Positions 1 through 64,000 of a stretch of 64,000 nt of DNA are shown here, one piece after another (position 1 is the stretch's first letter; every line of letters starts with the position of its first letter). A program made the translations under genes and the position numbers. The notes under the pieces are model-generated. The model ran no database searches. It was not told the DNA's origin and saw nothing but the letters and a program-made list of their open reading frames with translations. Source of the stretch: Flavobacterium sp. 9 (lineage in GTDB: Bacteria; Bacteroidota; Bacteroidia; Flavobacteriales; Flavobacteriaceae); contig NZ_PEEU01000001.1 in assembly GCF_002754195.1 (NCBI RefSeq), positions 2,728,001 through 2,792,000 on the forward strand, read 5' to 3'.

Positions 1-240
1 TATTCGGTATTCTCGAGAAACAGAATGTTCGGAAACATGATTGGAAAAGGCTACACCGTAAAAAGTGCGATGATGGAAATGAGTATGGTTGCCGAAGGTT
101 ATTACGCAACAAAAAGTGCTTATAAACTAAATCAGGGTTACGGCGCAAAAACTCCTATTATTGATGCTGTTTACGCTGTATTATATGAGGGAAAAGATGC
201 CAAATCTGTATTTAAAAAACTTACGGAGTCTCTTGATTAA
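1..240 (+). CDS. gpsA: Glycerol-3-phosphate dehydrogenase [NAD(P)+], C-terminal part
   Basis: The frame is open from base 1, so the 5' end lies outside the window and only about 79 codons are visible. The fragment opens with Ser-Arg-Asn-Arg followed by a Gly-rich stretch, then residues of the type MVAEGYYATKS and a helical tail ending in TESLD. This matches the C-terminal helical domain of GpsA, where the SRNR loop contributes to substrate and cofactor binding. The enzyme reduces dihydroxyacetone phosphate to sn-glycerol 3-phosphate in the cytosol for phospholipid synthesis. It converges with the minus-strand gene downstream and shares a bidirectional hairpin terminator with it. The family assignment is good; nothing can be said about the missing N-terminal Rossmann domain. 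Confidence 0.85.
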   Translation, partial: YSVFSRNRMFGNMIGKGYTVKSAMMEMSMVAEGYYATKSAYKLNQGYGAKTPIIDAVYAVLYEGKDAKSVFKKLTESLD

Positions 241-246
241 TTTTTT

Positions 247-381
247 TTAGAAAATAGATTATAGAGTAAAGAAAATAGACTTCTATACTTTGAGAATATA
301 AAAAGAGCCAAGACTAATTATTTAGATCTTGGCTCTTTCTTCTTTATTCTATTCTCTTTACTCTATAATATCTATTTTCTT
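247..381. repeat. Long outer inverted repeat around the terminator
   Basis: Arms at about 248-279 and 347-379 are near-perfect inverted copies of an A/G-rich sequence containing ATAGAGTAAAGA. The terminator stem is nested inside. A related sequence, GAGTAAAGAGAATAGAATA, recurs after lepA (about 39156-39175), so this is a dispersed repeat rather than a unique structure. Confidence 0.7.
302..338. terminator. Bidirectional hairpin terminator
   Basis: A perfect 12-bp stem (AAAGAGCCAAGA at 302-313, TCTTGGCTCTTT at 327-338) is flanked by A-rich and T-rich sequence. It lies between the convergent gpsA and the 401-808 gene and could stop transcription from both sides. Confidence 0.8.
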
Positions 382-400
382 TATTCTTTCTTCTAAAAAA

Positions 401-808
401 TTACTTCACCATAATTCCCTCTACAAACAAAATCGGTACTTCTTCAGTATCGTTTTCGTTGATTAGGTTTGATTTGAAGATGAATTTCTTGTCGTATAAA
501 GTATTTCCAATGAAGAATGTTACCATGAATTCATTGTTCAAAGCCAACAAACTCTTCTCGACCATTTCGATTTTTACTACAGAAACTGCCGGAACTTCAA
601 CAAATGCGTGACGTAAAACAGATGTTTTTTTCATTTCGCCATCAATAGTTCCAAAAGCTTTTGAAACTACCATAACACTGTCTAAATTAAAGTCGCTATC
701 GTTTACAAGATAAGCGTACCACACTTTTTCCATAAAATCGTCGCTCCATTCCTGCACTGCTGCAAGAAATACGTTTTCAACTTCGGGGATTGTTATATCT
801 TTCTTCAT
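401..808 (-). CDS. Conserved hypothetical protein next to pheS
   Basis: This is a 135-residue protein starting MKKDITIPEVENV at the ATG at 806-808; an upstream in-frame TTG is less likely. It has no signal peptide or membrane segment. It is acidic and soluble-looking, with a mixed helix/strand pattern, and ends FVEGIMVK. It sits immediately downstream of pheS on the same strand with a hairpin between them. From memory, small proteins of this kind in Flavobacteriia sometimes carry a 'PheRS subunit alpha' label simply because of their position. The sequence shows no synthetase motif, so that label should not be transferred. Function unknown. Confidence 0.7.
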   Translation of the reverse strand: MKKDITIPEVENVFLAAVQEWSDDFMEKVWYAYLVNDSDFNLDSVMVVSKAFGTIDGEMKKTSVLRHAFVEVPAVSVVKIEMVEKSLLALNNEFMVTFFIGNTLYDKKFIFKSNLINENDTEEVPILFVEGIMVK

Positions 809-826
809 ATATGTCAAAAGTTTAAA

Positions 827-873
827 AGTCAAAAGTCGAAAGTCCCATACTTTGAGACTTTCGACTTTTGACT
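827..873. repeat. Perfect 18-bp inverted repeat downstream of pheS
   Basis: The arm AGTCAAAAGTCGAAAGTC (827-844) is repeated inverted at 856-873 around an 11-base loop. It lies between pheS and the next minus-strand gene, where it could act as an attenuator or a partial terminator. The TTTTGACTTT-type composition looks like a dispersed intergenic repeat. Confidence 0.75.
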
Positions 874-884
874 TTTGACTAAAA

Positions 885-1904
885 TTAAATATTTGCTTTA
901 AATTGCTCTAAGAAACGAACATCATTTTCGTAAAACATACGGATATCACCAATTTGGTATAGTAACATCGCGATACGCTCTACTCCCATTCCAAAGGCAA
1001 AACCGTTGTATTCGTCAGGATTGATGTCGCAGTTTTTAAGAACGTTTGGATCAACCATTCCGCAACCACCAATTTCTAACCAACCGGTTCCTTTTGTGAT
1101 ACGGTAATCAGTTTCGGTTTTTAAACCCCAATAAATATCAATTTCGGCACTTGGTTCTGTAAACGGAAAGTATGACGGACGTAAACGAATCTTAGATTTT
1201 CCGAACATTTCTTTTGTAAAATAAAGTAATGTTTGTTTTAAATCTGCAAACGAAACGTCTTTGTCAATGTACAATCCTTCCACTTGATGGAAAATACAGT
1301 GCGAACGTGACGAAATTGCTTCGTTACGAAATACACGTCCCGGAGAAATAGTACGAATTGGCGGTTTGTGATTTTCCATGTAACGCACCTGAACTGATGA
1401 TGTATGCGTACGCAACAACACATCAGGATTTGTCTGAATGAAAAATGTATCCTGCATATCACGCGCCGGATGGTATTCCGGTAGGTTCAATGCGGTAAAA
1501 TTATGCCAATCGTCTTCGATTTCCGGACCTTCGGAAACGTTGAAACCAATGTTGGCAAAAATATCTATAATTTGATTTTTAACGATCGAAATCGGATGAC
1601 GAGAACCAATAATTACCGGTTCTGCTGAACGAGTTAAATCACCAAAAACTCCTTTAATTTCTTCTTTGCTTTCCAGTTCTTCCTGAATAAGTCTAACTTT
1701 TTCTTCGGCAACTGTTTTTAAAGTATTAATTACTTGTCCAAAATCTTTTTTCTGGTCGTTCGGAATGTTTTTGAACTCTGTAAAAAGTTCTTTCAACAAA
1801 CCCTTACTACCTAAATATTTAATACGGAATTGTTCTAAGGATTCTTTGTTTTTATCATTAAAGGCTTTAGCTTCCTCTATATGTTGTTTTATCTTATCTA
1901 TCAT
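885..1904 (-). CDS. pheS: Phenylalanine--tRNA ligase alpha subunit
   Basis: This 339-residue protein has the usual length for PheS. The N-terminal 90 or so residues form the coiled-coil arm that contacts tRNA. The class II catalytic core follows, with motif 2 around [19 protein letters not shown] and motif 3 around [13 protein letters not shown]. The enzyme charges tRNA-Phe with phenylalanine as an alpha2beta2 tetramer in the cytosol. The beta subunit gene (pheT) is not adjacent here, which is common in Bacteroidota. A TAAATTTG box lies 23-30 bases upstream of the start codon. The ATG at 1902-1904 fits the known N-terminus of the family. Confidence 0.97.
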
Positions 1905-1926
1905 TTTCCTTCAATAATTGAGAATA

Positions 1927-1934
1927 CAAATTTA
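1927..1934 (-). promoter_or_regulatory. Putative -7 box of pheS
   Basis: The minus strand reads TAAATTTG, matching the Bacteroidota -7 consensus TAnnTTTG. The predicted transcript start is about 16 bases before the pheS ATG. No clear -33 TTG at the expected spacing was identified. Confidence 0.55.
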
Positions 1935-2003
1935 CATAATTTGTTTCAAGTTTAAAGTCTAAAATTTAAAGTTTCCTTTGCAAGGTGTGATATTCCTTCA
2001 CAA

Positions 2004-2531
2004 CTATTTTATCAGACTTATTTTGCTTTCTATTTCCTGTACTTTTTTAAGCCAAAAATCTATTCCATCCTGATTCTTAACAATCTCTTTTTTAAAGTTT
2101 GCCGAAATAGTATTTAATTTCCCCCAGTTTCTTTGACTGTCTTTATCATGCTCCACTTTGGTTGTTGGTTCTATTCTGGTTCGCCAAAAATCAATATTTT
2201 TAAGGTAATTTGTTTTTAAACCCTCAAAATATTCAATTAGTTTTTCTTTAGAATTAGGAATATAACCCGGACCGCTGCAACCGCAAGAATGAAAAGTAAT
2301 CCCAACAGAATATAAACTTTTCAGATGTTCCCATTTTTTTAAATCATCCTTTTTTGGTGATTCAAAATCAAGTCCCATGTTTGCCATCAAACCTTCGCAT
2401 TCCGGACATTTCGCTTCCTGAACTGATTCTGCTCCTCTTTTTATATCGTTTATAAGCTTTCTTTTAAATGTTTTCCGACAATTAAAACAAGCATAATGTG
2501 GCTTATAAGCGACCATTGCATATCTACACAT
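2004..2531 (-). CDS. Conserved hypothetical protein with zinc-ribbon-like cysteines
   Basis: This 175-residue soluble protein has an N-terminal CFNC motif and, about 25 residues later, CPEC, the spacing of a treble-clef or zinc-ribbon fold. A third cluster, SCGCSGPGY, lies near residue 85. The C-terminal half is charged and helical (DFWLKKVQEIESK). The start is the ATG at 2529-2531; a second Met at residue 6 is also possible. It lies 99 bases upstream of pheS and 39 bases downstream of the 2571-2927 gene, so co-transcription is possible. No function can be assigned; a metal-binding structural role is inferred from the cysteines only. Confidence 0.7.
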   Translation of the reverse strand: MCRYAMVAYKPHYACFNCRKTFKRKLINDIKRGAESVQEAKCPECEGLMANMGLDFESPKKDDLKKWEHLKSLYSVGITFHSCGCSGPGYIPNSKEKLIEYFEGLKTNYLKNIDFWRTRIEPTTKVEHDKDSQRNWGKLNTISANFKKEIVKNQDGIDFWLKKVQEIESKISLIK

Positions 2532-2570
2532 TTCTTTTTATCACTTTAATTGACATTCAAAACTAAAAAC

Positions 2571-2927
2571 CTACTCGATAAGTTCTCTTTCTAAAAAGTA
2601 ATTCACAATTGCTTCTTTCATCAAAACCGATTGTTCTCCTGCTTTCAATGCTGGCAATTCTTCTTTTACTTTGTAATGTGGCCAACCTTCGGCATCAAAA
2701 AAGTCGAATTCATAAAACCCGTAAGGTTCTAATAATCGACAAATAGCGATGTGCATCAGGTTTAATTTTTCATCTTTTTTGAATTCGCGGTGCACTTTTC
2801 CAAGTTCCTGCACTCCAATTAGGTAAATTATGGCATCTAAATCTAAATCTTCGCCTTGCGAAAACTGATTAGATAGTATATCGACGAGCTTTTCCCATCG
2901 CTCTTTTAGTATTGTATCTCTGGACAT
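2571..2927 (-). CDS. Conserved hypothetical protein
   Basis: This is a 118-residue soluble, acidic, mostly helical protein starting MSRDTILKERWEK. It contains the stretch YGFYEFDFFDAEGWPHY in the middle and ends FLERELIE. No catalytic motif, signal peptide or membrane segment is visible. The sequence resembles a conserved uncharacterised flavobacterial protein. It is the first gene of a likely minus-strand run through the zinc-ribbon gene toward pheS. A TATCTTTG box lies about 85 bases upstream (3012-3019, minus). Function unknown. Confidence 0.7.
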   Translation of the reverse strand: MSRDTILKERWEKLVDILSNQFSQGEDLDLDAIIYLIGVQELGKVHREFKKDEKLNLMHIAICRLLEPYGFYEFDFFDAEGWPHYKVKEELPALKAGEQSVLMKEAIVNYFLERELIE

Positions 2928-2954
2928 TTTATTTATGATTTTAGATTTTAGATC

Positions 2955-2993
2955 GTAGATTGCATGATTTAAAAACTAAAATCTGCAATCTGA
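2955..2993. repeat. Small inverted repeat in the 2928-3317 gap
   Basis: AGATTGCA (2957-2964) pairs with TGCAATCT (2984-2991), with further partial pairing outside. The rest of this 390-base gap holds AATCCG/CGGATT-type repeat debris (about 3075-3230), a TATCTTTG box on the minus strand (3012-3019) and a TATATTTG box on the plus strand (3286-3293). No gene is visible. Confidence 0.55.
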
Positions 2994-3011
2994 ATTCTAA
3001 AATTAGAGCTG

Positions 3012-3019
3012 CAAAGATA
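3012..3019 (-). promoter_or_regulatory. Putative -7 box for the 2571-2927 gene
   Basis: The minus strand reads TATCTTTG (consensus TAnnTTTG). It lies 85 bases upstream of the start codon, with a small hairpin in the predicted leader. Confidence 0.4.
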
Positions 3020-3285
3020 CGGACTTCAAATTCAAAGACCTTAAAAAACAGAAAACTTCCATTTTATGGTGTTTAAAATGGCACGCAGATGACGCGGATT
3101 TTAACAGATTTGAGCTGATTAAAATTAATTGGCAGATTTAAAACTTAAAGCTTTCCGTTATTTATAGTCAATGATTACAGAACAAAAAATAAAATCTGCG
3201 TTAATCCGCTAAATCAGTATAATCCGTGGGCTAAAAAAACCTCTGAACCTTTGCAACTCTAAACCTCTGAACCTAAAAAAAGATA

Positions 3286-3293
3286 TATATTTG
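3286..3293 (+). promoter_or_regulatory. Putative -7 box of the CvpA-like gene
   Basis: TATATTTG matches the TAnnTTTG consensus. The ATG at 3318 follows 24 bases later. This supports starting the protein at MSFLDM rather than at the upstream in-frame TTG, which overlaps the box. Confidence 0.6.
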
Positions 3294-3317
3294 CGCCTCA
3301 ATAAAACCAAAGAAAAT

Positions 3318-3875
3318 ATGAGTTTTTTAGACATGCTTTTTGGAGCACTTTTAGCTTTTAGTTTATACAAAGGAATTAAAAACGGGCTTTTTGTGGAAGT
3401 TGCTTCCTTCATTTCGTTATTGTTGGGAATTTATATTGCGATTAAATTTTCGTCTTTAATGAAAGAAATGATCATGAAGCACGTTTCCTGGAATCCAAAC
3501 ACGATTCAGGTTACCGCTTTTATTCTGACTTTTATTTTGGTGGTAATTGGTGTTTACTTTCTAGCCAAAATCCTTACCGGAATTGCCGATTTTGCTTTTC
3601 TGGGCTGGGCAAATAAACTTGGTGGAGGTTTTTTCAGAATCCTAAAAACGATCTTAATCCTGAGTATTTTTATTGCGTTGTTCGAAAAAATAAACTTCAA
3701 TGAAACTTTCGCAAAAAAAGAAACTTTAGATAAATCTATTTTTTATAATCCTGTAAAAAAAGTAGCTGCTTTCGTTTATCCTTCGATCGAAAAATGGTAC
3801 GAAGAATTTAAAGAAAGTCGTGCAGATAAACCAAAAGAAGAAACTAAAAAAGAAGAAACTTCAGAAAGTAATTAG
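3318..3875 (+). CDS. CvpA family membrane protein
   Basis: This 185-residue protein begins MSFLDMLFGALLAF. Four hydrophobic segments lie at roughly residues 5-22, 28-45, 66-88 and 105-125, followed by a charged, Lys/Glu-rich cytoplasmic tail (KPKEETKKEETSESN). The first helix, the GxxxG-like KGIKNG turn and the GGGFFRILKT segment fit the CvpA (colicin V production) family. These are inner-membrane proteins of about 160-190 residues whose molecular function is poorly defined; links to envelope homeostasis have been reported. It stands alone on the plus strand between minus-strand operons. The tail length and low complexity are ordinary for Flavobacterium. Confidence 0.8.
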   Translation: MSFLDMLFGALLAFSLYKGIKNGLFVEVASFISLLLGIYIAIKFSSLMKEMIMKHVSWNPNTIQVTAFILTFILVVIGVYFLAKILTGIADFAFLGWANKLGGGFFRILKTILILSIFIALFEKINFNETFAKKETLDKSIFYNPVKKVAAFVYPSIEKWYEEFKESRADKPKEETKKEETSESN

Positions 3876-3992
3876 AAAAATCCGTTTTTATCAGCGTTTT
3901 CGCTTTAGCGAATCAGTAAAATCAGCGTCTAATTTTGACGCGGATAAAACAGATTTACTTCGTAAAAACGCGGATAAAAACGGATTTTATTT

Positions 3993-4057
3993 GTCAGGCT
4001 GAGCGAAGTCGAAGCCCACGTTCCAATAGAAGCGCCTTCGACTTCGCTCAGGGTGAC
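3993..4057. repeat. Inverted repeat with CTGAGCGAAGTCGAAG arms
   Basis: CTGAGCGAAGTCGAAG (3999-4014) is repeated inverted at 4036-4051, and the outer GTCA/TGAC bases also pair. This is a dispersed intergenic palindrome located downstream of the CvpA-like gene. Confidence 0.75.
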
Positions 4058-4077
4058 AGTTGTTTTCATAACATATT

Positions 4078-4110
4078 AAACCCGACAGGTTTTAAAAACC
4101 TGTCGGGTTT
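4078..4110. repeat. Palindromic repeat AAACCCGACAGG type, copy 1
   Basis: AAACCCGACAGG and CCTGTCGGGTTT flank a short TTTTTAAAA-like loop. The same element occurs at 41865-41897 and in decayed form at 42044-42072. Here it lies between convergent transcripts and could terminate the GH95 transcript. Confidence 0.8.
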
Positions 4111-4135
4111 AATAAAGATTAAGTTTCGAATTCTT

Positions 4136-6541
4136 TTACCAGTTTATTTCTAAACTTTCGCCTTTTTTTAAAGTGATAGTTTGTTTTTTATCTCCGAAAA
4201 TCAAAGTTGTTTTTCCTCCAATTTTAGAAGAAACTATCGTTTTCTGCAGCTTTTTATTTTCCCAATTCATTGCGATTTCAAATCCGCCTCGAGCGCAGAT
4301 TCCTTTTATCGATCCGGTTTCCCAAGCGTCTGGTAAAGCAGGTAAAAGTCGGATTTCGTTTTCGTCAGATTGTACTAACATTTCGGCAACAGCTGCGGCT
4401 CCGCCAAAGTTTCCATCAATTTGAAATGGCGGATGTGCGTCGAATAAATTCGGATAAGTTCCTCCTCCTCTTCTTGGTTTTTCAGTTTTCTTTCCGTCAG
4501 GATCCACATATCGAAGCAATTCTCTGTACATTTTATAAGCACGATTTCCGTCCCAAAGTCTAGCCCAAAGATTAATTCTCCAGCCTTTTGACCAACCGGT
4601 TGTTTCATCACCTTTTATTTCTAAAGTTTGCTTTGCAGCTTCGGCCAAATCCGGTGTTTTTAATGGCGTTATATGATCGCCGGGAAACAACCCGAATAAA
4701 TGCGATTGATGGCGGTGTTTTGGATCTTCGTCATTCCAATCGAAATACCATTCTTGCAAGTTTCCTTTTTTACCAATTTGATACGGATGAAATTTAGAAA
4801 GTGCTTTTTCTAATTTTGCTCTGAAATCGGCATCAATATTTAAAACTTCTGATGCTTTGATTGTCTTTTCAAAACATTCTCTGATCATCGCCAAATCTGC
4901 GGTTCCACCATACATTGTTGCTCCAATAAAACCATCGGGCGCAATATATTTATTCTCCGGCGAAGTGGAAGGCGAAGTAATTAAATTTCCGTTTTTATCC
5001 GTGATCATCCATCCTAAAAAGAATTGCGAAGCGCCTTTCATAATTGGATATCCTTCGTTTTTCAGATATTTTTTGTCTTGCGTAAAAACATAATGTTCCC
5101 AAATATGCGTACTTAACCAAGCGCCGGATAATGGCCAACAAGCCCAACTTGGATCTTCTTTTCCGAAGTTTCCAACAGGATTCGTCATTGCCCAAATATC
5201 AGAATTATGTGCCGAAGCCCAACCTTCATTTACGCCATAAAAAGTCTTTGCGGTAACTTTTCCAGTTACTGAAAGGTTTTTGATAAAACTCAAAAGTGGC
5301 AAATGCATTTCTGAAAGATTGGTGTTTTCGGCAAGCCAATAATTTTCTTCCAAATTGATATTCATCGTATAATTACTGCTCCAAGGCGGATTTAGATATG
5401 GATTCCAAATTCCTTGTAAGTTTGCCGGAACGCCCAAAGTTCTCGAACTGCTTATTAGCAAATAACGTCCGTAATTGAAATAGAGAATCTCTAAGTTTTT
5501 ATCTTCTTTTCCGTCTGAATATCTTAGTAAACGTTCATCTGTTGGTAAATCCGGCGCTGTTGTTTTTCCTAAATCTAATGAAACACGATTGTAGAATTTT
5601 TGATAATCTTTTGTATGACTTTCTTTTAATTTATCGAATGGTTGTAGAAATGCCTTATTCAGATTTTGCAATGCAATTGATACATCGTCTAAACCTTCCG
5701 TCGACGGATTTTTGTCAAAACCGTTAAAACTTGTCGCAACAGACACATAAATATAAGCTTCCGTTGCATCTTTTAAAGTTAAAGCATCTCTGGAACTTGT
5801 AATTTTTCCGTCTGTTTTTTTAACTTGAATTAAAGTAGTAAATCTTGTTCCTCTTTCTTTTACTTGTTCGTATTTTGGTAAAACTGAATATCCCGAATTT
5901 TCATGAATTGGCGCAAATCCTGTCATTACCAGAGTATTATTTCCTACTTCGATATTTGATTTTAGTAAACTTTTTAAATTAATACTAAAATTCAAACCTC
6001 CTTTTTCGCTGCTTGTCAACTTAATTACCATGATTTGGTCTGGCGCCGAAACAAAATATTCACGGGTAAATTTAATCCCGTTCATTTCATAACTCACTTT
6101 TGATACCGCATTCGAAATATCCAACTCACGATAATAATTGACTGCTTTTCCTTTCTCCGAATTATTGATTTCTAATGTTCCGAGTGGTGAATATGATTCT
6201 GAGTTTTTCCCTTCAATTTTTTTGTTTAATTCCTCGGCAAGTTTGTAATCTTCGTTTTTAAGCGCTTCGCGAATTGCAGGAATGTTTTTGTACGCTTCGG
6301 GGTTCATGTTTGCGTTTACAGGTTCTCCCGACCAAAGCGTAATGTCATTCAGATAAATTTTATCTGTGTTGGTACCGCCAAAAACGGTCGCTCCCATTTT
6401 CCCGTTTCCTAAAACTAAACTTTCTTCAAAAAAATCTGCCGGTTTATTATACCATAAAATATGACTAGATTGTGCGGTCATGTTTAAGCAGAAAGAGGTG
6501 AATAGTAAAATGAAAAATGCTTTTTTGAGGTTTTGATTCAT
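4136..6541 (-). CDS. GH95 family alpha-L-fucosidase (exported)
   Basis: This is an 801-residue protein with an N-terminal signal peptide (FILLFTSFCLNMTAQ). The mature part starts with the GH95 N-terminal beta domain (LVLGNGKMGATVFGG, DITLWSGEPV). An (alpha/alpha)6 barrel follows, with NLQGIWNPYLNPPWSSNY around residues 380-400, HRHQSHLFGLFPG and NLFDAHPPFQIDGNFGG. GH95 enzymes are inverting alpha-1,2-L-fucosidases; some act on alpha-L-galactosides. In this locus the likely target is the terminal fucose of fucogalactoxyloglucan side chains, in the periplasm. It is the last gene of the locus and is separated from GH43 by a 504-base gap full of hairpins, so it may be transcribed at a lower level or on its own. 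The start is the only Met before the signal peptide. Confidence 0.9.
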   Translation of the reverse strand: MNQNLKKAFFILLFTSFCLNMTAQSSHILWYNKPADFFEESLVLGNGKMGATVFGGTNTDKIYLNDITLWSGEPVNANMNPEAYKNIPAIREALKNEDYKLAEELNKKIEGKNSESYSPLGTLEINNSEKGKAVNYYRELDISNAVSKVSYEMNGIKFTREYFVSAPDQIMVIKLTSSEKGGLNFSINLKSLLKSNIEVGNNTLVMTGFAPIHENSGYSVLPKYEQVKERGTRFTTLIQVKKTDGKITSSRDALTLKDATEAYIYVSVATSFNGFDKNPSTEGLDDVSIALQNLNKAFLQPFDKLKESHTKDYQKFYNRVSLDLGKTTAPDLPTDERLLRYSDGKEDKNLEILYFNYGRYLLISSSRTLGVPANLQGIWNPYLNPPWSSNYTMNINLEENYWLAENTNLSEMHLPLLSFIKNLSVTGKVTAKTFYGVNEGWASAHNSDIWAMTNPVGNFGKEDPSWACWPLSGAWLSTHIWEHYVFTQDKKYLKNEGYPIMKGASQFFLGWMITDKNGNLITSPSTSPENKYIAPDGFIGATMYGGTADLAMIRECFEKTIKASEVLNIDADFRAKLEKALSKFHPYQIGKKGNLQEWYFDWNDEDPKHRHQSHLFGLFPGDHITPLKTPDLAEAAKQTLEIKGDETTGWSKGWRINLWARLWDGNRAYKMYRELLRYVDPDGKKTEKPRRGGGTYPNLFDAHPPFQIDGNFGGAAAVAEMLVQSDENEIRLLPALPDAWETGSIKGICARGGFEIAMNWENKKLQKTIVSSKIGGKTTLIFGDKKQTITLKKGESLEINW

Positions 6542-7045
6542 TTTTTGTGGCGTTTTAATGTTGGTTCAGATGTTCCTATGGAACATTATTATTGGCTGTT
6601 ATTATCTTATCAACGGATTTCATCCGTTGTTACCGATGAATTGTTCCTAACGGAACAACTTTGGAATATTCATTTTATCAACGGATTAAAATCCGTTGCT
6701 ACAATATAGTTCGTTCCTCCGGAACTTTTAAAAGCCTTTGACTGAATTATTATGTAGTTTGTTTATAATGTCCTAACAGGTTTTTCAACCTGTTAGGTCT
6801 TCTGGATTTTACTCTGTTTGACAATTATACCTAACAGTCCCGAAGCCTCGGGACTGTTAGGATATCGAATCTCAATTTGCGCGCGTGAGGGATAGGAATA
6901 AACTACCGAAGTAGTATGTATAGCCCGACCGTATTTGCGAAAAGCGCGCATAAGCGGTTTGTTAAATTGCGCCTTTTGTAAATATGGTCACGCCCTAATA
7001 ATCAACGCAACTATTATTTTGATTCTAAATATAATTCTTTAGAAC
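6542..7045. repeat. 504-base gap packed with palindromic repeats
   Basis: No gene is visible. In order there are: a GTTCC/GGAAC palindrome (6568-6580); AACGGATTTCATCCGTTG (near 6613-6630); GTTCCTAACGGAAC (near 6643-6656); AACGGATTAAAATCCGTTG (near 6680-6698); GTTCCTCCGGAAC (near 6713-6725); CCTAACAGG/CCTGTTAGG (6772-6797); and CCTAACAGTCCCGA/TCGGGACTGTTAGG (6830-6861). A GC-richer stretch (6875-7000) follows, with inverted GCGCGTGAGGGA and TCACGCCCTA-like segments that may be a decayed mobile element. Confidence 0.7.
6830..6861. repeat. Palindrome CCTAACAGTCCCGA, copy 1
   Basis: A perfect hairpin with 14-bp arms (CCTAACAGTCCCGA ... TCGGGACTGTTAGG) is followed by GATATC. A 32-base identical copy followed by the same GATATC lies at 18275-18306. 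Both copies sit at gene-group joints in the locus. Confidence 0.85.
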
Positions 7046-8548
7046 TTAATTCGTCGCTTTATAAACGAAATTTTTGAACGTAACCTGACCTTCGCCCACT
7101 GAAGAAAGTCCTAATCGAAGGCTCATAAAACCGCTTAATACGTTGTGATTAAACGATGAAACTTCGGCTGAGTTTTCGATCTTGATCCAGTCTTTTCCGT
7201 CGAGGCTGTAAAACATATTTACGAGTTGTTCTTTCTTTTCGAGACGCAGCAATAAGTGGGTTTTATTGATGCCTTTTAGAGTGGGAAATTGCCATGATCG
7301 CAATATTGCCAAAACATTTTCTTTGTCGGCAGCAATTCCTGTGTAGAGTTTATTGTCATAAAAAAGAATAAGTCCTGCTGTGGCATTTCCCTCTATTTCG
7401 ACTTCAACTTGGGCGGTATAAGAATGATCCGAAGGCGTACATAAAAGGGGAGAACTATTGCCAATGGAATTTCCTTTTGCTTTTATTTGAATACCGTTTG
7501 GAGTTAGCTTAAATCTTTGATCGTCATAATGGTCAAAAAACTGCCATTGCGGTTGCAGTTCTGATCCTGAAAAAGTATCTGAAAGTGTAAAATTACTTTT
7601 GGTCTCTTTTCCTGTCGGTTTTTTTATTGGTTCATCGGTTTTTATATTTTCCGGGCTTTTAAACCAACCATCGTTTGTCCATTCTACAGGTTGCAAAAGC
7701 GTTTGGCGTCCCATGTTATAATAGCCGTTTTCGTAACCGTGAAAAACCATCCACCATTTTCCGTTAACATCGTCGATTAATGTTGCGTGTCCTTTTGACC
7801 ACCATTTTTCTGAACGATCATTGGTTCTTAAAATTGGATTGTACGGTGAGTTTTCCCAAGGTCCTAACGGCGATTTCGATCTTGCCGAAATAACCATATG
7901 ACTTGTTGCCGGACCAGCGGTTCCGCCTTCCGCAACGGTTAGATAATAGTAATTTCCGTGTTTTAGGACTTTTGGACCTTCCATACAAAAACATTCTATA
8001 GACCATTCTGAAGGAATTTTCCAGCCATCATAAACATGTTTGCTTGCGCCGGAAACTGAAAGTCCGTCTTTAGACAATGGCACATAATCGCCATTGCTAA
8101 AGTACAAATATCGATTGCCTTTGTCATCTGCAAAATGTCCCGGATCGATATTACCAATTTTTAAATCTACGGGATCACTCCAAGGTCCGTTGATATTGTC
8201 TGCCGATACTACATAATTGGTTTCGTTTGCCGGAAAATAGATGTAAAATCTATTGTTAAATTTTACTAAATCCGGTGCCCAAACTGAACCAACACTTTTT
8301 TTAAGTGCATGTGTTACAGGTTTCCAGTTTACCAAATCTTTTGAAGTCCAGATTAATAATCCGGGATAATAATTAAAGGAAGAATGTACAATATAATAAT
8401 CTTCGCCGTCTCTAATAATCGATGGATCTGGATAATCCCCCGCAAATATTGGGTTTTGATACGAGTCAGTACCAACTTTTGCTTTTTGCTGTTGTGCATT
8501 AAGCGTAAGCGAAAAAACATATACAAATAAGAAAACTATCTTTTTCAT
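7046..8548 (-). CDS. GH43 family beta-xylosidase / alpha-L-arabinofuranosidase
   Basis: This 500-residue protein has a signal peptide (FLFVYVFSLTLNAQ). The five-bladed propeller spans about residues 30-310. The three catalytic acids are visible: the base Asp41 in YPDPSI, the pKa modulator Asp135 in NIDPGHF and the acid Glu190 in CMEGPKV. Residues about 320-498 form a C-terminal beta-sandwich of the kind that completes the active site in many two-domain GH43 enzymes. GH43 removes pentoses (arabinofuranose or beta-xylose). In xyloglucan loci GH43 enzymes take arabinofuranose off arabinoxyloglucan. It lies 7 bases downstream of the CE20 gene, so the two are co-transcribed. Exact substrate cannot be read from sequence. 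Confidence 0.88.
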   Translation of the reverse strand: MKKIVFLFVYVFSLTLNAQQQKAKVGTDSYQNPIFAGDYPDPSIIRDGEDYYIVHSSFNYYPGLLIWTSKDLVNWKPVTHALKKSVGSVWAPDLVKFNNRFYIYFPANETNYVVSADNINGPWSDPVDLKIGNIDPGHFADDKGNRYLYFSNGDYVPLSKDGLSVSGASKHVYDGWKIPSEWSIECFCMEGPKVLKHGNYYYLTVAEGGTAGPATSHMVISARSKSPLGPWENSPYNPILRTNDRSEKWWSKGHATLIDDVNGKWWMVFHGYENGYYNMGRQTLLQPVEWTNDGWFKSPENIKTDEPIKKPTGKETKSNFTLSDTFSGSELQPQWQFFDHYDDQRFKLTPNGIQIKAKGNSIGNSSPLLCTPSDHSYTAQVEVEIEGNATAGLILFYDNKLYTGIAADKENVLAILRSWQFPTLKGINKTHLLLRLEKKEQLVNMFYSLDGKDWIKIENSAEVSSFNHNVLSGFMSLRLGLSSVGEGQVTFKNFVYKATN

Positions 8549-8555
8549 AATTAAA

Positions 8556-10502
8556 TTATTTGCTGACTTTGTAAGTTTCGTTTGCTGTAATCATTTCCCA
8601 ATTATCGGTTCTAAAAGGCGACGCAGGAAATTTTTCTTTGTTGTAAAGATTGATTTCGGTATCATCGTCTGCCCAACCGTAATGAATGGCAATTGGATTT
8701 TTTACTTCGCTGCTTGAAACGATTATTTTATTGTCTTTTATTATCGCTTTCGCGGAATGAAAAACTTTGTCAGCACCAGCAATTTCGAATCCTTTCACGT
8801 TTTCTGTATTATCTGAGCTTGATAATCCTGAACCAATATTCTCGAAAGTCAGAATGATTTGGTTTCCTTTTATTTCCTGAGATTTAAAAGTTGGTCCGCT
8901 GTAAACTTGTTTTTTGCCATAAACATTATTCAGCGCGATTGCCGCCAAACGTAAACCAACATCTTTTTTATTGGTTGGATGAATGTCTTTTGCATTTCCG
9001 ATATCTGTCGTAACTGCCATTCCGGTGTTTGGTAATTTTAGTGTTTCAAGTTGTGCTTCGCGAAGTTCTGCCCAACGACTTCCTGTTTTACTATTGCCAT
9101 TGAATTCATTGAAAGTCGACAATTGTACAAAATAGAACGGAAAATTACCTTGTTTCCATTTTGTGCGCCAATCTGTAATCATCAACGGAAATGCTTTTTT
9201 ATACTGTTTTGCTCTCCAAACATTGGCTTCGCCCTGATACCATAAAACGCCTTCGATCGCATACGGAATCAACGGATTTACCATTGCATTATATAATAAT
9301 GACGGATAACTATTTGGCGATAATGATGTTTTTACAACGATAACTTTGTATTTCCATTTTCCGTCTAGCGGAATAATTTTGCTTCCTAAAGTTAATTTTA
9401 AATCTGCTGAATCTCCGTAGATTCCGCCACCGCCGCTATTGTCTACAATTCTTACAGCAATAATATTTGTACCTTCTTTTAATACATTTGCCGGAATTTC
9501 GTAAACACGTTTTGCATCCCATTGGGTGTTTTTACCAACTTCGATTCCATTGACATAAGTAATATCTTCGTCATCGATTTTGGCAAGACTTAAAGTTGCT
9601 TTGTTTTTAATATCTTCTGCTGAAAGTATTATGGTTTTTCGCATCCAAACTACTCCGTCTAAATCTCCTAAAGGTTGATTTTCCCATAAACTTGGCGTAT
9701 TTAATTCTCCCCAACTTTTATCATTAAACTCGGTTTCTTTAAAAGTAGTTTCATTGGCGGTACTTACTTCTGTTCCCTGAATTTTCTCCACTCTTTCACG
9801 CATTCTTAAAGCGTATAATTTCGAAATAGAATCCATATTCAAAGTGGGAACATCGGCAATCATTGTTTTGAAATCATCACTTTTTTGAAATGCTTCACGG
9901 CTTGTCCAAGTTTCGACACAAGTTCCGCCCCAAGATGTATTGATTATTCCAATTGGAATTTTTAATTCAGCGTATAATTTCTTGGCAAAAAAGAAACCGA
10001 CTGCTGTAAAATCACGCACGTTTTCTTTGTTGGCAACTAACCATTTTCCTGCTTTTAAATCTTCTTTAGGTAATCCGCTTAAATCTTGTGCAACGCCAAA
10101 ATGACGAATCATTGGATAATCAGCATCTGCTATTTCTTTTTCGGAATTCAAGTTTTTATACATCTGAAATTCCATGTTTGATTGTCCGCTGCAAATCCAG
10201 ACTTCGCCAACCAAAACATCTTTTATGACAATTTTATTTTTTCCGATAATAATCAGTTCAAATGGTCCACCCGCTTTTTCGGCAGAAAGTTTAAGCATCC
10301 ATTTTCCGTTTTTATCGGCTTGAACTGTTTTTATTTGTTTGTTAAAATGAAATGCTACTTTTTCATTGGCATCAGCCCAACCCCAAACCGGAATTTCTTT
10401 GTTGCGCTGTAAAACCATTCCGTCAGAAAACAACAAAGGCATTTTGACATTTGCATTTGCAATGCTACCGAATAGTAAAAAAAGAAAGATTATTTTTTTC
10501 AT
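8556..10502 (-). CDS. CE20-type (SASA) carbohydrate O-acetylesterase
   Basis: This is a 648-residue protein with a signal peptide. An N-terminal beta-sandwich (about 20-95) precedes an SGNH hydrolase core with the nucleophile Ser108 in CSGQSNME and INTSWGGTCVETW. After a large inserted jelly-roll-like domain (about 240-380), the core resumes with WYQGEANVWRA and DIHPTNK, supplying Asp and His. This split architecture fits the sialate O-acetylesterase-like CE20 family, whose characterised Xanthomonas member deacetylates xyloglucan. It is inferred to remove acetyl groups from galactosyl or other residues of acetylated xyloglucan oligosaccharides in the periplasm before the exo-glycosidases act. 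It forms a tight pair with GH43. A 29-bp inverted repeat separates it from GH5. Confidence 0.85.
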   Translation of the reverse strand: MKKIIFLFLLFGSIANANVKMPLLFSDGMVLQRNKEIPVWGWADANEKVAFHFNKQIKTVQADKNGKWMLKLSAEKAGGPFELIIIGKNKIVIKDVLVGEVWICSGQSNMEFQMYKNLNSEKEIADADYPMIRHFGVAQDLSGLPKEDLKAGKWLVANKENVRDFTAVGFFFAKKLYAELKIPIGIINTSWGGTCVETWTSREAFQKSDDFKTMIADVPTLNMDSISKLYALRMRERVEKIQGTEVSTANETTFKETEFNDKSWGELNTPSLWENQPLGDLDGVVWMRKTIILSAEDIKNKATLSLAKIDDEDITYVNGIEVGKNTQWDAKRVYEIPANVLKEGTNIIAVRIVDNSGGGGIYGDSADLKLTLGSKIIPLDGKWKYKVIVVKTSLSPNSYPSLLYNAMVNPLIPYAIEGVLWYQGEANVWRAKQYKKAFPLMITDWRTKWKQGNFPFYFVQLSTFNEFNGNSKTGSRWAELREAQLETLKLPNTGMAVTTDIGNAKDIHPTNKKDVGLRLAAIALNNVYGKKQVYSGPTFKSQEIKGNQIILTFENIGSGLSSSDNTENVKGFEIAGADKVFHSAKAIIKDNKIIVSSSEVKNPIAIHYGWADDDTEINLYNKEKFPASPFRTDNWEMITANETYKVSK

Positions 10503-10518
10503 TGTGTTTGTTGTTTAA

Positions 10519-10594
10519 ACCATATAAGTGATATAAGTTAATATAAGCATTACATGTATTTTGTACTTATATTTTCTTATATCACTTATATGGT
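10519..10594. repeat. Long inverted repeat between GH5 and CE20
   Basis: ACCATATAAGTGATATAAG (10519-10537) is repeated perfectly inverted at 10576-10594. The pairing continues inward through ATATAAG/CTTATAT, giving about 27 of 29 pairs and an 18-base loop. It fills most of the 105-base gap and would form a strong RNA hairpin between the two coding regions. Confidence 0.85.
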
Positions 10595-10607
10595 AAATGT
10601 TATTTTT

Positions 10608-12119
10608 TTACTGTAATCCTTCGATCATTGCATTTAATGCTTGTGTATCGGAAACAGTATTATTGGTTCTGTTTATGATTCCAAAACTATTGTCACCAAG
10701 GCTTCCTTCATCCCAATAAAAAGGCAATAAACCATTTGCTTTGGCTTGTTTTACGACCGTTTTTAGATAATAAGCTCTTGAATTTAAATGTAATGTTAAT
10801 GCATCTCCGGTTAAGCTTGTGCGACGAATTGCTCCAAACTCTCCTAACAAAACCGGAATTCCTTTATCGACAAATTGGGTTTTCATTAATTTAAAGTTTT
10901 TCTCTAAATCCGCTTCTTCTCCATAAGTTGGATTTCTATCAAGATCTGTTGTCGAGTGATAATTTGCGCCCCAGTAATAGAACATTTTCCCCCATGATTC
11001 GTCTTTGGTTAAACCTGCAAAATTCCACGGAGCGTAATAATGTACTTCGACCATCATACGGTTTGTTGCTGTATCTGTAGGCAAAGTGGTCATTAATTTA
11101 TTTGTTTTTTCGATATCAGTTGTTGGTCCCTGAACTACTAATGTTCTGTAGGCATTTTTACCTCCGGTCGAACGAACAGCGTCGATAAATGTTTGGTGAT
11201 ATGAAGTTAAAACTGCCATTTGTGTTGCATCTTCAACCGCTGGTTCGTTTGCACTTGCAAAAAGTAAATGCTCGTCAAAACCTCTTAAATGTGTTGCAAT
11301 TTGTTCCCAGAATGCTTTTTGTTTGGCGTTGTTTTCTACTTTTTTAGCTTCGGTAATATTGTTTTCTAACCAGCCACCGTCCCAGTGGATATTTACGACA
11401 ACATACATATTATTATCTACACAATATTGAACTACTTCTTTTACTCTGTTTAGCCAATCGGTTTTAATTTTGGCTGTAGCCGAATTTTCTAAATATTGAT
11501 TCCAAGAACACGGAATTCTAATGGCATTAAATCCACTTGCTTTAACGGCATCAATCAATGCTTTTGTAACTTTTGGATTTCCCCAAGCGGTTTCACTTCC
11601 GGTTGCTTCCATCGTATTTCCAATATTCCATCCTAGTTTTATTTTTGCCGCCAATTCTACAGCAGAACTTGACATTCCTGAATTATCCGCAGCAATTGGG
11701 TTTGTGTTATAACTTGGATACAAACCTGCAACGGGAGCTCCGCCTGCTTGCGAAACTGAAATTTGTATTGATGCAGCTTCAGGTGAACTTAGCGTTAAAG
11801 TAGCAGTCCTAGCTTCGGCAGCTGTATTCTCAGAAGCTGTTATTTTTACGATAACGGTTCCTGTAACTCCTGCTGATTGGCTTAATTGTAACCAACTTGT
11901 ATTTGAACTGGTAATTGTCCAGGCATTGACACTTGCAGCAACTTTGACAACTGCATCGCCGCCTTTGTTTACAATATCAATTTTATTAGTATCCACAGTC
12001 AGCGTTTTTCCAGCTGACTTTGTATCTTCTGTATCTTTTTCAGAACTGCAGGCCAAAAGGCTAAAAAAACACAAGCACAAAATGGTACTAAGCAGATAAT
12101 TATTTACAAAATTTTTCAT
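10608..12119 (-). CDS. GH5 (subfamily 4-like) endo-xyloglucanase with BACON domain
   Basis: This is a 503-residue lipoprotein. The lipobox LLAC puts the acylated Cys at 24, and the acidic SSEKDTEDT tail after it resembles the surface-export signal of Bacteroidota lipoproteins. A BACON beta-sandwich spans about 38-126. The GH5 (beta/alpha)8 barrel follows, with LGWNIGNTME, IRIPCSWNQY and NIHWDGGW, the acid/base Glu292 in SANEPAV and the nucleophile Glu427 in LLGEFGA. This is the BACON-GH5_4 layout of the Bacteroides ovatus xyloglucan endo-hydrolase BoGH5A. It should cut the beta-1,4-glucan backbone of xyloglucan at the cell surface, making oligosaccharides for the SusC/SusD importer. It is followed by a long hairpin and then CE20. 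Confidence 0.9.
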   Translation of the reverse strand: MKNFVNNYLLSTILCLCFFSLLACSSEKDTEDTKSAGKTLTVDTNKIDIVNKGGDAVVKVAASVNAWTITSSNTSWLQLSQSAGVTGTVIVKITASENTAAEARTATLTLSSPEAASIQISVSQAGGAPVAGLYPSYNTNPIAADNSGMSSSAVELAAKIKLGWNIGNTMEATGSETAWGNPKVTKALIDAVKASGFNAIRIPCSWNQYLENSATAKIKTDWLNRVKEVVQYCVDNNMYVVVNIHWDGGWLENNITEAKKVENNAKQKAFWEQIATHLRGFDEHLLFASANEPAVEDATQMAVLTSYHQTFIDAVRSTGGKNAYRTLVVQGPTTDIEKTNKLMTTLPTDTATNRMMVEVHYYAPWNFAGLTKDESWGKMFYYWGANYHSTTDLDRNPTYGEEADLEKNFKLMKTQFVDKGIPVLLGEFGAIRRTSLTGDALTLHLNSRAYYLKTVVKQAKANGLLPFYWDEGSLGDNSFGIINRTNNTVSDTQALNAMIEGLQ

Positions 12120-12131
12120 TTGATTTAGTTT

Positions 12132-14381
12132 TTACTTGATTGTTACTGAGATTTCTTTTTTGATATCTCTTGAAGAATTTCCTAATTTCAGCGTGTATTT
12201 TCCTGGCTCAATTGTCCATTTTTTAGCCGTTACATCGTAATACGCTAATTCTTTTACCGGAATTTTTATTGTTACTGTGTTTGAACTTCCTGCTTTTACC
12301 AATGTTTTTTGGAATCCTTTTAGTTCTTGTGCAGCACGGGTTATTTTTGAATCTGATTTTGAAGTGTACAATTGAACTACTTCTTTTCCATCAACTTTTC
12401 CTGTGTTTTTAACGTCTACAGAAACTGAAATTGTTTCGTTTTGTGCGTATGAAGCTTTATCAGATTTTGCATTGTCAAAAGCAAAAGTCGTATATGATAA
12501 TCCGTATCCAAAAGGATATAATGGTGCAATATTTTTAGTGTCAAACCAACGATATCCTATCAAAATTCCTTCGGCATAGTTTACTGTTTTTCCTCCAGGG
12601 AAACTGTTTGTTGCATGTGCAGGAGAATCCATAATATTTTTTGGCATTGTCCAAGGTAATTTTCCTGACGGATTTACTTTTCCTAAAATTACATCAGCTA
12701 AAGCGTTTCCTCCTTCTGAACCATTAAACCAACTCCAAACTAATGCCGAAGTTTTTTTACTTACTGCATCAATATCAAATGGCGCTCCGGCAATCATAAC
12801 TACAATTGTTCTTGGATTTACTGCCAATACTTTCTGAATTAATTCTTCTTGTCCAAATGGTAATTTTAAGTTTCTTCTGTCCGAAGCTTCTGTTTCATAA
12901 TCACGATTTGAACCCGCAAAAATGATCGCAACATCTGATTTTTTAGCTGCTTCTACAGCTTCTAATACTTTTGCAGGATCTAATTGATCGATTGTTACGG
13001 GACCATTTAAAGTTATATCTCCTAATTTCCCTTTGTTCTTAACATCGTAACGCTCCAAATATCCTTCGGCGTAATTGATTTTTATTGACGATGGCAATCT
13101 GTTTTTTAAACCTTCAAGTGGCGTAATTTCTCTTTTGGTTTTTACTCCTGCACCAAATCCGCCAAGAGCATTTTTCTTTGTTGCGTTGTTTCCAATTACA
13201 GCAATAGATTTTACTCCGTCTAATTTTAATGGCAATGCATTGTTTTCATTTTTCAATAAAACGATGTCTTCTGTTGCAATTTTATAGGCATCCTGATAAT
13301 GTGCTTCAGTCGAAATACTTCCTTTTACACGGTCTTTGCTTTGGCTTCCCATTGCTTTTACCTGAAATAAAGTGCGTAAAATTCTTTTTACATGTTTGTC
13401 TAATTCTGCTTCTGAAATTTCTTTGTTTTTGGCAGCAGCAATTAATTTATCGGCAAGAAAAAATTCGTTGAATGGTTTTGGAGTTCCCATTTCGATATCC
13501 AAACCACTTTCCAGAGATTTTACTGTAGAATGTACAGCAGCCCAATCTGAAACTACAACGCCTTTGAATCCCCATTCGTCACGAAGGATTTTATTTAGCA
13601 TATAATCGTTTTCACATAAATATTCGCCTCTGAACTTATTGTAAGCGCCCATAACTGCATAAGCATGCGCTTCTTTTATCGATGCTTCGAATGCCGGCAA
13701 ATAAATTTCACGAAGTGTACGTTCATCAATTTGAACGTCTACAAAATCACGATTTGTTTCCTGATTGTTGGCAGCAAAATGTTTTACGCAAGCCATAACA
13801 TCATTGTCTTGTAAACCAACAATTAATGGCACTGCAATTTTTTTATTCAAAAACGGATCTTCAGACATGTATTCATAAGTACGTCCGCCAAGTGGAGTTC
13901 TCACCATATTAATTGCCGGCGAAAGCAACATATCTTTGTCACGCGCACGTAATTCCTGACCAACGCTGTTTCCAAAAGTATAGGCCATTTCAGCATTCCA
14001 GGTTGCCGCCAAACCTCCGCCTGCCGGATAATAGGTTGCAAAATCATTGGTTAATCCTGCCGGAGCCCAATTGTCACGCGAGATTTCTTCACGAACTCCT
14101 AAAGGTCCATCTGCCATTTTTAATTCAGGGATTCCTAAACGTTTTACACCGCCGGAAGTAAACATACTATTACCGTGCAACATTCCAATTTTCTCTTCCA
14201 ATGTCATTTGAGAAACCAACTTTTCGATTTCTGCGTCGTATTCTGAACCTATTTCTTTTCCTTGATATTCTTTCTGAACTGAATTTTCAGCATCAGAAAC
14301 TGTACTTTGAGCGTCTTTTTTACAAGAAGTAAACGCTGCAAAAGCCAATGCTACTGAGAGGTATATAATTTTGTTTTTCAT
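12132..14381 (-). CDS. GH3 family beta-glucosidase (lipoprotein)
   Basis: This 749-residue protein has a lipoprotein signal (FAAFTSC, Cys20). The GH3 TIM-like domain covers about 45-380, with KMADGPLGVR, VKHFAANNQETNR and the nucleophile Asp279 in VVVSDWAAV. The alpha/beta sandwich domain (about 390-600) contains the NRDYETEASDRR loop, and a fibronectin type III-like domain ends the protein (about 650-745). Such enzymes release glucose from the non-reducing ends of cello- or xyloglucan-oligosaccharides once side chains are removed. It lies 12 bases upstream of GH5 and is surely co-transcribed with it. Family membership is certain; beta-glucosidase specificity is inferred from similarity and context. 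Confidence 0.9.
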   Translation of the reverse strand: MKNKIIYLSVALAFAAFTSCKKDAQSTVSDAENSVQKEYQGKEIGSEYDAEIEKLVSQMTLEEKIGMLHGNSMFTSGGVKRLGIPELKMADGPLGVREEISRDNWAPAGLTNDFATYYPAGGGLAATWNAEMAYTFGNSVGQELRARDKDMLLSPAINMVRTPLGGRTYEYMSEDPFLNKKIAVPLIVGLQDNDVMACVKHFAANNQETNRDFVDVQIDERTLREIYLPAFEASIKEAHAYAVMGAYNKFRGEYLCENDYMLNKILRDEWGFKGVVVSDWAAVHSTVKSLESGLDIEMGTPKPFNEFFLADKLIAAAKNKEISEAELDKHVKRILRTLFQVKAMGSQSKDRVKGSISTEAHYQDAYKIATEDIVLLKNENNALPLKLDGVKSIAVIGNNATKKNALGGFGAGVKTKREITPLEGLKNRLPSSIKINYAEGYLERYDVKNKGKLGDITLNGPVTIDQLDPAKVLEAVEAAKKSDVAIIFAGSNRDYETEASDRRNLKLPFGQEELIQKVLAVNPRTIVVMIAGAPFDIDAVSKKTSALVWSWFNGSEGGNALADVILGKVNPSGKLPWTMPKNIMDSPAHATNSFPGGKTVNYAEGILIGYRWFDTKNIAPLYPFGYGLSYTTFAFDNAKSDKASYAQNETISVSVDVKNTGKVDGKEVVQLYTSKSDSKITRAAQELKGFQKTLVKAGSSNTVTIKIPVKELAYYDVTAKKWTIEPGKYTLKLGNSSRDIKKEISVTIK

Positions 14382-14426
14382 GCTTAATAAATTTATTTTT
14401 AGTTTTTGATAGTTCTTTTTAGAGGT

Positions 14427-16007
14427 TTATTGTTTTACAAAATTGAATAAGACAACATCATTTTCATTGATTTTATAGTCTTTGCTAAAAGTTCCGTTTG
14501 CGTTAATAGTTACTTTTTCTGTTGCGATCAAATCACCGTTATTCTTTTCTTTGATACTTTTTACTTGTTCTTTTGTTAGCTGACTTGGTTTTCCCAAAGC
14601 TAAATAATCGGCGTAAGCGTCATTAATTTTATAACCGACTTTGTAGATTTCTAAATAGTACTTTCCTTTTTGTAAACCTGCAACTTCAATTTTTACAGTT
14701 CCTTTTGGTTTAGACGGTAAATCCTGAATATAATAGCTTTGATTATTTACAGAATCTCCCGGATGTGTGTTCGTAAAATCCCAAAATAACAACTGAACAT
14801 TTCCTTTTGAATTTTTAGTTGCCCAAGAAGAAGTATCTTTATTTTGAAGTTCTGTTTCACCTAATTTATTCAAAAATGAATACGAGAAATAAGCCGGTTT
14901 TTTAATTCCTTGCGTATTCAATAATCCGAAACCTCCGTGAAAAGGTGTAAATCTTGGACCTGCTTCTTCAAAAATATCGGTGAAAACCCAATACGACATT
15001 GAGTTTGCGGCGTTGCCAACTTGTTTTAATTTTTGAAGAATATAAGCTGCGGAATGATAACTATCGTGAACAGGATCTGCGGGAGTATAAGATGTGCTCC
15101 ATTCGGTATAATGCAATTCAAGATTTGGCTTAGCCGAATTTGAAATTTGTTTGCGTGAATTTATAACATCGCCACTAATACTCGATTCTTCTTTATTAAG
15201 AACGGTTCCCGATGTTCCAAATTCGTCCAGAAAACCTTGTTTTACTCCGTAAGTATGTGTAGAAATAAAATCTAACGGAACATTATTTTTAGCACAAAAA
15301 TCTATTGTTTCCGGAACCCAAGCTGCTCCGGCTGTTGCTGGTCCGCCAACTTTATACGCTGGATTTACGCTTTTTATTCCGCGAGCTGCGTATTCATATA
15401 ATTTAAAATATTCTTGCTGTGTTCCTGTCCAGAAACCCGGAGATAGATTTGGTTCGTTCCAAACTTCAAAATACCATGTTTTTACTTCTTCAGTTCCGTA
15501 ACGTTCTGTAAAATGCTGGGTTAAATTCCGAATTAAATCTTCCCATTTTTTATAATCTTTTGGCGGAGTTACATTTCCTTTCCACCAAAAAATAGTTTGA
15601 TTTCCACTTGCTAAAGCTGATGGCATAAAACCTAATTCGACAAAAGGTTTCATTTTTATGCTGATTAGAAAATCATACAAAGCATCAATATATTGGTAAT
15701 TATATTCTGGATTTCCTTTTGAATCTTCGCGATAAACCGCCATATCATCAGATAATAAACCGTGCATTCTGATGTATTTAAAATCGCATTCTTTTTTGGT
15801 CATTGCCAATTGTTGTTGCCAATCGGCGCGTAAACCTTCGTTTGCTCTTCCGGCGCCAATACATTCTTTGAACATTGTGTTTAATGCGCCTGAAGTTTTG
15901 TTATAATCTACTTTTATGATTCGATTTTCAGCATTAGTATTTTGTCCAAACAATTTGATATTGATTAGACTTAGCAAAATAAATAGTAGGATTAAATTTC
16001 TTTTCAT
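14427..16007 (-). CDS. GH39 family glycosidase (beta-xylosidase-like)
   Basis: This 526-residue protein has a signal peptide (LLFILLSLINIKLFGQ). The barrel shows the clan A signature: acid/base Glu185 in FEVWNEPNL and nucleophile Glu302 in LHYTEWSTSY, about 117 residues apart, as in GH39. The last 150 residues form a beta-rich accessory domain (KGTVKIEVAGLQKGKYYLEIYK). Characterised GH39 members are mainly beta-xylosidases, with alpha-L-iduronidases as the other large group; the WNEPN and xylosidase-like spacing favour the former. A role on xylosyl side-chain extensions or xylan-derived oligosaccharides in the periplasm is inferred. GH39 is not part of the classical Bacteroides xyloglucan loci. 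It sits 5 bases downstream of the second GH3. Confidence 0.85.
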   Translation of the reverse strand: MKRNLILLFILLSLINIKLFGQNTNAENRIIKVDYNKTSGALNTMFKECIGAGRANEGLRADWQQQLAMTKKECDFKYIRMHGLLSDDMAVYREDSKGNPEYNYQYIDALYDFLISIKMKPFVELGFMPSALASGNQTIFWWKGNVTPPKDYKKWEDLIRNLTQHFTERYGTEEVKTWYFEVWNEPNLSPGFWTGTQQEYFKLYEYAARGIKSVNPAYKVGGPATAGAAWVPETIDFCAKNNVPLDFISTHTYGVKQGFLDEFGTSGTVLNKEESSISGDVINSRKQISNSAKPNLELHYTEWSTSYTPADPVHDSYHSAAYILQKLKQVGNAANSMSYWVFTDIFEEAGPRFTPFHGGFGLLNTQGIKKPAYFSYSFLNKLGETELQNKDTSSWATKNSKGNVQLLFWDFTNTHPGDSVNNQSYYIQDLPSKPKGTVKIEVAGLQKGKYYLEIYKVGYKINDAYADYLALGKPSQLTKEQVKSIKEKNNGDLIATEKVTINANGTFSKDYKINENDVVLFNFVKQ

Positions 16008-16012
16008 GGTAA

Positions 16013-18169
16013 TTATTTCACGTTTATTTTCTTGTTCAGAAGAATATTATCTGAAGCATTTCCGATCTGAATTTCAATTGTATTATTCTCTAATTCAAAT
16101 TGTTGTTTGGCTGTATTCCAATATTCTAAATCTTTTGCTTTTAAAATTAAAGAAACGTTCTTGGTTTCTCCGGCTTTAAAGAAAACTCTCTGAAATGCTT
16201 TTAGTTCTTTTTCAGGACGTTCTACTTTTGAATTTAATTGTTTTACATACAATTGAATCACTTCGTCTCCGTCTTTATTTCCAGTATTGGTAATAGAAAC
16301 CGCGACTTTTACTTCTGCATTTTTAGTGATTGTTTCTGAATTGGTTTCAATTGAATTGTATTTGAAAGTGGTATAACTCAATCCGTGGCCAAAAGCATAT
16401 AATGGTTTTCCTTTGAAATACATATAAGTTCTGCCATTTCGAATATTATAATCTAATAATTCCGGCAAATCTGTAATTTCCTTAACCCAAGTTTGCGTCA
16501 ATCTTCCGGCTGGATTATAATCTCCAAATAAAACATCGGCTAAAGCTGTTCCTGTTTCCTGGCTATTTTGCGCCATATGTAAAATTGCGGGAACGTGTTC
16601 TTGCGTCCAGTTTATCGCATATGGAAAACTGCTAATCAAAGCAACAACAGTTTTAGGATTTGCTTGATACACCACTTTAATTAAATCTTCTTGTTCCAAA
16701 GTCAGCGATTGGCGATCGACGGCTTCTTTACCTTCACTCGGAACAGGACAATTTGCCCAACCTGCATCACAAACCGGATGGTTTCCGACAATAACAATTA
16801 CAACATCTGCTTTTTTGGCTATTTCAGCTGCTTTTCCGTCGATGTTGTTTTTAGCGTAAAGAATTTCGACATTGTCTCCCAATTTATTTTTAATTCCCTG
16901 CAAAGGTGTAATTGTATAAGGCGGAGTTCCGCTGTACCAATCCAGAAGTACTTGATCTGCGCGCGGTCCGATTACGGCAATTGTTTTTAATTTATCCTTT
17001 TGTAAAGGCAATAATCCATTCTCATTTTTAAGTAGAACAATCGATTTTTGAGTTGCTTCGAGAGCTATTTTTTTATGCGCTTCGGTTTCCCACGGATCAA
17101 TTGTGTCTTTTCCTGTTCCAATTTTCGAATATGGATTTTCATCTGAATTATCCAACATTCCAAGTTTAATCATCACTCTGTAATCACCGCGAATAACGGC
17201 ATCAATATCTTTTTCTTTTAAATATCCGTGCGAAAGCGCTCCATAAATACCTTCAGTATATTCATCCAAAAACTGATTGATTCCTGCTTTTATAGCTGCG
17301 GCAGCACCAAGAAATTGATCTGCGTAATATTTATGATCTGAAAGCAACAATCTGAATGCGCCTCCATCTGTGCAGATAATTCCGTTTTGTCCCCATTCTT
17401 TTTGGGTAATGTCTTTTAGCATCGGGTGAACCATTGCCGGAATCCCGTTTACTTTATTATATGAAGCCATATACGCACGAGAACCTCCTTCGACAACGCC
17501 CATCTGAAAAGGTAAAGAATAATATTCTCTCCAAAGCCTTTCATCAAAATCAGATGATGTATAAGTTCTGCCATCTTCATTGCTATTGGCTAGAAAATGC
17601 TTCATTAACGAAGCCGTTTGCCAATATTTTGGATTATTTCCCTGCAATCCTTTTACAAAAGCAACGGTCATTTTTCCGTTAAAAAAAGCATCTTCTCCGT
17701 AACTTTCTTCGGTACGTCCCCAACGCGGATCTCTTGCAATATCTGCATTTGGAGCACGAACGACTAATCCGCCGCGATGGTATTTCTGAAATGCATAACG
17801 CGTTTCATATCCTTCGACTTGTGCAACTTTTTGAAGTAATTCAACATCCCATGTTTCTCCCAAACCGTAAGCCTGAGGGAAAGTAGTTGTTGTAACGGGT
17901 TGTTTGTTTTTTCCGCCCCATTCTCCCGGTCCGCCAAGTGCCAAACCGTGCAATCCTTCTACATGACCTGTTCCCACAACGCCCAATCTTTTTACAGATG
18001 GATTTGTGCTTAAAGCCTGAACTTTCTCGTCAAGCGTCATCAACGATAACAAATTATCAATACGCTTTTCAGTATCTAATTTAGGATCCTGAAAAGGATA
18101 TTGCTTTTGCTGCGACAACACCAAATTGATCGACAAAATAAAAACGATATGCAGAATGAGGTTTTTCAT
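16013..18169 (-). CDS. GH3 family beta-xylosidase/glucosidase (exported)
   Basis: This 718-residue protein has a cleavable signal peptide (VFILSINLVLSQ) rather than a lipobox. Core motifs include GHVEGLHGLALGGPG, RAPNADIARDPRWGRTEESYGED, LMKHFLANSNEDGR and the nucleophile Asp268 in IICTDGGAF. The sandwich domain and a C-terminal fibronectin III-like domain follow. The RDPRWGR-EESYGED and GEW-rich N-terminal features are shared with xylan-type GH3 beta-xylosidases, so beta-xylosidase or broad beta-glucosidase/xylosidase activity is likely, in the periplasm. It differs clearly from the other GH3 in this locus, and the two probably act on different linkages. It heads the GH3-GH39 pair and is preceded by two hairpin repeats. 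Confidence 0.88.
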   Translation of the reverse strand: MKNLILHIVFILSINLVLSQQKQYPFQDPKLDTEKRIDNLLSLMTLDEKVQALSTNPSVKRLGVVGTGHVEGLHGLALGGPGEWGGKNKQPVTTTTFPQAYGLGETWDVELLQKVAQVEGYETRYAFQKYHRGGLVVRAPNADIARDPRWGRTEESYGEDAFFNGKMTVAFVKGLQGNNPKYWQTASLMKHFLANSNEDGRTYTSSDFDERLWREYYSLPFQMGVVEGGSRAYMASYNKVNGIPAMVHPMLKDITQKEWGQNGIICTDGGAFRLLLSDHKYYADQFLGAAAAIKAGINQFLDEYTEGIYGALSHGYLKEKDIDAVIRGDYRVMIKLGMLDNSDENPYSKIGTGKDTIDPWETEAHKKIALEATQKSIVLLKNENGLLPLQKDKLKTIAVIGPRADQVLLDWYSGTPPYTITPLQGIKNKLGDNVEILYAKNNIDGKAAEIAKKADVVIVIVGNHPVCDAGWANCPVPSEGKEAVDRQSLTLEQEDLIKVVYQANPKTVVALISSFPYAINWTQEHVPAILHMAQNSQETGTALADVLFGDYNPAGRLTQTWVKEITDLPELLDYNIRNGRTYMYFKGKPLYAFGHGLSYTTFKYNSIETNSETITKNAEVKVAVSITNTGNKDGDEVIQLYVKQLNSKVERPEKELKAFQRVFFKAGETKNVSLILKAKDLEYWNTAKQQFELENNTIEIQIGNASDNILLNKKINVK

Positions 18170-18194
18170 TTAAAAAAATTGTGGTTATTTAGTA

Positions 18195-18217
18195 AAGGCG
18201 CACAGCAGTGCGTCTCT
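18195..18217. repeat. GACGCACTGCTGTGCGCC-type palindrome
   Basis: AGGCGCACAGCAGTGCGTCT is one of nine copies seen in this window. It lies 25 bases upstream of the GH3 start, preceded by TTGTGGTTA, which also precedes other copies. Confidence 0.85.
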
Positions 18218-18274
18218 GTCTAAAATTTTTATAAATTCTATTTTTTAATCTAATCGTTGTGTTAAGAATATATA

Positions 18275-18306
18275 CCTAACAGTCCCGAAGCCTCGGGACT
18301 GTTAGG
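18275..18306. repeat. Palindrome CCTAACAGTCCCGA, copy 2
   Basis: It is identical over 32 bases to 6830-6861 and is followed by the same GATATC. It sits 11 bases beyond the end of GH97, so it can fold in the mRNA between GH97 and GH3. Confidence 0.85.
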
Positions 18307-18317
18307 ATATCAATCTT

Positions 18318-20324
18318 TTATAGCTTTTTAAATCTAATTGCTGTTCCTCCTGCTCCGCCTAAATGTAATTTAAGTGAATCTGAAGCTTTTACTGTTTTCT
18401 TAGAAATCGCTACTGCAGATGGATTGTGTGTTTCGTCAGTTCCTTCGGCGTCAGCATAAATCTGTGCTTCATAAGTAGCTTTTGGATCTAAGAATGATAA
18501 AGAAACATTTACGTCTCTTGCGTTTTCATTTGTGATTGTTCCTAAATACCAATCGGCGCTGTTTCTGTCTTTACGAGCTGTTGTGATGTATTCTCCAATT
18601 TTTCCGTCTAACACTTTTGTGTCTTCCCAATCTGTTGGAACATCTTTTAAGAATTGTAATGCCGGTTTTCCTTCGTAGTTTTCAGGAAGATCTGCCATCA
18701 TTTGGATTGGTGCATAAATCGTAACGTACAATGCTAATTGTTGCGCTGTTGTTCCGTGTACTCTTTTCCCCGGGTATCCTTGTTTTACCTCAACATCAAA
18801 AATTCCCGGTGTAAAATCCATTGGTCCGGAAAGTAATCTTGTAAACGGAAGAATCGTTAAGTGATTTGGCGGATTTCCTTCGCTCCAAGCGTTATATTCT
18901 TGTCCGCGTGCTGCTTCTCTCGAAACCATGTTTGGAAAAGTTCTGCGTTCTCCAGTATCTTTTATAGATTCGTGGTATAAAACGGCTAAATCATATTGCG
19001 CTGCTTTTTCAAGAATATATCTGAAATAATTTACTCCAAATTGTCCGAAGTGCATTTCTTTCATGTTCAATTTAGAACCTACGTGTCCAATTTTTACGGA
19101 ATGCATTCCTAACTTTTTGTACAATGCAAAACCTTCGTCAACTTCTTTTAAATAGTTAATTAAGTTTGATCCTGTTTCGTGATATCCAATAAGTGCAACG
19201 CCTTTTTTGTTTCCGTATTCAACTACTTTTTCTAAGTCGAAATTGTCTGCACTTTTCGTGAAGCTAAACATATGCATATGATTTTCATACCATTGTGGCG
19301 TCCAGCCTTTGTTCCAGCCTTCGATCAATAAATGATGAAATCCTTCTTTTGCTGTAAAATCAATATATTCTTCCGCGTGTTTGGTTGTTGCGCCTTGTTT
19401 GTCGCTTTCCCAAAAAGTATATTTTCCAATGTGCATTCCCCACCAAATTCCGAAGTATTTATATGGTTTGAAATAACTTGTTGTATTTTTTAATTTGTTT
19501 GGTTCGTTTAGATTTAAAATCAAATAAGAGGTAATTAAATCTGCTGGTTTCTCTCCAATTTGAAGCGTTCTCCATGAAGATGTGAAAGTATCTTTTACAC
19601 GAACTTTTACACCATCTGACCACGGCACCAAATCAGATTTTAGTTGCGTTCCGGTTGTGTTTACCAAAGTCATACTTGCAAAATCTACCAAATTTGCTTC
19701 GTGAAAACTCAATGCTAATCCGCTTTTGCTTTCGATTGTAAGCGGCGTCAAAACGGTATCAAGTGTACTTACGGGCGCATCTTTAAAAAGATATTCGTCA
19801 CGGTTTTCTCTGTTTGCCGGAATCCACCACGCTTTTCCATCTTCTTTTAAATTAAAAGTCGTTTTTTCATCCATAATGAAAATACTGTCTTTTACACTTT
19901 GTTTTGGATATACATATCTAAAAGCAATTCCGTCATCGAAAGCACGAAATTGAATTTCCAACTTGCGTTTGTTTCCTGCTTTTTGCTGTAATTGAACCGA
20001 AAGCTGATTGTAATGATTTCTGATGTTTTTCTTTTCTCCCCAAACTTGTTCCCAGGTTTCATCAAAAGTGGAATTTTTCACACTTTTAATTTCGAAATCA
20101 GAACTTAAGTTTTCATTTCCTTTTAATAAAAACCCCATATCTGATGGCGTTATCACTTCGGTTTTTCCCTGTGAGACAGCATATTTTGGAGCATTTTTTA
20201 CTAATTCGAATTTAATTTTGTTTTGCCCGTTTGGCGATGCCAATTCATAAGCATTTTTATTTTTCTGACTGTATCCAATCGAAACTGAAAGGATTAAAGC
20301 GGGAAGAATGAGGTAATTTTTCAT
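18318..20324 (-). CDS. GH97 family alpha-glucosidase-type glycosidase
   Basis: This 668-residue protein has a signal peptide (LILSVSIGYSQ). It has the GH97 three-part layout: an N-terminal beta-super-sandwich (about 25-265), a TIM barrel (about 285-570) and a C-terminal beta domain. GH97 splits into inverting and retaining types. Here Glu383 (GYHETG), Glu452 (LYHESIKDTG) and Glu476 (AARGQEYNAW) have the same 69- and 24-residue spacings as the two base glutamates and the acid of SusB, so the inverting alpha-glucosidase set is present. A substrate in xyloglucan is not obvious; it may act on alpha-linked contaminants or an unusual side chain. It lies between GH31 and GH3, with hairpin-rich gaps on both sides. 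Confidence 0.85.
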   Translation of the reverse strand: MKNYLILPALILSVSIGYSQKNKNAYELASPNGQNKIKFELVKNAPKYAVSQGKTEVITPSDMGFLLKGNENLSSDFEIKSVKNSTFDETWEQVWGEKKNIRNHYNQLSVQLQQKAGNKRKLEIQFRAFDDGIAFRYVYPKQSVKDSIFIMDEKTTFNLKEDGKAWWIPANRENRDEYLFKDAPVSTLDTVLTPLTIESKSGLALSFHEANLVDFASMTLVNTTGTQLKSDLVPWSDGVKVRVKDTFTSSWRTLQIGEKPADLITSYLILNLNEPNKLKNTTSYFKPYKYFGIWWGMHIGKYTFWESDKQGATTKHAEEYIDFTAKEGFHHLLIEGWNKGWTPQWYENHMHMFSFTKSADNFDLEKVVEYGNKKGVALIGYHETGSNLINYLKEVDEGFALYKKLGMHSVKIGHVGSKLNMKEMHFGQFGVNYFRYILEKAAQYDLAVLYHESIKDTGERRTFPNMVSREAARGQEYNAWSEGNPPNHLTILPFTRLLSGPMDFTPGIFDVEVKQGYPGKRVHGTTAQQLALYVTIYAPIQMMADLPENYEGKPALQFLKDVPTDWEDTKVLDGKIGEYITTARKDRNSADWYLGTITNENARDVNVSLSFLDPKATYEAQIYADAEGTDETHNPSAVAISKKTVKASDSLKLHLGGAGGTAIRFKKL

Positions 20325-20350
20325 GATATTTTTCTTAATTCATTTTTATT

Positions 20351-20513
20351 AAATCGGGTGTTGCTTATGAGACTTCACCCGATTTAGAAACTCAACAAAA
20401 ACTTATTTTTATCCTTTTGGGATTATTTTTTGCCACCGATTAAAAGATTCCAAAAGATTTTTCTAACTAATTAACCATGATATAATCCATTAGAATCCTT
20501 TAAATCTGTGGCA
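20351..20513. repeat. Two hairpins in the GH31-GH97 gap
   Basis: AAATCGGGTG (20351-20360) pairs perfectly with CACCCGATTT (20376-20385). A second, imperfect repeat pairs TGCCACCGATTAAAAGATTC (20431-20450) with 20493-20513. The 282-base gap 20325-20606 shows no gene. The second repeat is of the 'AATCTGTGGCA' type found elsewhere in intergenic DNA. Confidence 0.7.
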
Positions 20514-20606
20514 TATATTTTTCTAATCTTTGACTAATTTTTCTCTCGCAGATTTGGCAGATTGAGCGGATTTTTAATTTTTAATTCTCAATTTTTAATT
20601 CTTTCT

Positions 20607-23006
20607 TTATTTTATCCACTCTGTTTTAAGAGTCGTTTTTCCTTGTAACGGGTTTGAAACTACGTCAAAATTGTTTCCGGATTTTGTAACTTTTACTTCT
20701 TTTACTGAATCTCCGTCTGGTAAAAATACTTTGGCTGTAGCCGAAGTTGTTTTGTCACTTGCATATACTTTTAATGTCAATTTACTCCAATCCATATCTT
20801 TTGTAGATTGTGCCAAAGCGATGTGTGGCAATGCGGTTCCGTCTTTTACTAAAACTACGATTGGCACTTCGCCAGCTTTGATTTTATGCCATCCGGATTG
20901 GTACACTTTTTTGGTTTGATAATCAATCCATGTTCCTTCCGGAAGGTAAACGTCTCTTTCTGTAACTTCTTCAAAAAGTGGTGCAACCAACATACTTGAT
21001 CCAAATAAATATTCATTGTCCACCAACCAAGCGCCCGGATCATTTGGATATTCTACAAATAATGCACGCATCATAGGTAATCCTTTTTGTGAACTTTCTT
21101 TCGCTTGAGCGTAGATATATGGCATTAATTCGTAACGCATATTATCTGCTTTTCTAAATCCTTCAAGGAAATCTTTGCTGTACAACCAAGGTTCGCGCGG
21201 AGGTTCTCCGTGGCTTCTTACGTGCGAAGTAAACATCCCGAAAGGTGCCCATCTTCTGTATAAATTCTCCGGTGATTTCGTTGCAAATCCTCCTACGTCA
21301 TGACTCCAGAAACTGAATCCGCTTAATCCTAATGAAAGTCCGCCACGTAATTCTGCCGACATTGCTCCATTTGAAGTTTCTGCATCTCCGCCCCAATGCA
21401 ATGGATAACGTTGAGATCCTGCCCAAGTACTTCTTGCCCAGATTAAAGTGTATCCTTTTTCTTTCTGAGTAATTTCGGCTACAGCCTTGTTGTATCTTAA
21501 CGGATATAAATTGTGTTCGTAAAAACCTGTTCTTCCTGAATGGTAAATTCCGTCTGGCGGAGCTGCTTCTCCAAAATCTACTTTGAAAACCGAAACGCCT
21601 TGGTCGAATAAATGTTTCAGTTTTGCCTGATACCAAGTTACAGTTTCAGGATTTGAGAAATCAAGAACGGCATCTTCATACGGAAGATTTCCTTTGCGAT
21701 CTCTTACGGCTAAATTCTTATCCATGATTTCGTTGAACAACGTATTCTTTGGTGAGAAATACGGCAATTGCCATAAACAAACATGAAATCCATCGTCTTT
21801 TAAATCTGACATCATTTTTTCGGCATCCGGGAAACGTGCTTTTGCAAACTCATAATTGTTTCTCCAATCTACATCAAACCAACCGGTATCAAAGTGAATT
21901 ACATCTGTTGGAATTTTATATTTGCGCAAATCTTTTGCTACTTCTCTTCCTTCTTTTTCAGAAAAATAAGTGATTCGGCTCATCCAGAAACCAAATGACC
22001 AAAGTGGTGGCATTGCAGCTTTTCCGGTTAAATCTGTGTATTGATCTAAAACGTCTTTTGGTTCTCCGATAAAGAAAAACAAATCGGCTTCGTCATCGCC
22101 AATATACATTTCGTTTGCACTTGAATAATATCTTCCAAAGTCAACTGTAATTGGTGTCGAATGGTGCATGAAAACTCCGTAACCGCGGCTGCTCATATAA
22201 AATGGAACGGGTTTGTACATCGTTTCATTCTGAATTCCGTTTGCGTCATCGGTCCATAAAACTACTTTTTGTCCGCGTTTGTTGAATTGTGTGAATGATT
22301 CTCCACAACCAAATATTTTCTCATCCGGTTCTAAGCTAAAAGCCGCGCCCATACTTCTTGAATAATCGCTATTTCTGCGTACATACGAGAACGGAAGTGT
22401 TGGTGTATAAGTGTTTTTAAAATCTGAATCGTGAAGTGTGCTTGTCAGTAATTTTCCGGTTTCATCGTAAATTTTTACGTGCCACGGTTTTGTCAAAATT
22501 TCTACTCTTCCGTGTTTGCTTGTATAACTGTGACCGCCTTCTATTTTAGAATATTTCCATAATTCAGGATGATTTGGCGCAACGCCATTAATCAACATTA
22601 AGGATTCTTTTTCAGGATGAAATTGTGGTCCTGAAGTCGTTTTAATTCGGATAGTTCTGTCTGAAACAAACTGAATCTGAAACGGTAATTCTGGTGAAGC
22701 CTGATATTCTGTTGTTGGAAATTCGTTTGCTTCAACAACATCTGGTTTCATCATCATATTGTTGAAAGCCTGACGCGTTTTATAATTATATCTCAGATAT
22801 TTTATGGTTCCTTTTCCTGTTGCAGGATCAAAATTTGTCAATTCATCGGCAAAATAAAAGGTGTTCAGATAATTCTGAAAATCCTTGCTGATATCTATCG
22901 GAGCATTTAGCACATCTGCGTTCTGAATTTGTGCCGATACTTTTGGCGTCAAAACAAATCCAAGCATGAAAGCTGAAAACAATGTGGTTAGTTGTGAGTT
23001 TTTCAT
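20607..23006 (-). CDS. GH31 family alpha-xylosidase
   Basis: This is a 799-residue protein from the ATG at 23004-23006, chosen because it begins a proper signal peptide (MKNSQLTTLFSAFMLGFVL); an upstream in-frame extension of 27 codons has no signal character. An N-terminal beta-sandwich (about 90-320) precedes the catalytic barrel with WSFGFWMSR, the nucleophile Asp477 in FKVDFGE, the acid/base Asp541 in HWGGDAET and SHDVGGF. The KVDFGE form is typical of alpha-xylosidases such as YicI and the Cellvibrio and Bacteroides xyloglucan enzymes. It removes alpha-1,6-xylose from the non-reducing end of xyloglucan oligosaccharides in the periplasm. The xylose is the substrate of xylA-xylB at the head of the same locus. 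No PA14 insert is evident. Confidence 0.9.
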   Translation of the reverse strand: MKNSQLTTLFSAFMLGFVLTPKVSAQIQNADVLNAPIDISKDFQNYLNTFYFADELTNFDPATGKGTIKYLRYNYKTRQAFNNMMMKPDVVEANEFPTTEYQASPELPFQIQFVSDRTIRIKTTSGPQFHPEKESLMLINGVAPNHPELWKYSKIEGGHSYTSKHGRVEILTKPWHVKIYDETGKLLTSTLHDSDFKNTYTPTLPFSYVRRNSDYSRSMGAAFSLEPDEKIFGCGESFTQFNKRGQKVVLWTDDANGIQNETMYKPVPFYMSSRGYGVFMHHSTPITVDFGRYYSSANEMYIGDDEADLFFFIGEPKDVLDQYTDLTGKAAMPPLWSFGFWMSRITYFSEKEGREVAKDLRKYKIPTDVIHFDTGWFDVDWRNNYEFAKARFPDAEKMMSDLKDDGFHVCLWQLPYFSPKNTLFNEIMDKNLAVRDRKGNLPYEDAVLDFSNPETVTWYQAKLKHLFDQGVSVFKVDFGEAAPPDGIYHSGRTGFYEHNLYPLRYNKAVAEITQKEKGYTLIWARSTWAGSQRYPLHWGGDAETSNGAMSAELRGGLSLGLSGFSFWSHDVGGFATKSPENLYRRWAPFGMFTSHVRSHGEPPREPWLYSKDFLEGFRKADNMRYELMPYIYAQAKESSQKGLPMMRALFVEYPNDPGAWLVDNEYLFGSSMLVAPLFEEVTERDVYLPEGTWIDYQTKKVYQSGWHKIKAGEVPIVVLVKDGTALPHIALAQSTKDMDWSKLTLKVYASDKTTSATAKVFLPDGDSVKEVKVTKSGNNFDVVSNPLQGKTTLKTEWIK

Positions 23007-23029
23007 TAGTTTAGTTTTTGTATTTCCTT

Positions 23030-23115
23030 CCTGCAAGGTTTTTTTCAACCTTGTAGGTTTTATATTGATGATGTAAACGTTTAACATACCTACAAGGTTT
23101 TGAAAACCTTGCAGG
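23030..23115. repeat. Paired palindromes between GH2 and GH31
   Basis: CCTGCAAGGTT...AACCTTGTAGG (23030-23057) and CCTACAAGG...CCTTGCAGG (23089-23115) are each hairpins. The two are also inverted copies of one another, so two alternative folds are possible in the 121-base gap. Confidence 0.8.
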
Positions 23116-23127
23116 AAAGATGCGTCG

Positions 23128-25623
23128 TTATTCTGCTGTAATTACAATTGTTGCTGGTTTTAATCCATTCGCTTTAGCGGTTAATTCTAATCTTCCTGTT
23201 TTATTTTCCGATTGAACTATAACTAAACATTTTCCGTTAAGCGCTGTATGTTTTGAACCTTTGTACGATTCGTAACTTACTGGATCTCCGCTGCAAACGC
23301 CTACAATTTTTCCGTTTCCTTTTAATGAAAAGTTGATTTCGTTATTGGCATTTGGAGCCAAAGTTCCTTTTGAATCTAAAATATCTACAGTTACAAATGA
23401 CAAATCATTTCCGTCTGCTTTGATGTTGCTTCTGTCTGCTGTAAGTTTTAAAGTTGATGGATTTCCGGCTGTTTTGATTTCGGTTTCCAGAACTGTTTTT
23501 CCGTCTTTACGGGAAATTGCTTTTAGTGTTCCGGGTTGAAAAGGAATTCTCCACATTACGTGTAAATCATCTCCTTTTTTACTGCGAACTCCAACTGATT
23601 TTCCGTTAAGGAAAAGTTCAACCTCATCTGCTTTATTGTAATATGCCCAAACATCTACGGTTTGTCCCACTTTCCAGTTCCAATGTGGGAAAATGTGCAG
23701 AACGGTTTTGTCTGTCCATTCGCTTTGATACATATAATAAACGTCTTTTGGGAAACCGGCTAAATCGACAATTCCGAAATATGAACTTACTGACGGCCAT
23801 TCATATGGAGTTGGTTCTCCGATATAATCGAAACCTGTCCAGATATACATTCCGGAAAGGAAATCGTATTTTTTAATTACTTTCCAAGTTGCTTCGTGTG
23901 TTGAACCCCAAGGCGTTTGAACCTGATCGTAAGCAGAAACGGTATTGCCGGGATTTCCTTTTGTGAATTTTTGATCCCAACTTACCGGCCATTTTTTTAT
24001 AGTATCTGAAACATTATCATAATAACCGCGGGTTTGTAATCCCGAAGTAGTTTCGGTTGCGATGAAAGGAATTCCAGGGAAATTTTCTTTATGATGTGCA
24101 TAAGTCTGATGTGCATAATTGTATCCGATCAGATCTAAAACTCCAGATTTTGCAAGAGGATTAAACTGCACATTCTTTTTTTCGAATTGTAATGTTACGT
24201 CATCAATATTCATATTCACCGGCGGATTCATCGCTGCGGTTAATGGACGTGTTTTATCATATTGACGTGTAATTGCGGCTAATTCTTTGGCTATAGCCAC
24301 ACCATTTTCGTTCCATTGTTCCGGAATTTCATTTCCAATACTCCAAACAAAAATACTTGGATGATTTCGGTCGCGAAGCAATTGATCTGTCAAATCTTTT
24401 TTGTGCCATTTGTCCCAATCATTTGCATAATCGTATTTGGTTTTGTTTTGTTTCCACATGTCAAATGCTTCATCCATTACAATGAAACCCATTTTATCAC
24501 AAAGGTCTAAAAGTTCAGGAGCCGGAGGATTATGTGAAGTTCTGATTCCGTTTACACCCATTTCTTTTAGGATTTCAAGCTGACGTTCGATGGCGCGTGT
24601 ATTGATTGCTGAACCTAAAGGTCCTAAATCATGGTGCATACAAACTCCTTTGATTTTGACTTGTTTTCCGTTAAGAATGAAACCTTTATCGACATCAAAT
24701 TTAAAATCTCTGATTCCGAAATTAGTTTTGTATTGATCTACAATTTTATCGTCAAGCGAAATTTCTGTAACTGCTGTATATAATTCAGGTTTTTCAACTG
24801 ACCATAAAATTGGCGTTTCAACTTCTGCCGATTGTTTTATGATTTGATTGGCGTTTGCTCCAATTGTTATATTTTGGGTAACCGATGTTACTTTGGTATC
24901 TTCTTTAAAAATAGTGGTTATTACTGTTGCTTTTTTTGAAGCTGTATTTTGGTTTTGAATTGTAGTTTCAAAACTTACCGAAGCTTTTTCGGCAGTAACT
25001 TTTGGCGTTGTCACATAAGTTCCCCATTGTGCAACATGCAATTTATCTGTGGTTTCGATCCAGACATTTCTAAAAATTCCTGATCCTGAATACCAACGTG
25101 AATTTGGTTGTTTTGAATTGTCAACCTTTACAATTATTTCGTTGTTTTTGTCTCCGTAATTTAAATACGGTGTCATGTTATATTGAAAACCGATATATCC
25201 ATTTGGACGTTTTCCTAAATAATGTCCGTTTACCCAGACTTCGCTGTTTCTGTAAACGCCATCAAAGATTACTGATATTACTTTACTACTATCAGAAGCA
25301 TTGATTTTGAAAGTTTTCTTATACCAACCTAAGCCTCCGTTAAGAGATCCGCCTCCATATCCGGCAGGACTTTTTTCATCAAACTTTCCTTCTATACTCC
25401 AATCATGCGGAACATTTAGGGTTCTCCATTTGGTTGAAATTCCAATAGTATCTTTGTCTGTTATACTATCATTTAAATGAAAACTCCAATCTGAATTAAA
25501 AGAAACTTTTCTATTATCGAAAGTATCTTCTTTTTTACTGCAAGAGTTCAAAAGGATAATTCCGATTAGTAATAATAATGATAAACCTCTATTTAAATAT
25601 TCTTTTATGCTATTCATATTCAT
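23128..25623 (-). CDS. GH2 family beta-galactosidase (lipoprotein)
   Basis: This is an 831-residue protein with a lipoprotein signal (IILLNSC, Cys28) followed by an acidic SKKEDTFD segment. The GH2 sugar-binding domain (about 40-200), immunoglobulin-like domain (about 205-305) and TIM barrel (about 310-590) appear in order. The barrel shows GVCMHHDLGPLG, the acid/base Glu432 in WSIGNEIPE and the nucleophile Glu524 in FIATETTSG. C-terminal beta domains follow (VDVWAYYNKADEVELFLNG, then a bacterial Ig-like segment). In xyloglucan loci GH2 removes beta-1,2-galactose from the L side chain, exposing xylose for GH31. A TATATTTG box and a palindrome upstream suggest an internal promoter starting at this gene. 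Confidence 0.9.
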   Translation of the reverse strand: MNMNSIKEYLNRGLSLLLLIGIILLNSCSKKEDTFDNRKVSFNSDWSFHLNDSITDKDTIGISTKWRTLNVPHDWSIEGKFDEKSPAGYGGGSLNGGLGWYKKTFKINASDSSKVISVIFDGVYRNSEVWVNGHYLGKRPNGYIGFQYNMTPYLNYGDKNNEIIVKVDNSKQPNSRWYSGSGIFRNVWIETTDKLHVAQWGTYVTTPKVTAEKASVSFETTIQNQNTASKKATVITTIFKEDTKVTSVTQNITIGANANQIIKQSAEVETPILWSVEKPELYTAVTEISLDDKIVDQYKTNFGIRDFKFDVDKGFILNGKQVKIKGVCMHHDLGPLGSAINTRAIERQLEILKEMGVNGIRTSHNPPAPELLDLCDKMGFIVMDEAFDMWKQNKTKYDYANDWDKWHKKDLTDQLLRDRNHPSIFVWSIGNEIPEQWNENGVAIAKELAAITRQYDKTRPLTAAMNPPVNMNIDDVTLQFEKKNVQFNPLAKSGVLDLIGYNYAHQTYAHHKENFPGIPFIATETTSGLQTRGYYDNVSDTIKKWPVSWDQKFTKGNPGNTVSAYDQVQTPWGSTHEATWKVIKKYDFLSGMYIWTGFDYIGEPTPYEWPSVSSYFGIVDLAGFPKDVYYMYQSEWTDKTVLHIFPHWNWKVGQTVDVWAYYNKADEVELFLNGKSVGVRSKKGDDLHVMWRIPFQPGTLKAISRKDGKTVLETEIKTAGNPSTLKLTADRSNIKADGNDLSFVTVDILDSKGTLAPNANNEINFSLKGNGKIVGVCSGDPVSYESYKGSKHTALNGKCLVIVQSENKTGRLELTAKANGLKPATIVITAE

Positions 25624-25645
25624 AGGATTATATTGTTTTGAAAAA

Positions 25646-25653
25646 CAAATATA
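25646..25653 (-). promoter_or_regulatory. Putative -7 box of an internal promoter before GH2
   Basis: The minus strand reads TATATTTG (consensus TAnnTTTG), ending 22 bases before the GH2 ATG. It is directly preceded by the palindrome at 25659-25691, where a -33 element would lie. Confidence 0.5.
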
Positions 25654-25658
25654 AACAT

Positions 25659-25691
25659 ACCGATAGGCGACTCTTTAAATCCCCTACCGGT
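25659..25691. promoter_or_regulatory. Imperfect palindrome over the -33 region of the GH2 promoter
   Basis: ACCGATAGGCG (25659-25669) and CCCTACCGGT (25682-25691) form an inverted repeat with a 12-base spacer. Its position relative to the -7 box makes it a candidate operator; it could instead be a hairpin of the SGBP-GH2 gap. Confidence 0.45.
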
Positions 25692-25746
25692 TGTTTACTA
25701 GTTTGAGGTAATTATGATTTTATTCTAAAACAAAACCGTAAATACT

Positions 25747-27120
25747 TTATGGAACTATATAATGAAAAACAAACCATTCATCTTTTCCTGCATCATATGA
25801 TGTTCCAAGCCAGATTCCTTTTTGAAGAAAATCTTTATTGTATGCTTTTACAACTTTAATAACACTTGTTGTTGGATTCATCCAGCTTGTTGCATTTTGA
25901 AGAAGTTTTTCTCCTCCTAAATTAATTTCGTTTGTCGCTGCATTTATCGTAAAAGTTCCTGTTGTGATTACACCATTTTGATTGCGGGTATAGTTAAGAG
26001 TTCCTCCCCATTGATCAAAACGTATCGATGAATTTCCTGCAATTGTTGCCCAATCATCATTCCATCCCCAATTGTACGAACTTGTAGAATTAACTGTCCA
26101 GCCTTTTCCTTTTCCAACCCAGTCAACAGGATTTCCGCCTGCATCCAGTTTCCAAACTCTTCCTGCTCCGGCTCCACCTGTTAACATGGTCAATAATTCT
26201 CCAGGTGCGAACGTAGGATTGAAACCTTCGTCAACAACTGGTTCTGTAACCGGAGGAACATAATTATCTGCATAATCTTTAGAAACAAAATTCCAGATGT
26301 ACCACCAAGGACCTTCGCTGTTGGTTCTTTTGACAGCAATTCTTAACTGATTTTCTGTTAGAGTTAATACTTTAATATTGTCATTCCAGTTACTTGCATT
26401 TGCAATATAATTATCCGGTCTAAGGATTGTTGTTCCTGTTGTTGTTAAAGTATGTGCATTGATGTCTAAGAAGTAAGATCCGTTTTCGATCGTTGTTCCG
26501 TCAGCTTCATGAACGGTCATAAATGGTCCTCCTTCAAGGCTGAATGTCATGTATCTTCCCCAGTGCATATCTGCATCTGTACTCGAGTTAGCGTTTCCTT
26601 CAGGTTCCCAGTTTGGAGTAAAATTACCCCATTCTACTGTTGTGCTTGGATCTGCATAAGACATTGCACCAGGAGCTAATCCATATTTACCATTGTCTGC
26701 TACCCAAGATTTCTTTTTACCAACTCCACCTGATAATGCGGTCCAAAGCGGATCATTAACATAGTTTAAGTTGTCTTGATTTACTGTAATTGTTACCGGA
26801 TCTAATGCAACAATACCACCTCCGGTTACTGCAGAAATTTTAATTGTGTAACTTCCTTTAAAGGCATATTTTACAGTTTCAACCGCTTTGCTGGATTTTC
26901 CTGTTCCATAATCCCAGTTCAATACAACTCCGGGAGTTGTGTTTTTCATTATTACGGTATTTCCGCCTGGATCTGCGGTTAAATCCTGAGTAATTTCAAA
27001 ATGTATATCCGCTTTATCCATTGGCGTATCCAAAGAATACGTTTCCGGAGAACAAGATGATACTAGCATTATTGCTGCTAACATCAAAAATGATGTAACT
27101 AATAATTTAATATTTTTCAT
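25747..27120 (-). CDS. Surface glycan-binding lipoprotein (SusE/F position)
   Basis: This 457-residue lipoprotein has its lipobox at MLVSSC (Cys23). Residues about 35-115 form a PKD-like Ig domain (NWDYGTGKSSKAVETVKYAFKG). Two related modules follow, each opening with a similar motif: LWTALSGGVGKKKSWVAD at about 125 and LLTMLTGGAGAGRVWKLD at about 308. Both are rich in exposed Trp and Tyr (WGNFTPNWEPEG, SSYNWGWNDDW), as expected for a glycan-binding platform. It lies directly downstream of susD, the usual place for surface glycan-binding proteins of these loci. It probably holds xyloglucan at the cell surface. It has no enzyme motif. The exact family cannot be named from sequence alone. Confidence 0.8.
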   Translation of the reverse strand: MKNIKLLVTSFLMLAAIMLVSSCSPETYSLDTPMDKADIHFEITQDLTADPGGNTVIMKNTTPGVVLNWDYGTGKSSKAVETVKYAFKGSYTIKISAVTGGGIVALDPVTITVNQDNLNYVNDPLWTALSGGVGKKKSWVADNGKYGLAPGAMSYADPSTTVEWGNFTPNWEPEGNANSSTDADMHWGRYMTFSLEGGPFMTVHEADGTTIENGSYFLDINAHTLTTTGTTILRPDNYIANASNWNDNIKVLTLTENQLRIAVKRTNSEGPWWYIWNFVSKDYADNYVPPVTEPVVDEGFNPTFAPGELLTMLTGGAGAGRVWKLDAGGNPVDWVGKGKGWTVNSTSSYNWGWNDDWATIAGNSSIRFDQWGGTLNYTRNQNGVITTGTFTINAATNEINLGGEKLLQNATSWMNPTTSVIKVVKAYNKDFLQKGIWLGTSYDAGKDEWFVFHYIVP

Positions 27121-27142
27121 TTCTTTCCTTTTTTAGTTAAGA

Positions 27143-28717
27143 TTACCAACCTGCATTTTGTTTCAAAACTCCTCCAGATAATGTGATCTGTGTATTCGGA
27201 ATTTGTTGTAGTCCTTTTGTAGCTTGGATTTTAGCTGCAGAAATTGTTTTTGTTCCGGCAACTCCACCACTTAATAATGTTGTAGTTTCTGCAATTGTAG
27301 TAGAAGCTTTTCCAACACCCTGACGTAATAAATCCCAATATCTAACTCCTTCAAGAGCAAATTCCAGATGTCTTTCGTTCAGTATATTATCAGCATTTAC
27401 TGGTAAAGCTGTAAAATTCTCTTTGTAAGCTCTTCTTCTCACATCATCAAAATAAGTCTGTGCGCTTCCGCTTCCTAATTCAGCAGCCATTAATAAAACA
27501 TCTGCATATCTTAACACAACATAATCCTGAAATTGTCCGATATCCCAATATTGACTTCCCATAACTAATGGCATATCTTTTCCGTCTTTGTCAACCATTG
27601 GAGAATATTTCTTGTTGTAATATCCTGTGTATTCTCTTTGATTATTGATTTTATCGAATTTTATTTTTTCTTCGTCGATTCCAATTACACTTGCTGCACG
27701 TCTTGTATCTGTTGCGCTGTAAGCTTTCCATAATTTAGAGTTTACTGTAACTCCCCAACCACGTCCATAAGGGTAAGATGAGAATTCTCTCATCCCGAAC
27801 ATTACCATCCAATGGTTTCCATCTGTGTTTCCGCTATAGTCACTTGTATAAGAGTATTTCACAGAAAACACGATTTCTTTATTGCTTTCTCCGGCATATT
27901 TATCCACTGAAGCTGCTGGCCATAATGTAGAAAAATCATCTACTAAACCGTGACCACTTGATGCAATAACATCTTCAAGATGTCCTAAAGCTTGTGTTTT
28001 AGTTACTACTCCTGCTAAATCTGTTTTTCCGTAATATCCTGTGTAGTATAAATAAACACGTCCCAGTAAAGATTTTGCTGCCCATTTTGTAATACGTCCG
28101 CTTGTTGTAGCATTATAAGCAACGGCTGGCAAATTGTTTGAAGCGAAGACTAAATCTTCTGCGATTATTTTGTAGATTTCTTCAGGTGCTGCTTGTGGTA
28201 CATTTTCAGAAGAAGGTGATGTTAACAATGGAACACTTCCCCATAAACGTGCCATTTCAAAATATAAATAGGCTCTGATAAATCTAGTTTCAGACGTATA
28301 TGTATTCTTCAAAGCTGTATCACCTTTCCAGTCAATCTGATCCATTTTTGATAAGAAAATATTACAACGATAAATTGCTTTATAATAACCAATCCAGTTA
28401 CCGTTAAGCATATCAACATCTGAAGGTGAGCGTGAAATATCAAACTCATCGATTGCAGCATAATTGTAACCATCAGAATTTCCGGTTCCGCCGAAACAAT
28501 CGTCAGACATTACTTCACTGATTACAGGAACTCCCAAACCGCTGGCTCCGGTTGCAACTTGCAAACCATCGTAACAACCTACTAATGCTGAATAAGCATC
28601 ATCTGTTGTTTTATAAAAATTTGTATCTGTTTGTTGTACTAAAGGTTCTGTTTCTAAACTACAAGAACCCAATGACAATAGTGTCAAACAGAAAATATAT
28701 AGATAGGTATTTTTCAT
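27143..28717 (-). CDS. susD: SusD-like outer-membrane glycan-binding lipoprotein
   Basis: This 524-residue protein has lipobox LSLGSC (Cys19) and the SusD N-terminal pattern (SLETEPLVQQTDTNFYKT). TPR-like helices follow (TRFIRAYLYFEMARLWGSVPLL), then the RagB/SusD C-terminal region with VLRYADVLLMAAEL and NERHLEFALEGVRYWDLLRQG. It caps the SusC channel on the cell surface and delivers oligosaccharides to it. Its start lies 11 bases downstream of the susC stop, and SGBP follows 22 bases after its own stop. The name susD is used in the generic sense; glycan specificity is inferred as xyloglucan from the neighbouring enzymes. Confidence 0.95.
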   Translation of the reverse strand: MKNTYLYIFCLTLLSLGSCSLETEPLVQQTDTNFYKTTDDAYSALVGCYDGLQVATGASGLGVPVISEVMSDDCFGGTGNSDGYNYAAIDEFDISRSPSDVDMLNGNWIGYYKAIYRCNIFLSKMDQIDWKGDTALKNTYTSETRFIRAYLYFEMARLWGSVPLLTSPSSENVPQAAPEEIYKIIAEDLVFASNNLPAVAYNATTSGRITKWAAKSLLGRVYLYYTGYYGKTDLAGVVTKTQALGHLEDVIASSGHGLVDDFSTLWPAASVDKYAGESNKEIVFSVKYSYTSDYSGNTDGNHWMVMFGMREFSSYPYGRGWGVTVNSKLWKAYSATDTRRAASVIGIDEEKIKFDKINNQREYTGYYNKKYSPMVDKDGKDMPLVMGSQYWDIGQFQDYVVLRYADVLLMAAELGSGSAQTYFDDVRRRAYKENFTALPVNADNILNERHLEFALEGVRYWDLLRQGVGKASTTIAETTTLLSGGVAGTKTISAAKIQATKGLQQIPNTQITLSGGVLKQNAGW

Positions 28718-28728
28718 CTTTTTATTTA

Positions 28729-31700
28729 TTAAAGTTTAACATTTAATCCTAACATGAATGTTCTTGGTCGTGGATAGTATCCTACATCAACTCCTGATGA
28801 AAACTTTTGATCATTATTTGATGAACCAAAACCAATTTCAGGATCCATACCATCATATTTCGTAAAAGTGTAAAGGTTTAATACGGAGAAATAAACTCTA
28901 AACTGACTTGCAAAAAATGGTTTTGATTGTTTCATTTTTGCTAAATCAAATCCTAATGTTACGGTACTGATTCTTAAGAAATCCCCATCCTGAACATACA
29001 AATCCGAAAATTGTGTAAAGTTTCTATTGTCTTCTGTTACTCTTGGAACTGTGTTTGAAGAACCTTCTCCGTGCCAACGATCTAATATTGCAGAAGTATA
29101 ATTTCCGTAAGCTCCAGCTTGATTTCTATATGATTGTACAATTTGATTTCCTGCTACACCATTTGCCATTAATGAAAAATCAAAAGCTTTGTAATTTGCT
29201 GACAAAGAGAATCCGTAAGTAAAATCAGGATTTGGTTTACCTATACTTGTTTTATCAGAAGCATCGATTTTATCATCTCCGTTAGTATTCACATAAATAA
29301 GATCTCCGGGAGCTGCAGTTGGTTGTAATACTACGCCACTTGCTGATTTATAATTATCGATTTGTGCTTGATTTTGAAAAACACCACCTGTTTTATATCC
29401 CCAGAAATAACCTAAAGGTTGTCCGTTTTGTGCTCTGTAGAACTCACCTGAATTATCATAAAGTTCATTGTTTAATCCGTGAATGATACCGTCTGTAGTA
29501 GGTATTTGACCAACTGTGTTTTTATTATAAGCTCCGTTTGCACTAATGCTATAATTAAAATCTCCAATTTTGTTTTGGTAATTTAAACTTAACTCAACTC
29601 CTTTATTTACAACATCTCCACCATTGATATAAGGTGCATCTGCTCCGGCTGTTGCCAAAATTGGTGCTAAAATCAACCAGTCTTTATTTGTTTTTTGGTA
29701 AACATCAAAAGTAACATTCAAGGCATTGTTTAAAAATCTTGCATCAAAACCAAAATCAATTTGTTCTGAAGTTTCCCATTTTAAATCAAGATTTGATAAT
29801 CTGTCCGGATAAGCGCCCGGCGTTAAAACACCTTCTGTATCACCAAAAATATAATTTGTATTATTTGATTTTATAGTTGACAAATATTGGAATGGTCTTG
29901 CATTTTGATTTCCAACCTGTCCCCAACTTCCTCTTAATTTAAGGAAATTAATAACGTTTGAATCTCTCAAAAACGCTTCATTTGAAGCTACCCAACCTGC
30001 AGATACTGATGGGAAATAACCCCATTGATTTTCTTTAGAAAAAATAGAAGATCCATCCATTCTAAAAGTTGCATTGATCAAATACGTTTCTTTGAAATTG
30101 TAATTTAATCTTCCAAAATAAGACATTCTTTTAGTCTCTTGTTTTAGACCGCTCATAGATATTTTTGCACCATCTTTGTTAGTTGTATTGTCTAACCAAG
30201 CGTGTTCTAAATCATTAAAAACTGAATCGGCATTTGTAACACTTACTGATGTTCCATCATAATTAATAGAGGAAGTTCCTAACATTGCTTCAAAATGATG
30301 ATTCTCGGCAGCATTAAATTTATACGTCAATAAGTTATCCCAAGTCAAGGTTTTACCTTTGTTCATGTTTTGATTTACTTTATCAAATGCGCTGTTTGCA
30401 TAAATAGATAATCTGTAAACCGGAAGGTAAGAATGTCCTTCGCCAGCATAATAATCAAGTCCTAAAGTAGTTCTGAAGGTTAAGTTTTTTATTGGTTCAA
30501 TTTGCAAATAAACATTACCTAATAATTTTTGATTATTACCTTCATTTTGATTGTTGTATTGCATCAAAGCATAAGGATTTGCTACTCCTGCAAGCCAAGG
30601 CTCTGTATTATTTGTGGTATCATAATAATCGCCTTTAGAATCATACATTGGCAATAATGGCGTTGTTTGAAAAGCACCTCTTAATGCATTATTGTATTGA
30701 TTTCCAACTCCAATTCCGTTTTTATTGATGTAAGCAAAACTCAAATTTTCACCAAAAGTAACTACGTCTTTATATAATTTATGTTCTGAATTGAATCTGA
30801 AATTATAACGCTCGTAGTTTGATAAATCTTTACCTCCAACAACTCCTTCTTGTCCTAAATAAGACAAAGATGCTGAGTAAACAGAAGTATCTGAACCACC
30901 TGAAGCTCCAAATGCGAAATTTTTGGTAGCTGCATTATCCGTAAACATTTTATCCATCCAATTTGTTCCGCTTCCTAATCCTGCAATTTGAGCATTGGTG
31001 AAATATGGATTTTTACCAGAGTTTACTGCTGCTTCATTTAGTATTGTTGCATATTCAGTTGCATTCAATAAATCAACTTTTCTCGCTACTGATTGTACAC
31101 CATAATATTGATCGAATGTCATTTGTCCTGCAGCGCCCCTTTTACCTTTTTTGGTTGTTACCAAAACAACTCCGTTTGAGGCCTGAGAACCATAAATTGC
31201 AGCTGATGCAGCATCTTTTAAAACCGAAATAGATTCAATATCTGAATTGCTTAAATAAGAAATATCACTTGTCAATATTCCGTCAACAACATATAACGGG
31301 CTGCTTCCGCCTGTTGAACCAACACCTCTAATTACAACATTCAATCCTTCTCCCGGCTGTCCTGAAGTAGATGTAACCTGAAGTCCGGCTGCTTGTCCCT
31401 GAAGTGCTTGTAAAGCATTTGTAGTATTGGTTTTTGCAAGATTCTCTCCGCTAACCTGAGTCACGGCACTTGTTACAAGTGTTTTCTTTTGAGAACCGTA
31501 TCCAATAACGACAACTTCTTTAAGATCTGCCGCTTCTGTTTGTAAAGTAACATTAATCGTTTTTTGAGTTCCAACGGTTACACGTTGCGCTTTAAATCCC
31601 ATAAAACTGATTACAATTACGCTGCCTTCTTTTGCTTCCAACTTAAAGTTTCCATCAAAATCTGTTGATGTTCCCGTTTTGGTTCCTTCAATAGCTACGG

Positions 31701-31860
31701 TAGCACCCGGAACTCCCATACCATCTTCTGCTGATTTTACGTTTCCGCTTATAACCTGGGATTGCTGTTGCGCAAAACCGGACTGCATCGTAAATACACT
31801 AAGCAACAGCGCCATGCAGAACGAGAGCGATGTTGTTTTAAGACAATGTTTGCTTTTCAT
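28729..31860 (-). CDS. susC: SusC-like TonB-dependent outer-membrane transporter
   Basis: This is a 1043-residue protein from the ATG at 31858-31860, where a signal peptide begins (TTSLSFCMALLLSVFTMQSGFAQ); the longer open frame upstream overlaps xylA and lacks signal character. Order of domains: carboxypeptidase-D-like beta-sandwich (about 45-125, GNVKSAEDGMGVPGATVAIEG), plug (VVVIGYGSQKK through LYVVDGILTSDISYL) and a long beta-barrel ending MLGLNVKL. It imports oligosaccharides using energy from TonB-ExbBD. The 46-base gap to xylA has no obvious terminator, so the pentose genes and the transporter are probably on one transcript. Confidence 0.95.
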   Translation of the reverse strand: MKSKHCLKTTSLSFCMALLLSVFTMQSGFAQQQSQVISGNVKSAEDGMGVPGATVAIEGTKTGTSTDFDGNFKLEAKEGSVIVISFMGFKAQRVTVGTQKTINVTLQTEAADLKEVVVIGYGSQKKTLVTSAVTQVSGENLAKTNTTNALQALQGQAAGLQVTSTSGQPGEGLNVVIRGVGSTGGSSPLYVVDGILTSDISYLSNSDIESISVLKDAASAAIYGSQASNGVVLVTTKKGKRGAAGQMTFDQYYGVQSVARKVDLLNATEYATILNEAAVNSGKNPYFTNAQIAGLGSGTNWMDKMFTDNAATKNFAFGASGGSDTSVYSASLSYLGQEGVVGGKDLSNYERYNFRFNSEHKLYKDVVTFGENLSFAYINKNGIGVGNQYNNALRGAFQTTPLLPMYDSKGDYYDTTNNTEPWLAGVANPYALMQYNNQNEGNNQKLLGNVYLQIEPIKNLTFRTTLGLDYYAGEGHSYLPVYRLSIYANSAFDKVNQNMNKGKTLTWDNLLTYKFNAAENHHFEAMLGTSSINYDGTSVSVTNADSVFNDLEHAWLDNTTNKDGAKISMSGLKQETKRMSYFGRLNYNFKETYLINATFRMDGSSIFSKENQWGYFPSVSAGWVASNEAFLRDSNVINFLKLRGSWGQVGNQNARPFQYLSTIKSNNTNYIFGDTEGVLTPGAYPDRLSNLDLKWETSEQIDFGFDARFLNNALNVTFDVYQKTNKDWLILAPILATAGADAPYINGGDVVNKGVELSLNYQNKIGDFNYSISANGAYNKNTVGQIPTTDGIIHGLNNELYDNSGEFYRAQNGQPLGYFWGYKTGGVFQNQAQIDNYKSASGVVLQPTAAPGDLIYVNTNGDDKIDASDKTSIGKPNPDFTYGFSLSANYKAFDFSLMANGVAGNQIVQSYRNQAGAYGNYTSAILDRWHGEGSSNTVPRVTEDNRNFTQFSDLYVQDGDFLRISTVTLGFDLAKMKQSKPFFASQFRVYFSVLNLYTFTKYDGMDPEIGFGSSNNDQKFSSGVDVGYYPRPRTFMLGLNVKL

Positions 31861-31906
31861 AATAGTTAAGAATTGGTTTAAATTATAGTTAGTAATTTTT
31901 TGTCTA

Positions 31907-33226
31907 TTAATATGCGTTCGAAATAATCTGTTCGAATAATTCCTGTCTTCCGCTAAGGGGTTGAGGTTCTCCACTTGCACGGGCAATTTTGCTAAGATCT
32001 TCAAGAGATAATTCTCCGTTTTCGAACTTCGCCCCGTTTCCACTGTCAAATGAACTGTAACGTTGTGTGCGTAATTTTTTGTAATCTGTATTTTGTAGTA
32101 TCTGATCTGCGCAGATTAATCCTCTTGCAAAAACATCCATTCCTGAAATGTGTGCAATGAATTTATCTTCTAAATCGATTGAATTTCTTCTCACTTTTGC
32201 GTCAAAGTTTACACCGCCGCCCTGAATTCCTCCACCTTCAAGAATCACCAACATTGCTTGTGTAACTTCCTGAAGATTTATTGGGAATTGGTCTGTGTCC
32301 CAACCATTTTGATAATCTCCACGGTTTGCATCGATGCTTCCTAACATTCCGGCATCAACCGCAACTTGCAATTCGTGCTCAAAAGAATGTCCGGCAAGAG
32401 TTGCGTGGTTTACTTCAAGATTCAATTTGAAATCATTTTGAAGTCCGTATTTATTAATGAAACCTAATGAAGTTGCAGCATCATAATCATATTGATGTTT
32501 GGTAGGTTCCATTGGTTTTGGCTCAATCAGGAAGTTTCCTTTAAAACCTTCTTTGCGAGCATAATCTTTACAAGTATTCAAGAATCTTCCCAAATGGTCT
32601 AATTCTCTTTTCATGTCTGTGTTTAACAAACTCATATATCCTTCGCGTCCTCCCCAGAAAACATAATTTTCTCCGCCAAGTGCAATAGTTGCATCGATTG
32701 CGATTTTTGCCTGAGCTCCTGCATAAGCCAAAACATCAAAGTTTGGATTCGTCGCAGCACCGTTCATATAGCGAGGATTACTGAATAAATTTGAAGTTCC
32801 CCACAACAATTTAATTCCTGATTCTTGTTGTTTTTGTTTTGCATATTCAACCATTGTCTGAATACGAGTTTCAAATTCTGCCAATGTTGGCGCATCATCT
32901 ACAACATCAACATCATGAAAACAATAATATGGCAAGCCTAACTTTGTCATGAATTCAAAAGCGGCGTCCATTTTGTCTTTTGCTCTTAAAATGACATTCT
33001 CATTTTTATCCCAGGAAAATGTTTCAGTTGGAGCTCCAAACGGATCTCCTCCTGTGTTACATAACGTATGCCAGTACGCCATTGAAAAGCGCAAATGCTC
33101 TTTTAATGTTTTTCCCGCAACGATACGATTTTCATCATACCATTTAAAAGCTAGTGGATTATCACTTTCTCTTCCTTCGAACTTTATCGTATCGATGTTT
33201 TTAAAATATTGATTAGTTGTGCTCAT
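31907..33226 (-). CDS. xylA: Xylose isomerase
   Basis: This 439-residue protein, the usual class II length, contains the family signatures [29 protein letters not shown] and [17 protein letters not shown]. These hold metal-binding Glu, His and Asp residues. The enzyme interconverts D-xylose and D-xylulose in the cytosol, using divalent metals. Its start is 2 bases after the xylB stop, so translation is probably coupled. It directly precedes susC, which links the catabolic step to import of the polysaccharide that supplies xylose. Start at the ATG at 33224-33226. Confidence 0.97.
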
Positions 33227-33228
33227 TA

Positions 33229-34722
33229 TTATTGTTCTATTTTAATTTGACTTTTCCATTCTTGATATAAATCCTGATATTGACTTGTCAGGATTTTATT
33301 AGGTTCAATTCGGTCTAAACATTGCAATCCCTGAAAAGCTTCGTCCAGCGAATTGTAATATCCTAAACCAAAAGCAGCGCCTCTTGCGGCACCTTCTGCT
33401 CCTGAAGTATTGTATAATTCTAAAGTAGTTTGTGTAGTATTAGTGAAGATTTCTCTAAAAACCGGACTTAAAAACAGGTTTGAATTTCCTGCTCTAACCA
33501 CAGTTCCAGAAACTCCAACTTCTTTCATAACATCAAAACCGTAATTCATGGCAAACACAATTCCTTCGCAGGCAGCGCGCACTAAATGTGATGGTTGATG
33601 AATATTGAAATTTAAATTCTGGATTCCCGAAGTTGCATTTTTGTTATTGAAGATTCTTTCTACACCATTTCCGAAAGGATAAAAACGAAGTCCGTTACTT
33701 CCTGCTTCAACTTTTGCAGCTTCGGCATTTAGTTTTTCATAGGCGATTAAATCAGTTCTGTCAACAGACATGATTTTGCGCAACCATTGGTATAAAATTC
33801 CTGAACCGTTAATGCATAACATAACGCCGTTTCGTTTTTCGACTTCTGTATTATTGACGTGTAAAAAAGTGTTGATTCTATTGTGTTTGTCGTAAACATC
33901 CTCATCGCTTACGGCATAAACTACTGCCGAAGTTCCGGCTGTTGTAGCAATTTCTCCAGGTTTCAAAACATTCAATGATAAAGCATTGTTCGGTTGATCT
34001 CCTGCTCTGTAGGTTATTTTTGCATCGGGATTTAATCCTAATTCTTGTGCTATTTCTAAGTGAATTGTAGCTTGAATTCCAAAATTTGAAACTATTTCCG
34101 GAATAATATCCGATGATAATCCCATTTGAGAAAGGATTTTCGTTGCCAATTTTCCTTCTGGGAAATTCCATAAAGCGGCTTCTGATAAACCTGAAGTACT
34201 TATTTGTGCCACTTTCGATAATTTGGCTGCAATAAAATCCCCCGGAAGCATCATATATTTTGCTTTCGCGAAAATTTCAGGCTCATTGTCTTTTACCCAT
34301 TTTAGTTTTGAAGCGGTAAAATTTCCCGGGCTTCCTAAAATTTGCTGCTGACAATTTACGGATCCAATTTTAGCATAAATTTCATCTCCGATACTTGCAG
34401 CGCGACTGTCACACCAAATAATCGAAGAACGAACGGGATTCAGATTTTCATCGGTCAAAACCAAACCATGCATTTGATAGGCAATTCCAATTCCGGCAAC
34501 TTTCTTTAGATCAATATTTGATTTCGAACCTAATTGTTTGATTCCGTCTTTTACAAATTGCCACCAGGATTCCGGATCTTGTTCTGCCCAACCGAATTTT
34601 GGAGCAACAATTGGCATTTCAAAATCAGGAACACTAATTGCTCCAATAGTTGTTCCTTTCTCTGCATCAAATACAGATAATTTTATCGAAGAGCTTCCTA
34701 AATCAATTCCTAAAAAAAACAT
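33229..34722 (-). CDS. xylB: Xylulokinase (FGGY family)
   Basis: This 497-residue sugar kinase starts [19 protein letters not shown], the phosphate-1 loop of the actin-like ATPase fold. It carries the FGGY features [15 protein letters not shown], the [11 protein letters not shown] loop and the C-terminal [11 protein letters not shown] region. It phosphorylates D-xylulose to xylulose 5-phosphate for the pentose phosphate pathway. It is the first gene of the long minus-strand locus. A two-fold symmetric operator-like motif lies 65-92 bases upstream of its start codon, and the divergent Nudix regulators start 390 bases away. Confidence 0.95.
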
Positions 34723-34763
34723 TTGGTTCTATTTTAAGTTAGTTATAGATTTGTCCTTTTTTA

Positions 34764-34814
34764 ACTTATAGTCAAACTGAACTTATCTTATGGTTATTTT
34801 GACTACAAGTGTAA
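34764..34814. promoter_or_regulatory. Putative operator upstream of xylB
   Basis: The 28-bp motif at 34787-34814 reads CTTATGGTT, four A/T bases, then TGACTACAAGTGTAA. It is two-fold symmetric around half-site ACTTRTRGTY. An extra half-site ACTTATAGTC lies at 34764-34773. The same motif is found at 36966-36993. The remaining sequence of the 390-base gap 34723-35112 is AT-rich with no gene; a near-consensus TTAATTTG box precedes the plus-strand regulators. Confidence 0.65.
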
Positions 34815-35112
34815 AACATTTTTTCTATATTAACAAAATATTAGGTTTATTTTTTTTCATTTCTGATTATTCAATCTTGATTTTTATGAATACGTCAAAG
34901 AAGTCATTAAAATGGAATAAAAAAATATTGAAAAATTAACGATTTAGCGATTTGACAATCAGCCATTTAAGAATGATTATTTTAAAATCTGATTTTTAAG
35001 GATATCACAAACAATTGATTGTCAGAAAATTATTGCGTTAAGAAAAATATAAATCTTAGATAAAGACAACTATTCATTTTATTTATTTAATTTGTCAAAA
35101 TTTAAATAGCAT

Positions 35113-35829
35113 ATGGTTAAAAATGTAGCCGACGATTCTGCTTTAAAAAGCGAGCAAACCGCAATGAATGCGATCACAATTGACTGTGTCATATTTGGAT
35201 TTGATAAAGGAAGTCTGGAAGTGCTTCTGGTACAACACGGAGAAGGTATTAGTAAAGGAAAATGGGGGCTTCCGGGAGGATGGATCTATAAAAAAGAAAG
35301 TACTGATAATGCCGCGCACCGTTTATTGAATGAACTTACCGGGCTTGATAATATTTACTTAGAGCAACTGAAAGCGTTTGGAGATCCGGATCGTTTCCCG
35401 CTTCGACGCGTTATCACGATTGGTTATTATGCCTTGGTAAAACGTGAAGATTATAACATTAAAGCTGGTTTTACAGCTTCGGATGCACAATGGTACAAGA
35501 TTAATAGCATTCCGGATTTGATTTATGATCACAACGAAATTCTTGCTTATAGCTTAAAACATCTTCGAAACAGAGTTAGACAAGCTCCGATAGGATTTAA
35601 TCTTTTGCCTGAAAAATTTACTTTATTGCAATTGATGCATTTATATGAAGAGGTTTTAGGAATCGAAATGGATAAATCTAATTTCAGACGAAAAATTCTG
35701 CACATGAAATTATTGGTCGAATTAGATGAAAAGCAACAAGATGTTTCACACAGAGCTGCCAAATTGTATAAATTCGATCCGGCAATTTATAAGAAATTGA
35801 CTGAAAAAGGATTTAACTTTGAATTTTAA
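35113..35829 (+). CDS. Nudix-type transcriptional regulator 1 (NrtR/AraR-like)
   Basis: This is a 238-residue protein. Residues about 20-150 form a Nudix fold (ITIDCVIFGFDKGSLEVLLVQ, GKWGLPGGW). Its Nudix box reads ESTDNAAHRLLNELTG, so the catalytic RExxEE glutamates are mostly lost and hydrolysis is unlikely. Residues about 155-238 form a winged-helix domain (FTLLQLMHLYEEVLG, NFRRKILHM). This is the layout of NrtR-family regulators, which include the arabinose repressor BtAraR of Bacteroides. The divergent position opposite xylB-xylA and the XyG locus suggests control by a pentose-related ligand. Its stop overlaps the start of the second regulator by one base (TAATG). Confidence 0.85.
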   Translation: MVKNVADDSALKSEQTAMNAITIDCVIFGFDKGSLEVLLVQHGEGISKGKWGLPGGWIYKKESTDNAAHRLLNELTGLDNIYLEQLKAFGDPDRFPLRRVITIGYYALVKREDYNIKAGFTASDAQWYKINSIPDLIYDHNEILAYSLKHLRNRVRQAPIGFNLLPEKFTLLQLMHLYEEVLGIEMDKSNFRRKILHMKLLVELDEKQQDVSHRAAKLYKFDPAIYKKLTEKGFNFEF

Positions 35830-36563
35830 TGACATTTTTACCTTCTAAAAACACTTCGGAAACCGATAACAATACGACTGCAAATACAAAATCAGTTATA
35901 GACGGCATTTCGATCGACTGTGTTATTTTTTCTTTTGATAAAAAAAATCTTGAGGTTCTTTTAGTAAAACATGCTATAGGACAAAGCATAGGAAAATGGG
36001 GGCTTCTTGGCGGTGATCTGGAACTGGAAGAAAGTATTGATAATGCTGCACTGAGGATATTGTTCGAACTCACCGGTCTCGAAAATATTTATCTGGAACA
36101 GCTAAAAGCGTTTACAGATCCTGATCGTGTAAGCAACGCGAGAGTTATTACTATTGGTTATTACACGCTGGTCAACCGGGAAGATTATAATATTAAGGCA
36201 AGTGAATCTGTAATTGAAGCAAAATGGTTTAAAATTAATGAGATTCCGGATTTAATATTTGACCATAACGAAATTCTGCAATTTAGTTTGATGCAATTGC
36301 GCAATAGAGTTCGTCAGGCTCCGATAGGGTTTAATTTATTGCCTGAAAAATTCACCTTATTACAATTAATGCATTTGTATGAAGAAATTTTAGGAATTGA
36401 ATTAGACAAATCAAATTTCCGCAGAAAAATTCTTCACATGAAATTACTCGTTTCGCTTGAAGAAAAACAACAAGATGTTTCGCATAGAGCTGCCAAATTA
36501 TACAAATTCGATCCTGCGATTTATAAGAAACTAACCGAAAAAGGATTTAATTTTGAATTTTAA
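35829..36563 (+). CDS. Nudix-type transcriptional regulator 2 (NrtR/AraR-like)
   Basis: This 244-residue paralogue of the preceding gene begins in its stop codon. The Nudix-like domain (about 25-155) again has a degenerate box (ESIDNAALRILFELTG). The winged-helix domain is nearly the same: 84 of the last 88 residues match regulator 1, while the Nudix parts differ much more. Both proteins should therefore read the same DNA sequence but may sense different ligands, or form heterodimers. A hairpin terminator follows 7 bases after the stop. The ATG overlapping the upstream stop is the natural start given the coupling. Confidence 0.85.
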   Translation: MTFLPSKNTSETDNNTTANTKSVIDGISIDCVIFSFDKKNLEVLLVKHAIGQSIGKWGLLGGDLELEESIDNAALRILFELTGLENIYLEQLKAFTDPDRVSNARVITIGYYTLVNREDYNIKASESVIEAKWFKINEIPDLIFDHNEILQFSLMQLRNRVRQAPIGFNLLPEKFTLLQLMHLYEEILGIELDKSNFRRKILHMKLLVSLEEKQQDVSHRAAKLYKFDPAIYKKLTEKGFNFEF

Positions 36564-36570
36564 ATAAAAA

Positions 36571-36597
36571 AATACCCGAAGAAAATCTTCGGGTATT
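36571..36597. terminator. Bidirectional terminator after the Nudix pair
   Basis: AATACCCGAAGA (36571-36582) pairs with TCTTCGGGTATT (36586-36597) around a 3-base loop, with A/T runs on both sides. It serves the plus-strand regulators and the convergent peptide gene. Confidence 0.85.
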
Positions 36598-36610
36598 TAT
36601 CATTTTATTT

Positions 36611-36844
36611 TTAAGGAATACACACGATTATTACATTACAATAACCTCCTACAATTCCCGGAAACTTATTAGGATCTTCTGTTCCTGAATTCGCTGCAAC
36701 TCCATTTCCGCTTGGACAAATCGAAGTTGGCACACCATTTCTCGGACCACAAACGGTTCCTAATGTTCCACCGTTAATATTTTTCATTTCTTCTTTTGAA
36801 AGCCTGCCAAATTTTTGAGCAAGCTTCATGGTTTGTTTTTCCAT
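36611..36844 (-). CDS. Double-glycine-leader peptide (bacteriocin-like precursor)
   Basis: This is a 77-residue peptide. The N-terminal leader contains LSKEEMKNINGG, the conserved leader of Bacteroidota GG-type natural-product and bacteriocin precursors, and ends at Gly25-Gly26. The predicted 51-residue core is Gly/Pro/Asn-rich with four cysteines (32, 43, 69, 75) that could form two disulfides, and ends NVIIVCIP. Such leaders are normally cut by the C39 peptidase domain of an export ABC transporter; none lies in this window. The Met at residue 6 is an alternative start. It is a single gene between a terminator and a copy of the xylB operator motif located 121 bases upstream. Its activity is unknown. 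Confidence 0.8.
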   Translation of the reverse strand: MEKQTMKLAQKFGRLSKEEMKNINGGTLGTVCGPRNGVPTSICPSGNGVAANSGTEDPNKFPGIVGGYCNVIIVCIP

Positions 36845-36942
36845 AATTTCTTGGGTTTAATTGTTAGCAAAAAAATAGACATTCTCGTTTTTTACATACA
36901 AATCCTGCGCACAGATTTCAGTAAAAAAACGATAATGAAAAT

Positions 36943-36993
36943 TTAAAACCATAAAACAAATTATACTTATGGTTTAAATGACTACAAGTATAA
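36943..36993. promoter_or_regulatory. Second copy of the xylB-type operator motif
   Basis: 36966-36993 reads CTTATGGTT, TAAA, TGACTACAAGTATAA. It matches 34787-34814 at all positions except the A/T spacer and one purine. The wider 33-base element (36961-36993) begins TTATAC and ends GTATAA, extending the symmetry. A further TTATGGTTTTAA-like half-site lies inverted at 36943-36954. It is upstream of the peptide gene and 346 bases from lepA. The rest of the 495-base gap 36845-37339 shows no gene. Confidence 0.65.
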
Positions 36994-37240
36994 TCATATT
37001 TGGTTAAACCGACAATTATTCGCACAAAAATGCACATTTATCAAACAAAAGTAAGTTGAAGTATTTTTTTGACAAACAACAAATCAAACCAACGCATTAA
37101 TAAAAACATTCTGCAAGGTTTTGCTTTAAACTACTAATCCATTATTTGCTAATTATGAACATTTTAAAACTTTAAAATGAACTTTCTGCCTTCAAAATTC
37201 AAAATCGAGCAACTACATTCCACAATCCAAAACTTTGCGC

Positions 37241-37248
37241 TATCTTTG
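37241..37248 (+). promoter_or_regulatory. Putative -7 box of lepA
   Basis: TATCTTTG matches TAnnTTTG. It lies 91 bases before the lepA ATG. Confidence 0.5.
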
Positions 37249-37339
37249 CGCCTTAATAACATGCTCTAAAGCAATTGCTCTAGCGCAAATTCATACCCTG
37301 AAATTACTTAAAACTCGTTTAGAGAATTGATATATTAAA

Positions 37340-39136
37340 ATGAAGAAGATACGTAACTTTTGCATTATTGCACACATTGACCACGGTAAAAGTACACTGG
37401 CAGACCGATTATTGGGCGCTACACAAACCGTTACAGCTCGTGAAGAAAAAGCACAATTGCTTGACAACATGGACCTGGAGCGCGAGCGTGGAATCACCAT
37501 TAAGAGTCATGCCATTCAAATGGAATATACTTATAAAGGAGAAGAATATATTTTAAATTTAATTGACACTCCTGGTCACGTTGACTTTTCATACGAAGTT
37601 TCACGATCTATTGCTGCCTGCGAAGGTGCGCTTTTGATTGTTGATGCTGCTCAAAGTATTCAGGCACAAACGATTTCTAACTTATATCTTGCTTTAGAAA
37701 ATGACTTGGAAATTATTCCGGTTTTGAACAAAGTAGATTTACCAAGTGCAAATCCTGAAGAAGTTAGTGATGATATTATTGACTTGTTAGGATGTAAATT
37801 AGAAGATATTATTCATGCTTCAGGAAAAACAGGTTTTGGTGTCGAAAATATTTTGGCTGCCATTATCGAAAAAATTCCTGCTCCTCAAGGAAATCCTGAT
37901 GAACCATTACAAGCTTTGATTTTTGACTCGGTATACAATCCGTTTCGTGGAATCGAAGTAATCTTCAGAGTTGTAAATGGAGAAATCAAAAAAGGGCAAA
38001 AAATTAAATTCATGGCTACTGGTAATGAATATTTTGCTGACGAAATTGGAACTTTAAAATTAAATCAGGTTCCTAAAAATGTAATTTCTGCTGGTGATGT
38101 TGGTTATTTAATTTCTGGAATTAAAGAAGCCAAAGAAGTAAAAGTTGGAGACACTCTAACTGATGCTAAAACGCCAACTACAAATATGATTACTGGTTTT
38201 GAGGATGTAAAACCAATGGTATTCGCCGGAATTTATCCTGTTGATACTGAAGATTATGAAGATTTGCGTTCTTCTATGGAGAAATTGCAATTGAATGATG
38301 CTTCGTTAGTTTTTACTCCTGAAAGTTCAGCGGCTTTAGGTTTTGGTTTCCGTTGCGGATTCTTAGGAATGCTTCACATGGAAATTATTCAGGAACGTTT
38401 AGAGCGTGAGTTCGATATGACTGTAATTACTACAGTTCCTAACGTTTCGTATTTGGCTTACACCAAAAAAGATCCTGAAACTGCATTTGTTGTAAATAAT
38501 CCTTCTGATTTGCCTGAACCATCTCGTTTAGACAGAGTTGAAGAGCCATTTATCAAAGCAACAATCATTACAAAAGCTGATTTCGTTGGAAACGTAATGA
38601 GTTTATGTATCGAAAAACGTGGTCAAATTACCAACCAAACGTATTTGACAACAGAACGTGTTGAATTGAATTTTGATATGCCTTTGGCGGAAATTGTATT
38701 CGATTTTTACGATCGTTTAAAAACGGTTTCTAAAGGTTACGCTTCTTTTGATTACTCTCCGATAGGAATGAGAACTTCAAAATTAGTTAAACTTGACGTT
38801 CTTTTGAATGCTCAAACGGTTGATGCACTTTCTGCATTGATTCACGAAGACAACGCTTATAACATCGGTAAAAAAATGACCGAGAAATTACGCGAATTGA
38901 TCCCAAGACAACAATTTGATATTCCGATTCAAGCTGCAATTGGAGCTAAAATTATTGCTCGTGAAACAATTAAAGCACTTCGTAAAGACGTTACCGCAAA
39001 ATGTTATGGTGGAGATATTTCGCGTAAGCGTAAACTTCTTGAAAAACAGAAAAAAGGTAAAAAACGTATGAGACAAGTTGGAAACGTTGAGATTCCGCAA
39101 GAAGCTTTTATGGCCGTTTTGAAATTGAATGATTAA
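37340..39136 (+). CDS. lepA: Elongation factor 4 (ribosomal back-translocase)
   Basis: This 598-residue GTPase has the exact family length. The G domain shows AHIDHGKST (G1), [10 protein letters not shown] (switch I), DTPGHVDF (G3) and NKVDLPSA (G4). EF-G-like domains II, III and V follow, and then the LepA-specific C-terminal domain ([19 protein letters not shown]). The protein binds ribosomes and can promote back-translocation; it is thought to help under ionic or cold stress and in 30S assembly. It stands alone on the plus strand with its own terminator. Nothing unusual was seen. Confidence 0.98.
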
Positions 39137-39181
39137 TTCTCTTTTTTGGAATAAAGAGTAAAGAGAATAGAATATAGATTG

Positions 39182-39213
39182 AACCCGATGACGATTGTTA
39201 TCGGGTTTTTTGT
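39182..39213 (+). terminator. lepA terminator
   Basis: AACCCGAT (39182-39189) pairs with ATCGGGTT (39200-39207), with a short inner ACGAT/TTGT segment and a following T run. A copy of the GAGTAAAGAGAATAGAATA repeat lies just before it. Confidence 0.75.
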
Positions 39214-39257
39214 TTTTATTTTTGTGGATTGTGGTTAGAAAGACGGATGTGGATTGT

Positions 39258-39491
39258 GTAGACGCACTGCTGTGCGCCTCTACGGTGATTTAGATTATGA
39301 AAATACAAATTGTCAAAATATAATTCGTTATAAAATATCTTCTACACAGATTTTCATCATAGATTTTCGTCACAGATTTTCGTCACAGATTTGTAGAGGC
39401 GCACAGCAGTGCGTCTCCCGTAATCAAAATCAATTTTAAAATTTTAATTGTGGATATACTTTGCGAGAGACGCACTGCTGTGCGCCTCTAC
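39258..39491. repeat. Three GACGCACTGCTGTGCGCC palindromes after lepA
   Basis: Copies lie at 39258-39283, 39393-39417 (opposite orientation) and 39467-39491. Between the first two are three short TTTTCGTCACAGA-type direct repeats (about 39350-39392). The 511-base gap 39137-39647 contains no gene apart from these elements, the lepA terminator and the promoter box before the WYL gene. Confidence 0.85.
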
Positions 39492-39570
39492 GTTGATGCA
39501 AATTGCGGATATTTTTTCAACCCAAAATCTGTCCTAATTTGGAACATCTTTTTTGTTCTTCTAAACTTTT

Positions 39571-39578
39571 TACCTTTG
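39571..39578 (+). promoter_or_regulatory. Putative -7 box of the WYL regulator
   Basis: TACCTTTG fits TAnnTTTG. A TTTTTTG lies 16 bases before it. The ATG is 69 bases downstream. Confidence 0.5.
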
Positions 39579-39647
39579 TATATTTGATGCTTAGAACCTC
39601 AGCAACTTAGTCCCGAGACTTCGGGATAGAATCTTAAAAGAAAAAAA

Positions 39648-40604
39648 ATGGACGATTCTCCAAAACGTTTTGACCGTATTGTCGCAATTCTCATTCAGTT
39701 ACAATCCAAAAAAATTGTAAAAGCTCAGGAATTGGCGGATCGTTTTGATTGTAGTCTGCGAACTATTTATAGAGATATCCGAACTCTTGAAGCGTCGGGA
39801 GTTCCTATTTATAGTGAGGCCGGAGTTGGTTATGCTTTAATGGATGGTTACCGATTGCCGCCAGTAATGTTTACGCGCGAGGAAGTAAGCAGTTTTATAG
39901 CCGCTGAAAAACTAATGCAAAAATTTACAGATCCTTCTCTTGGATCTCATTATGCATCGGCGATGTACAAACTGAAATCGGTTTTGAGAGGTACTGACAA
40001 AGATTGGCTTTCGAATATTGAATCTAAAGTTTTGATGCAAACGCAAGAGCCTTTATTTCATGATAGTTCGCCTAATACTTTGGCCGTTTTATTCGAAAGT
40101 ATTGCTGAGAAAAAACAGATTCTTCTTTCTTATAAAACCATTGAAGCAGAGCAAGCAAGCAATAGAAACATTGAACCTGTTGGCGTTTTTCACGATCATA
40201 ACAACTGGTATTTTTTGGGTTATTGCCATTTGCGACAAGATTACAGGCAATTTAGAACAGACCGAATTCAGGGAATTCAAAAAACTGATTTAGAATTTAC
40301 GATCGAACATGATTCTTTAGAAACATATTTAGTTAAATCAGAAACTATTCCCACAACTAAAGTCCGGATTTTAGTTTCGAAAAAAATCCTAACTCACCTT
40401 CGACATGAACAAAAATATCATGGTTTTGTTTCTGAAAGAGAAGTTGATGGTCAGATCGAAATGACCTTTATGTCGTGTAATGTTCATGAACACTTTTCGC
40501 GTTGGCTTTTGATGTTTGGAGATTATGCCACAATTCTGGAACCCGAAAGTCTTAAAACCAGAATATTGGAATTAATAGAATCTTATAAAAAAAGACTAAT
40601 ATAA
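39648..40604 (+). CDS. YafY-type HTH/WYL-domain transcriptional regulator
   Basis: This is a 318-residue protein. An N-terminal winged HTH (about 6-62) contains KAQELADRFDCSLRTIYRDIRTLEASGVP. The WYL domain (about 145-225) contains NNWYFLGYCHLRQDYRQFR, including the family W-Y-hydrophobic motif and the basic patch expected to bind a nucleic-acid-like or other ligand. The C-terminal WCX extension completes the protein. Such regulators often respond to DNA damage or control neighbouring genes. It converges with two DinB-like genes, a pairing common in Flavobacterium, though regulation of them is only inferred. A shared bidirectional terminator separates them. Confidence 0.88.
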   Translation: MDDSPKRFDRIVAILIQLQSKKIVKAQELADRFDCSLRTIYRDIRTLEASGVPIYSEAGVGYALMDGYRLPPVMFTREEVSSFIAAEKLMQKFTDPSLGSHYASAMYKLKSVLRGTDKDWLSNIESKVLMQTQEPLFHDSSPNTLAVLFESIAEKKQILLSYKTIEAEQASNRNIEPVGVFHDHNNWYFLGYCHLRQDYRQFRTDRIQGIQKTDLEFTIEHDSLETYLVKSETIPTTKVRILVSKKILTHLRHEQKYHGFVSEREVDGQIEMTFMSCNVHEHFSRWLLMFGDYATILEPESLKTRILELIESYKKRLI

Positions 40605-40607
40605 AAA

Positions 40608-40648
40608 AACTCCCAAAGATGAACTTATCATTCGTCTTTGGGAGTTTT
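40608..40648. terminator. Bidirectional terminator between WYL and DinB genes
   Basis: AAACTCCCAAAGA (40608-40620) pairs perfectly with TCTTTGGGAGTTT (40636-40648), with flanking A and T runs. Confidence 0.85.
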
Positions 40649-40655
40649 CAATTTA

Positions 40656-41153
40656 TTATTGATTTTTTACGACATTATAAAAATTATAATCCGTGTTTGA
40701 AGCGTCGGTTATACCAATATTTCTTCCAATGGTTACAATTTGTCCTCTGTGATAAGTGCCATGATTTACTACTTGTAGTAAATAATCAGAAATTGGCAAT
40801 TCACATTGAAACCACGGATTCTCGATTTTAACCGTTTTGTATAATTGTTCGTCTGATAATGATGATATAAACTCCGATAATTTTTCAGATGTTTTTAATA
40901 AACCTTCAAATATTACATTCTTATCTAAATCAACATTTTCATTCCTTTCCGGCAAAGCAGTTTCGGTTATTATAGAAAACCAATATTGCTCTGTTTCCCA
41001 GATATGGTTAAGTGTTTTAATAATGCTCGAATAACTCGAAGGAACATCTTTGTTCAACAATTCATCAGATTTTGGTGTTAGCCAATTCACAAATTGTTGA
41101 TTTACCCATAAATTGTAGGCAGCGTAATTTGCCATTATTTTTCTTAAACTCAT
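40656..41153 (-). CDS. DinB-like (YfiT/DinB superfamily) protein 1
   Basis: This 165-residue four-helix-bundle protein has the three His positions of the DinB/YfiT metal site visible: LNHIWE near residue 48, and NHGTYHRGQ near 133-140. The family includes metal-dependent thiol transferases and mycothiol- or bacillithiol-related enzymes, but most members have unknown substrates; the name DinB does not imply DNA damage induction. It lies 65 bases downstream of a second DinB-like gene on the same strand, so the two are probably co-transcribed. The Met at residue 8 is an alternative start. Confidence 0.82.
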   Translation of the reverse strand: MSLRKIMANYAAYNLWVNQQFVNWLTPKSDELLNKDVPSSYSSIIKTLNHIWETEQYWFSIITETALPERNENVDLDKNVIFEGLLKTSEKLSEFISSLSDEQLYKTVKIENPWFQCELPISDYLLQVVNHGTYHRGQIVTIGRNIGITDASNTDYNFYNVVKNQ

Positions 41154-41218
41154 GATGTTTGATTTATAATTTAGTCTTGAATAAATTGATTTAGTTCATT
41201 AAAAACGTCCTGATTATA

Positions 41219-41701
41219 TTACTGTCTTTCCCAGAAAAAAGGCGGATCAATTCCTAAAGCTCTTAGATATACATATCCTTGTCCGCGGTGATGAACTTCA
41301 TTATCAACAAAGTACAAAATATTTTGGATTACAGGAAATTCATATTGACCAAAAAGATTAAAGTCTTCGCTAAAATCTTCGATAGATAATTTTTCCCAAT
41401 ATTTATTGATTTCTGCCGTTGCTTCATCCCATTTTTCAAGATATTGTGCTTTAAAAATCAACTTTTCAGTTCCTTCTGTAAAAGGAGCAATTTCTTTAGT
41501 TACAATTCCTTTAAGTCCAGGAACTGCAATCGCCAAAAGCTCATCTGTTAGTTTTGCGAAAGTTCTCATTCCTCCTATCGAAAATTCGAAAAAATCTTTT
41601 TCAGGAAATAATTCAATTACGCGACGAGTTAGCGCGCGGTGTCCTTGCCAGTGTATTAACAAATCTTCAGGAGTAATTACTTGTGCAGCTAATGTTTTCA
41701 T
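41219..41701 (-). CDS. DinB-like protein 2
   Basis: This 160-residue protein also has the DinB four-helix fold. It carries HWQGHRALTRR near the N-terminus and DNEVHHRGQGYVYLRALG near the C-terminus, where the HHRGQ motif supplies metal-binding histidines. It differs clearly in sequence from the neighbouring DinB-like protein, so the pair is not a recent duplication. A TAATTTTG box lies 31-38 bases upstream (41732-41739, minus), consistent with a promoter for both genes. Function beyond metal-dependent chemistry cannot be stated. Confidence 0.82.
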   Translation of the reverse strand: MKTLAAQVITPEDLLIHWQGHRALTRRVIELFPEKDFFEFSIGGMRTFAKLTDELLAIAVPGLKGIVTKEIAPFTEGTEKLIFKAQYLEKWDEATAEINKYWEKLSIEDFSEDFNLFGQYEFPVIQNILYFVDNEVHHRGQGYVYLRALGIDPPFFWERQ

Positions 41702-41731
41702 AGTTTTAAAGTTTTAATTATTTTAATACTT

Positions 41732-41739
41732 CAAAATTA
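41732..41739 (-). promoter_or_regulatory. Putative -7 box of the DinB pair
   Basis: The minus strand reads TAATTTTG (TAnnTTTG), about 31 bases upstream of the ATG. Confidence 0.45.
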
Positions 41740-41764
41740 TCAAGGGTCGGTGACAACAGTTTGT

Positions 41765-41806
41765 CAGTAGGAAAAAAAATAATTAAAATTATTTTTTTTC
41801 CTACTG
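41765..41806. repeat. Perfect 20-bp inverted repeat
   Basis: CAGTAGGAAAAAAAATAATT (41765-41784) is repeated perfectly inverted at 41787-41806 with a 2-base loop. Its edge merges into the palindromic repeat starting at 41806. Confidence 0.85.
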
Positions 41807-42127
41807 TAGAGGCGCACAGCAGTGCGTCTCAGGCGACGTAACCCCAATTTATTCACATTGCGTTAAACCCGACAGGTTTTAAAAACCTGTCGGGTTTAAT
41901 ATGGAATCGTAAAAAACATTCGTTCTACAATACTTTTTCTAGCAAAACGAATTAAATTGTGGTTACTGGATGCGAGACGCACTACCGTGCGCCTCTACAA
42001 TACTTTGACTACAAAAACATTTGACAAAGGTTAATCGCAATTTAAACCCGAAAGGTTTTAAAAATCGGGTTTAATACGGAATAAATTGTGGTTACCAGGT
42101 GTGAGACGCACTGCTGTGCGTCTCTAC
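41806..42127. repeat. Cluster of palindromic repeats upstream of thiL
   Basis: GACGCACTGCTGTGCGCC-type copies lie at 41806-41830, 41974-41998 and 42103-42127. AAACCCGACAGG-type copies lie at 41865-41897 and, decayed, at 42044-42072. Two units share a longer order (TAAATTGTGGTTAC followed by the palindrome), showing local duplication. No gene lies in the 520-base gap 41702-42221. Confidence 0.85.
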
Positions 42128-42184
42128 AGTTCGCCTCTACATATACATATCTACTATATAACATTAAGTTCGATAAAACCTTTG

Positions 42185-42192
42185 TACCTTTG
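42185..42192 (+). promoter_or_regulatory. Putative -7 box of thiL
   Basis: TACCTTTG fits TAnnTTTG and lies 29 bases before the ATG at 42222. No TPP riboswitch was recognised in the leader. Confidence 0.55.
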
Positions 42193-42221
42193 CACCTTAA
42201 AAACTTTGGAACTTAAAAGAA

Positions 42222-43268
42222 ATGATCGAAGATAAAAATCCGCAACGTACAAGTATAGCGCAATTGGGCGAGTTTGGCTTAATTGAACATTTAACCAAAA
42301 ATTTTGATGTTACTCAGGAATCTACTTTAAAAAGTATTGGTGATGACGCCGCAGTTCTTGATTTTAAAGATAAAAAAGTAGTTGTTTCTACAGATTTACT
42401 GATTGAAGGTGTACATTTTGATTTGGCTTATATGCCTTTAAAACATTTAGGATATAAGGCTGTTGTTGTAAACCTGTCTGATATTTGCGCAATGAACGCA
42501 AGACCAACGCAAATAACGGTTTCTGTGGCTGTTTCTAATCGTTTTCCACTAGAAGCATTAGAAGAATTATTTGAGGGAATTACGCACGCTTCAAAAGAGT
42601 ATAAAGTTGATGTAATTGGTGGCGATACAACCTCATCTCAAAAAGGATTAATTATTAGCATTACTGCAATTGGTGAAGCTAATGAAGATGAAATTGTTTA
42701 CCGAAATGGTGCAAAACAAACTGATCTTCTTGTTGTAACCGGTGATATTGGTGCTGCATATATGGGATTACAGGTTTTGGAACGCGAAAAGCAAGTTTTT
42801 CAGGTGAATCCAAATAGTCAGCCTGATCTTGATATGTACAGTTATTTGATCGAACGTCAGTTAAAACCTGAAGCCAGAAAAGATGTACGTACTTTATTGC
42901 ATGCTCTTGAAATTAAACCAACTTCAATGATTGATATTTCGGACGGATTATCATCTGAAATTATTCATTTGTGTAAACAATCAAAAGTGGGTTGTAATTT
43001 ATATGAAGATAAACTTCCGTTAGATCCTCAGTTTATTTCGACTTGCGAAGAGTTTAATATCGATAGCACAACTGTAGCAATTAATGGTGGTGAAGATTAT
43101 GAATTGCTTTTTACTATTGACATCAATGATTTTGATAAAATAAAAGGAAATCCAAATTTCTCAATCATTGGTCATATGGCAGATGAAAGCGAAGGAATAA
43201 ATCTGGTTACTCGTGCAAATACCCAAATTCCGTTGAAGGCTCGCGGTTGGGATGCTTTGAGTGAATAA
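42222..43268 (+). CDS. thiL: Thiamine-monophosphate kinase
   Basis: This 348-residue protein of the PurM/ThiL (AIRS) superfamily shows the N-terminal SIGDDAAVLDF motif, followed by STDLLIEGVHFD, the GGDTTSS loop, DISDGLSSE and NGGEDYELLFT. These hold the Mg-ATP and substrate-binding acidic residues. It phosphorylates thiamine monophosphate to thiamine pyrophosphate, the last step of cofactor synthesis. No other thiamine gene is nearby. A TACCTTTG box precedes it, and a bidirectional hairpin ends it. Confidence 0.95.
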   Translation: MIEDKNPQRTSIAQLGEFGLIEHLTKNFDVTQESTLKSIGDDAAVLDFKDKKVVVSTDLLIEGVHFDLAYMPLKHLGYKAVVVNLSDICAMNARPTQITVSVAVSNRFPLEALEELFEGITHASKEYKVDVIGGDTTSSQKGLIISITAIGEANEDEIVYRNGAKQTDLLVVTGDIGAAYMGLQVLEREKQVFQVNPNSQPDLDMYSYLIERQLKPEARKDVRTLLHALEIKPTSMIDISDGLSSEIIHLCKQSKVGCNLYEDKLPLDPQFISTCEEFNIDSTTVAINGGEDYELLFTIDINDFDKIKGNPNFSIIGHMADESEGINLVTRANTQIPLKARGWDALSE

Positions 43269-43303
43269 AATTAGTTTTCAGTCGCAGTATTCATTCACGT
43301 GAC

Positions 43304-43345
43304 AAAAAAAATCCTAATAGATTAAAGTCTGTTAGGATTTTTTTT
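43304..43345. terminator. Bidirectional terminator between thiL and the response regulator
   Basis: AAAAAAATCCTAATAGA and TCTGTTAGGATTTTTTT pair around a 6-base loop with one mismatch. A and T runs flank the stem on each side. Confidence 0.8.
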
Positions 43346-43387
43346 ATGTCTTTGAATCTAAAATCTATACTCTTAAATCTAAAATTC

Positions 43388-44086
43388 TTAGAAAAGTCCT
43401 TTGCTTTTAGCTTCTTTAACCAATTCATCATCTGAACCGGTTTTTATTTTAAGCAATTCTTTGAGATTGATTTTCCGTTTTTCGATTGCGTTTAATGAAA
43501 TCGGAATATATTGTGGCATTGTATGATGTTCTGTTCCTTTTGACAAATGAAATAAAATTTGCTTGTCAAACTGGTCTATTTCTATTGAATTATGAGGAGA
43601 TTGATTGACCATTTTTACTACAGACTGACTGTAATATTTGTCATTCTTCATTACTTTATCAAATGCAAAAAGCAATTCATCAAACGTTAAATCATTTTTT
43701 ATAATTAACCCATTTGGATTGATTGTTCTTATGATTGTTTTGATTTTTAGCAATTCAGTGTACATTGTCAGCAAAATGATCTTGCAATTGGGCATTTTTT
43801 TTATGATCAATTTTGCCAGATCTTCACCAGAAAAAATATCTTTTTCTTCATACGAAGGCATGCTAATGTCTAAAAAAGCAATGTCGAAATTTGGGGTTTC
43901 AACATCTTGCAATAAATCATAAGCCGATTTGCAATCGTATGCCTGAGAGATCAGAAATTCATATTCCTTAGGATTATATCTTGTGATAGCATTCTTATAT
44001 CCTTCGATAATAAAAGGATGGTCGTCAACTATTAAAATGTTTCGCTTAGTAAGTTGCGAAAACGGGGCTGTTAGGTCAACTGTCAT
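43388..44086 (-). CDS. NarL/LuxR-like response regulator
   Basis: This is a 232-residue protein. The receiver domain (about 14-140) has acidic Asp21-Asp22 in IVDDHP, the phospho-acceptor Asp73 in FLDISMP and the conserved Lys130 in LIIKND. The C-terminal 60 residues form a divergent LuxR-like helix-turn-helix (QILFHLSKGTEHHTMPQYI, NAIEKRKINLKELL). Its start overlaps the end of the histidine kinase gene by 11 bases, so the two are translationally coupled partners. Targets are unknown. It ends the signalling cluster and shares a terminator with thiL. Confidence 0.88.
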   Translation of the reverse strand: MTVDLTAPFSQLTKRNILIVDDHPFIIEGYKNAITRYNPKEYEFLISQAYDCKSAYDLLQDVETPNFDIAFLDISMPSYEEKDIFSGEDLAKLIIKKMPNCKIILLTMYTELLKIKTIIRTINPNGLIIKNDLTFDELLFAFDKVMKNDKYYSQSVVKMVNQSPHNSIEIDQFDKQILFHLSKGTEHHTMPQYIPISLNAIEKRKINLKELLKIKTGSDDELVKEAKSKGLF

Positions 44087-46127
44087 TATTTTGTAGGTTT
44101 ATTTTTTGATCAATTGGGACTTTAATTATGAGAATTGTTCCTTCTCCTTTGGCAGATTTTATCGTAACTATACCCTTACATTCTGCTGCTCTATATTGAA
44201 TATTGTGCAATCCTATTCCGTTCTTGGTTCTTTTGGTATTAAAACCAACTCCATCATCAGAAATCGAAAGAATCAAATGATTGATTTCACTCTTAAACTC
44301 CACTTCAATTGTACTTGCTTTTGCGTATTTATTACAATTTTGAAGCGCTTCCTGAATGATTCGATACAAATTGATTTTGACCGTATTACCTACTAATTCC
44401 CATTTAATATGAGAATCAAACGAAGTAATCAATTTTGACGCATAAGTATTTTGTTGATTTTCAAACAATTTGTTCAAAATCGCAACAAAATTATTAATTA
44501 ATTCCGATTTTTCACGATTTAAATCATGCGAAATTTCACGTATATCTTCCTCAATATGTTTAAGTTCGGCCAAATATTTCTTTCTTTTGGGCGCAGCGTG
44601 GGCTTCATCGAGTTTATCTAAACTGTCCAAACTAATTCTGACTCCAAACATTCTGCCCAAAACGCCGTCGTGTAATTCCTGAGCAACTTTTTTCTTTTCT
44701 TTGATACGAGTCATCTCGATATCATTTTGCTGCGAAATCATCAAATTATAAATATCTTCATTTGCAATTTGCTGCTGCTGCTTAAAAAGTAACTCTCTGT
44801 TTTTGGCTTGTTGCGTTTTGTAAACATAGAAAAATAAACCCAATAATGTACAAATGCTAAAAACGTACACTAAAGTCTTATTTTTCTCTTGTAAGTTTGA
44901 ATTTTGATCCTTTATTTCGTTGGTTTCGTATTCAATTCGGGAGAATTTTTCACCCATTCTACGTTCTGCTTTAAGTAATTTATCATTAAGCTGAATATAT
45001 TCCTTAGAATAAATAGATGCTTTTTTGGGATCAACAATAGCAATTTGCTTAAGAGATTCTAATATATTTCTTATTGTATTTAATTTTCTCGATAAAACCA
45101 ATGCTTGTTTTGAATACTGAATTGCCCTGAACGTATCTTTCTTAAAAGCATAATACTCCGACAAATGATTTTTATTTAATATAATTCCTGCGTCAAGTTT
45201 TAGGCTATCTCTAATTTTCAAAGCTTTATAAAATTGAGAAGGGAGTTCTGTAAATTCTTTCGATTTAAACTTAGAATAAGCTAAATTATCCAAGAGCATC
45301 GCATAAATAGCTGTATTTCCATTAAACAAATCTTTTTGTTCTAATCCTTTTTTGAAATACTTTTTTGCCTGATTAAAATTGTGCATCTTTAAATAAACAT
45401 ACCCGATATTATTTAGTGAAATCGCTTTCAATTGAAATTCTGACGAAATTGATTTATCTTCAAGGATAGACAATGCCTTGTTGTGATATTCAAGTGCTTT
45501 ATCATACTCTTGACGTTCATTATAAATAATTCCCAGTAAATTATAACTCTCGTACAGGTCTTTATTTACGTTTTTTTTCGTTTTTAAAATCTTAAGCGCT
45601 TTAAAAACAGTAATTTCACTTTCAAAAAAATCTCCTTCACTCAACTGTAAATCTCCTTTGGCTATAAAAGTTTTTACCAAATTAGTTTCATCATTAACTC
45701 TTAAATATATTTTCTCAGCTCTGAAATAATTCAAAAAAGCACTATCTGAAATCATTTGTGATTGATAATAATCCCCTAGGTAACTATATGCTTTAGCAAT
45801 GCTAGATGAATCTTTACTAATTATTGATCGTTCCAAAATCAGTTTAGAGATTTTTTTATAGGATTTCCAATCGCTCATATTATAGTAACGATTGGCAATT
45901 TTAAACAGATTGACTCTATTTAAAGAATCATTTTCCTCACCTATAACTATATCAAATGCCTTCTGATTGTACTTTTGTTTATAATTAAGAGGCAAATTAA
46001 TATCATTTGCTAACGAGAAATAAATAGAAAGACTGTCTTTACTAACATTTTCATTTCTCCCACTTTTACTTGTACAACCAATCAGGACAAGAACTACAAA
46101 CAATAATATCTGAGAATGTTTTTTCAA
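44076..46127 (-). CDS. TPR-containing sensor histidine kinase (HisKA_3 type)
   Basis: This is about 683 residues, starting at a TTG (46125-46127). The start is chosen because a lipoprotein-like signal follows (LLFVVLVLIGC) and a TATTTTTG box lies just upstream at 46148-46155. The next part is a run of TPR helices (about 60-370; YESYNLLGIIYNERQEYDKALEYHNKAL is typical). A membrane helix (about 410-430), a coiled coil, a HisKA_3 phospho-acceptor in VAQELHDGVLGRM and an HATPase domain ending with DDGVGF and KNGIGLHNIQYRAAE follow. It should sit in the cytoplasmic membrane with the TPR region outside and pass phosphate to the overlapping NarL-like regulator. The signal it detects is unknown; the small exported protein upstream is a candidate partner. 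Confidence 0.85.
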   Translation of the reverse strand: MKKHSQILLFVVLVLIGCTSKSGRNENVSKDSLSIYFSLANDINLPLNYKQKYNQKAFDIVIGEENDSLNRVNLFKIANRYYNMSDWKSYKKISKLILERSIISKDSSSIAKAYSYLGDYYQSQMISDSAFLNYFRAEKIYLRVNDETNLVKTFIAKGDLQLSEGDFFESEITVFKALKILKTKKNVNKDLYESYNLLGIIYNERQEYDKALEYHNKALSILEDKSISSEFQLKAISLNNIGYVYLKMHNFNQAKKYFKKGLEQKDLFNGNTAIYAMLLDNLAYSKFKSKEFTELPSQFYKALKIRDSLKLDAGIILNKNHLSEYYAFKKDTFRAIQYSKQALVLSRKLNTIRNILESLKQIAIVDPKKASIYSKEYIQLNDKLLKAERRMGEKFSRIEYETNEIKDQNSNLQEKNKTLVYVFSICTLLGLFFYVYKTQQAKNRELLFKQQQQIANEDIYNLMISQQNDIEMTRIKEKKKVAQELHDGVLGRMFGVRISLDSLDKLDEAHAAPKRKKYLAELKHIEEDIREISHDLNREKSELINNFVAILNKLFENQQNTYASKLITSFDSHIKWELVGNTVKINLYRIIQEALQNCNKYAKASTIEVEFKSEINHLILSISDDGVGFNTKRTKNGIGLHNIQYRAAECKGIVTIKSAKGEGTILIIKVPIDQKINLQNNDS

Positions 46128-46147
46128 GGTATGTCTATGATTTTTCT

Positions 46148-46155
46148 CAAAAATA
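46148..46155 (-). promoter_or_regulatory. Putative -7 box of the histidine kinase gene
   Basis: The minus strand reads TATTTTTG. The predicted transcript start is about 15 bases before the TTG at 46127. It comes after the hairpin at 46177-46201, so the kinase has its own transcript. Confidence 0.5.
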
Positions 46156-46176
46156 CTAAAACTATAGACATAAAAA

Positions 46177-46201
46177 AAGGTTGCCAAAAACTGACAACCT
46201 T
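46177..46201 (-). terminator. Terminator after the small exported protein gene
   Basis: On the minus strand AAGGTTG pairs with CAACCTT and is followed by a T run. It lies between the small exported protein gene and the kinase gene. Confidence 0.7.
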
Positions 46202-46228
46202 ATTACTTAATATATATTTATACTTTTC

Positions 46229-46486
46229 TTAGTCTACTTTTACTTTTGATGTTGTAAATTGACTATTAAGATTAAAACTATTCAATTTACTTGCTGCTAA
46301 ATTTTTATGATTTGAAGTGTCGTATGCTAAATCACCTTTTCTTTTTGGCGTTCCTTGTCCACCATCGACACCAATACTTATTTCAATATTTGCTGCAACC
46401 GATGTTTTTGTTTTTTCTGGAGTTACAAATGAAGTTGCTACCATTATTAAAGAAAATAATCCGAATGTTAAAGCTGCCTTTTTCAT
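46229..46486 (-). CDS. Small exported protein
   Basis: This 85-residue protein has a clear signal peptide (LTFGLFSLIMVATSFVTP). The mature part is about 60 residues, polar, with ISIGVDGGQGTPKRKGDLAYDTS and no cysteines. No family was recognised. It sits between a LytTR regulator and a TPR histidine kinase, all on the minus strand, and has its own hairpin terminator. A peptide signal or a regulated envelope protein are both possible; neither is shown by the sequence. Confidence 0.7.
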   Translation of the reverse strand: MKKAALTFGLFSLIMVATSFVTPEKTKTSVAANIEISIGVDGGQGTPKRKGDLAYDTSNHKNLAASKLNSFNLNSQFTTSKVKVD

Positions 46487-46661
46487 GATTTGAGGTTTTA
46501 AGTGTTTGATTTAAAATTTTTGGAGAATCATCGCCGGGGAGCGAATCATGGTGTAAAACTAACACTACAAACGAAAAAAACTTATATGAAAAAACAGGTT
46601 TATGGTAGATCATGCCCAATTGATAGTCAATGAACGTGAAAAACATGTAATCGTCTAATTT

Positions 46662-47495
46662 TTAGACTTCTAAATAATTTCCTGCTGCAAAATCGGCAAT
46701 AATTAAATCAACATTTGATTTATAAGTTTTCGAAAAAGGAATCTTTTTCGAAGAATTTTTTATGTAACAAATTGAGTTTCCGTTATGAATTCTGGCAATA
46801 TAATTTCGATTAATAATATAGCTATTATGAATTCGAATAAATGGATACTCTAAAACACTCTCAAAATGTTTCAACGTTTTAAAAGCTGTTATCATTTCGC
46901 CTGAATTTAGATAAATATCGGTCGAATTATTATCAGCTTGAAAATAAGAAATATCTGATGCACTAATGTAGCGATAATCACCGTAAGATTTTACACATAT
47001 TAACAAAGAGTTTTCAACAATTTTAGAAGTTTTTTCAGATGGAATTATTTGGGTTATTATTTCTTCTGAAGTACTAACTGTATTGACCTCAACAAATTCC
47101 TTGTTTAATTTGAGAATGCTCTTTAATATATCAATTGTTATTATCGGCTTTAAAATGTAATCAAAAACACCATATTGAATAGCGTCAAAAGCTCTTTCTT
47201 TTGTAAAAGTTGTAACAATTATCTTAGGTAAAATTGATAAAAACCGATGTAATTCATTGATAAAAGCCAATGATAAATTACTGGATAAATCTTTGGGGTC
47301 TATTTCCAGAAAAACAATTGAAGGTTTGTGTTCTAAAACTAAATTTAAACCGTCTTGATAATTCGTTGCCGAAGCCACAAAAGCCAATTCTGAAAAACCT
47401 TCTGCAATTGTTCGGGTTTTCAAAATACTTTCTGCATCATCGTCAATTATAATATACGAATACTTTTTCAATATTTGTTTATGTTGTTCTTTCAT
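46662..47495 (-). CDS. LytTR-family response regulator with altered phospho-site
   Basis: This is a 277-residue protein. The receiver domain (about 13-125) has the acidic cluster Asp18-Asp20 (IIIDDDAES) and Lys116 (DYILKP). However, the residue at the phospho-acceptor place is Glu64 (VFLEIDP) instead of Asp, so it may be locked on or regulated without phosphate. The LytTR DNA-binding domain (about 165-270) shows DISYFQADNNSTDIYL, FIRIHNSYIINRNYI and PFSKTYKS. No LytS-type kinase (GHKL, His_kinase) is adjacent. It heads the local minus-strand signalling genes; co-regulation with the small exported protein downstream is inferred from position only. Confidence 0.88.
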   Translation of the reverse strand: MKEQHKQILKKYSYIIIDDDAESILKTRTIAEGFSELAFVASATNYQDGLNLVLEHKPSIVFLEIDPKDLSSNLSLAFINELHRFLSILPKIIVTTFTKERAFDAIQYGVFDYILKPIITIDILKSILKLNKEFVEVNTVSTSEEIITQIIPSEKTSKIVENSLLICVKSYGDYRYISASDISYFQADNNSTDIYLNSGEMITAFKTLKHFESVLEYPFIRIHNSYIINRNYIARIHNGNSICYIKNSSKKIPFSKTYKSNVDLIIADFAAGNYLEV

Positions 47496-47685
47496 TAATC
47501 CACGACAACTATTGCTTTAGTTTCATCATTACTCCTGAAAAAATTTAATTTTAATATATTTTCTGTAATTAAAATTACGCATTTCATTTATCTAAAATTT
47601 TCAATGTTAATACATTATGAACAAATGTTAAAACATAAAGCTGAAATGCAAATTTCATCGACAAAATACACATTTTTGGATTAAA

Positions 47686-47720
47686 AAAATCCCAAATTCC
47701 ATAAAGGAATTTGGGATTTT
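47686..47720. terminator. glyS terminator
   Basis: AAAATCCCAAATTCC (47686-47700) pairs perfectly with GGAATTTGGGATTTT (47706-47720) around ATAAA. The region 47496-47685 upstream of the LytTR gene shows no gene. Confidence 0.85.
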
Positions 47721-47740
47721 ATATTATTATGTATAAAAAT

Positions 47741-49279
47741 TTACATTTTCACCAACCAGTTTTTCATAGAAACCTCATTTTCAATAATGTCTTTCAATTC
47801 AGAAATTTTTACACGATCTTGTTTCATTGTATCTCTATGACGAATTGTTACTGTTTCGTCTTCGATAGTTTGATGATCTACTGTAATACAAAACGGAGTT
47901 CCAAGAGCATCTTGTCTTCTGTAACGGCGTCCTACAGCATCTTTTTCATCGTAGGCTACTGTGAAATCCCATTTCAAATCTTCAATGATTTTTCTGGCGA
48001 TATCAGGTAATCCATCTTTTTTAACTAATGGCAAAATAGCTGCTTTTGTTGGCGCTAATACTGCCGGTAATTTTAGAACTGTTCTTGTAGAACCGTCTTC
48101 AAGAGTTTCTTCTTGTAATGATGTTGCGAAAACTGCCAGGAACATACGATCTAAACCAACTGAAGTTTCTACTACATATGGCACATAGTTTTCATTCAAT
48201 TCCGGATCAAAATACTGTAATTTTCTACCTGAATATTGTTCATGTGCTTTTAAGTCGAAATCTGTTCTTGAGTGAATACCTTCTAATTCTTTGAAACCAA
48301 AAGGGAAATTAAACTCAATATCAGCCGCAGCATTTGCATAGTGCGCTAATTTTTCGTGATCGTGAAAACGGTAATTTTCTTTTCCTAATCCTAAAGATAA
48401 GTGCCAGTTTAAACGAGTTTCTTTCCAATGGTGGTACCATTTCATTTCTTCGCCCGGACGAACGAAAAATTGCATTTCCATTTGTTCGAATTCACGCATA
48501 CGGAAAATAAATTGTCTTGCAACAATCTCATTTCTGAAAGCTTTACCAGTCTGAGCAATTCCAAAAGGAACTTTCATACGACCAGATTTCTGAACGTTTA
48601 AAAAGTTCACAAAAATACCTTGCGCCGTTTCCGGACGTAAATATAAATCCATTGCAGATTCTGCAGAAGCTCCAAGTTTAGTTCCGAACATTAAGTTGAA
48701 TTGCTTAACATCTGTCCAGTTTTTTGAACCGGTTTCAGGATCAGCAATTTCTAATTCTTCGATTAAAGCTTTTACATCCTGAAGATCATCAGTCATACCT
48801 TTTGCAAGTCTTGACAAAATTTCTTTGTATTTCGAAAGATATTCTACAACACGAGCATTTGTCGTAACAAATTCTTCTTCATTAAAAGCGTCACCAAAAC
48901 GAGCTCTTGCTTTTTCAATTTCTTTTTGAGCTTTTTGATTGATCTTTTCAGCATGATCTTCTACTAAAACGTCAGCTCTATATCTTTTTTTCGAATCTTT
49001 ATTGTCAATTAACGGATCATTGAAAGCATCAACGTGGCCTGAAGCTTTCCAAGTCGTTGGATGCATTAATATTGCAGCGTCAAGGCCGACAATATTCTCG
49101 TTCATCTGAACCATTGATTTCCACCAATATTCACGGATATTCTTTTTTAACTCGACACCATTTTGTGCATAATCATAGACTGCACTTAATCCATCGTATA
49201 CTTCGCTTGACGGAAAAATAAATCCGTACTCTTTTGCGTGCGAAACCACATTCTTAAATAAATCTTCTTGTTTTGCCAT
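47741..49279 (-). CDS. glyS: Glycine--tRNA ligase (alpha2, archaeal/eukaryal type)
   Basis: This 512-residue class II synthetase starts MAKQEDLFKNVVSHAKEYGF. It shows the GlyRS-specific YDYAQNGVELKKNI region, LRPETAQGIFVNF, motif 2 FRNEIVARQFIFRMREFEQME, motif 3 around VETSVGLDRMFLAVF and a C-terminal anticodon-binding domain (about 395-510). This is the dimeric alpha2 form, not the tetrameric GlyQ/GlyS form. It charges tRNA-Gly in the cytosol. A TATTTTTG box lies 8-15 bases upstream of the ATG, and a perfect hairpin lies 20 bases beyond the stop. No unusual feature was seen. Confidence 0.97.
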   Translation of the reverse strand: MAKQEDLFKNVVSHAKEYGFIFPSSEVYDGLSAVYDYAQNGVELKKNIREYWWKSMVQMNENIVGLDAAILMHPTTWKASGHVDAFNDPLIDNKDSKKRYRADVLVEDHAEKINQKAQKEIEKARARFGDAFNEEEFVTTNARVVEYLSKYKEILSRLAKGMTDDLQDVKALIEELEIADPETGSKNWTDVKQFNLMFGTKLGASAESAMDLYLRPETAQGIFVNFLNVQKSGRMKVPFGIAQTGKAFRNEIVARQFIFRMREFEQMEMQFFVRPGEEMKWYHHWKETRLNWHLSLGLGKENYRFHDHEKLAHYANAAADIEFNFPFGFKELEGIHSRTDFDLKAHEQYSGRKLQYFDPELNENYVPYVVETSVGLDRMFLAVFATSLQEETLEDGSTRTVLKLPAVLAPTKAAILPLVKKDGLPDIARKIIEDLKWDFTVAYDEKDAVGRRYRRQDALGTPFCITVDHQTIEDETVTIRHRDTMKQDRVKISELKDIIENEVSMKNWLVKM

Positions 49280-49286
49280 AGTGATG

Positions 49287-49294
49287 CAAAAATA
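49287..49294 (-). promoter_or_regulatory. Putative -7 box of glyS
   Basis: The minus strand reads TATTTTTG, ending 8 bases before the ATG. This would give a nearly leaderless transcript. Confidence 0.4.
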
Positions 49295-49377
49295 TAAAAA
49301 GTACGTTTAAAAAAAAGAAAAATTACAAAGATTGCAGGATTGATTTTGTTGTTTTTGTAACTAAATTCTTTCTATTT

Positions 49378-50061
49378 GTGTTTAATTATCTTATCAACCT
49401 GTTTTTTCCTAAAGTTTGCGCCGGATGTCATACCGTTTTGGTTACTAACGAAACTGTTTTATGTACAAGCTGTCGCCATGAAATGCCTCTCACTCAATAT
49501 CATTTAGATGATAAAAATGAAGCTGTCAAAAAGTTTTATGGTAAAATTGAGATCGAACATGCATCGGCACTTTTGTATTTTAATAAAAAAGGAATTGTTC
49601 AGGAACTCATTCACAACTTAAAATACAAAGGTCACGAAGAGATTGGCTTTGTTTTAGGAAATTGGTATGTTGAAGATTTAAAAAAATTGAATTTAGAAAT
49701 TCCTTTTGATTTTGTAATTCCTGTTCCGCTTCATCCAAAAAAGTTAAAAGAAAGAGGTTATAATCAGGTTACTACTTTTGGAAAAACTTTAAGCGAAGGA
49801 TTGAATATTCCGTATAACGATTCGACTTTATATCGAAAAAAATATTCTAAAACACAATCAAAAAAGAATCTCTCCGGAAGATCCGATAATATCGAAAATA
49901 TCTTTGATGTAATTTCTACAGAAGACTTTCAAAACAAACATTTCTTAATTGTCGATGATGTTTTGACAACCGGCGCAACGCTTGAAGCTTGTTCACGCGC
50001 TTTACTAAAAATTCCGGGAACAAAAATCAGTATTGTTTGTATGGCAATTGCGAATTCATAG
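49378..50061 (+). CDS. ComF family phosphoribosyltransferase-like protein
   Basis: This is a 227-residue protein starting at a GTG (49378-49380); no ATG lies in a suitable place upstream. The N-terminus has the two CxxC zinc pairs of ComF (VCAGC, LCTSC), followed by a PRTase domain with PVPLHPKKLKERGYNQ and the PRPP loop FLIVDDVLTTGATLEACS. ComF proteins are tied to natural transformation and DNA uptake in other bacteria. In Bacteroidota the protein is widespread and its exact role is uncertain. It is divergent from glyS and followed by repeat-filled DNA. Confidence 0.88.
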   Translation: MFNYLINLFFPKVCAGCHTVLVTNETVLCTSCRHEMPLTQYHLDDKNEAVKKFYGKIEIEHASALLYFNKKGIVQELIHNLKYKGHEEIGFVLGNWYVEDLKKLNLEIPFDFVIPVPLHPKKLKERGYNQVTTFGKTLSEGLNIPYNDSTLYRKKYSKTQSKKNLSGRSDNIENIFDVISTEDFQNKHFLIVDDVLTTGATLEACSRALLKIPGTKISIVCMAIANS

Positions 50062-50123
50062 ACTTATTAGCCACGGATTTTACGGATTAAACGGGTTTTT
50101 CGCGGGTTTATTTTTATATCACG

Positions 50124-50365
50124 AAGACGCACTGCTGTGCTTCTCTACGATATTAATCATTAGAATTAATAAACTATCGTATAACAAAAATCTGTGTCAA
50201 TCGGTTTAATCCGTAAAATCTGCGGGCAAAATTAATTCACAACAAGACGCACTGCTGTGCGCCTCTACGATATTAATCAACAGAATTAATTAAACGATTT
50301 TAAGACAAAAACCTGTGCAAACTCGTTTAATCCGTAAAATCTGTGGGCAAAATTAATTCACAACA
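50124..50365. repeat. Imperfect ~120-bp tandem duplication
   Basis: Unit A (about 50124-50244) and unit B (50245-50365) share, in order, a GACGCACTGCTGTGC palindrome, CTACGATATTAATCA, TTTAATCCGTAAAATCTG and GGGCAAAATTAATTCACAACA. Unit B runs into the last codons of the metalloprotease, so unit A carries a copy of the gene's extreme 3' end. No gene lies in 50062-50352. Confidence 0.85.
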
Positions 50366-53049
50366 ATTTTCTTAACTGTTCTTCGATCTCCATCAATTAC
50401 TGTTACAAGATAAATTCCTGCAGATACTTGTGGCAATTGAATATTCTGATCAAAATTAGAAGTAGGATCAAAAGAATTAGAATAAACTTTTTTACCTAAA
50501 ATATCATGTACATAAACCTGAACTCTATTTGTGGCGTCGCTTTCAAATTGAACAGTAAAATTTCCTTTACTTGGATTTGGATAAAGAACAAAATCTATAG
50601 TATTAAAATCCTCTGTTCCTAAAGTAAATGTTTGACTGCAAATGTTTATCGAAGCTGAATTTATTGTTCCAAATTTTCCCAAAACAGCATCACGAACTCT
50701 GAAAGTCCAAGTCCCTTGTGGATTCTGACCATTAAAAACATTCAAAGCATCAACCGGAAGTACAATTTGCGATGTTGTTTTACTACAATCCAAATTTACT
50801 CCGTCGTCGTCAAACTGCGCAACTAAGGTAGAAGCTACGTCTGTACAGGCTTTATTAAACAAACGAACAGCTGTTCCTTGCGGATTTATAATTTGAATCT
50901 CAAGATCAGAAAGTCTGTCGTGTGTTACATTTATCGAAACATTTACATCCTCAATTACTCCTGTTGATGCAGGTACTGTTATCGTTTTAGAAGTATAAGT
51001 AGTTGAATATGGGATAGTAAAAGAATTTCCAAAACTATAGGTATCACACGTTGTTTTTGAAGTATATCCTATTGCAAATGGCGTACTATTTAATGCATAA
51101 TAAATATTTGAAACTGGTTCAATCAAGATTCTGCAATTTTTTGATGAAGGTACACTTGCAGGAAGTGTGATAACTTCTGAACCATCATTTGGTGTATTCG
51201 TTGCAAGAGTTACTGGAAAAGTCAATCCTTCATCTGTAGACAATTTTATATTTACAGTCGAAGATCCGAACAAAGTATTTGTATTATTGACACTCCAAGT
51301 TATCGTTTGACTCAATCCCTGAGTCCAACTTACATTTTTATCCTTGTGGGAAGTAACTGCAAATGGTCCTGCAAATGAAGCAACGGTTACCACCATAGCA
51401 TCTGTATAGGTTTGAGCTTTTCCCTGAGCAGCATTATCACGTCCGGTTAAAGTAAAATTTAGTGTTCTTGCAATATCCGAAACAGATTCCCAAGTTGTAG
51501 TCAGTTTATTTTGAAGTACTGAATCATAACTTGGCATATATCGAATTGGTGAACTCGTTGGTCGCAATGATCTAAACATTGGACCGTCTGGTTTTATGGC
51601 ATATGCAATACTATTATTTTTATCTGTTGTGGTGGCACTATCATTTTCTTCCCAAGTATAAGTAACTGTATCTCCATCAGGATCAGAACCTGAACCTTTT
51701 AAAACAAATGCTGTACTAATAGGAATCGTATAATCTAAACCTGCACTAATTGTTGGAGGATTATTAGTTAAAGGCGTACTAACCGGACAGTTTAGTGTGG
51801 CAAGATTTTCCTGAATTTGCAAAATACTGGCATATGCAAAATAATCATCTGAATTGTTTTGAACATCATAATCCGTAATTCCTGCATAACCCATAAGTGT
51901 AGAACCGCTTCCTGGTTCAACACTAGTTCCAGTACCTTCAATAGAATAAGAAAAAGTATGAGTTGCACCTAGTTGATGACCCAATTCATGCGCTACAAAA
52001 TCAATATCAAAACTATCTCCCTGAGGTATTCCATTTGATGGAGATGTATATGCACTTCCTTTACCAATAGTATTTACTGCCGGAGGACTACTACAAATAC
52101 AACCTATACAACCTGCATTTCCTCCTCCTCCAGAAGCTCCAAACAAATGACCTATGTCGTAATTTGCCTCACCTATTACGCTTGTTATATTATTCTGTGC
52201 TTCAATATTCCACACTTGATAATCACTTGTCCCCGGATAATCTGCAGTTCCATCACTGGCTTTAGAATAAGGATCTGTCGCTGCATTTGTATAAATTATC
52301 GCATCATTATTGGCAATCAAAATTAATTGTACCGCTAAATCTTTATTAAAAACTCCATTAACTCTTGTCATAGAGGCATTCATACCCGCTAATGCTCCAG
52401 CTTTTGTGCCTCCAAAAAAAGCAGTATACTCTCCTGTACAAGACAATGCTAATCTCAAAGTTTTGAAAACTTTATTACTTGCAGTTGTTTTTGCTGCCTT
52501 TTTTGTTGAATTATTTTTTGAAACAACATCTTTAAGTCCGCAAACTAATTTAGAAGTAGAATTAAGACTATGATTTGAAGTAAACAACACATATCCGGTT
52601 TTGTCCTCCGGATTTTGCTCTATAAATTCTGTTGGTTTATCAGCACGAATTACCATAGTCTGCATACCAATTGGCGCTACACTAAAGTGAATTTTAGCTG
52701 TTTTATCGTCCAAACCGTTTCCTTCATAAGCGCGGATTTCCGGATATTTGGCTTGTAATTCCGGTTCAAAATTCGAAGATTCCCAAACCTGAAATCGCTC
52801 TAAACCTCCTTTCGCATTCGGAATTGTAATTGTAGTTGTAGTACTTTTTGAACTTTTATTTGTTGTCGAAGATAATTTTGCTTGTAGAGATTCAGCATTT
52901 AATTTATAGTATAATTTATCTGAATCAATCATATTGATTCTTTTGCTAAGTGCGGCATCTGAACTAACTTTTTGCCATAAATCATCACTTTGAGCTTGAA
53001 TTTGGGCACAACAAAATATAATCAATAATAAAAGTAATTGTTTTTTCAT
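50353..53049 (-). CDS. Secreted reprolysin-like metalloprotease with T9SS sorting domain
   Basis: This is an 898-residue protein. A signal peptide (LLLLLIIFCCAQIQAQ) and a propeptide of about 180 residues precede a zinc protease domain with HELGHQLGATH (about 355) and a Met-turn LMGYAG, the metzincin M12B-like signature. An Ig/PKD-like segment (ISAGLDYTIP through VTYTWEEND), further beta domains, a proprotein-convertase P domain (about 665-810) and a C-terminal type A T9SS domain (VLYPNPSKGNFTVQF ... GIYLVTVIDG) follow. It is exported by Sec, then across the outer membrane by the type IX system, and likely degrades proteins outside the cell. A TAATTTTG box is 21 bases upstream. Confidence 0.9.
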   Translation of the reverse strand: MKKQLLLLLIIFCCAQIQAQSDDLWQKVSSDAALSKRINMIDSDKLYYKLNAESLQAKLSSTTNKSSKSTTTTITIPNAKGGLERFQVWESSNFEPELQAKYPEIRAYEGNGLDDKTAKIHFSVAPIGMQTMVIRADKPTEFIEQNPEDKTGYVLFTSNHSLNSTSKLVCGLKDVVSKNNSTKKAAKTTASNKVFKTLRLALSCTGEYTAFFGGTKAGALAGMNASMTRVNGVFNKDLAVQLILIANNDAIIYTNAATDPYSKASDGTADYPGTSDYQVWNIEAQNNITSVIGEANYDIGHLFGASGGGGNAGCIGCICSSPPAVNTIGKGSAYTSPSNGIPQGDSFDIDFVAHELGHQLGATHTFSYSIEGTGTSVEPGSGSTLMGYAGITDYDVQNNSDDYFAYASILQIQENLATLNCPVSTPLTNNPPTISAGLDYTIPISTAFVLKGSGSDPDGDTVTYTWEENDSATTTDKNNSIAYAIKPDGPMFRSLRPTSSPIRYMPSYDSVLQNKLTTTWESVSDIARTLNFTLTGRDNAAQGKAQTYTDAMVVTVASFAGPFAVTSHKDKNVSWTQGLSQTITWSVNNTNTLFGSSTVNIKLSTDEGLTFPVTLATNTPNDGSEVITLPASVPSSKNCRILIEPVSNIYYALNSTPFAIGYTSKTTCDTYSFGNSFTIPYSTTYTSKTITVPASTGVIEDVNVSINVTHDRLSDLEIQIINPQGTAVRLFNKACTDVASTLVAQFDDDGVNLDCSKTTSQIVLPVDALNVFNGQNPQGTWTFRVRDAVLGKFGTINSASINICSQTFTLGTEDFNTIDFVLYPNPSKGNFTVQFESDATNRVQVYVHDILGKKVYSNSFDPTSNFDQNIQLPQVSAGIYLVTVIDGDRRTVKKIVVN

Positions 53050-53069
53050 ACTAGGTGGTATTTATAAAC

Positions 53070-53077
53070 CAAAATTA
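53070..53077 (-). promoter_or_regulatory. Putative -7 box of the metalloprotease gene
   Basis: The minus strand reads TAATTTTG (TAnnTTTG), 21 bases before the ATG at 53047-53049. Confidence 0.5.
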
Positions 53078-53213
53078 AACGAATTAAATTAAATTCTTAC
53101 ATAAATACGACAATTAATGCTTTTTGCTCGACGAGTATGCTCTTTTTCACAAAAAGAAATAGAATCTCAGCAAAAATCAATTAGGCGTAGTACCAAATTT
53201 AAAATAGATAGTA

Positions 53214-53221
53214 TAAATTTG
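53214..53221 (+). promoter_or_regulatory. Putative -7 box of ribF
   Basis: TAAATTTG lies inside the long open frame that begins at 53117. A transcript from it would start near 53227, which excludes the upstream ATG and favours the TTG at 53243. Confidence 0.55.
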
Positions 53222-53242
53222 CAGCATCTTAAATTATTTGTT

Positions 53243-54172
53243 TTGAAGCTCTTTCATTCTATAAACGATTTTCAGTCAACCAAGAAAACGATTTTAACTC
53301 TTGGTACCTTTGACGGCGTACATATTGGTCATAAAAAAATTCTGGAACGAATTACTCAAAATACGGAAAACGGAAAATACGAAAGTTTAGTTCTGACTTT
53401 TTTCCCGCATCCGCGAATGGTTTTACAAGAAAAATCAGAAATCAAACTCTTAAATACGATTTCTGAAAAAACAAAACTTCTGGAAGCAACCGGAATAGAA
53501 AATCTTGTTATTCATCCGTTTAACGAAAGTTTCTCAAGATTAACTGCCGAAGAATTTGTTCATTCGATTTTAGTAGATCAATTTCATATTCAGAAAATAA
53601 TTATTGGTCACGATCATCGTTTTGGAAGAAACAGAACGGCAAACATTGACGATTTAATTGCTTTTGGTGCTGAATACGGTTTTGAAGTAGAGCAGATTTC
53701 GGCACAAGAAATTCAGGATGTTTCTGTAAGTTCTACCAAAATCAGAAAAGCCTTAAATGAAGGAAATATGGCTCTTGCCAATGATTATCTTGGTTACGAC
53801 TACTTTTTATCCGGCGAAGTTGTAAAGGGAAAACAATTAGGAAGAACGATTGGTTTTCCAACGGCAAATATCCAAATTGAAGAAGATTACAAGCTTATTC
53901 CTAAAACTGGTGTTTACGTTGTTAAAGCTATTGTGGATCAAAAGGAAGTTTTCGGAATGATGAACATTGGTTTTAATCCAACTGTAAATGGGCAAAAACA
54001 AACAATTGAAGTAAATCTTTTTGACTTTGATGCTGATATTTATGGACAAAAAATCGAAGTTTCTTTATTGGAATATCTTCGTGAAGAGCAAAAATTTGGT
54101 TCGGTAGATTTATTGAAAGAACAATTAAATCAGGATAAAATAAATGCTTTGGCTTTTGTAAGCGGGCTTTAA
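53243..54172 (+). CDS. ribF: Bifunctional riboflavin kinase / FAD synthetase
   Basis: This is 309 residues from the TTG at 53243. The frame is open from an ATG at 53117, but those 42 residues are basic and unlike the family, and a TAAATTTG box lies within them, so the TTG is preferred. The N-terminal nucleotidyltransferase domain shows TLGTFDGVHIGH and IIGHDHRFGRNR. The C-terminal flavokinase domain shows GKQLGRTIGFPTANI and FGMMNIGFNPTV. It converts riboflavin to FMN and then FAD in the cytosol. It is divergent from the metalloprotease and stands alone. Confidence 0.95.
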   Translation: MKLFHSINDFQSTKKTILTLGTFDGVHIGHKKILERITQNTENGKYESLVLTFFPHPRMVLQEKSEIKLLNTISEKTKLLEATGIENLVIHPFNESFSRLTAEEFVHSILVDQFHIQKIIIGHDHRFGRNRTANIDDLIAFGAEYGFEVEQISAQEIQDVSVSSTKIRKALNEGNMALANDYLGYDYFLSGEVVKGKQLGRTIGFPTANIQIEEDYKLIPKTGVYVVKAIVDQKEVFGMMNIGFNPTVNGQKQTIEVNLFDFDADIYGQKIEVSLLEYLREEQKFGSVDLLKEQLNQDKINALAFVSGL

Positions 54173-54196
54173 AAAATATTAAAATCTATTAGTCAA

Positions 54197-54358
54197 TTAT
54201 TTTCTGGCAACAGCTTTTGGCTTAGAAGTTTTTACATCACTATTTTTTTTAGCCTTTCTACTAGCTATAAATTCGCTAATTTCATTTTTTTCTTTTTCTG
54301 TTAAAGGTGGACTTTGTATAATAAAATCTACACCTTTAGGTTCTTTTATATAACTCAT
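54197..54358 (-). CDS. Small protein (53 aa) paired with the GNAT-like gene
   Basis: This short gene encodes 53 residues starting MSYIKEPKGVDFIIQSPPL and ending in a Lys-rich tail (KTSKPKAVARK). The middle has TEKEKNEISEFIASRKAKK. Its ATG lies 4 bases after the stop of the GNAT-like gene, which is the spacing of a coupled pair. Small proteins with a 'DF.I.S.PLT..E...I' pattern next to acetyltransferase-like genes occur repeatedly in Bacteroidota, from memory. The arrangement resembles a toxin-antitoxin or enzyme-adaptor pair, but neither role is shown. Codon use is normal for the window. Confidence 0.65.
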   Translation of the reverse strand: MSYIKEPKGVDFIIQSPPLTEKEKNEISEFIASRKAKKNSDVKTSKPKAVARK

Positions 54359-54362
54359 ATCT

Positions 54363-54890
54363 TTAAGATTTAAAATACTTTTTTACTAATTTCTTTGATG
54401 CTTCTGTCTCAATAATCATTCGTTGGTTTTTAAAATGGAAAGCACCTAAATTTTCTTCATAATGTTTAATTAAATTGGTTTTTGCTGTAAATGCAACAAA
54501 TCCATCAAATCCTTTTTGAAAAGAAACTTTACAAGCAAAAGCAACCAAATTTCCTGAAACACCTTCGTAAAGTTTATTTTTACCAACGTTAAAAGGAGAG
54601 CTTTCCAAAAGATTCATATAAACATGATCCTGTTCTATTGTTATACTTATTGCTCCCTGAATAATATTTGAATTATTTACAATTGTAAGCTTATATACCT
54701 CCTTTTGGATGTCATTAAATTCAGATTTCCAATCAAAATTCCATCCATTTTTCTTTAAAACAGTTTTTAAATCCACATTTGTTATACGACTCACTTCAGT
54801 TTGAAAACTATCACCTGAAATTGTATTTAAAATTGAATCCGTTAATTTGTCAATAATAAAACTTTGTTCTATCTGCGTTTTATTGCTCAT
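54363..54890 (-). CDS. GNAT-like acetyltransferase-fold protein
   Basis: This 175-residue soluble protein has a C-terminal half of GNAT pattern: beta strands (GAISITIEQDHVYMNLLESSPF), then GVSGNLVAFACKVSFQKGF as the acetyl-CoA-binding loop and helix, FVAFTAKTNLIKHYEENLGA, and a final strand. The N-terminal 80 residues are helical and polar and not recognised. A substrate cannot be predicted. It forms a two-gene unit with the 53-residue gene downstream. A TATTTTTG box ends 5 bases before the ATG, which would make the transcript nearly leaderless. Confidence 0.7.
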   Translation of the reverse strand: MSNKTQIEQSFIIDKLTDSILNTISGDSFQTEVSRITNVDLKTVLKKNGWNFDWKSEFNDIQKEVYKLTIVNNSNIIQGAISITIEQDHVYMNLLESSPFNVGKNKLYEGVSGNLVAFACKVSFQKGFDGFVAFTAKTNLIKHYEENLGAFHFKNQRMIIETEASKKLVKKYFKS

Positions 54891-55085
54891 TTACCAAAAA
54901 TACAAATTTTAAAGGTAATTAATTAAATTTAGCTCAAGAATTTACGGGTTTATTTGACTTATAGATACGTCTTTAATACTAAATATTAGCCCGAATCTGA
55001 AGCTTTCAATATCTATATAAGATTAAAAAAAGAGACAAGAAAAATACTTTTTTCCTTTTTTAAATCATCGTAGTTATTTTTTTAG

Positions 55086-55093
55086 TAAATTTG
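55086..55093 (+). promoter_or_regulatory. Putative -7 box of the membrane protein gene
   Basis: TAAATTTG fits TAnnTTTG and lies 55 bases before the ATG at 55149. The 258-base gap 54891-55148 shows nothing else. Confidence 0.5.
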
Positions 55094-55148
55094 ATATAGA
55101 ACTCTGTTTATCAAATATTTACTATTAACTTCTTTAAAAATAACCACT

Positions 55149-55586
55149 ATGAAATTACCTAAAGAAATTACCAACGGGTTTTTGATATTCCTTGGAATAG
55201 GAATTTATTTTTTATTGATGAACGTTTTAGGTTTAGCTCATTTATTCTACCTGCGTACTCTGAATGTATTCTTTATATTTTATGGCGTAAACAAAACCAT
55301 GAAAATGAATTTGCATGAAGGAGAAACCAATTTTGTGTCAAATGCCGTTTCTGCAATGGCAACTTCAGTAGTTGGCGTGGCTTTGAGCGTTTTTGGATTA
55401 TTGGTTTACAGTTACGCAAGAGGTGGTGATGCTTATGTAAAAACATTATCCGAAACTTTCATGTTTGGAGGAAATCCTTCTGTACCAACTTATTGTATAT
55501 GTTTATTATTTGAAGGAATCGCTTCGTCGGTCATTGTCACTTTGATGATGATGTTATATTGGAATAACAAATATGTAGCCGATTAA
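55149..55586 (+). CDS. Conserved four-helix integral membrane protein
   Basis: This is a 145-residue protein with four predicted membrane helices at about 10-28, 32-50, 68-92 and 115-138. Short loops include MKMNLHEGETNFVSN between helices 2 and 3 and the polar RGGDAYVKTLSETFMFGGNPSVP between 3 and 4. No signal peptide, metal site or known motif is visible. Proteins of this size and topology are found across Flavobacteriia as uncharacterised membrane proteins. It is a single gene with its own promoter box and a long hairpin terminator. Confidence 0.7.
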   Translation: MKLPKEITNGFLIFLGIGIYFLLMNVLGLAHLFYLRTLNVFFIFYGVNKTMKMNLHEGETNFVSNAVSAMATSVVGVALSVFGLLVYSYARGGDAYVKTLSETFMFGGNPSVPTYCICLLFEGIASSVIVTLMMMLYWNNKYVAD

Positions 55587-55613
55587 TATTTCAAAACAAA
55601 ATAGATCTTTTAG

Positions 55614-55657
55614 CACTCTAAAATCATAAAAAAATATAATTATGTGATTTTAGAGTG
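55614..55657 (+). terminator. Hairpin terminator after the membrane protein gene
   Basis: CACTCTAAAATCATAA (55614-55629) pairs with TTATGTGATTTTAGAGTG (55640-55657) with a two-base bulge, followed by TTTCTTTTTT. Confidence 0.8.
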
Positions 55658-55728
55658 TTTCTTTTTTGAAAATCGCTGTCAAATATTCATTTACAGGATT
55701 CAGCATTGGTTGATTAGAACAATTTCGT

Positions 55729-55736
55729 TACTTTTG
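55729..55736 (+). promoter_or_regulatory. Putative -7 box of bioB
   Basis: TACTTTTG fits TAnnTTTG. A TTGGTTG lies about 20 bases before it. The ATG at 55760 follows 24 bases later. No BirA-type palindrome was recognised. Confidence 0.5.
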
Positions 55737-55759
55737 AACCTTCAAAAACAATGTACCTA

Positions 55760-56848
55760 ATGAGCATTACAAAACACAACTGGACAAAAGACGAGATAAT
55801 CGCCATATATAATAAACCTATGATGGACTTGCTTTATGAAGCAGCAACTATACATAGACAAAAACATGATCCGAACGTAGTTCAGGTATCAACTTTACTA
55901 TCTATCAAAACCGGAGGTTGTCCGGAAGATTGCGGTTATTGTCCGCAAGCTGCCAGATATAACACTGGTGTTGAAGGTAATGATCTAATGAGTGTAAGCC
56001 AGGTAAAAGCTCAGGCTTTGCGTGCAAAATCAAGCGGATCTTCTCGCGTTTGTATGGGTGCTGCCTGGAGAAACGTAAAAGATGGCGAAGAGTTTGATCA
56101 GGTTCTGGAAATGGTTCGTACCATTAACAAACTAGATATGGAGGTTTGTTGTACTTTAGGTATGATTACCGAAAATCAAGCACAACGTTTGGCAGAAGCT
56201 GGTTTGTATGCTTACAACCACAACTTAGATACTTCTGAAGAATATTATAAAGATGTAATTTCTACACGTGGTTTCGAAGACCGTTTGCAAACTATCGAAA
56301 ATGTTCGTAAAACGAATGTTACCGTTTGTAGCGGAGGAATTATTGGAATGGGAGAAAGCATCGAAGACAGAGCAGGAATGCTTGTTGCGCTTTCTACTTT
56401 AAATCCTCAACCGGAATCTGTGCCAATTAATGCATTGGTTGCCGTTGAAGGAACTCCAATGGAGGAAGAAAAACCAGTTGAAATCTGGGAAATGATCCGA
56501 ATGGTAGCAACTACAAGAATTGTTATGCCGGACACACAAGTTCGTTTATCTGCAGGAAGAACAAATATGAGCCGTGAAGGACAGGCAATGTGCTTTTTTG
56601 CTGGTGCAAATTCTATTTTTGCAGGAGATAAATTATTGACTACTCCAAATCCTGATGTTCACGAAGACATGAAAATGTTTGAAATGTTAGGTTTGATTCC
56701 GCAAAAACCATTTGTTAAAGTTTCACAGCCACAAACTGTTGAAGCAGCTGATTCTCAATTTGCTCCATTAGGCGAAAAACCTAAGTGGACGAGACCAGGA
56801 CATACAATTGAAAGAAACCTTGAGGCTTCGATCAAATCAAAAATTTAA
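55760..56848 (+). CDS. bioB: Biotin synthase
   Basis: This is 362 residues from the ATG at 55760 (MSITKHNWTKDE); an ATG three codons earlier is possible. The radical-SAM motif CPEDCGYCPQ carries the three cysteines for the 4Fe-4S cluster. The 2Fe-2S ligands lie in RVCMGAAW, EVCCTLGM, TVCSGGIIGMGE and VRLSAGR, and the YNHNLDTS motif binds the substrate. It inserts sulfur into dethiobiotin to form biotin. No other biotin gene follows directly. Sequence and length are normal for Flavobacterium. Confidence 0.98.
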   Translation: MSITKHNWTKDEIIAIYNKPMMDLLYEAATIHRQKHDPNVVQVSTLLSIKTGGCPEDCGYCPQAARYNTGVEGNDLMSVSQVKAQALRAKSSGSSRVCMGAAWRNVKDGEEFDQVLEMVRTINKLDMEVCCTLGMITENQAQRLAEAGLYAYNHNLDTSEEYYKDVISTRGFEDRLQTIENVRKTNVTVCSGGIIGMGESIEDRAGMLVALSTLNPQPESVPINALVAVEGTPMEEEKPVEIWEMIRMVATTRIVMPDTQVRLSAGRTNMSREGQAMCFFAGANSIFAGDKLLTTPNPDVHEDMKMFEMLGLIPQKPFVKVSQPQTVEAADSQFAPLGEKPKWTRPGHTIERNLEASIKSKI

Positions 56849-56930
56849 TTAAAAGAGTTCATAAATCTCACAAAATATTTTTAAATTGCTTCTCGACTTA
56901 GTGTCAGAAGCAATTTTTTTATTTAGAGAG

Positions 56931-57797
56931 ATGAAGTTAAAACAAATCGAAAGGGTAAAAAAAATCTCAAAATCTGATTTTATTTCCCAATATGTAAAAA
57001 AGCAAATTCCCGTTGTTATTGAAGAACTGACCGAAGATTGGCCAGCCTATCATAAATGGAAATTATCATATATCAAAGAAATCGCAGGCGATACCATCGT
57101 TCCTTTATACGATGACAGACCCGTAAATCATGAAGATGGCTTTAATGAAGCTCATACTAAAATGAAGATGAGCGATTACATCAATCTTTTAGAACAAAAA
57201 CCTACCAATTATCGCATCTTTCTTTATAATCTAATGAAAGAGGTGCCTACATTAAAAAACGACTTTCTATGGCCTGATATTGGCTTAAAATTAGTCAAGC
57301 AAATGCCAATGCTGTTTTTTGGCGGAGAAAATTCAAGAGTCTTTATGCATTATGATATCGATTATTCGAATATTTTGCATTTTCATTTTCATGGAGAAAA
57401 ACAATGTATGCTTTTTGCTCCAAGCCAAACGAAGTTCCTGTACAAAGTTCCTCACGCTTTGATCTCGCGAGAAGACATTGATTTTGACAATCCTGATTTC
57501 GAAAAATTTCCTGCTCTTAAAAATGCCGAAGGTTATATCACCAATCTAAAACATGGTGAAATGCTTTATATGCCCGAAGGTTATTGGCATTACATGAAAT
57601 ACCTGACTCCGGGATTTTCTATGAGCTTAAGGGCTTTTCCTAAAAATGTTAAGAACTTATCAAAAGCACTTTATAATGTTTTCATCATGCGCCATTTTGA
57701 TATTTTAATGCGAAAAATTAAAGGTCAAAAATGGATTGATTATAAAAATGAAAAGGCGGTTAGCAAGACTAACGGAAGTTTGCAAAAGACTTTTTGA
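56931..57797 (+). CDS. JmjC/cupin-like (cupin_8) Fe(II)/2-oxoglutarate-type oxygenase
   Basis: This is 288 residues from the ATG at 56931; the open frame begins earlier but only this start gives the normal N-terminus (MKLKQIERVKKI). N-terminal motif VKKQIPVVIEELTEDWPA is typical of cupin_8/FIH-like proteins. The metal site His-x-Asp is visible in FMHYDIDYSN, and the distal His in PEGYWHYMKYL. Such proteins are 2-oxoglutarate-dependent hydroxylases of proteins or small molecules; the substrate here is unknown. It lies 82 bases after bioB without a terminator between, so read-through transcription is possible. A strong terminator follows. Confidence 0.82.
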   Translation: MKLKQIERVKKISKSDFISQYVKKQIPVVIEELTEDWPAYHKWKLSYIKEIAGDTIVPLYDDRPVNHEDGFNEAHTKMKMSDYINLLEQKPTNYRIFLYNLMKEVPTLKNDFLWPDIGLKLVKQMPMLFFGGENSRVFMHYDIDYSNILHFHFHGEKQCMLFAPSQTKFLYKVPHALISREDIDFDNPDFEKFPALKNAEGYITNLKHGEMLYMPEGYWHYMKYLTPGFSMSLRAFPKNVKNLSKALYNVFIMRHFDILMRKIKGQKWIDYKNEKAVSKTNGSLQKTF

Positions 57798-57823
57798 GAA
57801 GAAAGTGTTTTCTCTATAAAACA

Positions 57824-57853
57824 AAAAAACCACTCGCTCGTGAGTGGTTTTTT
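57824..57853 (+). terminator. Terminator after the cupin-like gene
   Basis: AAAAAACCACTC (57824-57835) pairs perfectly with GAGTGGTTTTTT (57842-57853) around a 6-base loop. Confidence 0.85.
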
Positions 57854-58091
57854 ACTTTTATATATATAAGGAAAAACTATGATTAAATCCGCTTTATGAA
57901 CTACAACAATGTATTGTTGTCTTTTTCTTTTAGTACCCTTTTTATCTTTTGCTTATTGCTCTACTAATGTCTCTAAGTTCTTAAGATTAATCATCATTGT
58001 TTTTGATGGGACAAAATTACGGTGAATTACAAAACCAACAAACCCGTAAAAGACTTGTTTGCAACACAATAAGACAAAATTAAATTTTCAT

Positions 58092-58121
58092 TGGAAATAA
58101 TTAAGCGCGTTAATTATTCCA
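58092..58121. repeat. Palindrome in the gap before the giant gene's 3' end
   Basis: TGGAAATAATTAA and TTAATTATTCCA pair around GCGCG with one bulged base. The rest of the 413-base gap 57798-58210 holds the two terminators and no gene. Confidence 0.6.
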
Positions 58122-58134
58122 AATTTAAAATAAG

Positions 58135-58165
58135 AAACCCTTCAAATCAAAGACTTGAAGGGTTT
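58135..58165 (-). terminator. Terminator of the giant repeat-protein gene
   Basis: AAACCCTTCAA (58135-58145) pairs with TTGAAGGGTTT (58155-58165). It lies 46 bases beyond the stop codon. Confidence 0.75.
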
Positions 58166-58210
58166 TATGCTAAAGTATATTTCTACAGCTTTTTTTCAGT
58201 TTTTTAAATC

Positions 58211-61200
58211 TTAAAACACAACTTTTTTAGTTGATATATAACCGCTTTCTAAAATCACTTTCACAAATAAAACCTGATTTCCTGATTGTAGATTTGTTAT
58301 TTGTAATTCTGTATTTCCTATTTTCTTTTTTTCATAGAGCATTTTTCCGGAAACGTCATAAATAAAAACTTCATTAATAGCGTCTTTGAGTGATGATACT
58401 TTTATGTTTTTATTTTTCACAAAAGCAATAATGTTATCTTCATTTTTATCAAAGTCTTCGACTCCTAAAGTTTTCTTATATCGCAACACAAAACGATCTG
58501 CAAAAACGCCTGTTGCAGTTGTAAAAGTATAGTTACTTGTTCTCAGATCGTGTGTAAAACCAGTAGTTTTATCTTCCAGAAAAATAGGTTGTGCACTTAG
58601 ATTACCGTCGGTATGATCTATTGCAATGGTAAAATCACCTACAATTGCGGATCTATATCCTAAAGGAACAATATCAGAATCTTTAAACGGTAATGCGCGT
58701 CCCTGAATCACAAGTTTTAGATCTCCATTGATGCTGTAAAAATCTAAATATTTGTTTGCATCAGCCGTGATTCCATCATAATTAGTATCCCAACCATCTG
58801 TTGCTCCTTCAATATAACCAACTAACAATTGCTTGAATGCTCCTTGGGTATTTGTTAGATTAAGCCAGACACGGTTCTTTTCGATCTTTGAATTTGCATC
58901 TTTAAAAAATTGCGTATTATTCCCTGGAATACGCATTGAGTTTGTAAAAACAGCGTTTTGTCCTGTTTTTGATTTCACAAAGAATGATTGTCCTGCTGCA
59001 ATATATCCCAATGGAGGATTTTGATTTCCAGGTGTTGTTGATCCATCTCCTGTCATATTACCTATAACGATACTACCTGATAAGTTATAAGTTGCATAAT
59101 CTTCAGTATTGTATTGGTATGTTGTACTATTGGGAGCTGAATTGTGAGTCCAAAAATATAAAGTACCATAAACATTTGCCGTATTATCGACGATAAATTG
59201 ATCTGCATAAATTGCAGAAGGATATGGATTTCCTAATAAGCTCCATTTCTCAGGTGCTCCTAAACTTATATTATATGGACCATTATTTGGAACTCCTTCA
59301 AATAATGCATTATAAACTACCGGAATATTAATATCATAATTTTGCGGAGCTCTTACGGTATAACCAACTCCCGCTAACATTGGTGCAATTCCATTATTAA
59401 TAATTATCCATCCTGTTAAAGGATCATATCTTTCGTACTTATCAATCAAAGTATTTGGTGACAAATCATGTAACGTAAAAGCCGGAGTACGCGTAACCGG
59501 AGATGACCAATAGGTAAAATCATAACGGCGAACGGGAGAAGTATCTCGTTTATAAAAAATATTTCCTGTGTTAACTGAATTGTTTACCTGAAGAAGGCTG
59601 GCATTGTTTTCAAAAATCAAAGTTCCTCCATTATTATTTAAAAAATTATCAATAGTGAATGTATGATTAGATTTTACAGTAACATTAACTCCGGGATGCA
59701 CAATACATGAGCAGGCACTTAAGTTTCCTGTTGTTTGATAATTTCCTGCAAACTCAACGCCATCAGTCGCTATAGGCGGACTTCCTTTTGACCAAACTGA
59801 CCCATTCCAAATATTTGTAACAGGTGGTATAATCACAACAGCTGTTGTTGGCAGCGAAGGACAATTTGCTCCATCCTGAACCGTAAAATAATAAGTACCC
59901 GGAGATAAATTAGTAACGGTATAACTGGCTCCAAAATCAGTATAAGTTTGCAAAGATGTGCCCGTTTGATTAATAACCACATTAGGACCAGTAATTAAGC
60001 CATTTAAAACTACACTTCCCGTAGGGTTAACACATGTTGGGTGCACTATAGTTCCTGGCACCGGAGCAGAAGGTCTTGAATCAATATCAATTCTTGTTTC
60101 TATTGAAAAATCTTCTGCACAGCTTCCGTTTTTTATTACAGCTCGGTAACTAGTACTCGTTGATAATATTCCTGGCTGATAAGTAACACCTGTATGACTT
60201 ATAGATTGCCATACATATGGCAAAGATTCGGCATATTCCCATCTGACAATAGTACCGTTATAACCACTTAAAGTTAATAAAGGACTTGGATCTCCGCCAC
60301 AAACATGCGCTCCTCCGTTTACAATTCCGGGTTGTGTTTTTGTTACATTTGTTGAGTTGCTTGCATTTACAACTGCTGCACATCCATTTGAAGAATAACT
60401 TACCGTAACTGTTTTACTTCCTGTTGTTTTCCATTGTAATGTGACTGTATTATTGGTAGTTGATATTCCTCCTGCAGTAATATTATAATCTGTACCTGCA
60501 ACTCCGGGAACCGTCCAAAGATAATTTGTTTGTCCGGCCAAAGTCGTATAGGTTACGCTATCATCAACACAAACAATTGCCCCAGGCTGAACAGAAAAAA
60601 CCGGAACCGGTAATGGATTAACGGTTATTGTCGCTGAACCTCCTGTAAAACCAGAACTTCTTATGCAAGTATTAGCATCTGTAACAGAAACTAAAGTATA
60701 AGTTGTAGTATTTGAAACTGGTGTGACAAACGTTGCAAAAGCGGTTCCGCTTGCGACACTATTTGCAGTGCGATTTGCAACTCCATCATTATAAACCACA
60801 GTAAAAGGTCCTGTTCCGGATGTTGCGGTAAAAGTTAATTGTCCAGCACCAGTTGCACAAAATGGACCATTGGCTGACAAACTTCCTTGTGGTAATGGAT
60901 TAACGGTTATTGTTGCTGAACCTCCGGTGAAACCAGAATTTCTTATACAAGTATTTGAATCGGTAACGGAAACTAAAGTATAAGTTGTTGTATTTGAAAC
61001 TGGTGTTTGGAAAGTTGCAAAAGCTGCTCCGCTTGCCACACTGACACTACGATTTGCAACTCCGTCATTATAAACTACCGTAAAAGGTCCTGTTCCCGAT
61101 GTTGCCGTAAAAGTTAATTGTCCAGCGCCAGTCGCACAAAAAGGACCATTGGCTGATAACGTTCCTTGTGGTAATGGATTAACGGTTATAGTCGCGGAAC

Positions 61201-64000
61201 CTCCGGTGAAACCTGAACTTCTTATACAAGTATTTGCATCTGTAACAGAAACTAAAGTATAGGTTGTTGTATTTGAAACTGGTGTTTGGAAAGTTGCAAA
61301 AGCTGCTCCGCTTGCGACACTCACACTTCGATTGGCAACTCCATCATTATAAACTACCGTAAAAGGTCCTGTTCCGGATGTTGCGGTAAAAGTTAATTGT
61401 CCAGCACCAGTTGCACAAAATGGACCATTGGCTGACAAACTTCCTTGTGGTAATGGATTAACGGTTATTGTTGCTGAACCTCCGGTGAAACCAGAATTTC
61501 TTATACAAGTATTTGAATCGGTAACGGAAACTAAAGTATAAGTTGTTGTATTTGAAACTGGTGTTTGGAAAGTTGCAAAAGCTGCTCCGCTTGCCACACT
61601 GACACTACGATTTGCAACTCCGTCATTATAAACTACCGTAAAAGGTCCTGTTCCCGATGTTGCCGTAAAAGTTAATTGTCCAGCGCCAGTCGCACAAAAA
61701 GGACCATTGGCTGATAAGGTTCCTTGTGGTAATGGATTAACGGTTATCGTTGCTGAACTTCCGGTGAAACCAGAACTTCTTATACAGGTATTAGCATCGG
61801 TAACCGAAACTAAAGTATAGGTTGTTGTGCTTAAAACCGGTGTTTGGAAAGTTGCAAAAGCTGCTCCGCTTGCCACACTCACACTACGATTTGCCACTCC
61901 ATCATTATAAACTACGGTGTAAGGTCCCGTTCCAGATGTTGCTGTAAATGTTAATTGTCCAGCGCCAGTTGCACAAAATGGACCATTGGCTGATAAGCTT
62001 CCTTGTGGTAATGGATTAACGGTTATCGTTGCGGAACCTCCGGTGAAACCGGAACTTCTTATACAGGTATTTGCATCGGTAACAGAAACTAAAGTATAGG
62101 TTGTTGTGCTTAAAACTGAGGTAACTGCTGTTGCAAAAGCTGCTCCGCTTGCTACACTCACACTACGATTGGCAACTCCGTCATTATAAACTACCGTAAA
62201 AGGTCCTGTTCCGGATGTTGCGGTAAAAGTTAATTGTCCAGCACCAGTTGCACAAAATGGGCCATTGGCTGACAAGCTTCCTTGTGGTAATGGATTAACG
62301 GTTATCGTTGCTGAACTTCCGGTGAAACCGGAACTTCTTATACAAGTATTTGCATCGGTAACCGAAACTAAAGTATAAGTTGTTGTACTTAAAACCGGTG
62401 TAACAGCTGTTGCAAAAGCTGTTCCGCTTACTACACTATTTGCGGTACGATTTGTAACACCATCATTATAAACCACAGTAAATGGTCCGGTTCCGGATGT
62501 TGCGGTAAAAGTCAATTGTCCAGCGCCGGTCGCACAAAATGGACCATTGGCTGATAAGGTTCCTTGTGGTAATGGATTAACGGTTATCGTTGCTGAACCT
62601 CCGGTGAAACCGGAACTTCTTATACAAGTATTTGCATCGGTAACCGAAACTAAAGTATAAGTTGTTGTACTTAAAACTGGTGTGACGGCTGTTGCAAAAG
62701 CTGTTCCGCTTACTACACTATTTGCAGTGCGATTTGTAACGCCATCATTATAAATCACAGTAAATGGTCCTGTTCCGGATGTTGCGGTAAAAGTCAATTG
62801 TCCGGCGCCAGTTGCGCAAAATGGACCATTGGCTGATAAGCTTCCTTGTGGTAATGGCCTAACGGTGATCGTAGCTGAACCTCCTGTGAAACCAGAACTT
62901 CGTACGCAAGTATTTGCATCGGTAACCGAAACTAAAGTATAAGTTGTTGTACTTATAACTGGTGTAACAGCGGTTGCAAAAGCTGTTCCGCTTACTACAC
63001 TATTTGCAGTACGATTTGTAACGCCATCATTATAAACTACCGTAAACGGTCCTGTTCCGGATGTTGCGGTAAAGGTCAATTGTCCAGCGCCAGTTGCACA
63101 AAATGGGCCATTGGCTGACAAGCTTCCTTGTGGGGATGGATTAACAGTTACGGTTGTTGCTGTAGAATTTAATGTAGAGCAAGTACCACTTTGCACTACA
63201 GCTCTAAATTGTGTAGTTTGTGTAAGTGCGTCCGAAGTATATGTTGTTGTTGTATTTGCAACAGATGTAGGTGTCCAAGTTGAAAACGGAGTTGTTGAAT
63301 ATTCCCATCTTAGAACTGAACCTACATTTCCCGTTAATAATAAAGGACCGCTTGTCGAACCATTGCAAATTGTAGTGCCTCCGCCAACTGATCCGGCTAC
63401 TGTCAACGGCGAAATTGTTACAGTAGTTGAAATTCCTGAAATGGGAGAAACACAAACTCCAGAAGATAATCCTGTAACAGCAATAGAACTTGTGCCTGTA
63501 GTTGTTAAGCCTACAGCTGTAAAAGTTCCTGTACCAGCTGTAGTTACTGTCATTGCTGCAGTCAATCCTGTCGCGGCTGGTGTGCCTCGATTATAAGTAA
63601 CGGTATAAATACCTATAGGTAAAGATGCAGCACTCGATGTAACTGTTACGGAAGATGTTCCTGGAGTAATACAAACATTCGTTGCTGATATTCCCGTAAT
63701 ATTATAAGTTGGACATGTATAAGTAACTGTAACTTGTCCATGAGCTCCTGAACCTCCTACTTGAGAAGGATTTCCTACGGTGTGCAATCCACCACTACCG
63801 CCACCACCGGGTGGGCTACCTACATTTCCTGGTCCATTACCTAATAATAAAGTTGAAAGAGCTGCACCTCCGGCACCACCTCCGGTACCACCAGCATTAC
63901 CACCAGCCCCAGATGAAAGACCCAAACTTAATAAGGCAGCATTTCCATTTCCTCCATTTATCCCAGAAGCTGTTGAAATGGAACCAATCGAAGCACTGCC
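58211..64000 (-). CDS. Giant secreted repeat protein with T9SS (ChiA-like) sorting domain, 5' truncated
   Basis: At least 1929 codons are visible; the frame remains open to base 64000, so the N-terminus lies outside. The visible part starts with a Gly/Asn-rich stretch (GGTGGGAGGAA, GSPPGGGGSGG) like a glycine-rich adhesin loop. Two Ig-like segments follow, then nine tandem repeats of about 93 residues, each with PQGSLSANGPFCATGAGQL, a YNDGV segment and TTTYTLVSVTDANTC. After them come PKD-like domains, a beta-helix-like region and a C-terminal domain ending LQSGNQVLFVKVILESG...KKVVF, like the ChiA-type (type C) T9SS signal. It is probably a cell-surface or released adhesin. The repeats carry paired cysteines. 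Confidence 0.85.
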   Translation of the reverse strand, partial: GSASIGSISTASGINGGNGNAALLSLGLSSGAGGNAGGTGGGAGGAALSTLLLGNGPGNVGSPPGGGGSGGLHTVGNPSQVGGSGAHGQVTVTYTCPTYNITGISATNVCITPGTSSVTVTSSAASLPIGIYTVTYNRGTPAATGLTAAMTVTTAGTGTFTAVGLTTTGTSSIAVTGLSSGVCVSPISGISTTVTISPLTVAGSVGGGTTICNGSTSGPLLLTGNVGSVLRWEYSTTPFSTWTPTSVANTTTTYTSDALTQTTQFRAVVQSGTCSTLNSTATTVTVNPSPQGSLSANGPFCATGAGQLTFTATSGTGPFTVVYNDGVTNRTANSVVSGTAFATAVTPVISTTTYTLVSVTDANTCVRSSGFTGGSATITVRPLPQGSLSANGPFCATGAGQLTFTATSGTGPFTVIYNDGVTNRTANSVVSGTAFATAVTPVLSTTTYTLVSVTDANTCIRSSGFTGGSATITVNPLPQGTLSANGPFCATGAGQLTFTATSGTGPFTVVYNDGVTNRTANSVVSGTAFATAVTPVLSTTTYTLVSVTDANTCIRSSGFTGSSATITVNPLPQGSLSANGPFCATGAGQLTFTATSGTGPFTVVYNDGVANRSVSVASGAAFATAVTSVLSTTTYTLVSVTDANTCIRSSGFTGGSATITVNPLPQGSLSANGPFCATGAGQLTFTATSGTGPYTVVYNDGVANRSVSVASGAAFATFQTPVLSTTTYTLVSVTDANTCIRSSGFTGSSATITVNPLPQGTLSANGPFCATGAGQLTFTATSGTGPFTVVYNDGVANRSVSVASGAAFATFQTPVSNTTTYTLVSVTDSNTCIRNSGFTGGSATITVNPLPQGSLSANGPFCATGAGQLTFTATSGTGPFTVVYNDGVANRSVSVASGAAFATFQTPVSNTTTYTLVSVTDANTCIRSSGFTGGSATITVNPLPQGTLSANGPFCATGAGQLTFTATSGTGPFTVVYNDGVANRSVSVASGAAFATFQTPVSNTTTYTLVSVTDSNTCIRNSGFTGGSATITVNPLPQGSLSANGPFCATGAGQLTFTATSGTGPFTVVYNDGVANRTANSVASGTAFATFVTPVSNTTTYTLVSVTDANTCIRSSGFTGGSATITVNPLPVPVFSVQPGAIVCVDDSVTYTTLAGQTNYLWTVPGVAGTDYNITAGGISTTNNTVTLQWKTTGSKTVTVSYSSNGCAAVVNASNSTNVTKTQPGIVNGGAHVCGGDPSPLLTLSGYNGTIVRWEYAESLPYVWQSISHTGVTYQPGILSTSTSYRAVIKNGSCAEDFSIETRIDIDSRPSAPVPGTIVHPTCVNPTGSVVLNGLITGPNVVINQTGTSLQTYTDFGASYTVTNLSPGTYYFTVQDGANCPSLPTTAVVIIPPVTNIWNGSVWSKGSPPIATDGVEFAGNYQTTGNLSACSCIVHPGVNVTVKSNHTFTIDNFLNNNGGTLIFENNASLLQVNNSVNTGNIFYKRDTSPVRRYDFTYWSSPVTRTPAFTLHDLSPNTLIDKYERYDPLTGWIIINNGIAPMLAGVGYTVRAPQNYDINIPVVYNALFEGVPNNGPYNISLGAPEKWSLLGNPYPSAIYADQFIVDNTANVYGTLYFWTHNSAPNSTTYQYNTEDYATYNLSGSIVIGNMTGDGSTTPGNQNPPLGYIAAGQSFFVKSKTGQNAVFTNSMRIPGNNTQFFKDANSKIEKNRVWLNLTNTQGAFKQLLVGYIEGATDGWDTNYDGITADANKYLDFYSINGDLKLVIQGRALPFKDSDIVPLGYRSAIVGDFTIAIDHTDGNLSAQPIFLEDKTTGFTHDLRTSNYTFTTATGVFADRFVLRYKKTLGVEDFDKNEDNIIAFVKNKNIKVSSLKDAINEVFIYDVSGKMLYEKKKIGNTELQITNLQSGNQVLFVKVILESGYISTKKVVF
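60612..63137 (-). repeat. Nine tandem coding repeats (about 279-285 bp each)
   Basis: Units begin at the PLPQG motif and recur near 60884, 61164, 61443, 61724, 62006, 62286, 62570, 62855 and 63130. Two sub-types exist: one with NRTANSV (longer) and one with NRSVSVA (shorter). By my reading, 60801-61159 and 61359-61717 are identical over 359 bases at an offset of 558, that is two units. Confidence 0.85.

Follow-up and report, generated by a model that had tools for sequence, protein, structure and literature searches.

A predicted operator shared by a xylose/xyloglucan operon and a GG-leader peptide gene on either side of two NrtR-family regulators in Flavobacterium sp. 9

The window, which is the whole 64,000-nucleotide stretch of Flavobacterium sp. 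9 DNA analysed here, carries xylBA with a long run of genes behind it on the same strand, two Nudix-type regulators, and a small peptide gene whose neighbours are nrtR2 and lepA (Table 1). The gene run is in our reading a xyloglucan-type polysaccharide utilization locus, and its strand and gene order suggest that it is co-transcribed with xylBA. The 28-bp sites before xylB and before the peptide gene flank the two regulators, as an earlier note on this DNA had pointed out.

Table 1. Positions of genes, sites and promoter elements in the window.
Feature	Position	Strand	Remarks
Same-strand run behind xylBA	4136-31860	-	products in the two following rows
Run, first part			susC, susD, one protein without Pfam match, GH2, GH31, GH97, GH3
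Run, second part			GH39, GH3, GH5, SASA esterase, GH43, GH95
xylA, xylose isomerase	31907-33226	-	
xylB, xylulokinase	33229-34722	-	best match TIGR01312 XylB, under that model's cut-off
Extra half-site ACTTATAGTC	34764-34773	+	about two helical turns from the first half-site
28-bp site before xylB	34787-34814	-	25-bp imperfect palindrome 34786-34810 plus overlapping -7 box
-7 box TACACTTG of putative xylB promoter	34806-34813	-	one mismatch to TAnnTTTG
-33 box TTTG of putative xylB promoter	34834-34837	-	
NrtR1	35113-35829	+	Nudix-like sensor plus winged-helix DNA-binding regulator, XylR-like
NrtR2	35829-36563	+	paralogue; near-identical DNA-binding domain, diverged sensor
Terminator-like stem-loop	36570-36598	both	between nrtR2 and the convergent peptide gene
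GG-leader peptide gene, 77 aa	36611-36844	-	26-aa leader, 51-aa core with 4 Cys
Extra half-site AACCATAA	36947-36954	+	opposite orientation; between peptide promoter and gene; varies more
28-bp site before peptide gene	36966-36993	-	palindrome 36965-36989 plus overlapping -7 box
-7 box TATACTTG of putative peptide promoter	36985-36992	-	
-33 box ATTG of putative peptide promoter	37013-37016	-	within second conserved block 37007-37034

Both sites, which are intergenic and 2.2 kb apart, match CTTATGGTT-N4-TGACTACAAGTRTAA (read on the + strand at both) without a mismatch, and agree with each other at 23 of 24 positions when the N4 linker is left aside. This bears out the note's claim of one motif at the two places. 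At up to three mismatches the window holds just these two matches, against none in 100 shuffles, and they are also the only ones in the 6.33-Mb genome, where a reversed control pattern gave none. A chance repeat was rejected on the shuffles and the reversed control, and a dispersed repeat on the two copies that the genome holds. The note would have taken dozens of copies, coding DNA included, as evidence against an operator; the genome scan gave two intergenic sites instead. The two-fold symmetry that it described is real but imperfect, since the arms, read from the sequence, match at 7 of 10 positions on the peptide side and at 6 of 10 on the xylB side. The extra half-sites it mentioned are present near both sites, and the one on the xylB side occurs as CTTATAGTC or CTTATGGTC in 73 of 80 loci (here and below the 80 that ranked best by NrtR1 similarity among 118 found). 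A looser palindrome pattern was found genome-wide at 13 places with up to three mismatches, compared with 20 for its reversed control, so that no site beyond the two reported is conspicuous; the next-best places, two in number and with two mismatches each, fall within open reading frames. For a second looser pattern the counts on both strands together were 8 and 14 (reversed control), and the existence of many weaker sites was rejected, the looser patterns being no commoner than their controls.

Read at the level of sequence, each 28-bp element is a composite, in which the 25-bp imperfect palindrome lies over the -7 box of a predicted promoter facing xylB or the peptide gene, and the outer GTRTAA in the element most likely belongs to this box. 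The -33 consensus is TTTG. This tetranucleotide stands 19-20 nt upstream of the -7 box in 82 of 83 nrtR1-side sites, and 13 of 14 peptide promoters have ATTG at that distance, while the half-site GACTACAAGT is retained in all 14 peptide promoters examined. The geometry is alike at the two sites. The start sites are expected near 34801 (xylB), inside the operator, and near 36980 (peptide gene), and a repressor bound at either site would cover the -7 box and the start site. The -7 consensus TAnnTTTG and the position of the box are those given in excerpts of PMC9723704; TAYACTTG is one base away from it, which counts against the promoter reading. When 12 sequences were compared, two blocks upstream of the peptide gene came out as most conserved, and the peptide-side site is one of them. 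Two conserved stretches from this upstream region were also tried as shared elements, where TTTGTNCGAATAATTGTCGNTT had no other match below three mismatches and TCTGTGCGCAGGATTT none below two (four hits each, control two).

NrtR1 and NrtR2 both match Pfam NUDIX, NrtR_WHD and AraR_C above the Pfam cut-offs and have the domain plan of the AraR/XylR branch of the NrtR family, with an N-terminal Nudix-like domain and a C-terminal NrtR winged helix. The best PDB match of NrtR1 is BtAraR (E 2.5e-53). The winged-helix domains of the pair are identical at 79 of 83 positions and the sensors at 98 of 155, and with DNA-binding domains so nearly identical and sensors diverged, both proteins should read one operator. 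In line with this, the commonest residue is the same in NrtR1 and NrtR2 at all 12 BtAraR DNA-contact positions checked. This comparison took in 80 NrtR1 and 74 NrtR2 sequences, in each case the one of the window and those from the loci (79 of the 80 for NrtR1, 73 for NrtR2); the remaining loci were dropped by a filter or lack the gene.

The nrtR1-side site is kept at two or fewer mismatches in 80/80 loci. Full-length xylB adjoins nrtR1 in 28 of these 80 and susC in five other loci inspected, with more xylBA cases in relatives; regulators clustered with xylose genes and sites before such genes were both found, and in the window it is xylB that follows the site. The further targets in relatives are for the most part genes of the xylose/xyloglucan type and include an MFS sugar transporter with xylBA, susC, GH43, GH2, GH97 and a GH74-like gene. 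One relative (L109) has a site ahead of a dehydrogenase of unknown role, the second site in L047 serves another gene, and L099 has a weak site (five mismatches) at the peptide position where no peptide was detected. Among 121 genomes of the genus the motif occurs in 31, all of them among the 32 with this NrtR clade, and in 0 of the 89 others, related species in these counts being non-independent samples. The motif is absent from the 22 genomes whose NrtR proteins are all distant ones, at most 45% identical among the matches listed (which cover 18 of the 22). In G096, which has an NrtR2-type regulator, no motif was found at two or fewer mismatches genome-wide, nor at six or fewer in the surrounding 14 kb. 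ACTT...AAGT palindromes also occur near distant NrtR relatives (45-49% identical), with seven sites at three or fewer mismatches in 6 of 25 loci, six of the seven being just upstream of the regulator; about 0.2 were expected from the genome rate of the looser palindrome.

The peptide belongs to a small family of 14 protein clusters. The 14 peptides compared all have a 26-aa leader (counted from the aligned Met), and there are two core types, A with 49-51 aa (51 in the window) and B with 43 aa, both having four Cys. The leader resembles NCBIfam leader_Chryseo 'bacteriocin-like protein' (NF047798) at 21.3 bits, just under the cut-off of 23.5, and the whole peptide forms a family separate from it. 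It was found in 6 of the 121 genomes, at this locus in all six. The gap before lepA could be measured in 78 loci, and the conserved operator half-site is present in 11/11 peptide carriers and in 0/67 non-carriers. Peptide and operator share one accessory segment of about 600 bp, and their joint presence is therefore partly linkage; this presence changes at least 12 times on the lepA tree. Terminator-like stem-loops numbered two, compared with 1.5 expected in shuffles.

The earlier note had proposed that both sites are bound by the two regulators and that the secreted-peptide gene belongs to the pentose/xyloglucan regulon. As a prediction from sequence this is well supported by the co-occurrence of motif and regulator, by the targets in relatives and by the promoter geometry. 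The sites, their geometry, conservation and co-occurrence, and the selection on the peptide, are observed. We consider it quite probable that the XylR-like NrtR pair, whose genes lie between the two sites, uses both of them as operators; the pair would repress both promoters until released by a pentose signal. Binding, effector and direction of control are inferred here as follows. Without sugar, the -7 box and start site of each promoter would be occupied by dimers of NrtR1 and/or NrtR2 bound to ACTTRTRGTY-N5-RACYAYAAGT, and the GG-leader peptide gene and the xylose/xyloglucan operon would both be repressed. Xyloglucan would provide a pentose signal, presumably D-xylose or a close derivative, that enters the Nudix-like pocket and frees both promoters, and the peptide would then be co-produced with the feeding machinery, cleaved at Gly-Gly and exported, perhaps through a C39-type ABC exporter of the cell, C39 proteins being encoded elsewhere in the genome. 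One on/off switch appears to serve both the peptide gene and the xyloglucan operon, and the bacterium may release the peptide on finding xyloglucan.

The role of the peptide can be read in two ways. There is close to an even chance that it is a signal, or a surface or accessory factor of polysaccharide use, with no antibacterial action. Such a role would fit the strong purifying selection in each core type (mean pN/pS 0.23 for the type with the window's peptide and 0.07 for the other) and the fact that no exporter or immunity gene was seen adjoining the peptide gene in the window and in the relatives' loci inspected; the GG leader, the 43-51-aa core with four Cys, the patchy occurrence and the two core types are, however, like those of bacteroidetocins and class II bacteriocins. 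It is tempting to speculate, and we do so tentatively, that the peptide is a food-triggered weapon. Two sensor-diverged repressors would then act on just two promoters in this species, both of them on both, so that the peptide would be out only during xyloglucan use, where it would guard the extracellular breakdown products. Across Flavobacterium the peptide-plus-operator cassette would come and go by exchange at a single chromosomal site.

That NrtR1 alone controls both sites, NrtR2 being a decaying or re-purposed paralogue with no role here, we regard as rather unlikely. The NrtR2 sensor does vary far more than its own DNA-binding part (79% and 93% mean identity to the window's), and NrtR2 is missing in G103, where both sites are present, and in L065 and L093, where the site is present. 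The NrtR1 sensor stands at 96%, a figure that is inflated because the loci were picked by NrtR1 similarity. The DNA-binding domain of NrtR2 is nevertheless conserved like that of NrtR1 (93% each), and G108 retains the motif with an NrtR2-type protein alone. A positive element, or else a promoter variant belonging to a special sigma subclass, is an improbable reading of the site. The -7 box accounts for part of the conservation, and in excerpts of PMC9723704 three of the six F. psychrophilum promoter motifs are variations around TAnnTTTG, but the conserved palindrome extends beyond the expected start site, which is unusual for an activator, and is confined to NrtR-clade genomes among the 121; in L057/G091 the -7 part is altered while both half-sites are retained, and the related BtAraR drops its operator DNA on L-arabinose like a repressor (PMC4666351, excerpts). 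Very improbable, in spite of the near-identity of the two sites at so short a distance, is a peptide-side site that has no part in regulating the peptide, being either left over from a duplication of the xylB promoter or there for lepA. The two sides differ in linker, -33 box, flanks (on which a recent duplication was rejected) and in how the third half-site is oriented, while within each side -33 box and half-sites are for the most part kept; the -7 and -33 boxes face the peptide gene, and loci without the cassette have no half-site before lepA (67/67), the sequence just before lepA being kept in the three shown.

The hypothesis of a shared operator of the NrtR pair is a simple one, in which a single named operator with its two named regulators would connect a secreted peptide with the sensing of glycans. 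Flavobacterium is common in soil and on plants, and if the hypothesis is true, plant-glycan feeding and competition with neighbours would be a single regulated programme in the genus. The regulation of bacteriocin-like genes in Bacteroidota seems little described, as far as the literature searched; among titles and the beginnings of abstracts, no published NrtR/xylose motif in Flavobacteria or glycan-regulated Bacteroidetes bacteriocin was found, apart from papers on Bacteroides AraR/XylR. If the hypothesis holds, conditions might also be assigned to further GG-leader peptides by reading their promoters in this way. A duplicated repressor with one operator and two sensors would be a clean case of a split in ligand specificity after duplication.

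BtAraR (BT0354) of Bacteroides thetaiotaomicron shares the domain plan of NrtR1 and NrtR2 and is their best solved-structure match. In excerpts of PMC4666351 it sits as an apo-dimer on a semipalindrome before sugar operons, is released by L-arabinose and contacts this sugar through Arg34, Arg86 and His131. Arg86 and His131 are kept here, but Arg34 is replaced by His in 80/80 NrtR1 and 74/74 NrtR2 sequences, and Phe49 by Trp in all 80 NrtR1 sequences. The sensor pocket thus differs from the arabinose pocket, L-arabinose is therefore not the obvious effector, and it was set aside. Of the DNA contacts, Lys179, Asn181 and Arg205 are kept, whereas Arg180 is changed to Ser/Pro, Lys184 to Arg and Lys204 to His, and the half-site is ACTTRTRGT as against GTGT. 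Neither the full arabinose contacts nor the GTGT half-site with its DNA contacts, which mark a BtAraR-type arabinose repressor, are found in NrtR1/NrtR2, and the predicted targets, unlike those of BtAraR, include a peptide gene. XylR (BT0791) of the Bacteroides xylRBAE operon is an NrtR-family regulator predicted for, and clustered with, xylose genes (PMC3878776 and PMC4666351, both in excerpts). The likeness to this predicted regulator is one of family and gene clustering, and the regulator is duplicated here, unlike XylR. Bacteroidetocins, according to excerpts of PMC6671954, have a GG leader of 15-16 aa, at least two Cys and a mature part of about 42-48 aa (35-50 aa in the discussion), and their genes adjoin an ABC exporter/peptidase, a membrane protein and a thiol oxidoreductase. 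These neighbours were not seen adjoining our peptide gene, and its leader is longer, with 26 aa. The cores are 43 aa (B) and 49-51 aa (A) long, and both types, with their four Cys, have the two or more of the bacteroidetocins, with which they share the character of a small Cys-containing GG-leader peptide of Bacteroidota.

The earlier note had proposed that the two Nudix-like regulators NrtR1 and NrtR2 bind one shared operator and that the GG-leader peptide gene belongs to a pentose/xyloglucan regulon, and this proposal, including the putative regulon membership of the peptide gene, is supported by comparative genomics. The two 28-bp sites are present exactly as described there, and with up to 3 mismatches allowed the source genome (6.33 Mb, one contig) contains no others, and none for the reversed control pattern.

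Comparison of 83 nrtR1-side sites (from the window, genomes G103 and G109, and 80 loci of relatives, the best 80 of 118 ranked by NrtR1 similarity) with 14 peptide-side sites resolved the 28 bp into two overlapping elements: a 25-bp imperfect palindrome, ACTTRTRGTY-N5-RACYAYAAGT, and a promoter box, TAYACTTG, oriented towards the regulated gene. The sequence TTTG (82/83 nrtR1-side sites) or ATTG (13/14 peptide promoters) lies 19-20 nt upstream of this box, and by the -33 consensus we take it to be the -33 box. TAYACTTG has a single mismatch to TAnnTTTG, the -7 consensus of flavobacteria, which spans -12 to -5 according to PMC9723704, and this resemblance predicts transcription starts near 34801 and near 36980, within the operator. 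Both half-sites are intact in locus L057 and genome G091, in which the -7 part is changed, which argues that the palindrome is under conservation independently of the promoter box.

Coordinates of the regulators, sites and associated features (window positions unless a locus or contig is named)
Feature	Position	Strand	Description
Site before xylB	34787-34814		28-bp site
NrtR1	35113-35829		Nudix/winged-helix regulator, adjacent to NrtR2; NUDIX, NrtR_WHD, AraR_C above Pfam cut-offs
NrtR2	35829-36563		Nudix/winged-helix regulator, adjacent to NrtR1; NUDIX, NrtR_WHD, AraR_C above Pfam cut-offs
Peptide gene	36611-36844	minus	between nrtR2 and lepA
Leader element	36900-36915	minus	TCTGTGCGCAGGATTT; conserved, within the 5' leader predicted for the peptide transcript
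Site before peptide gene	36966-36993		28-bp site
Upstream block	37007-37034	minus	strongly conserved, upstream of the peptide promoter; contains the -33 box and TTTGTNCGAATAATTGTCG
Distant NrtR protein	G000:C1:2722535-2723191		encoded some 5 kb to the left of the window; 41% identical to NrtR1
Weak site copy	L099:7624-7651		5 mismatches, at the peptide position
Dehydrogenase gene	L109:829-1754		short-chain dehydrogenase, preceded by the site

Among named records, those nearest to NrtR1 by similarity and nearest on a lepA tree are from Flavobacterium. The source genome holds six NrtR winged-helix matches in total. For both NrtR1 and NrtR2 the best relative of solved structure is BtAraR (BT0354), the arabinose regulator of Bacteroides thetaiotaomicron, and at 12/12 DNA-contact positions of BtAraR that were checked the commonest residue is identical in the two proteins. 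They share 79/83 residues in the winged-helix domain versus 98/155 in the sensor part. Conservation of the NrtR2 sensor is 79% against 93% for its own DNA-binding domain; the NrtR1 values (sensor 96%, DNA-binding domain 93%) are inflated, the loci having been picked by NrtR1 similarity. The pattern suggests one operator common to a main sensor and a changing one.

The motif (at most 2 mismatches) is present in 31/121 genomes of the genus set and a member of the NrtR1/NrtR2 clade (E<1e-100) in 32/121, and all 31 motif-bearing genomes fall within the 32, the genomes being related and the counts thus not independent. The one clade genome lacking the motif is G096: it carries a single NrtR2-type gene, and the 14 kb surrounding this gene contain no site even when 6 mismatches are allowed. 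No motif was found in the 22 genomes with distant NrtR proteins only (at most 45% identical among those listed, from 18 of the 22). NrtR1 without NrtR2 is accompanied by both sites in G103 and by a site in L065 and L093, while G108 has one site and a single regulator, which is NrtR2-type as judged by its protein start and place before lepA; in G118 both sites lie away from the clade's regulator gene. Beyond the genus, 25 loci whose NrtR relatives are 44-55% identical were examined, and ACTT...AAGT palindromes at up to 3 mismatches were found in 6 of them (relatives of 45-49% identity). These comprise seven sites, against an expectation of about 0.2 at the source-genome rate (13 in 6.33 Mb), although base composition may differ. 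Six lie just upstream of the regulator (L133, L135, L136, L137, L140, L151) and the seventh precedes a neighbouring gene, and we read several neighbours as putative glycan-use genes. Such palindromes are apparently an operator class of this NrtR branch.

The peptide has 77 residues, of which the GG leader takes up 26 and the core, containing four Cys, 51, and its family comprises 14 protein clusters in a database of 5.8 billion proteins. The 14 peptide sequences from the loci have like leaders, whereas their cores are of type A in 10 and type B in 4; all 45 type A pairs (mean pN/pS 0.23) and all 6 type B pairs (mean 0.07) have pN/pS below 1, which indicates a real, constrained protein. Type B, the second core type (43 aa), occurs in L026, L071, L073 and L116 with leader kind, place and operator unchanged, its core having been either exchanged or strongly diverged. 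The nrtR2 and peptide genes converge, with a terminator-like stem-loop between them, and the three C39-type proteins with frames >700 aa are encoded elsewhere in the genome.

The peptide is encoded in 6/121 genus genomes, all six with this NrtR clade and the half-site ACTTGTAGTC upstream of the peptide. Where the gap before lepA could be measured (78 loci), peptide and half-site are both present in 11 loci and both absent in 67; the other two, L099 and L047, have no lepA in the sequence examined. No peptide gene was detected beside the weak site copy of L099, possibly a relic or a short transcript, and in L047 the second site serves a GH74-like gene. A lepA tree with 81 rows, made by a quick method and with 30/78 inner branches weakly supported, requires at least 12 changes in peptide presence, so that the peptide has the character of an accessory cassette confined to a single location. 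The joint presence of peptide and site is partly linkage because both share one segment, and conservation in the 12 aligned upstream regions is the stronger evidence: mean pairwise identity is 0.86 in the 28-bp site versus 0.60 in the region, and the sole block to equal it is that with the -33 box (0.87). This block, perhaps the site of a further regulator, had no other genome match under 3 mismatches, nor had the leader element under 2.

Downstream of the site in the window come xylB and then xylA, followed on the same strand by a series with susC, susD, GH2, GH31, GH97, GH3, GH39, GH3, GH5, esterase, GH43 and GH95, a set which we read as xyloglucan-type. Beside nrtR1 the 80 loci have a full-length xylB (28), a fragment (2) or no xylB (50), and the divergent gene was susC in 5/5 inspected loci without full-length xylB. 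At other loci the site stands before an MFS sugar transporter with xylBA (L112), GH97 (L119), GH2 (L114), GH43 with a β-xylosidase C-terminal domain (L110), and a secreted protein read as a putative GH74-like xyloglucanase (L108, L047), the L108 protein matching Vps10 and a sorting tail in Pfam, with BNR below cut-off.

PMC4666351 describes binding of the operator by the BtAraR apo-dimer and release of the DNA by L-arabinose. Because the operator overlaps the -7 box and start, and given the BtAraR mode, repression there with release by a pentose signal would be the likeliest mode of control. BtAraR has Arg34, whereas His is found at this position in 80/80 NrtR1 and 74/74 NrtR2 sequences, and the Phe129 position is Tyr in NrtR1 and Phe in NrtR2; arabinose is therefore probably not the effector, and NrtR1 and NrtR2 may respond to different ones. 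While this family of regulators is already known, as is its role in pentose control, the putative inclusion of a GG-leader peptide in the regulon appears to be new relative to the literature searched.
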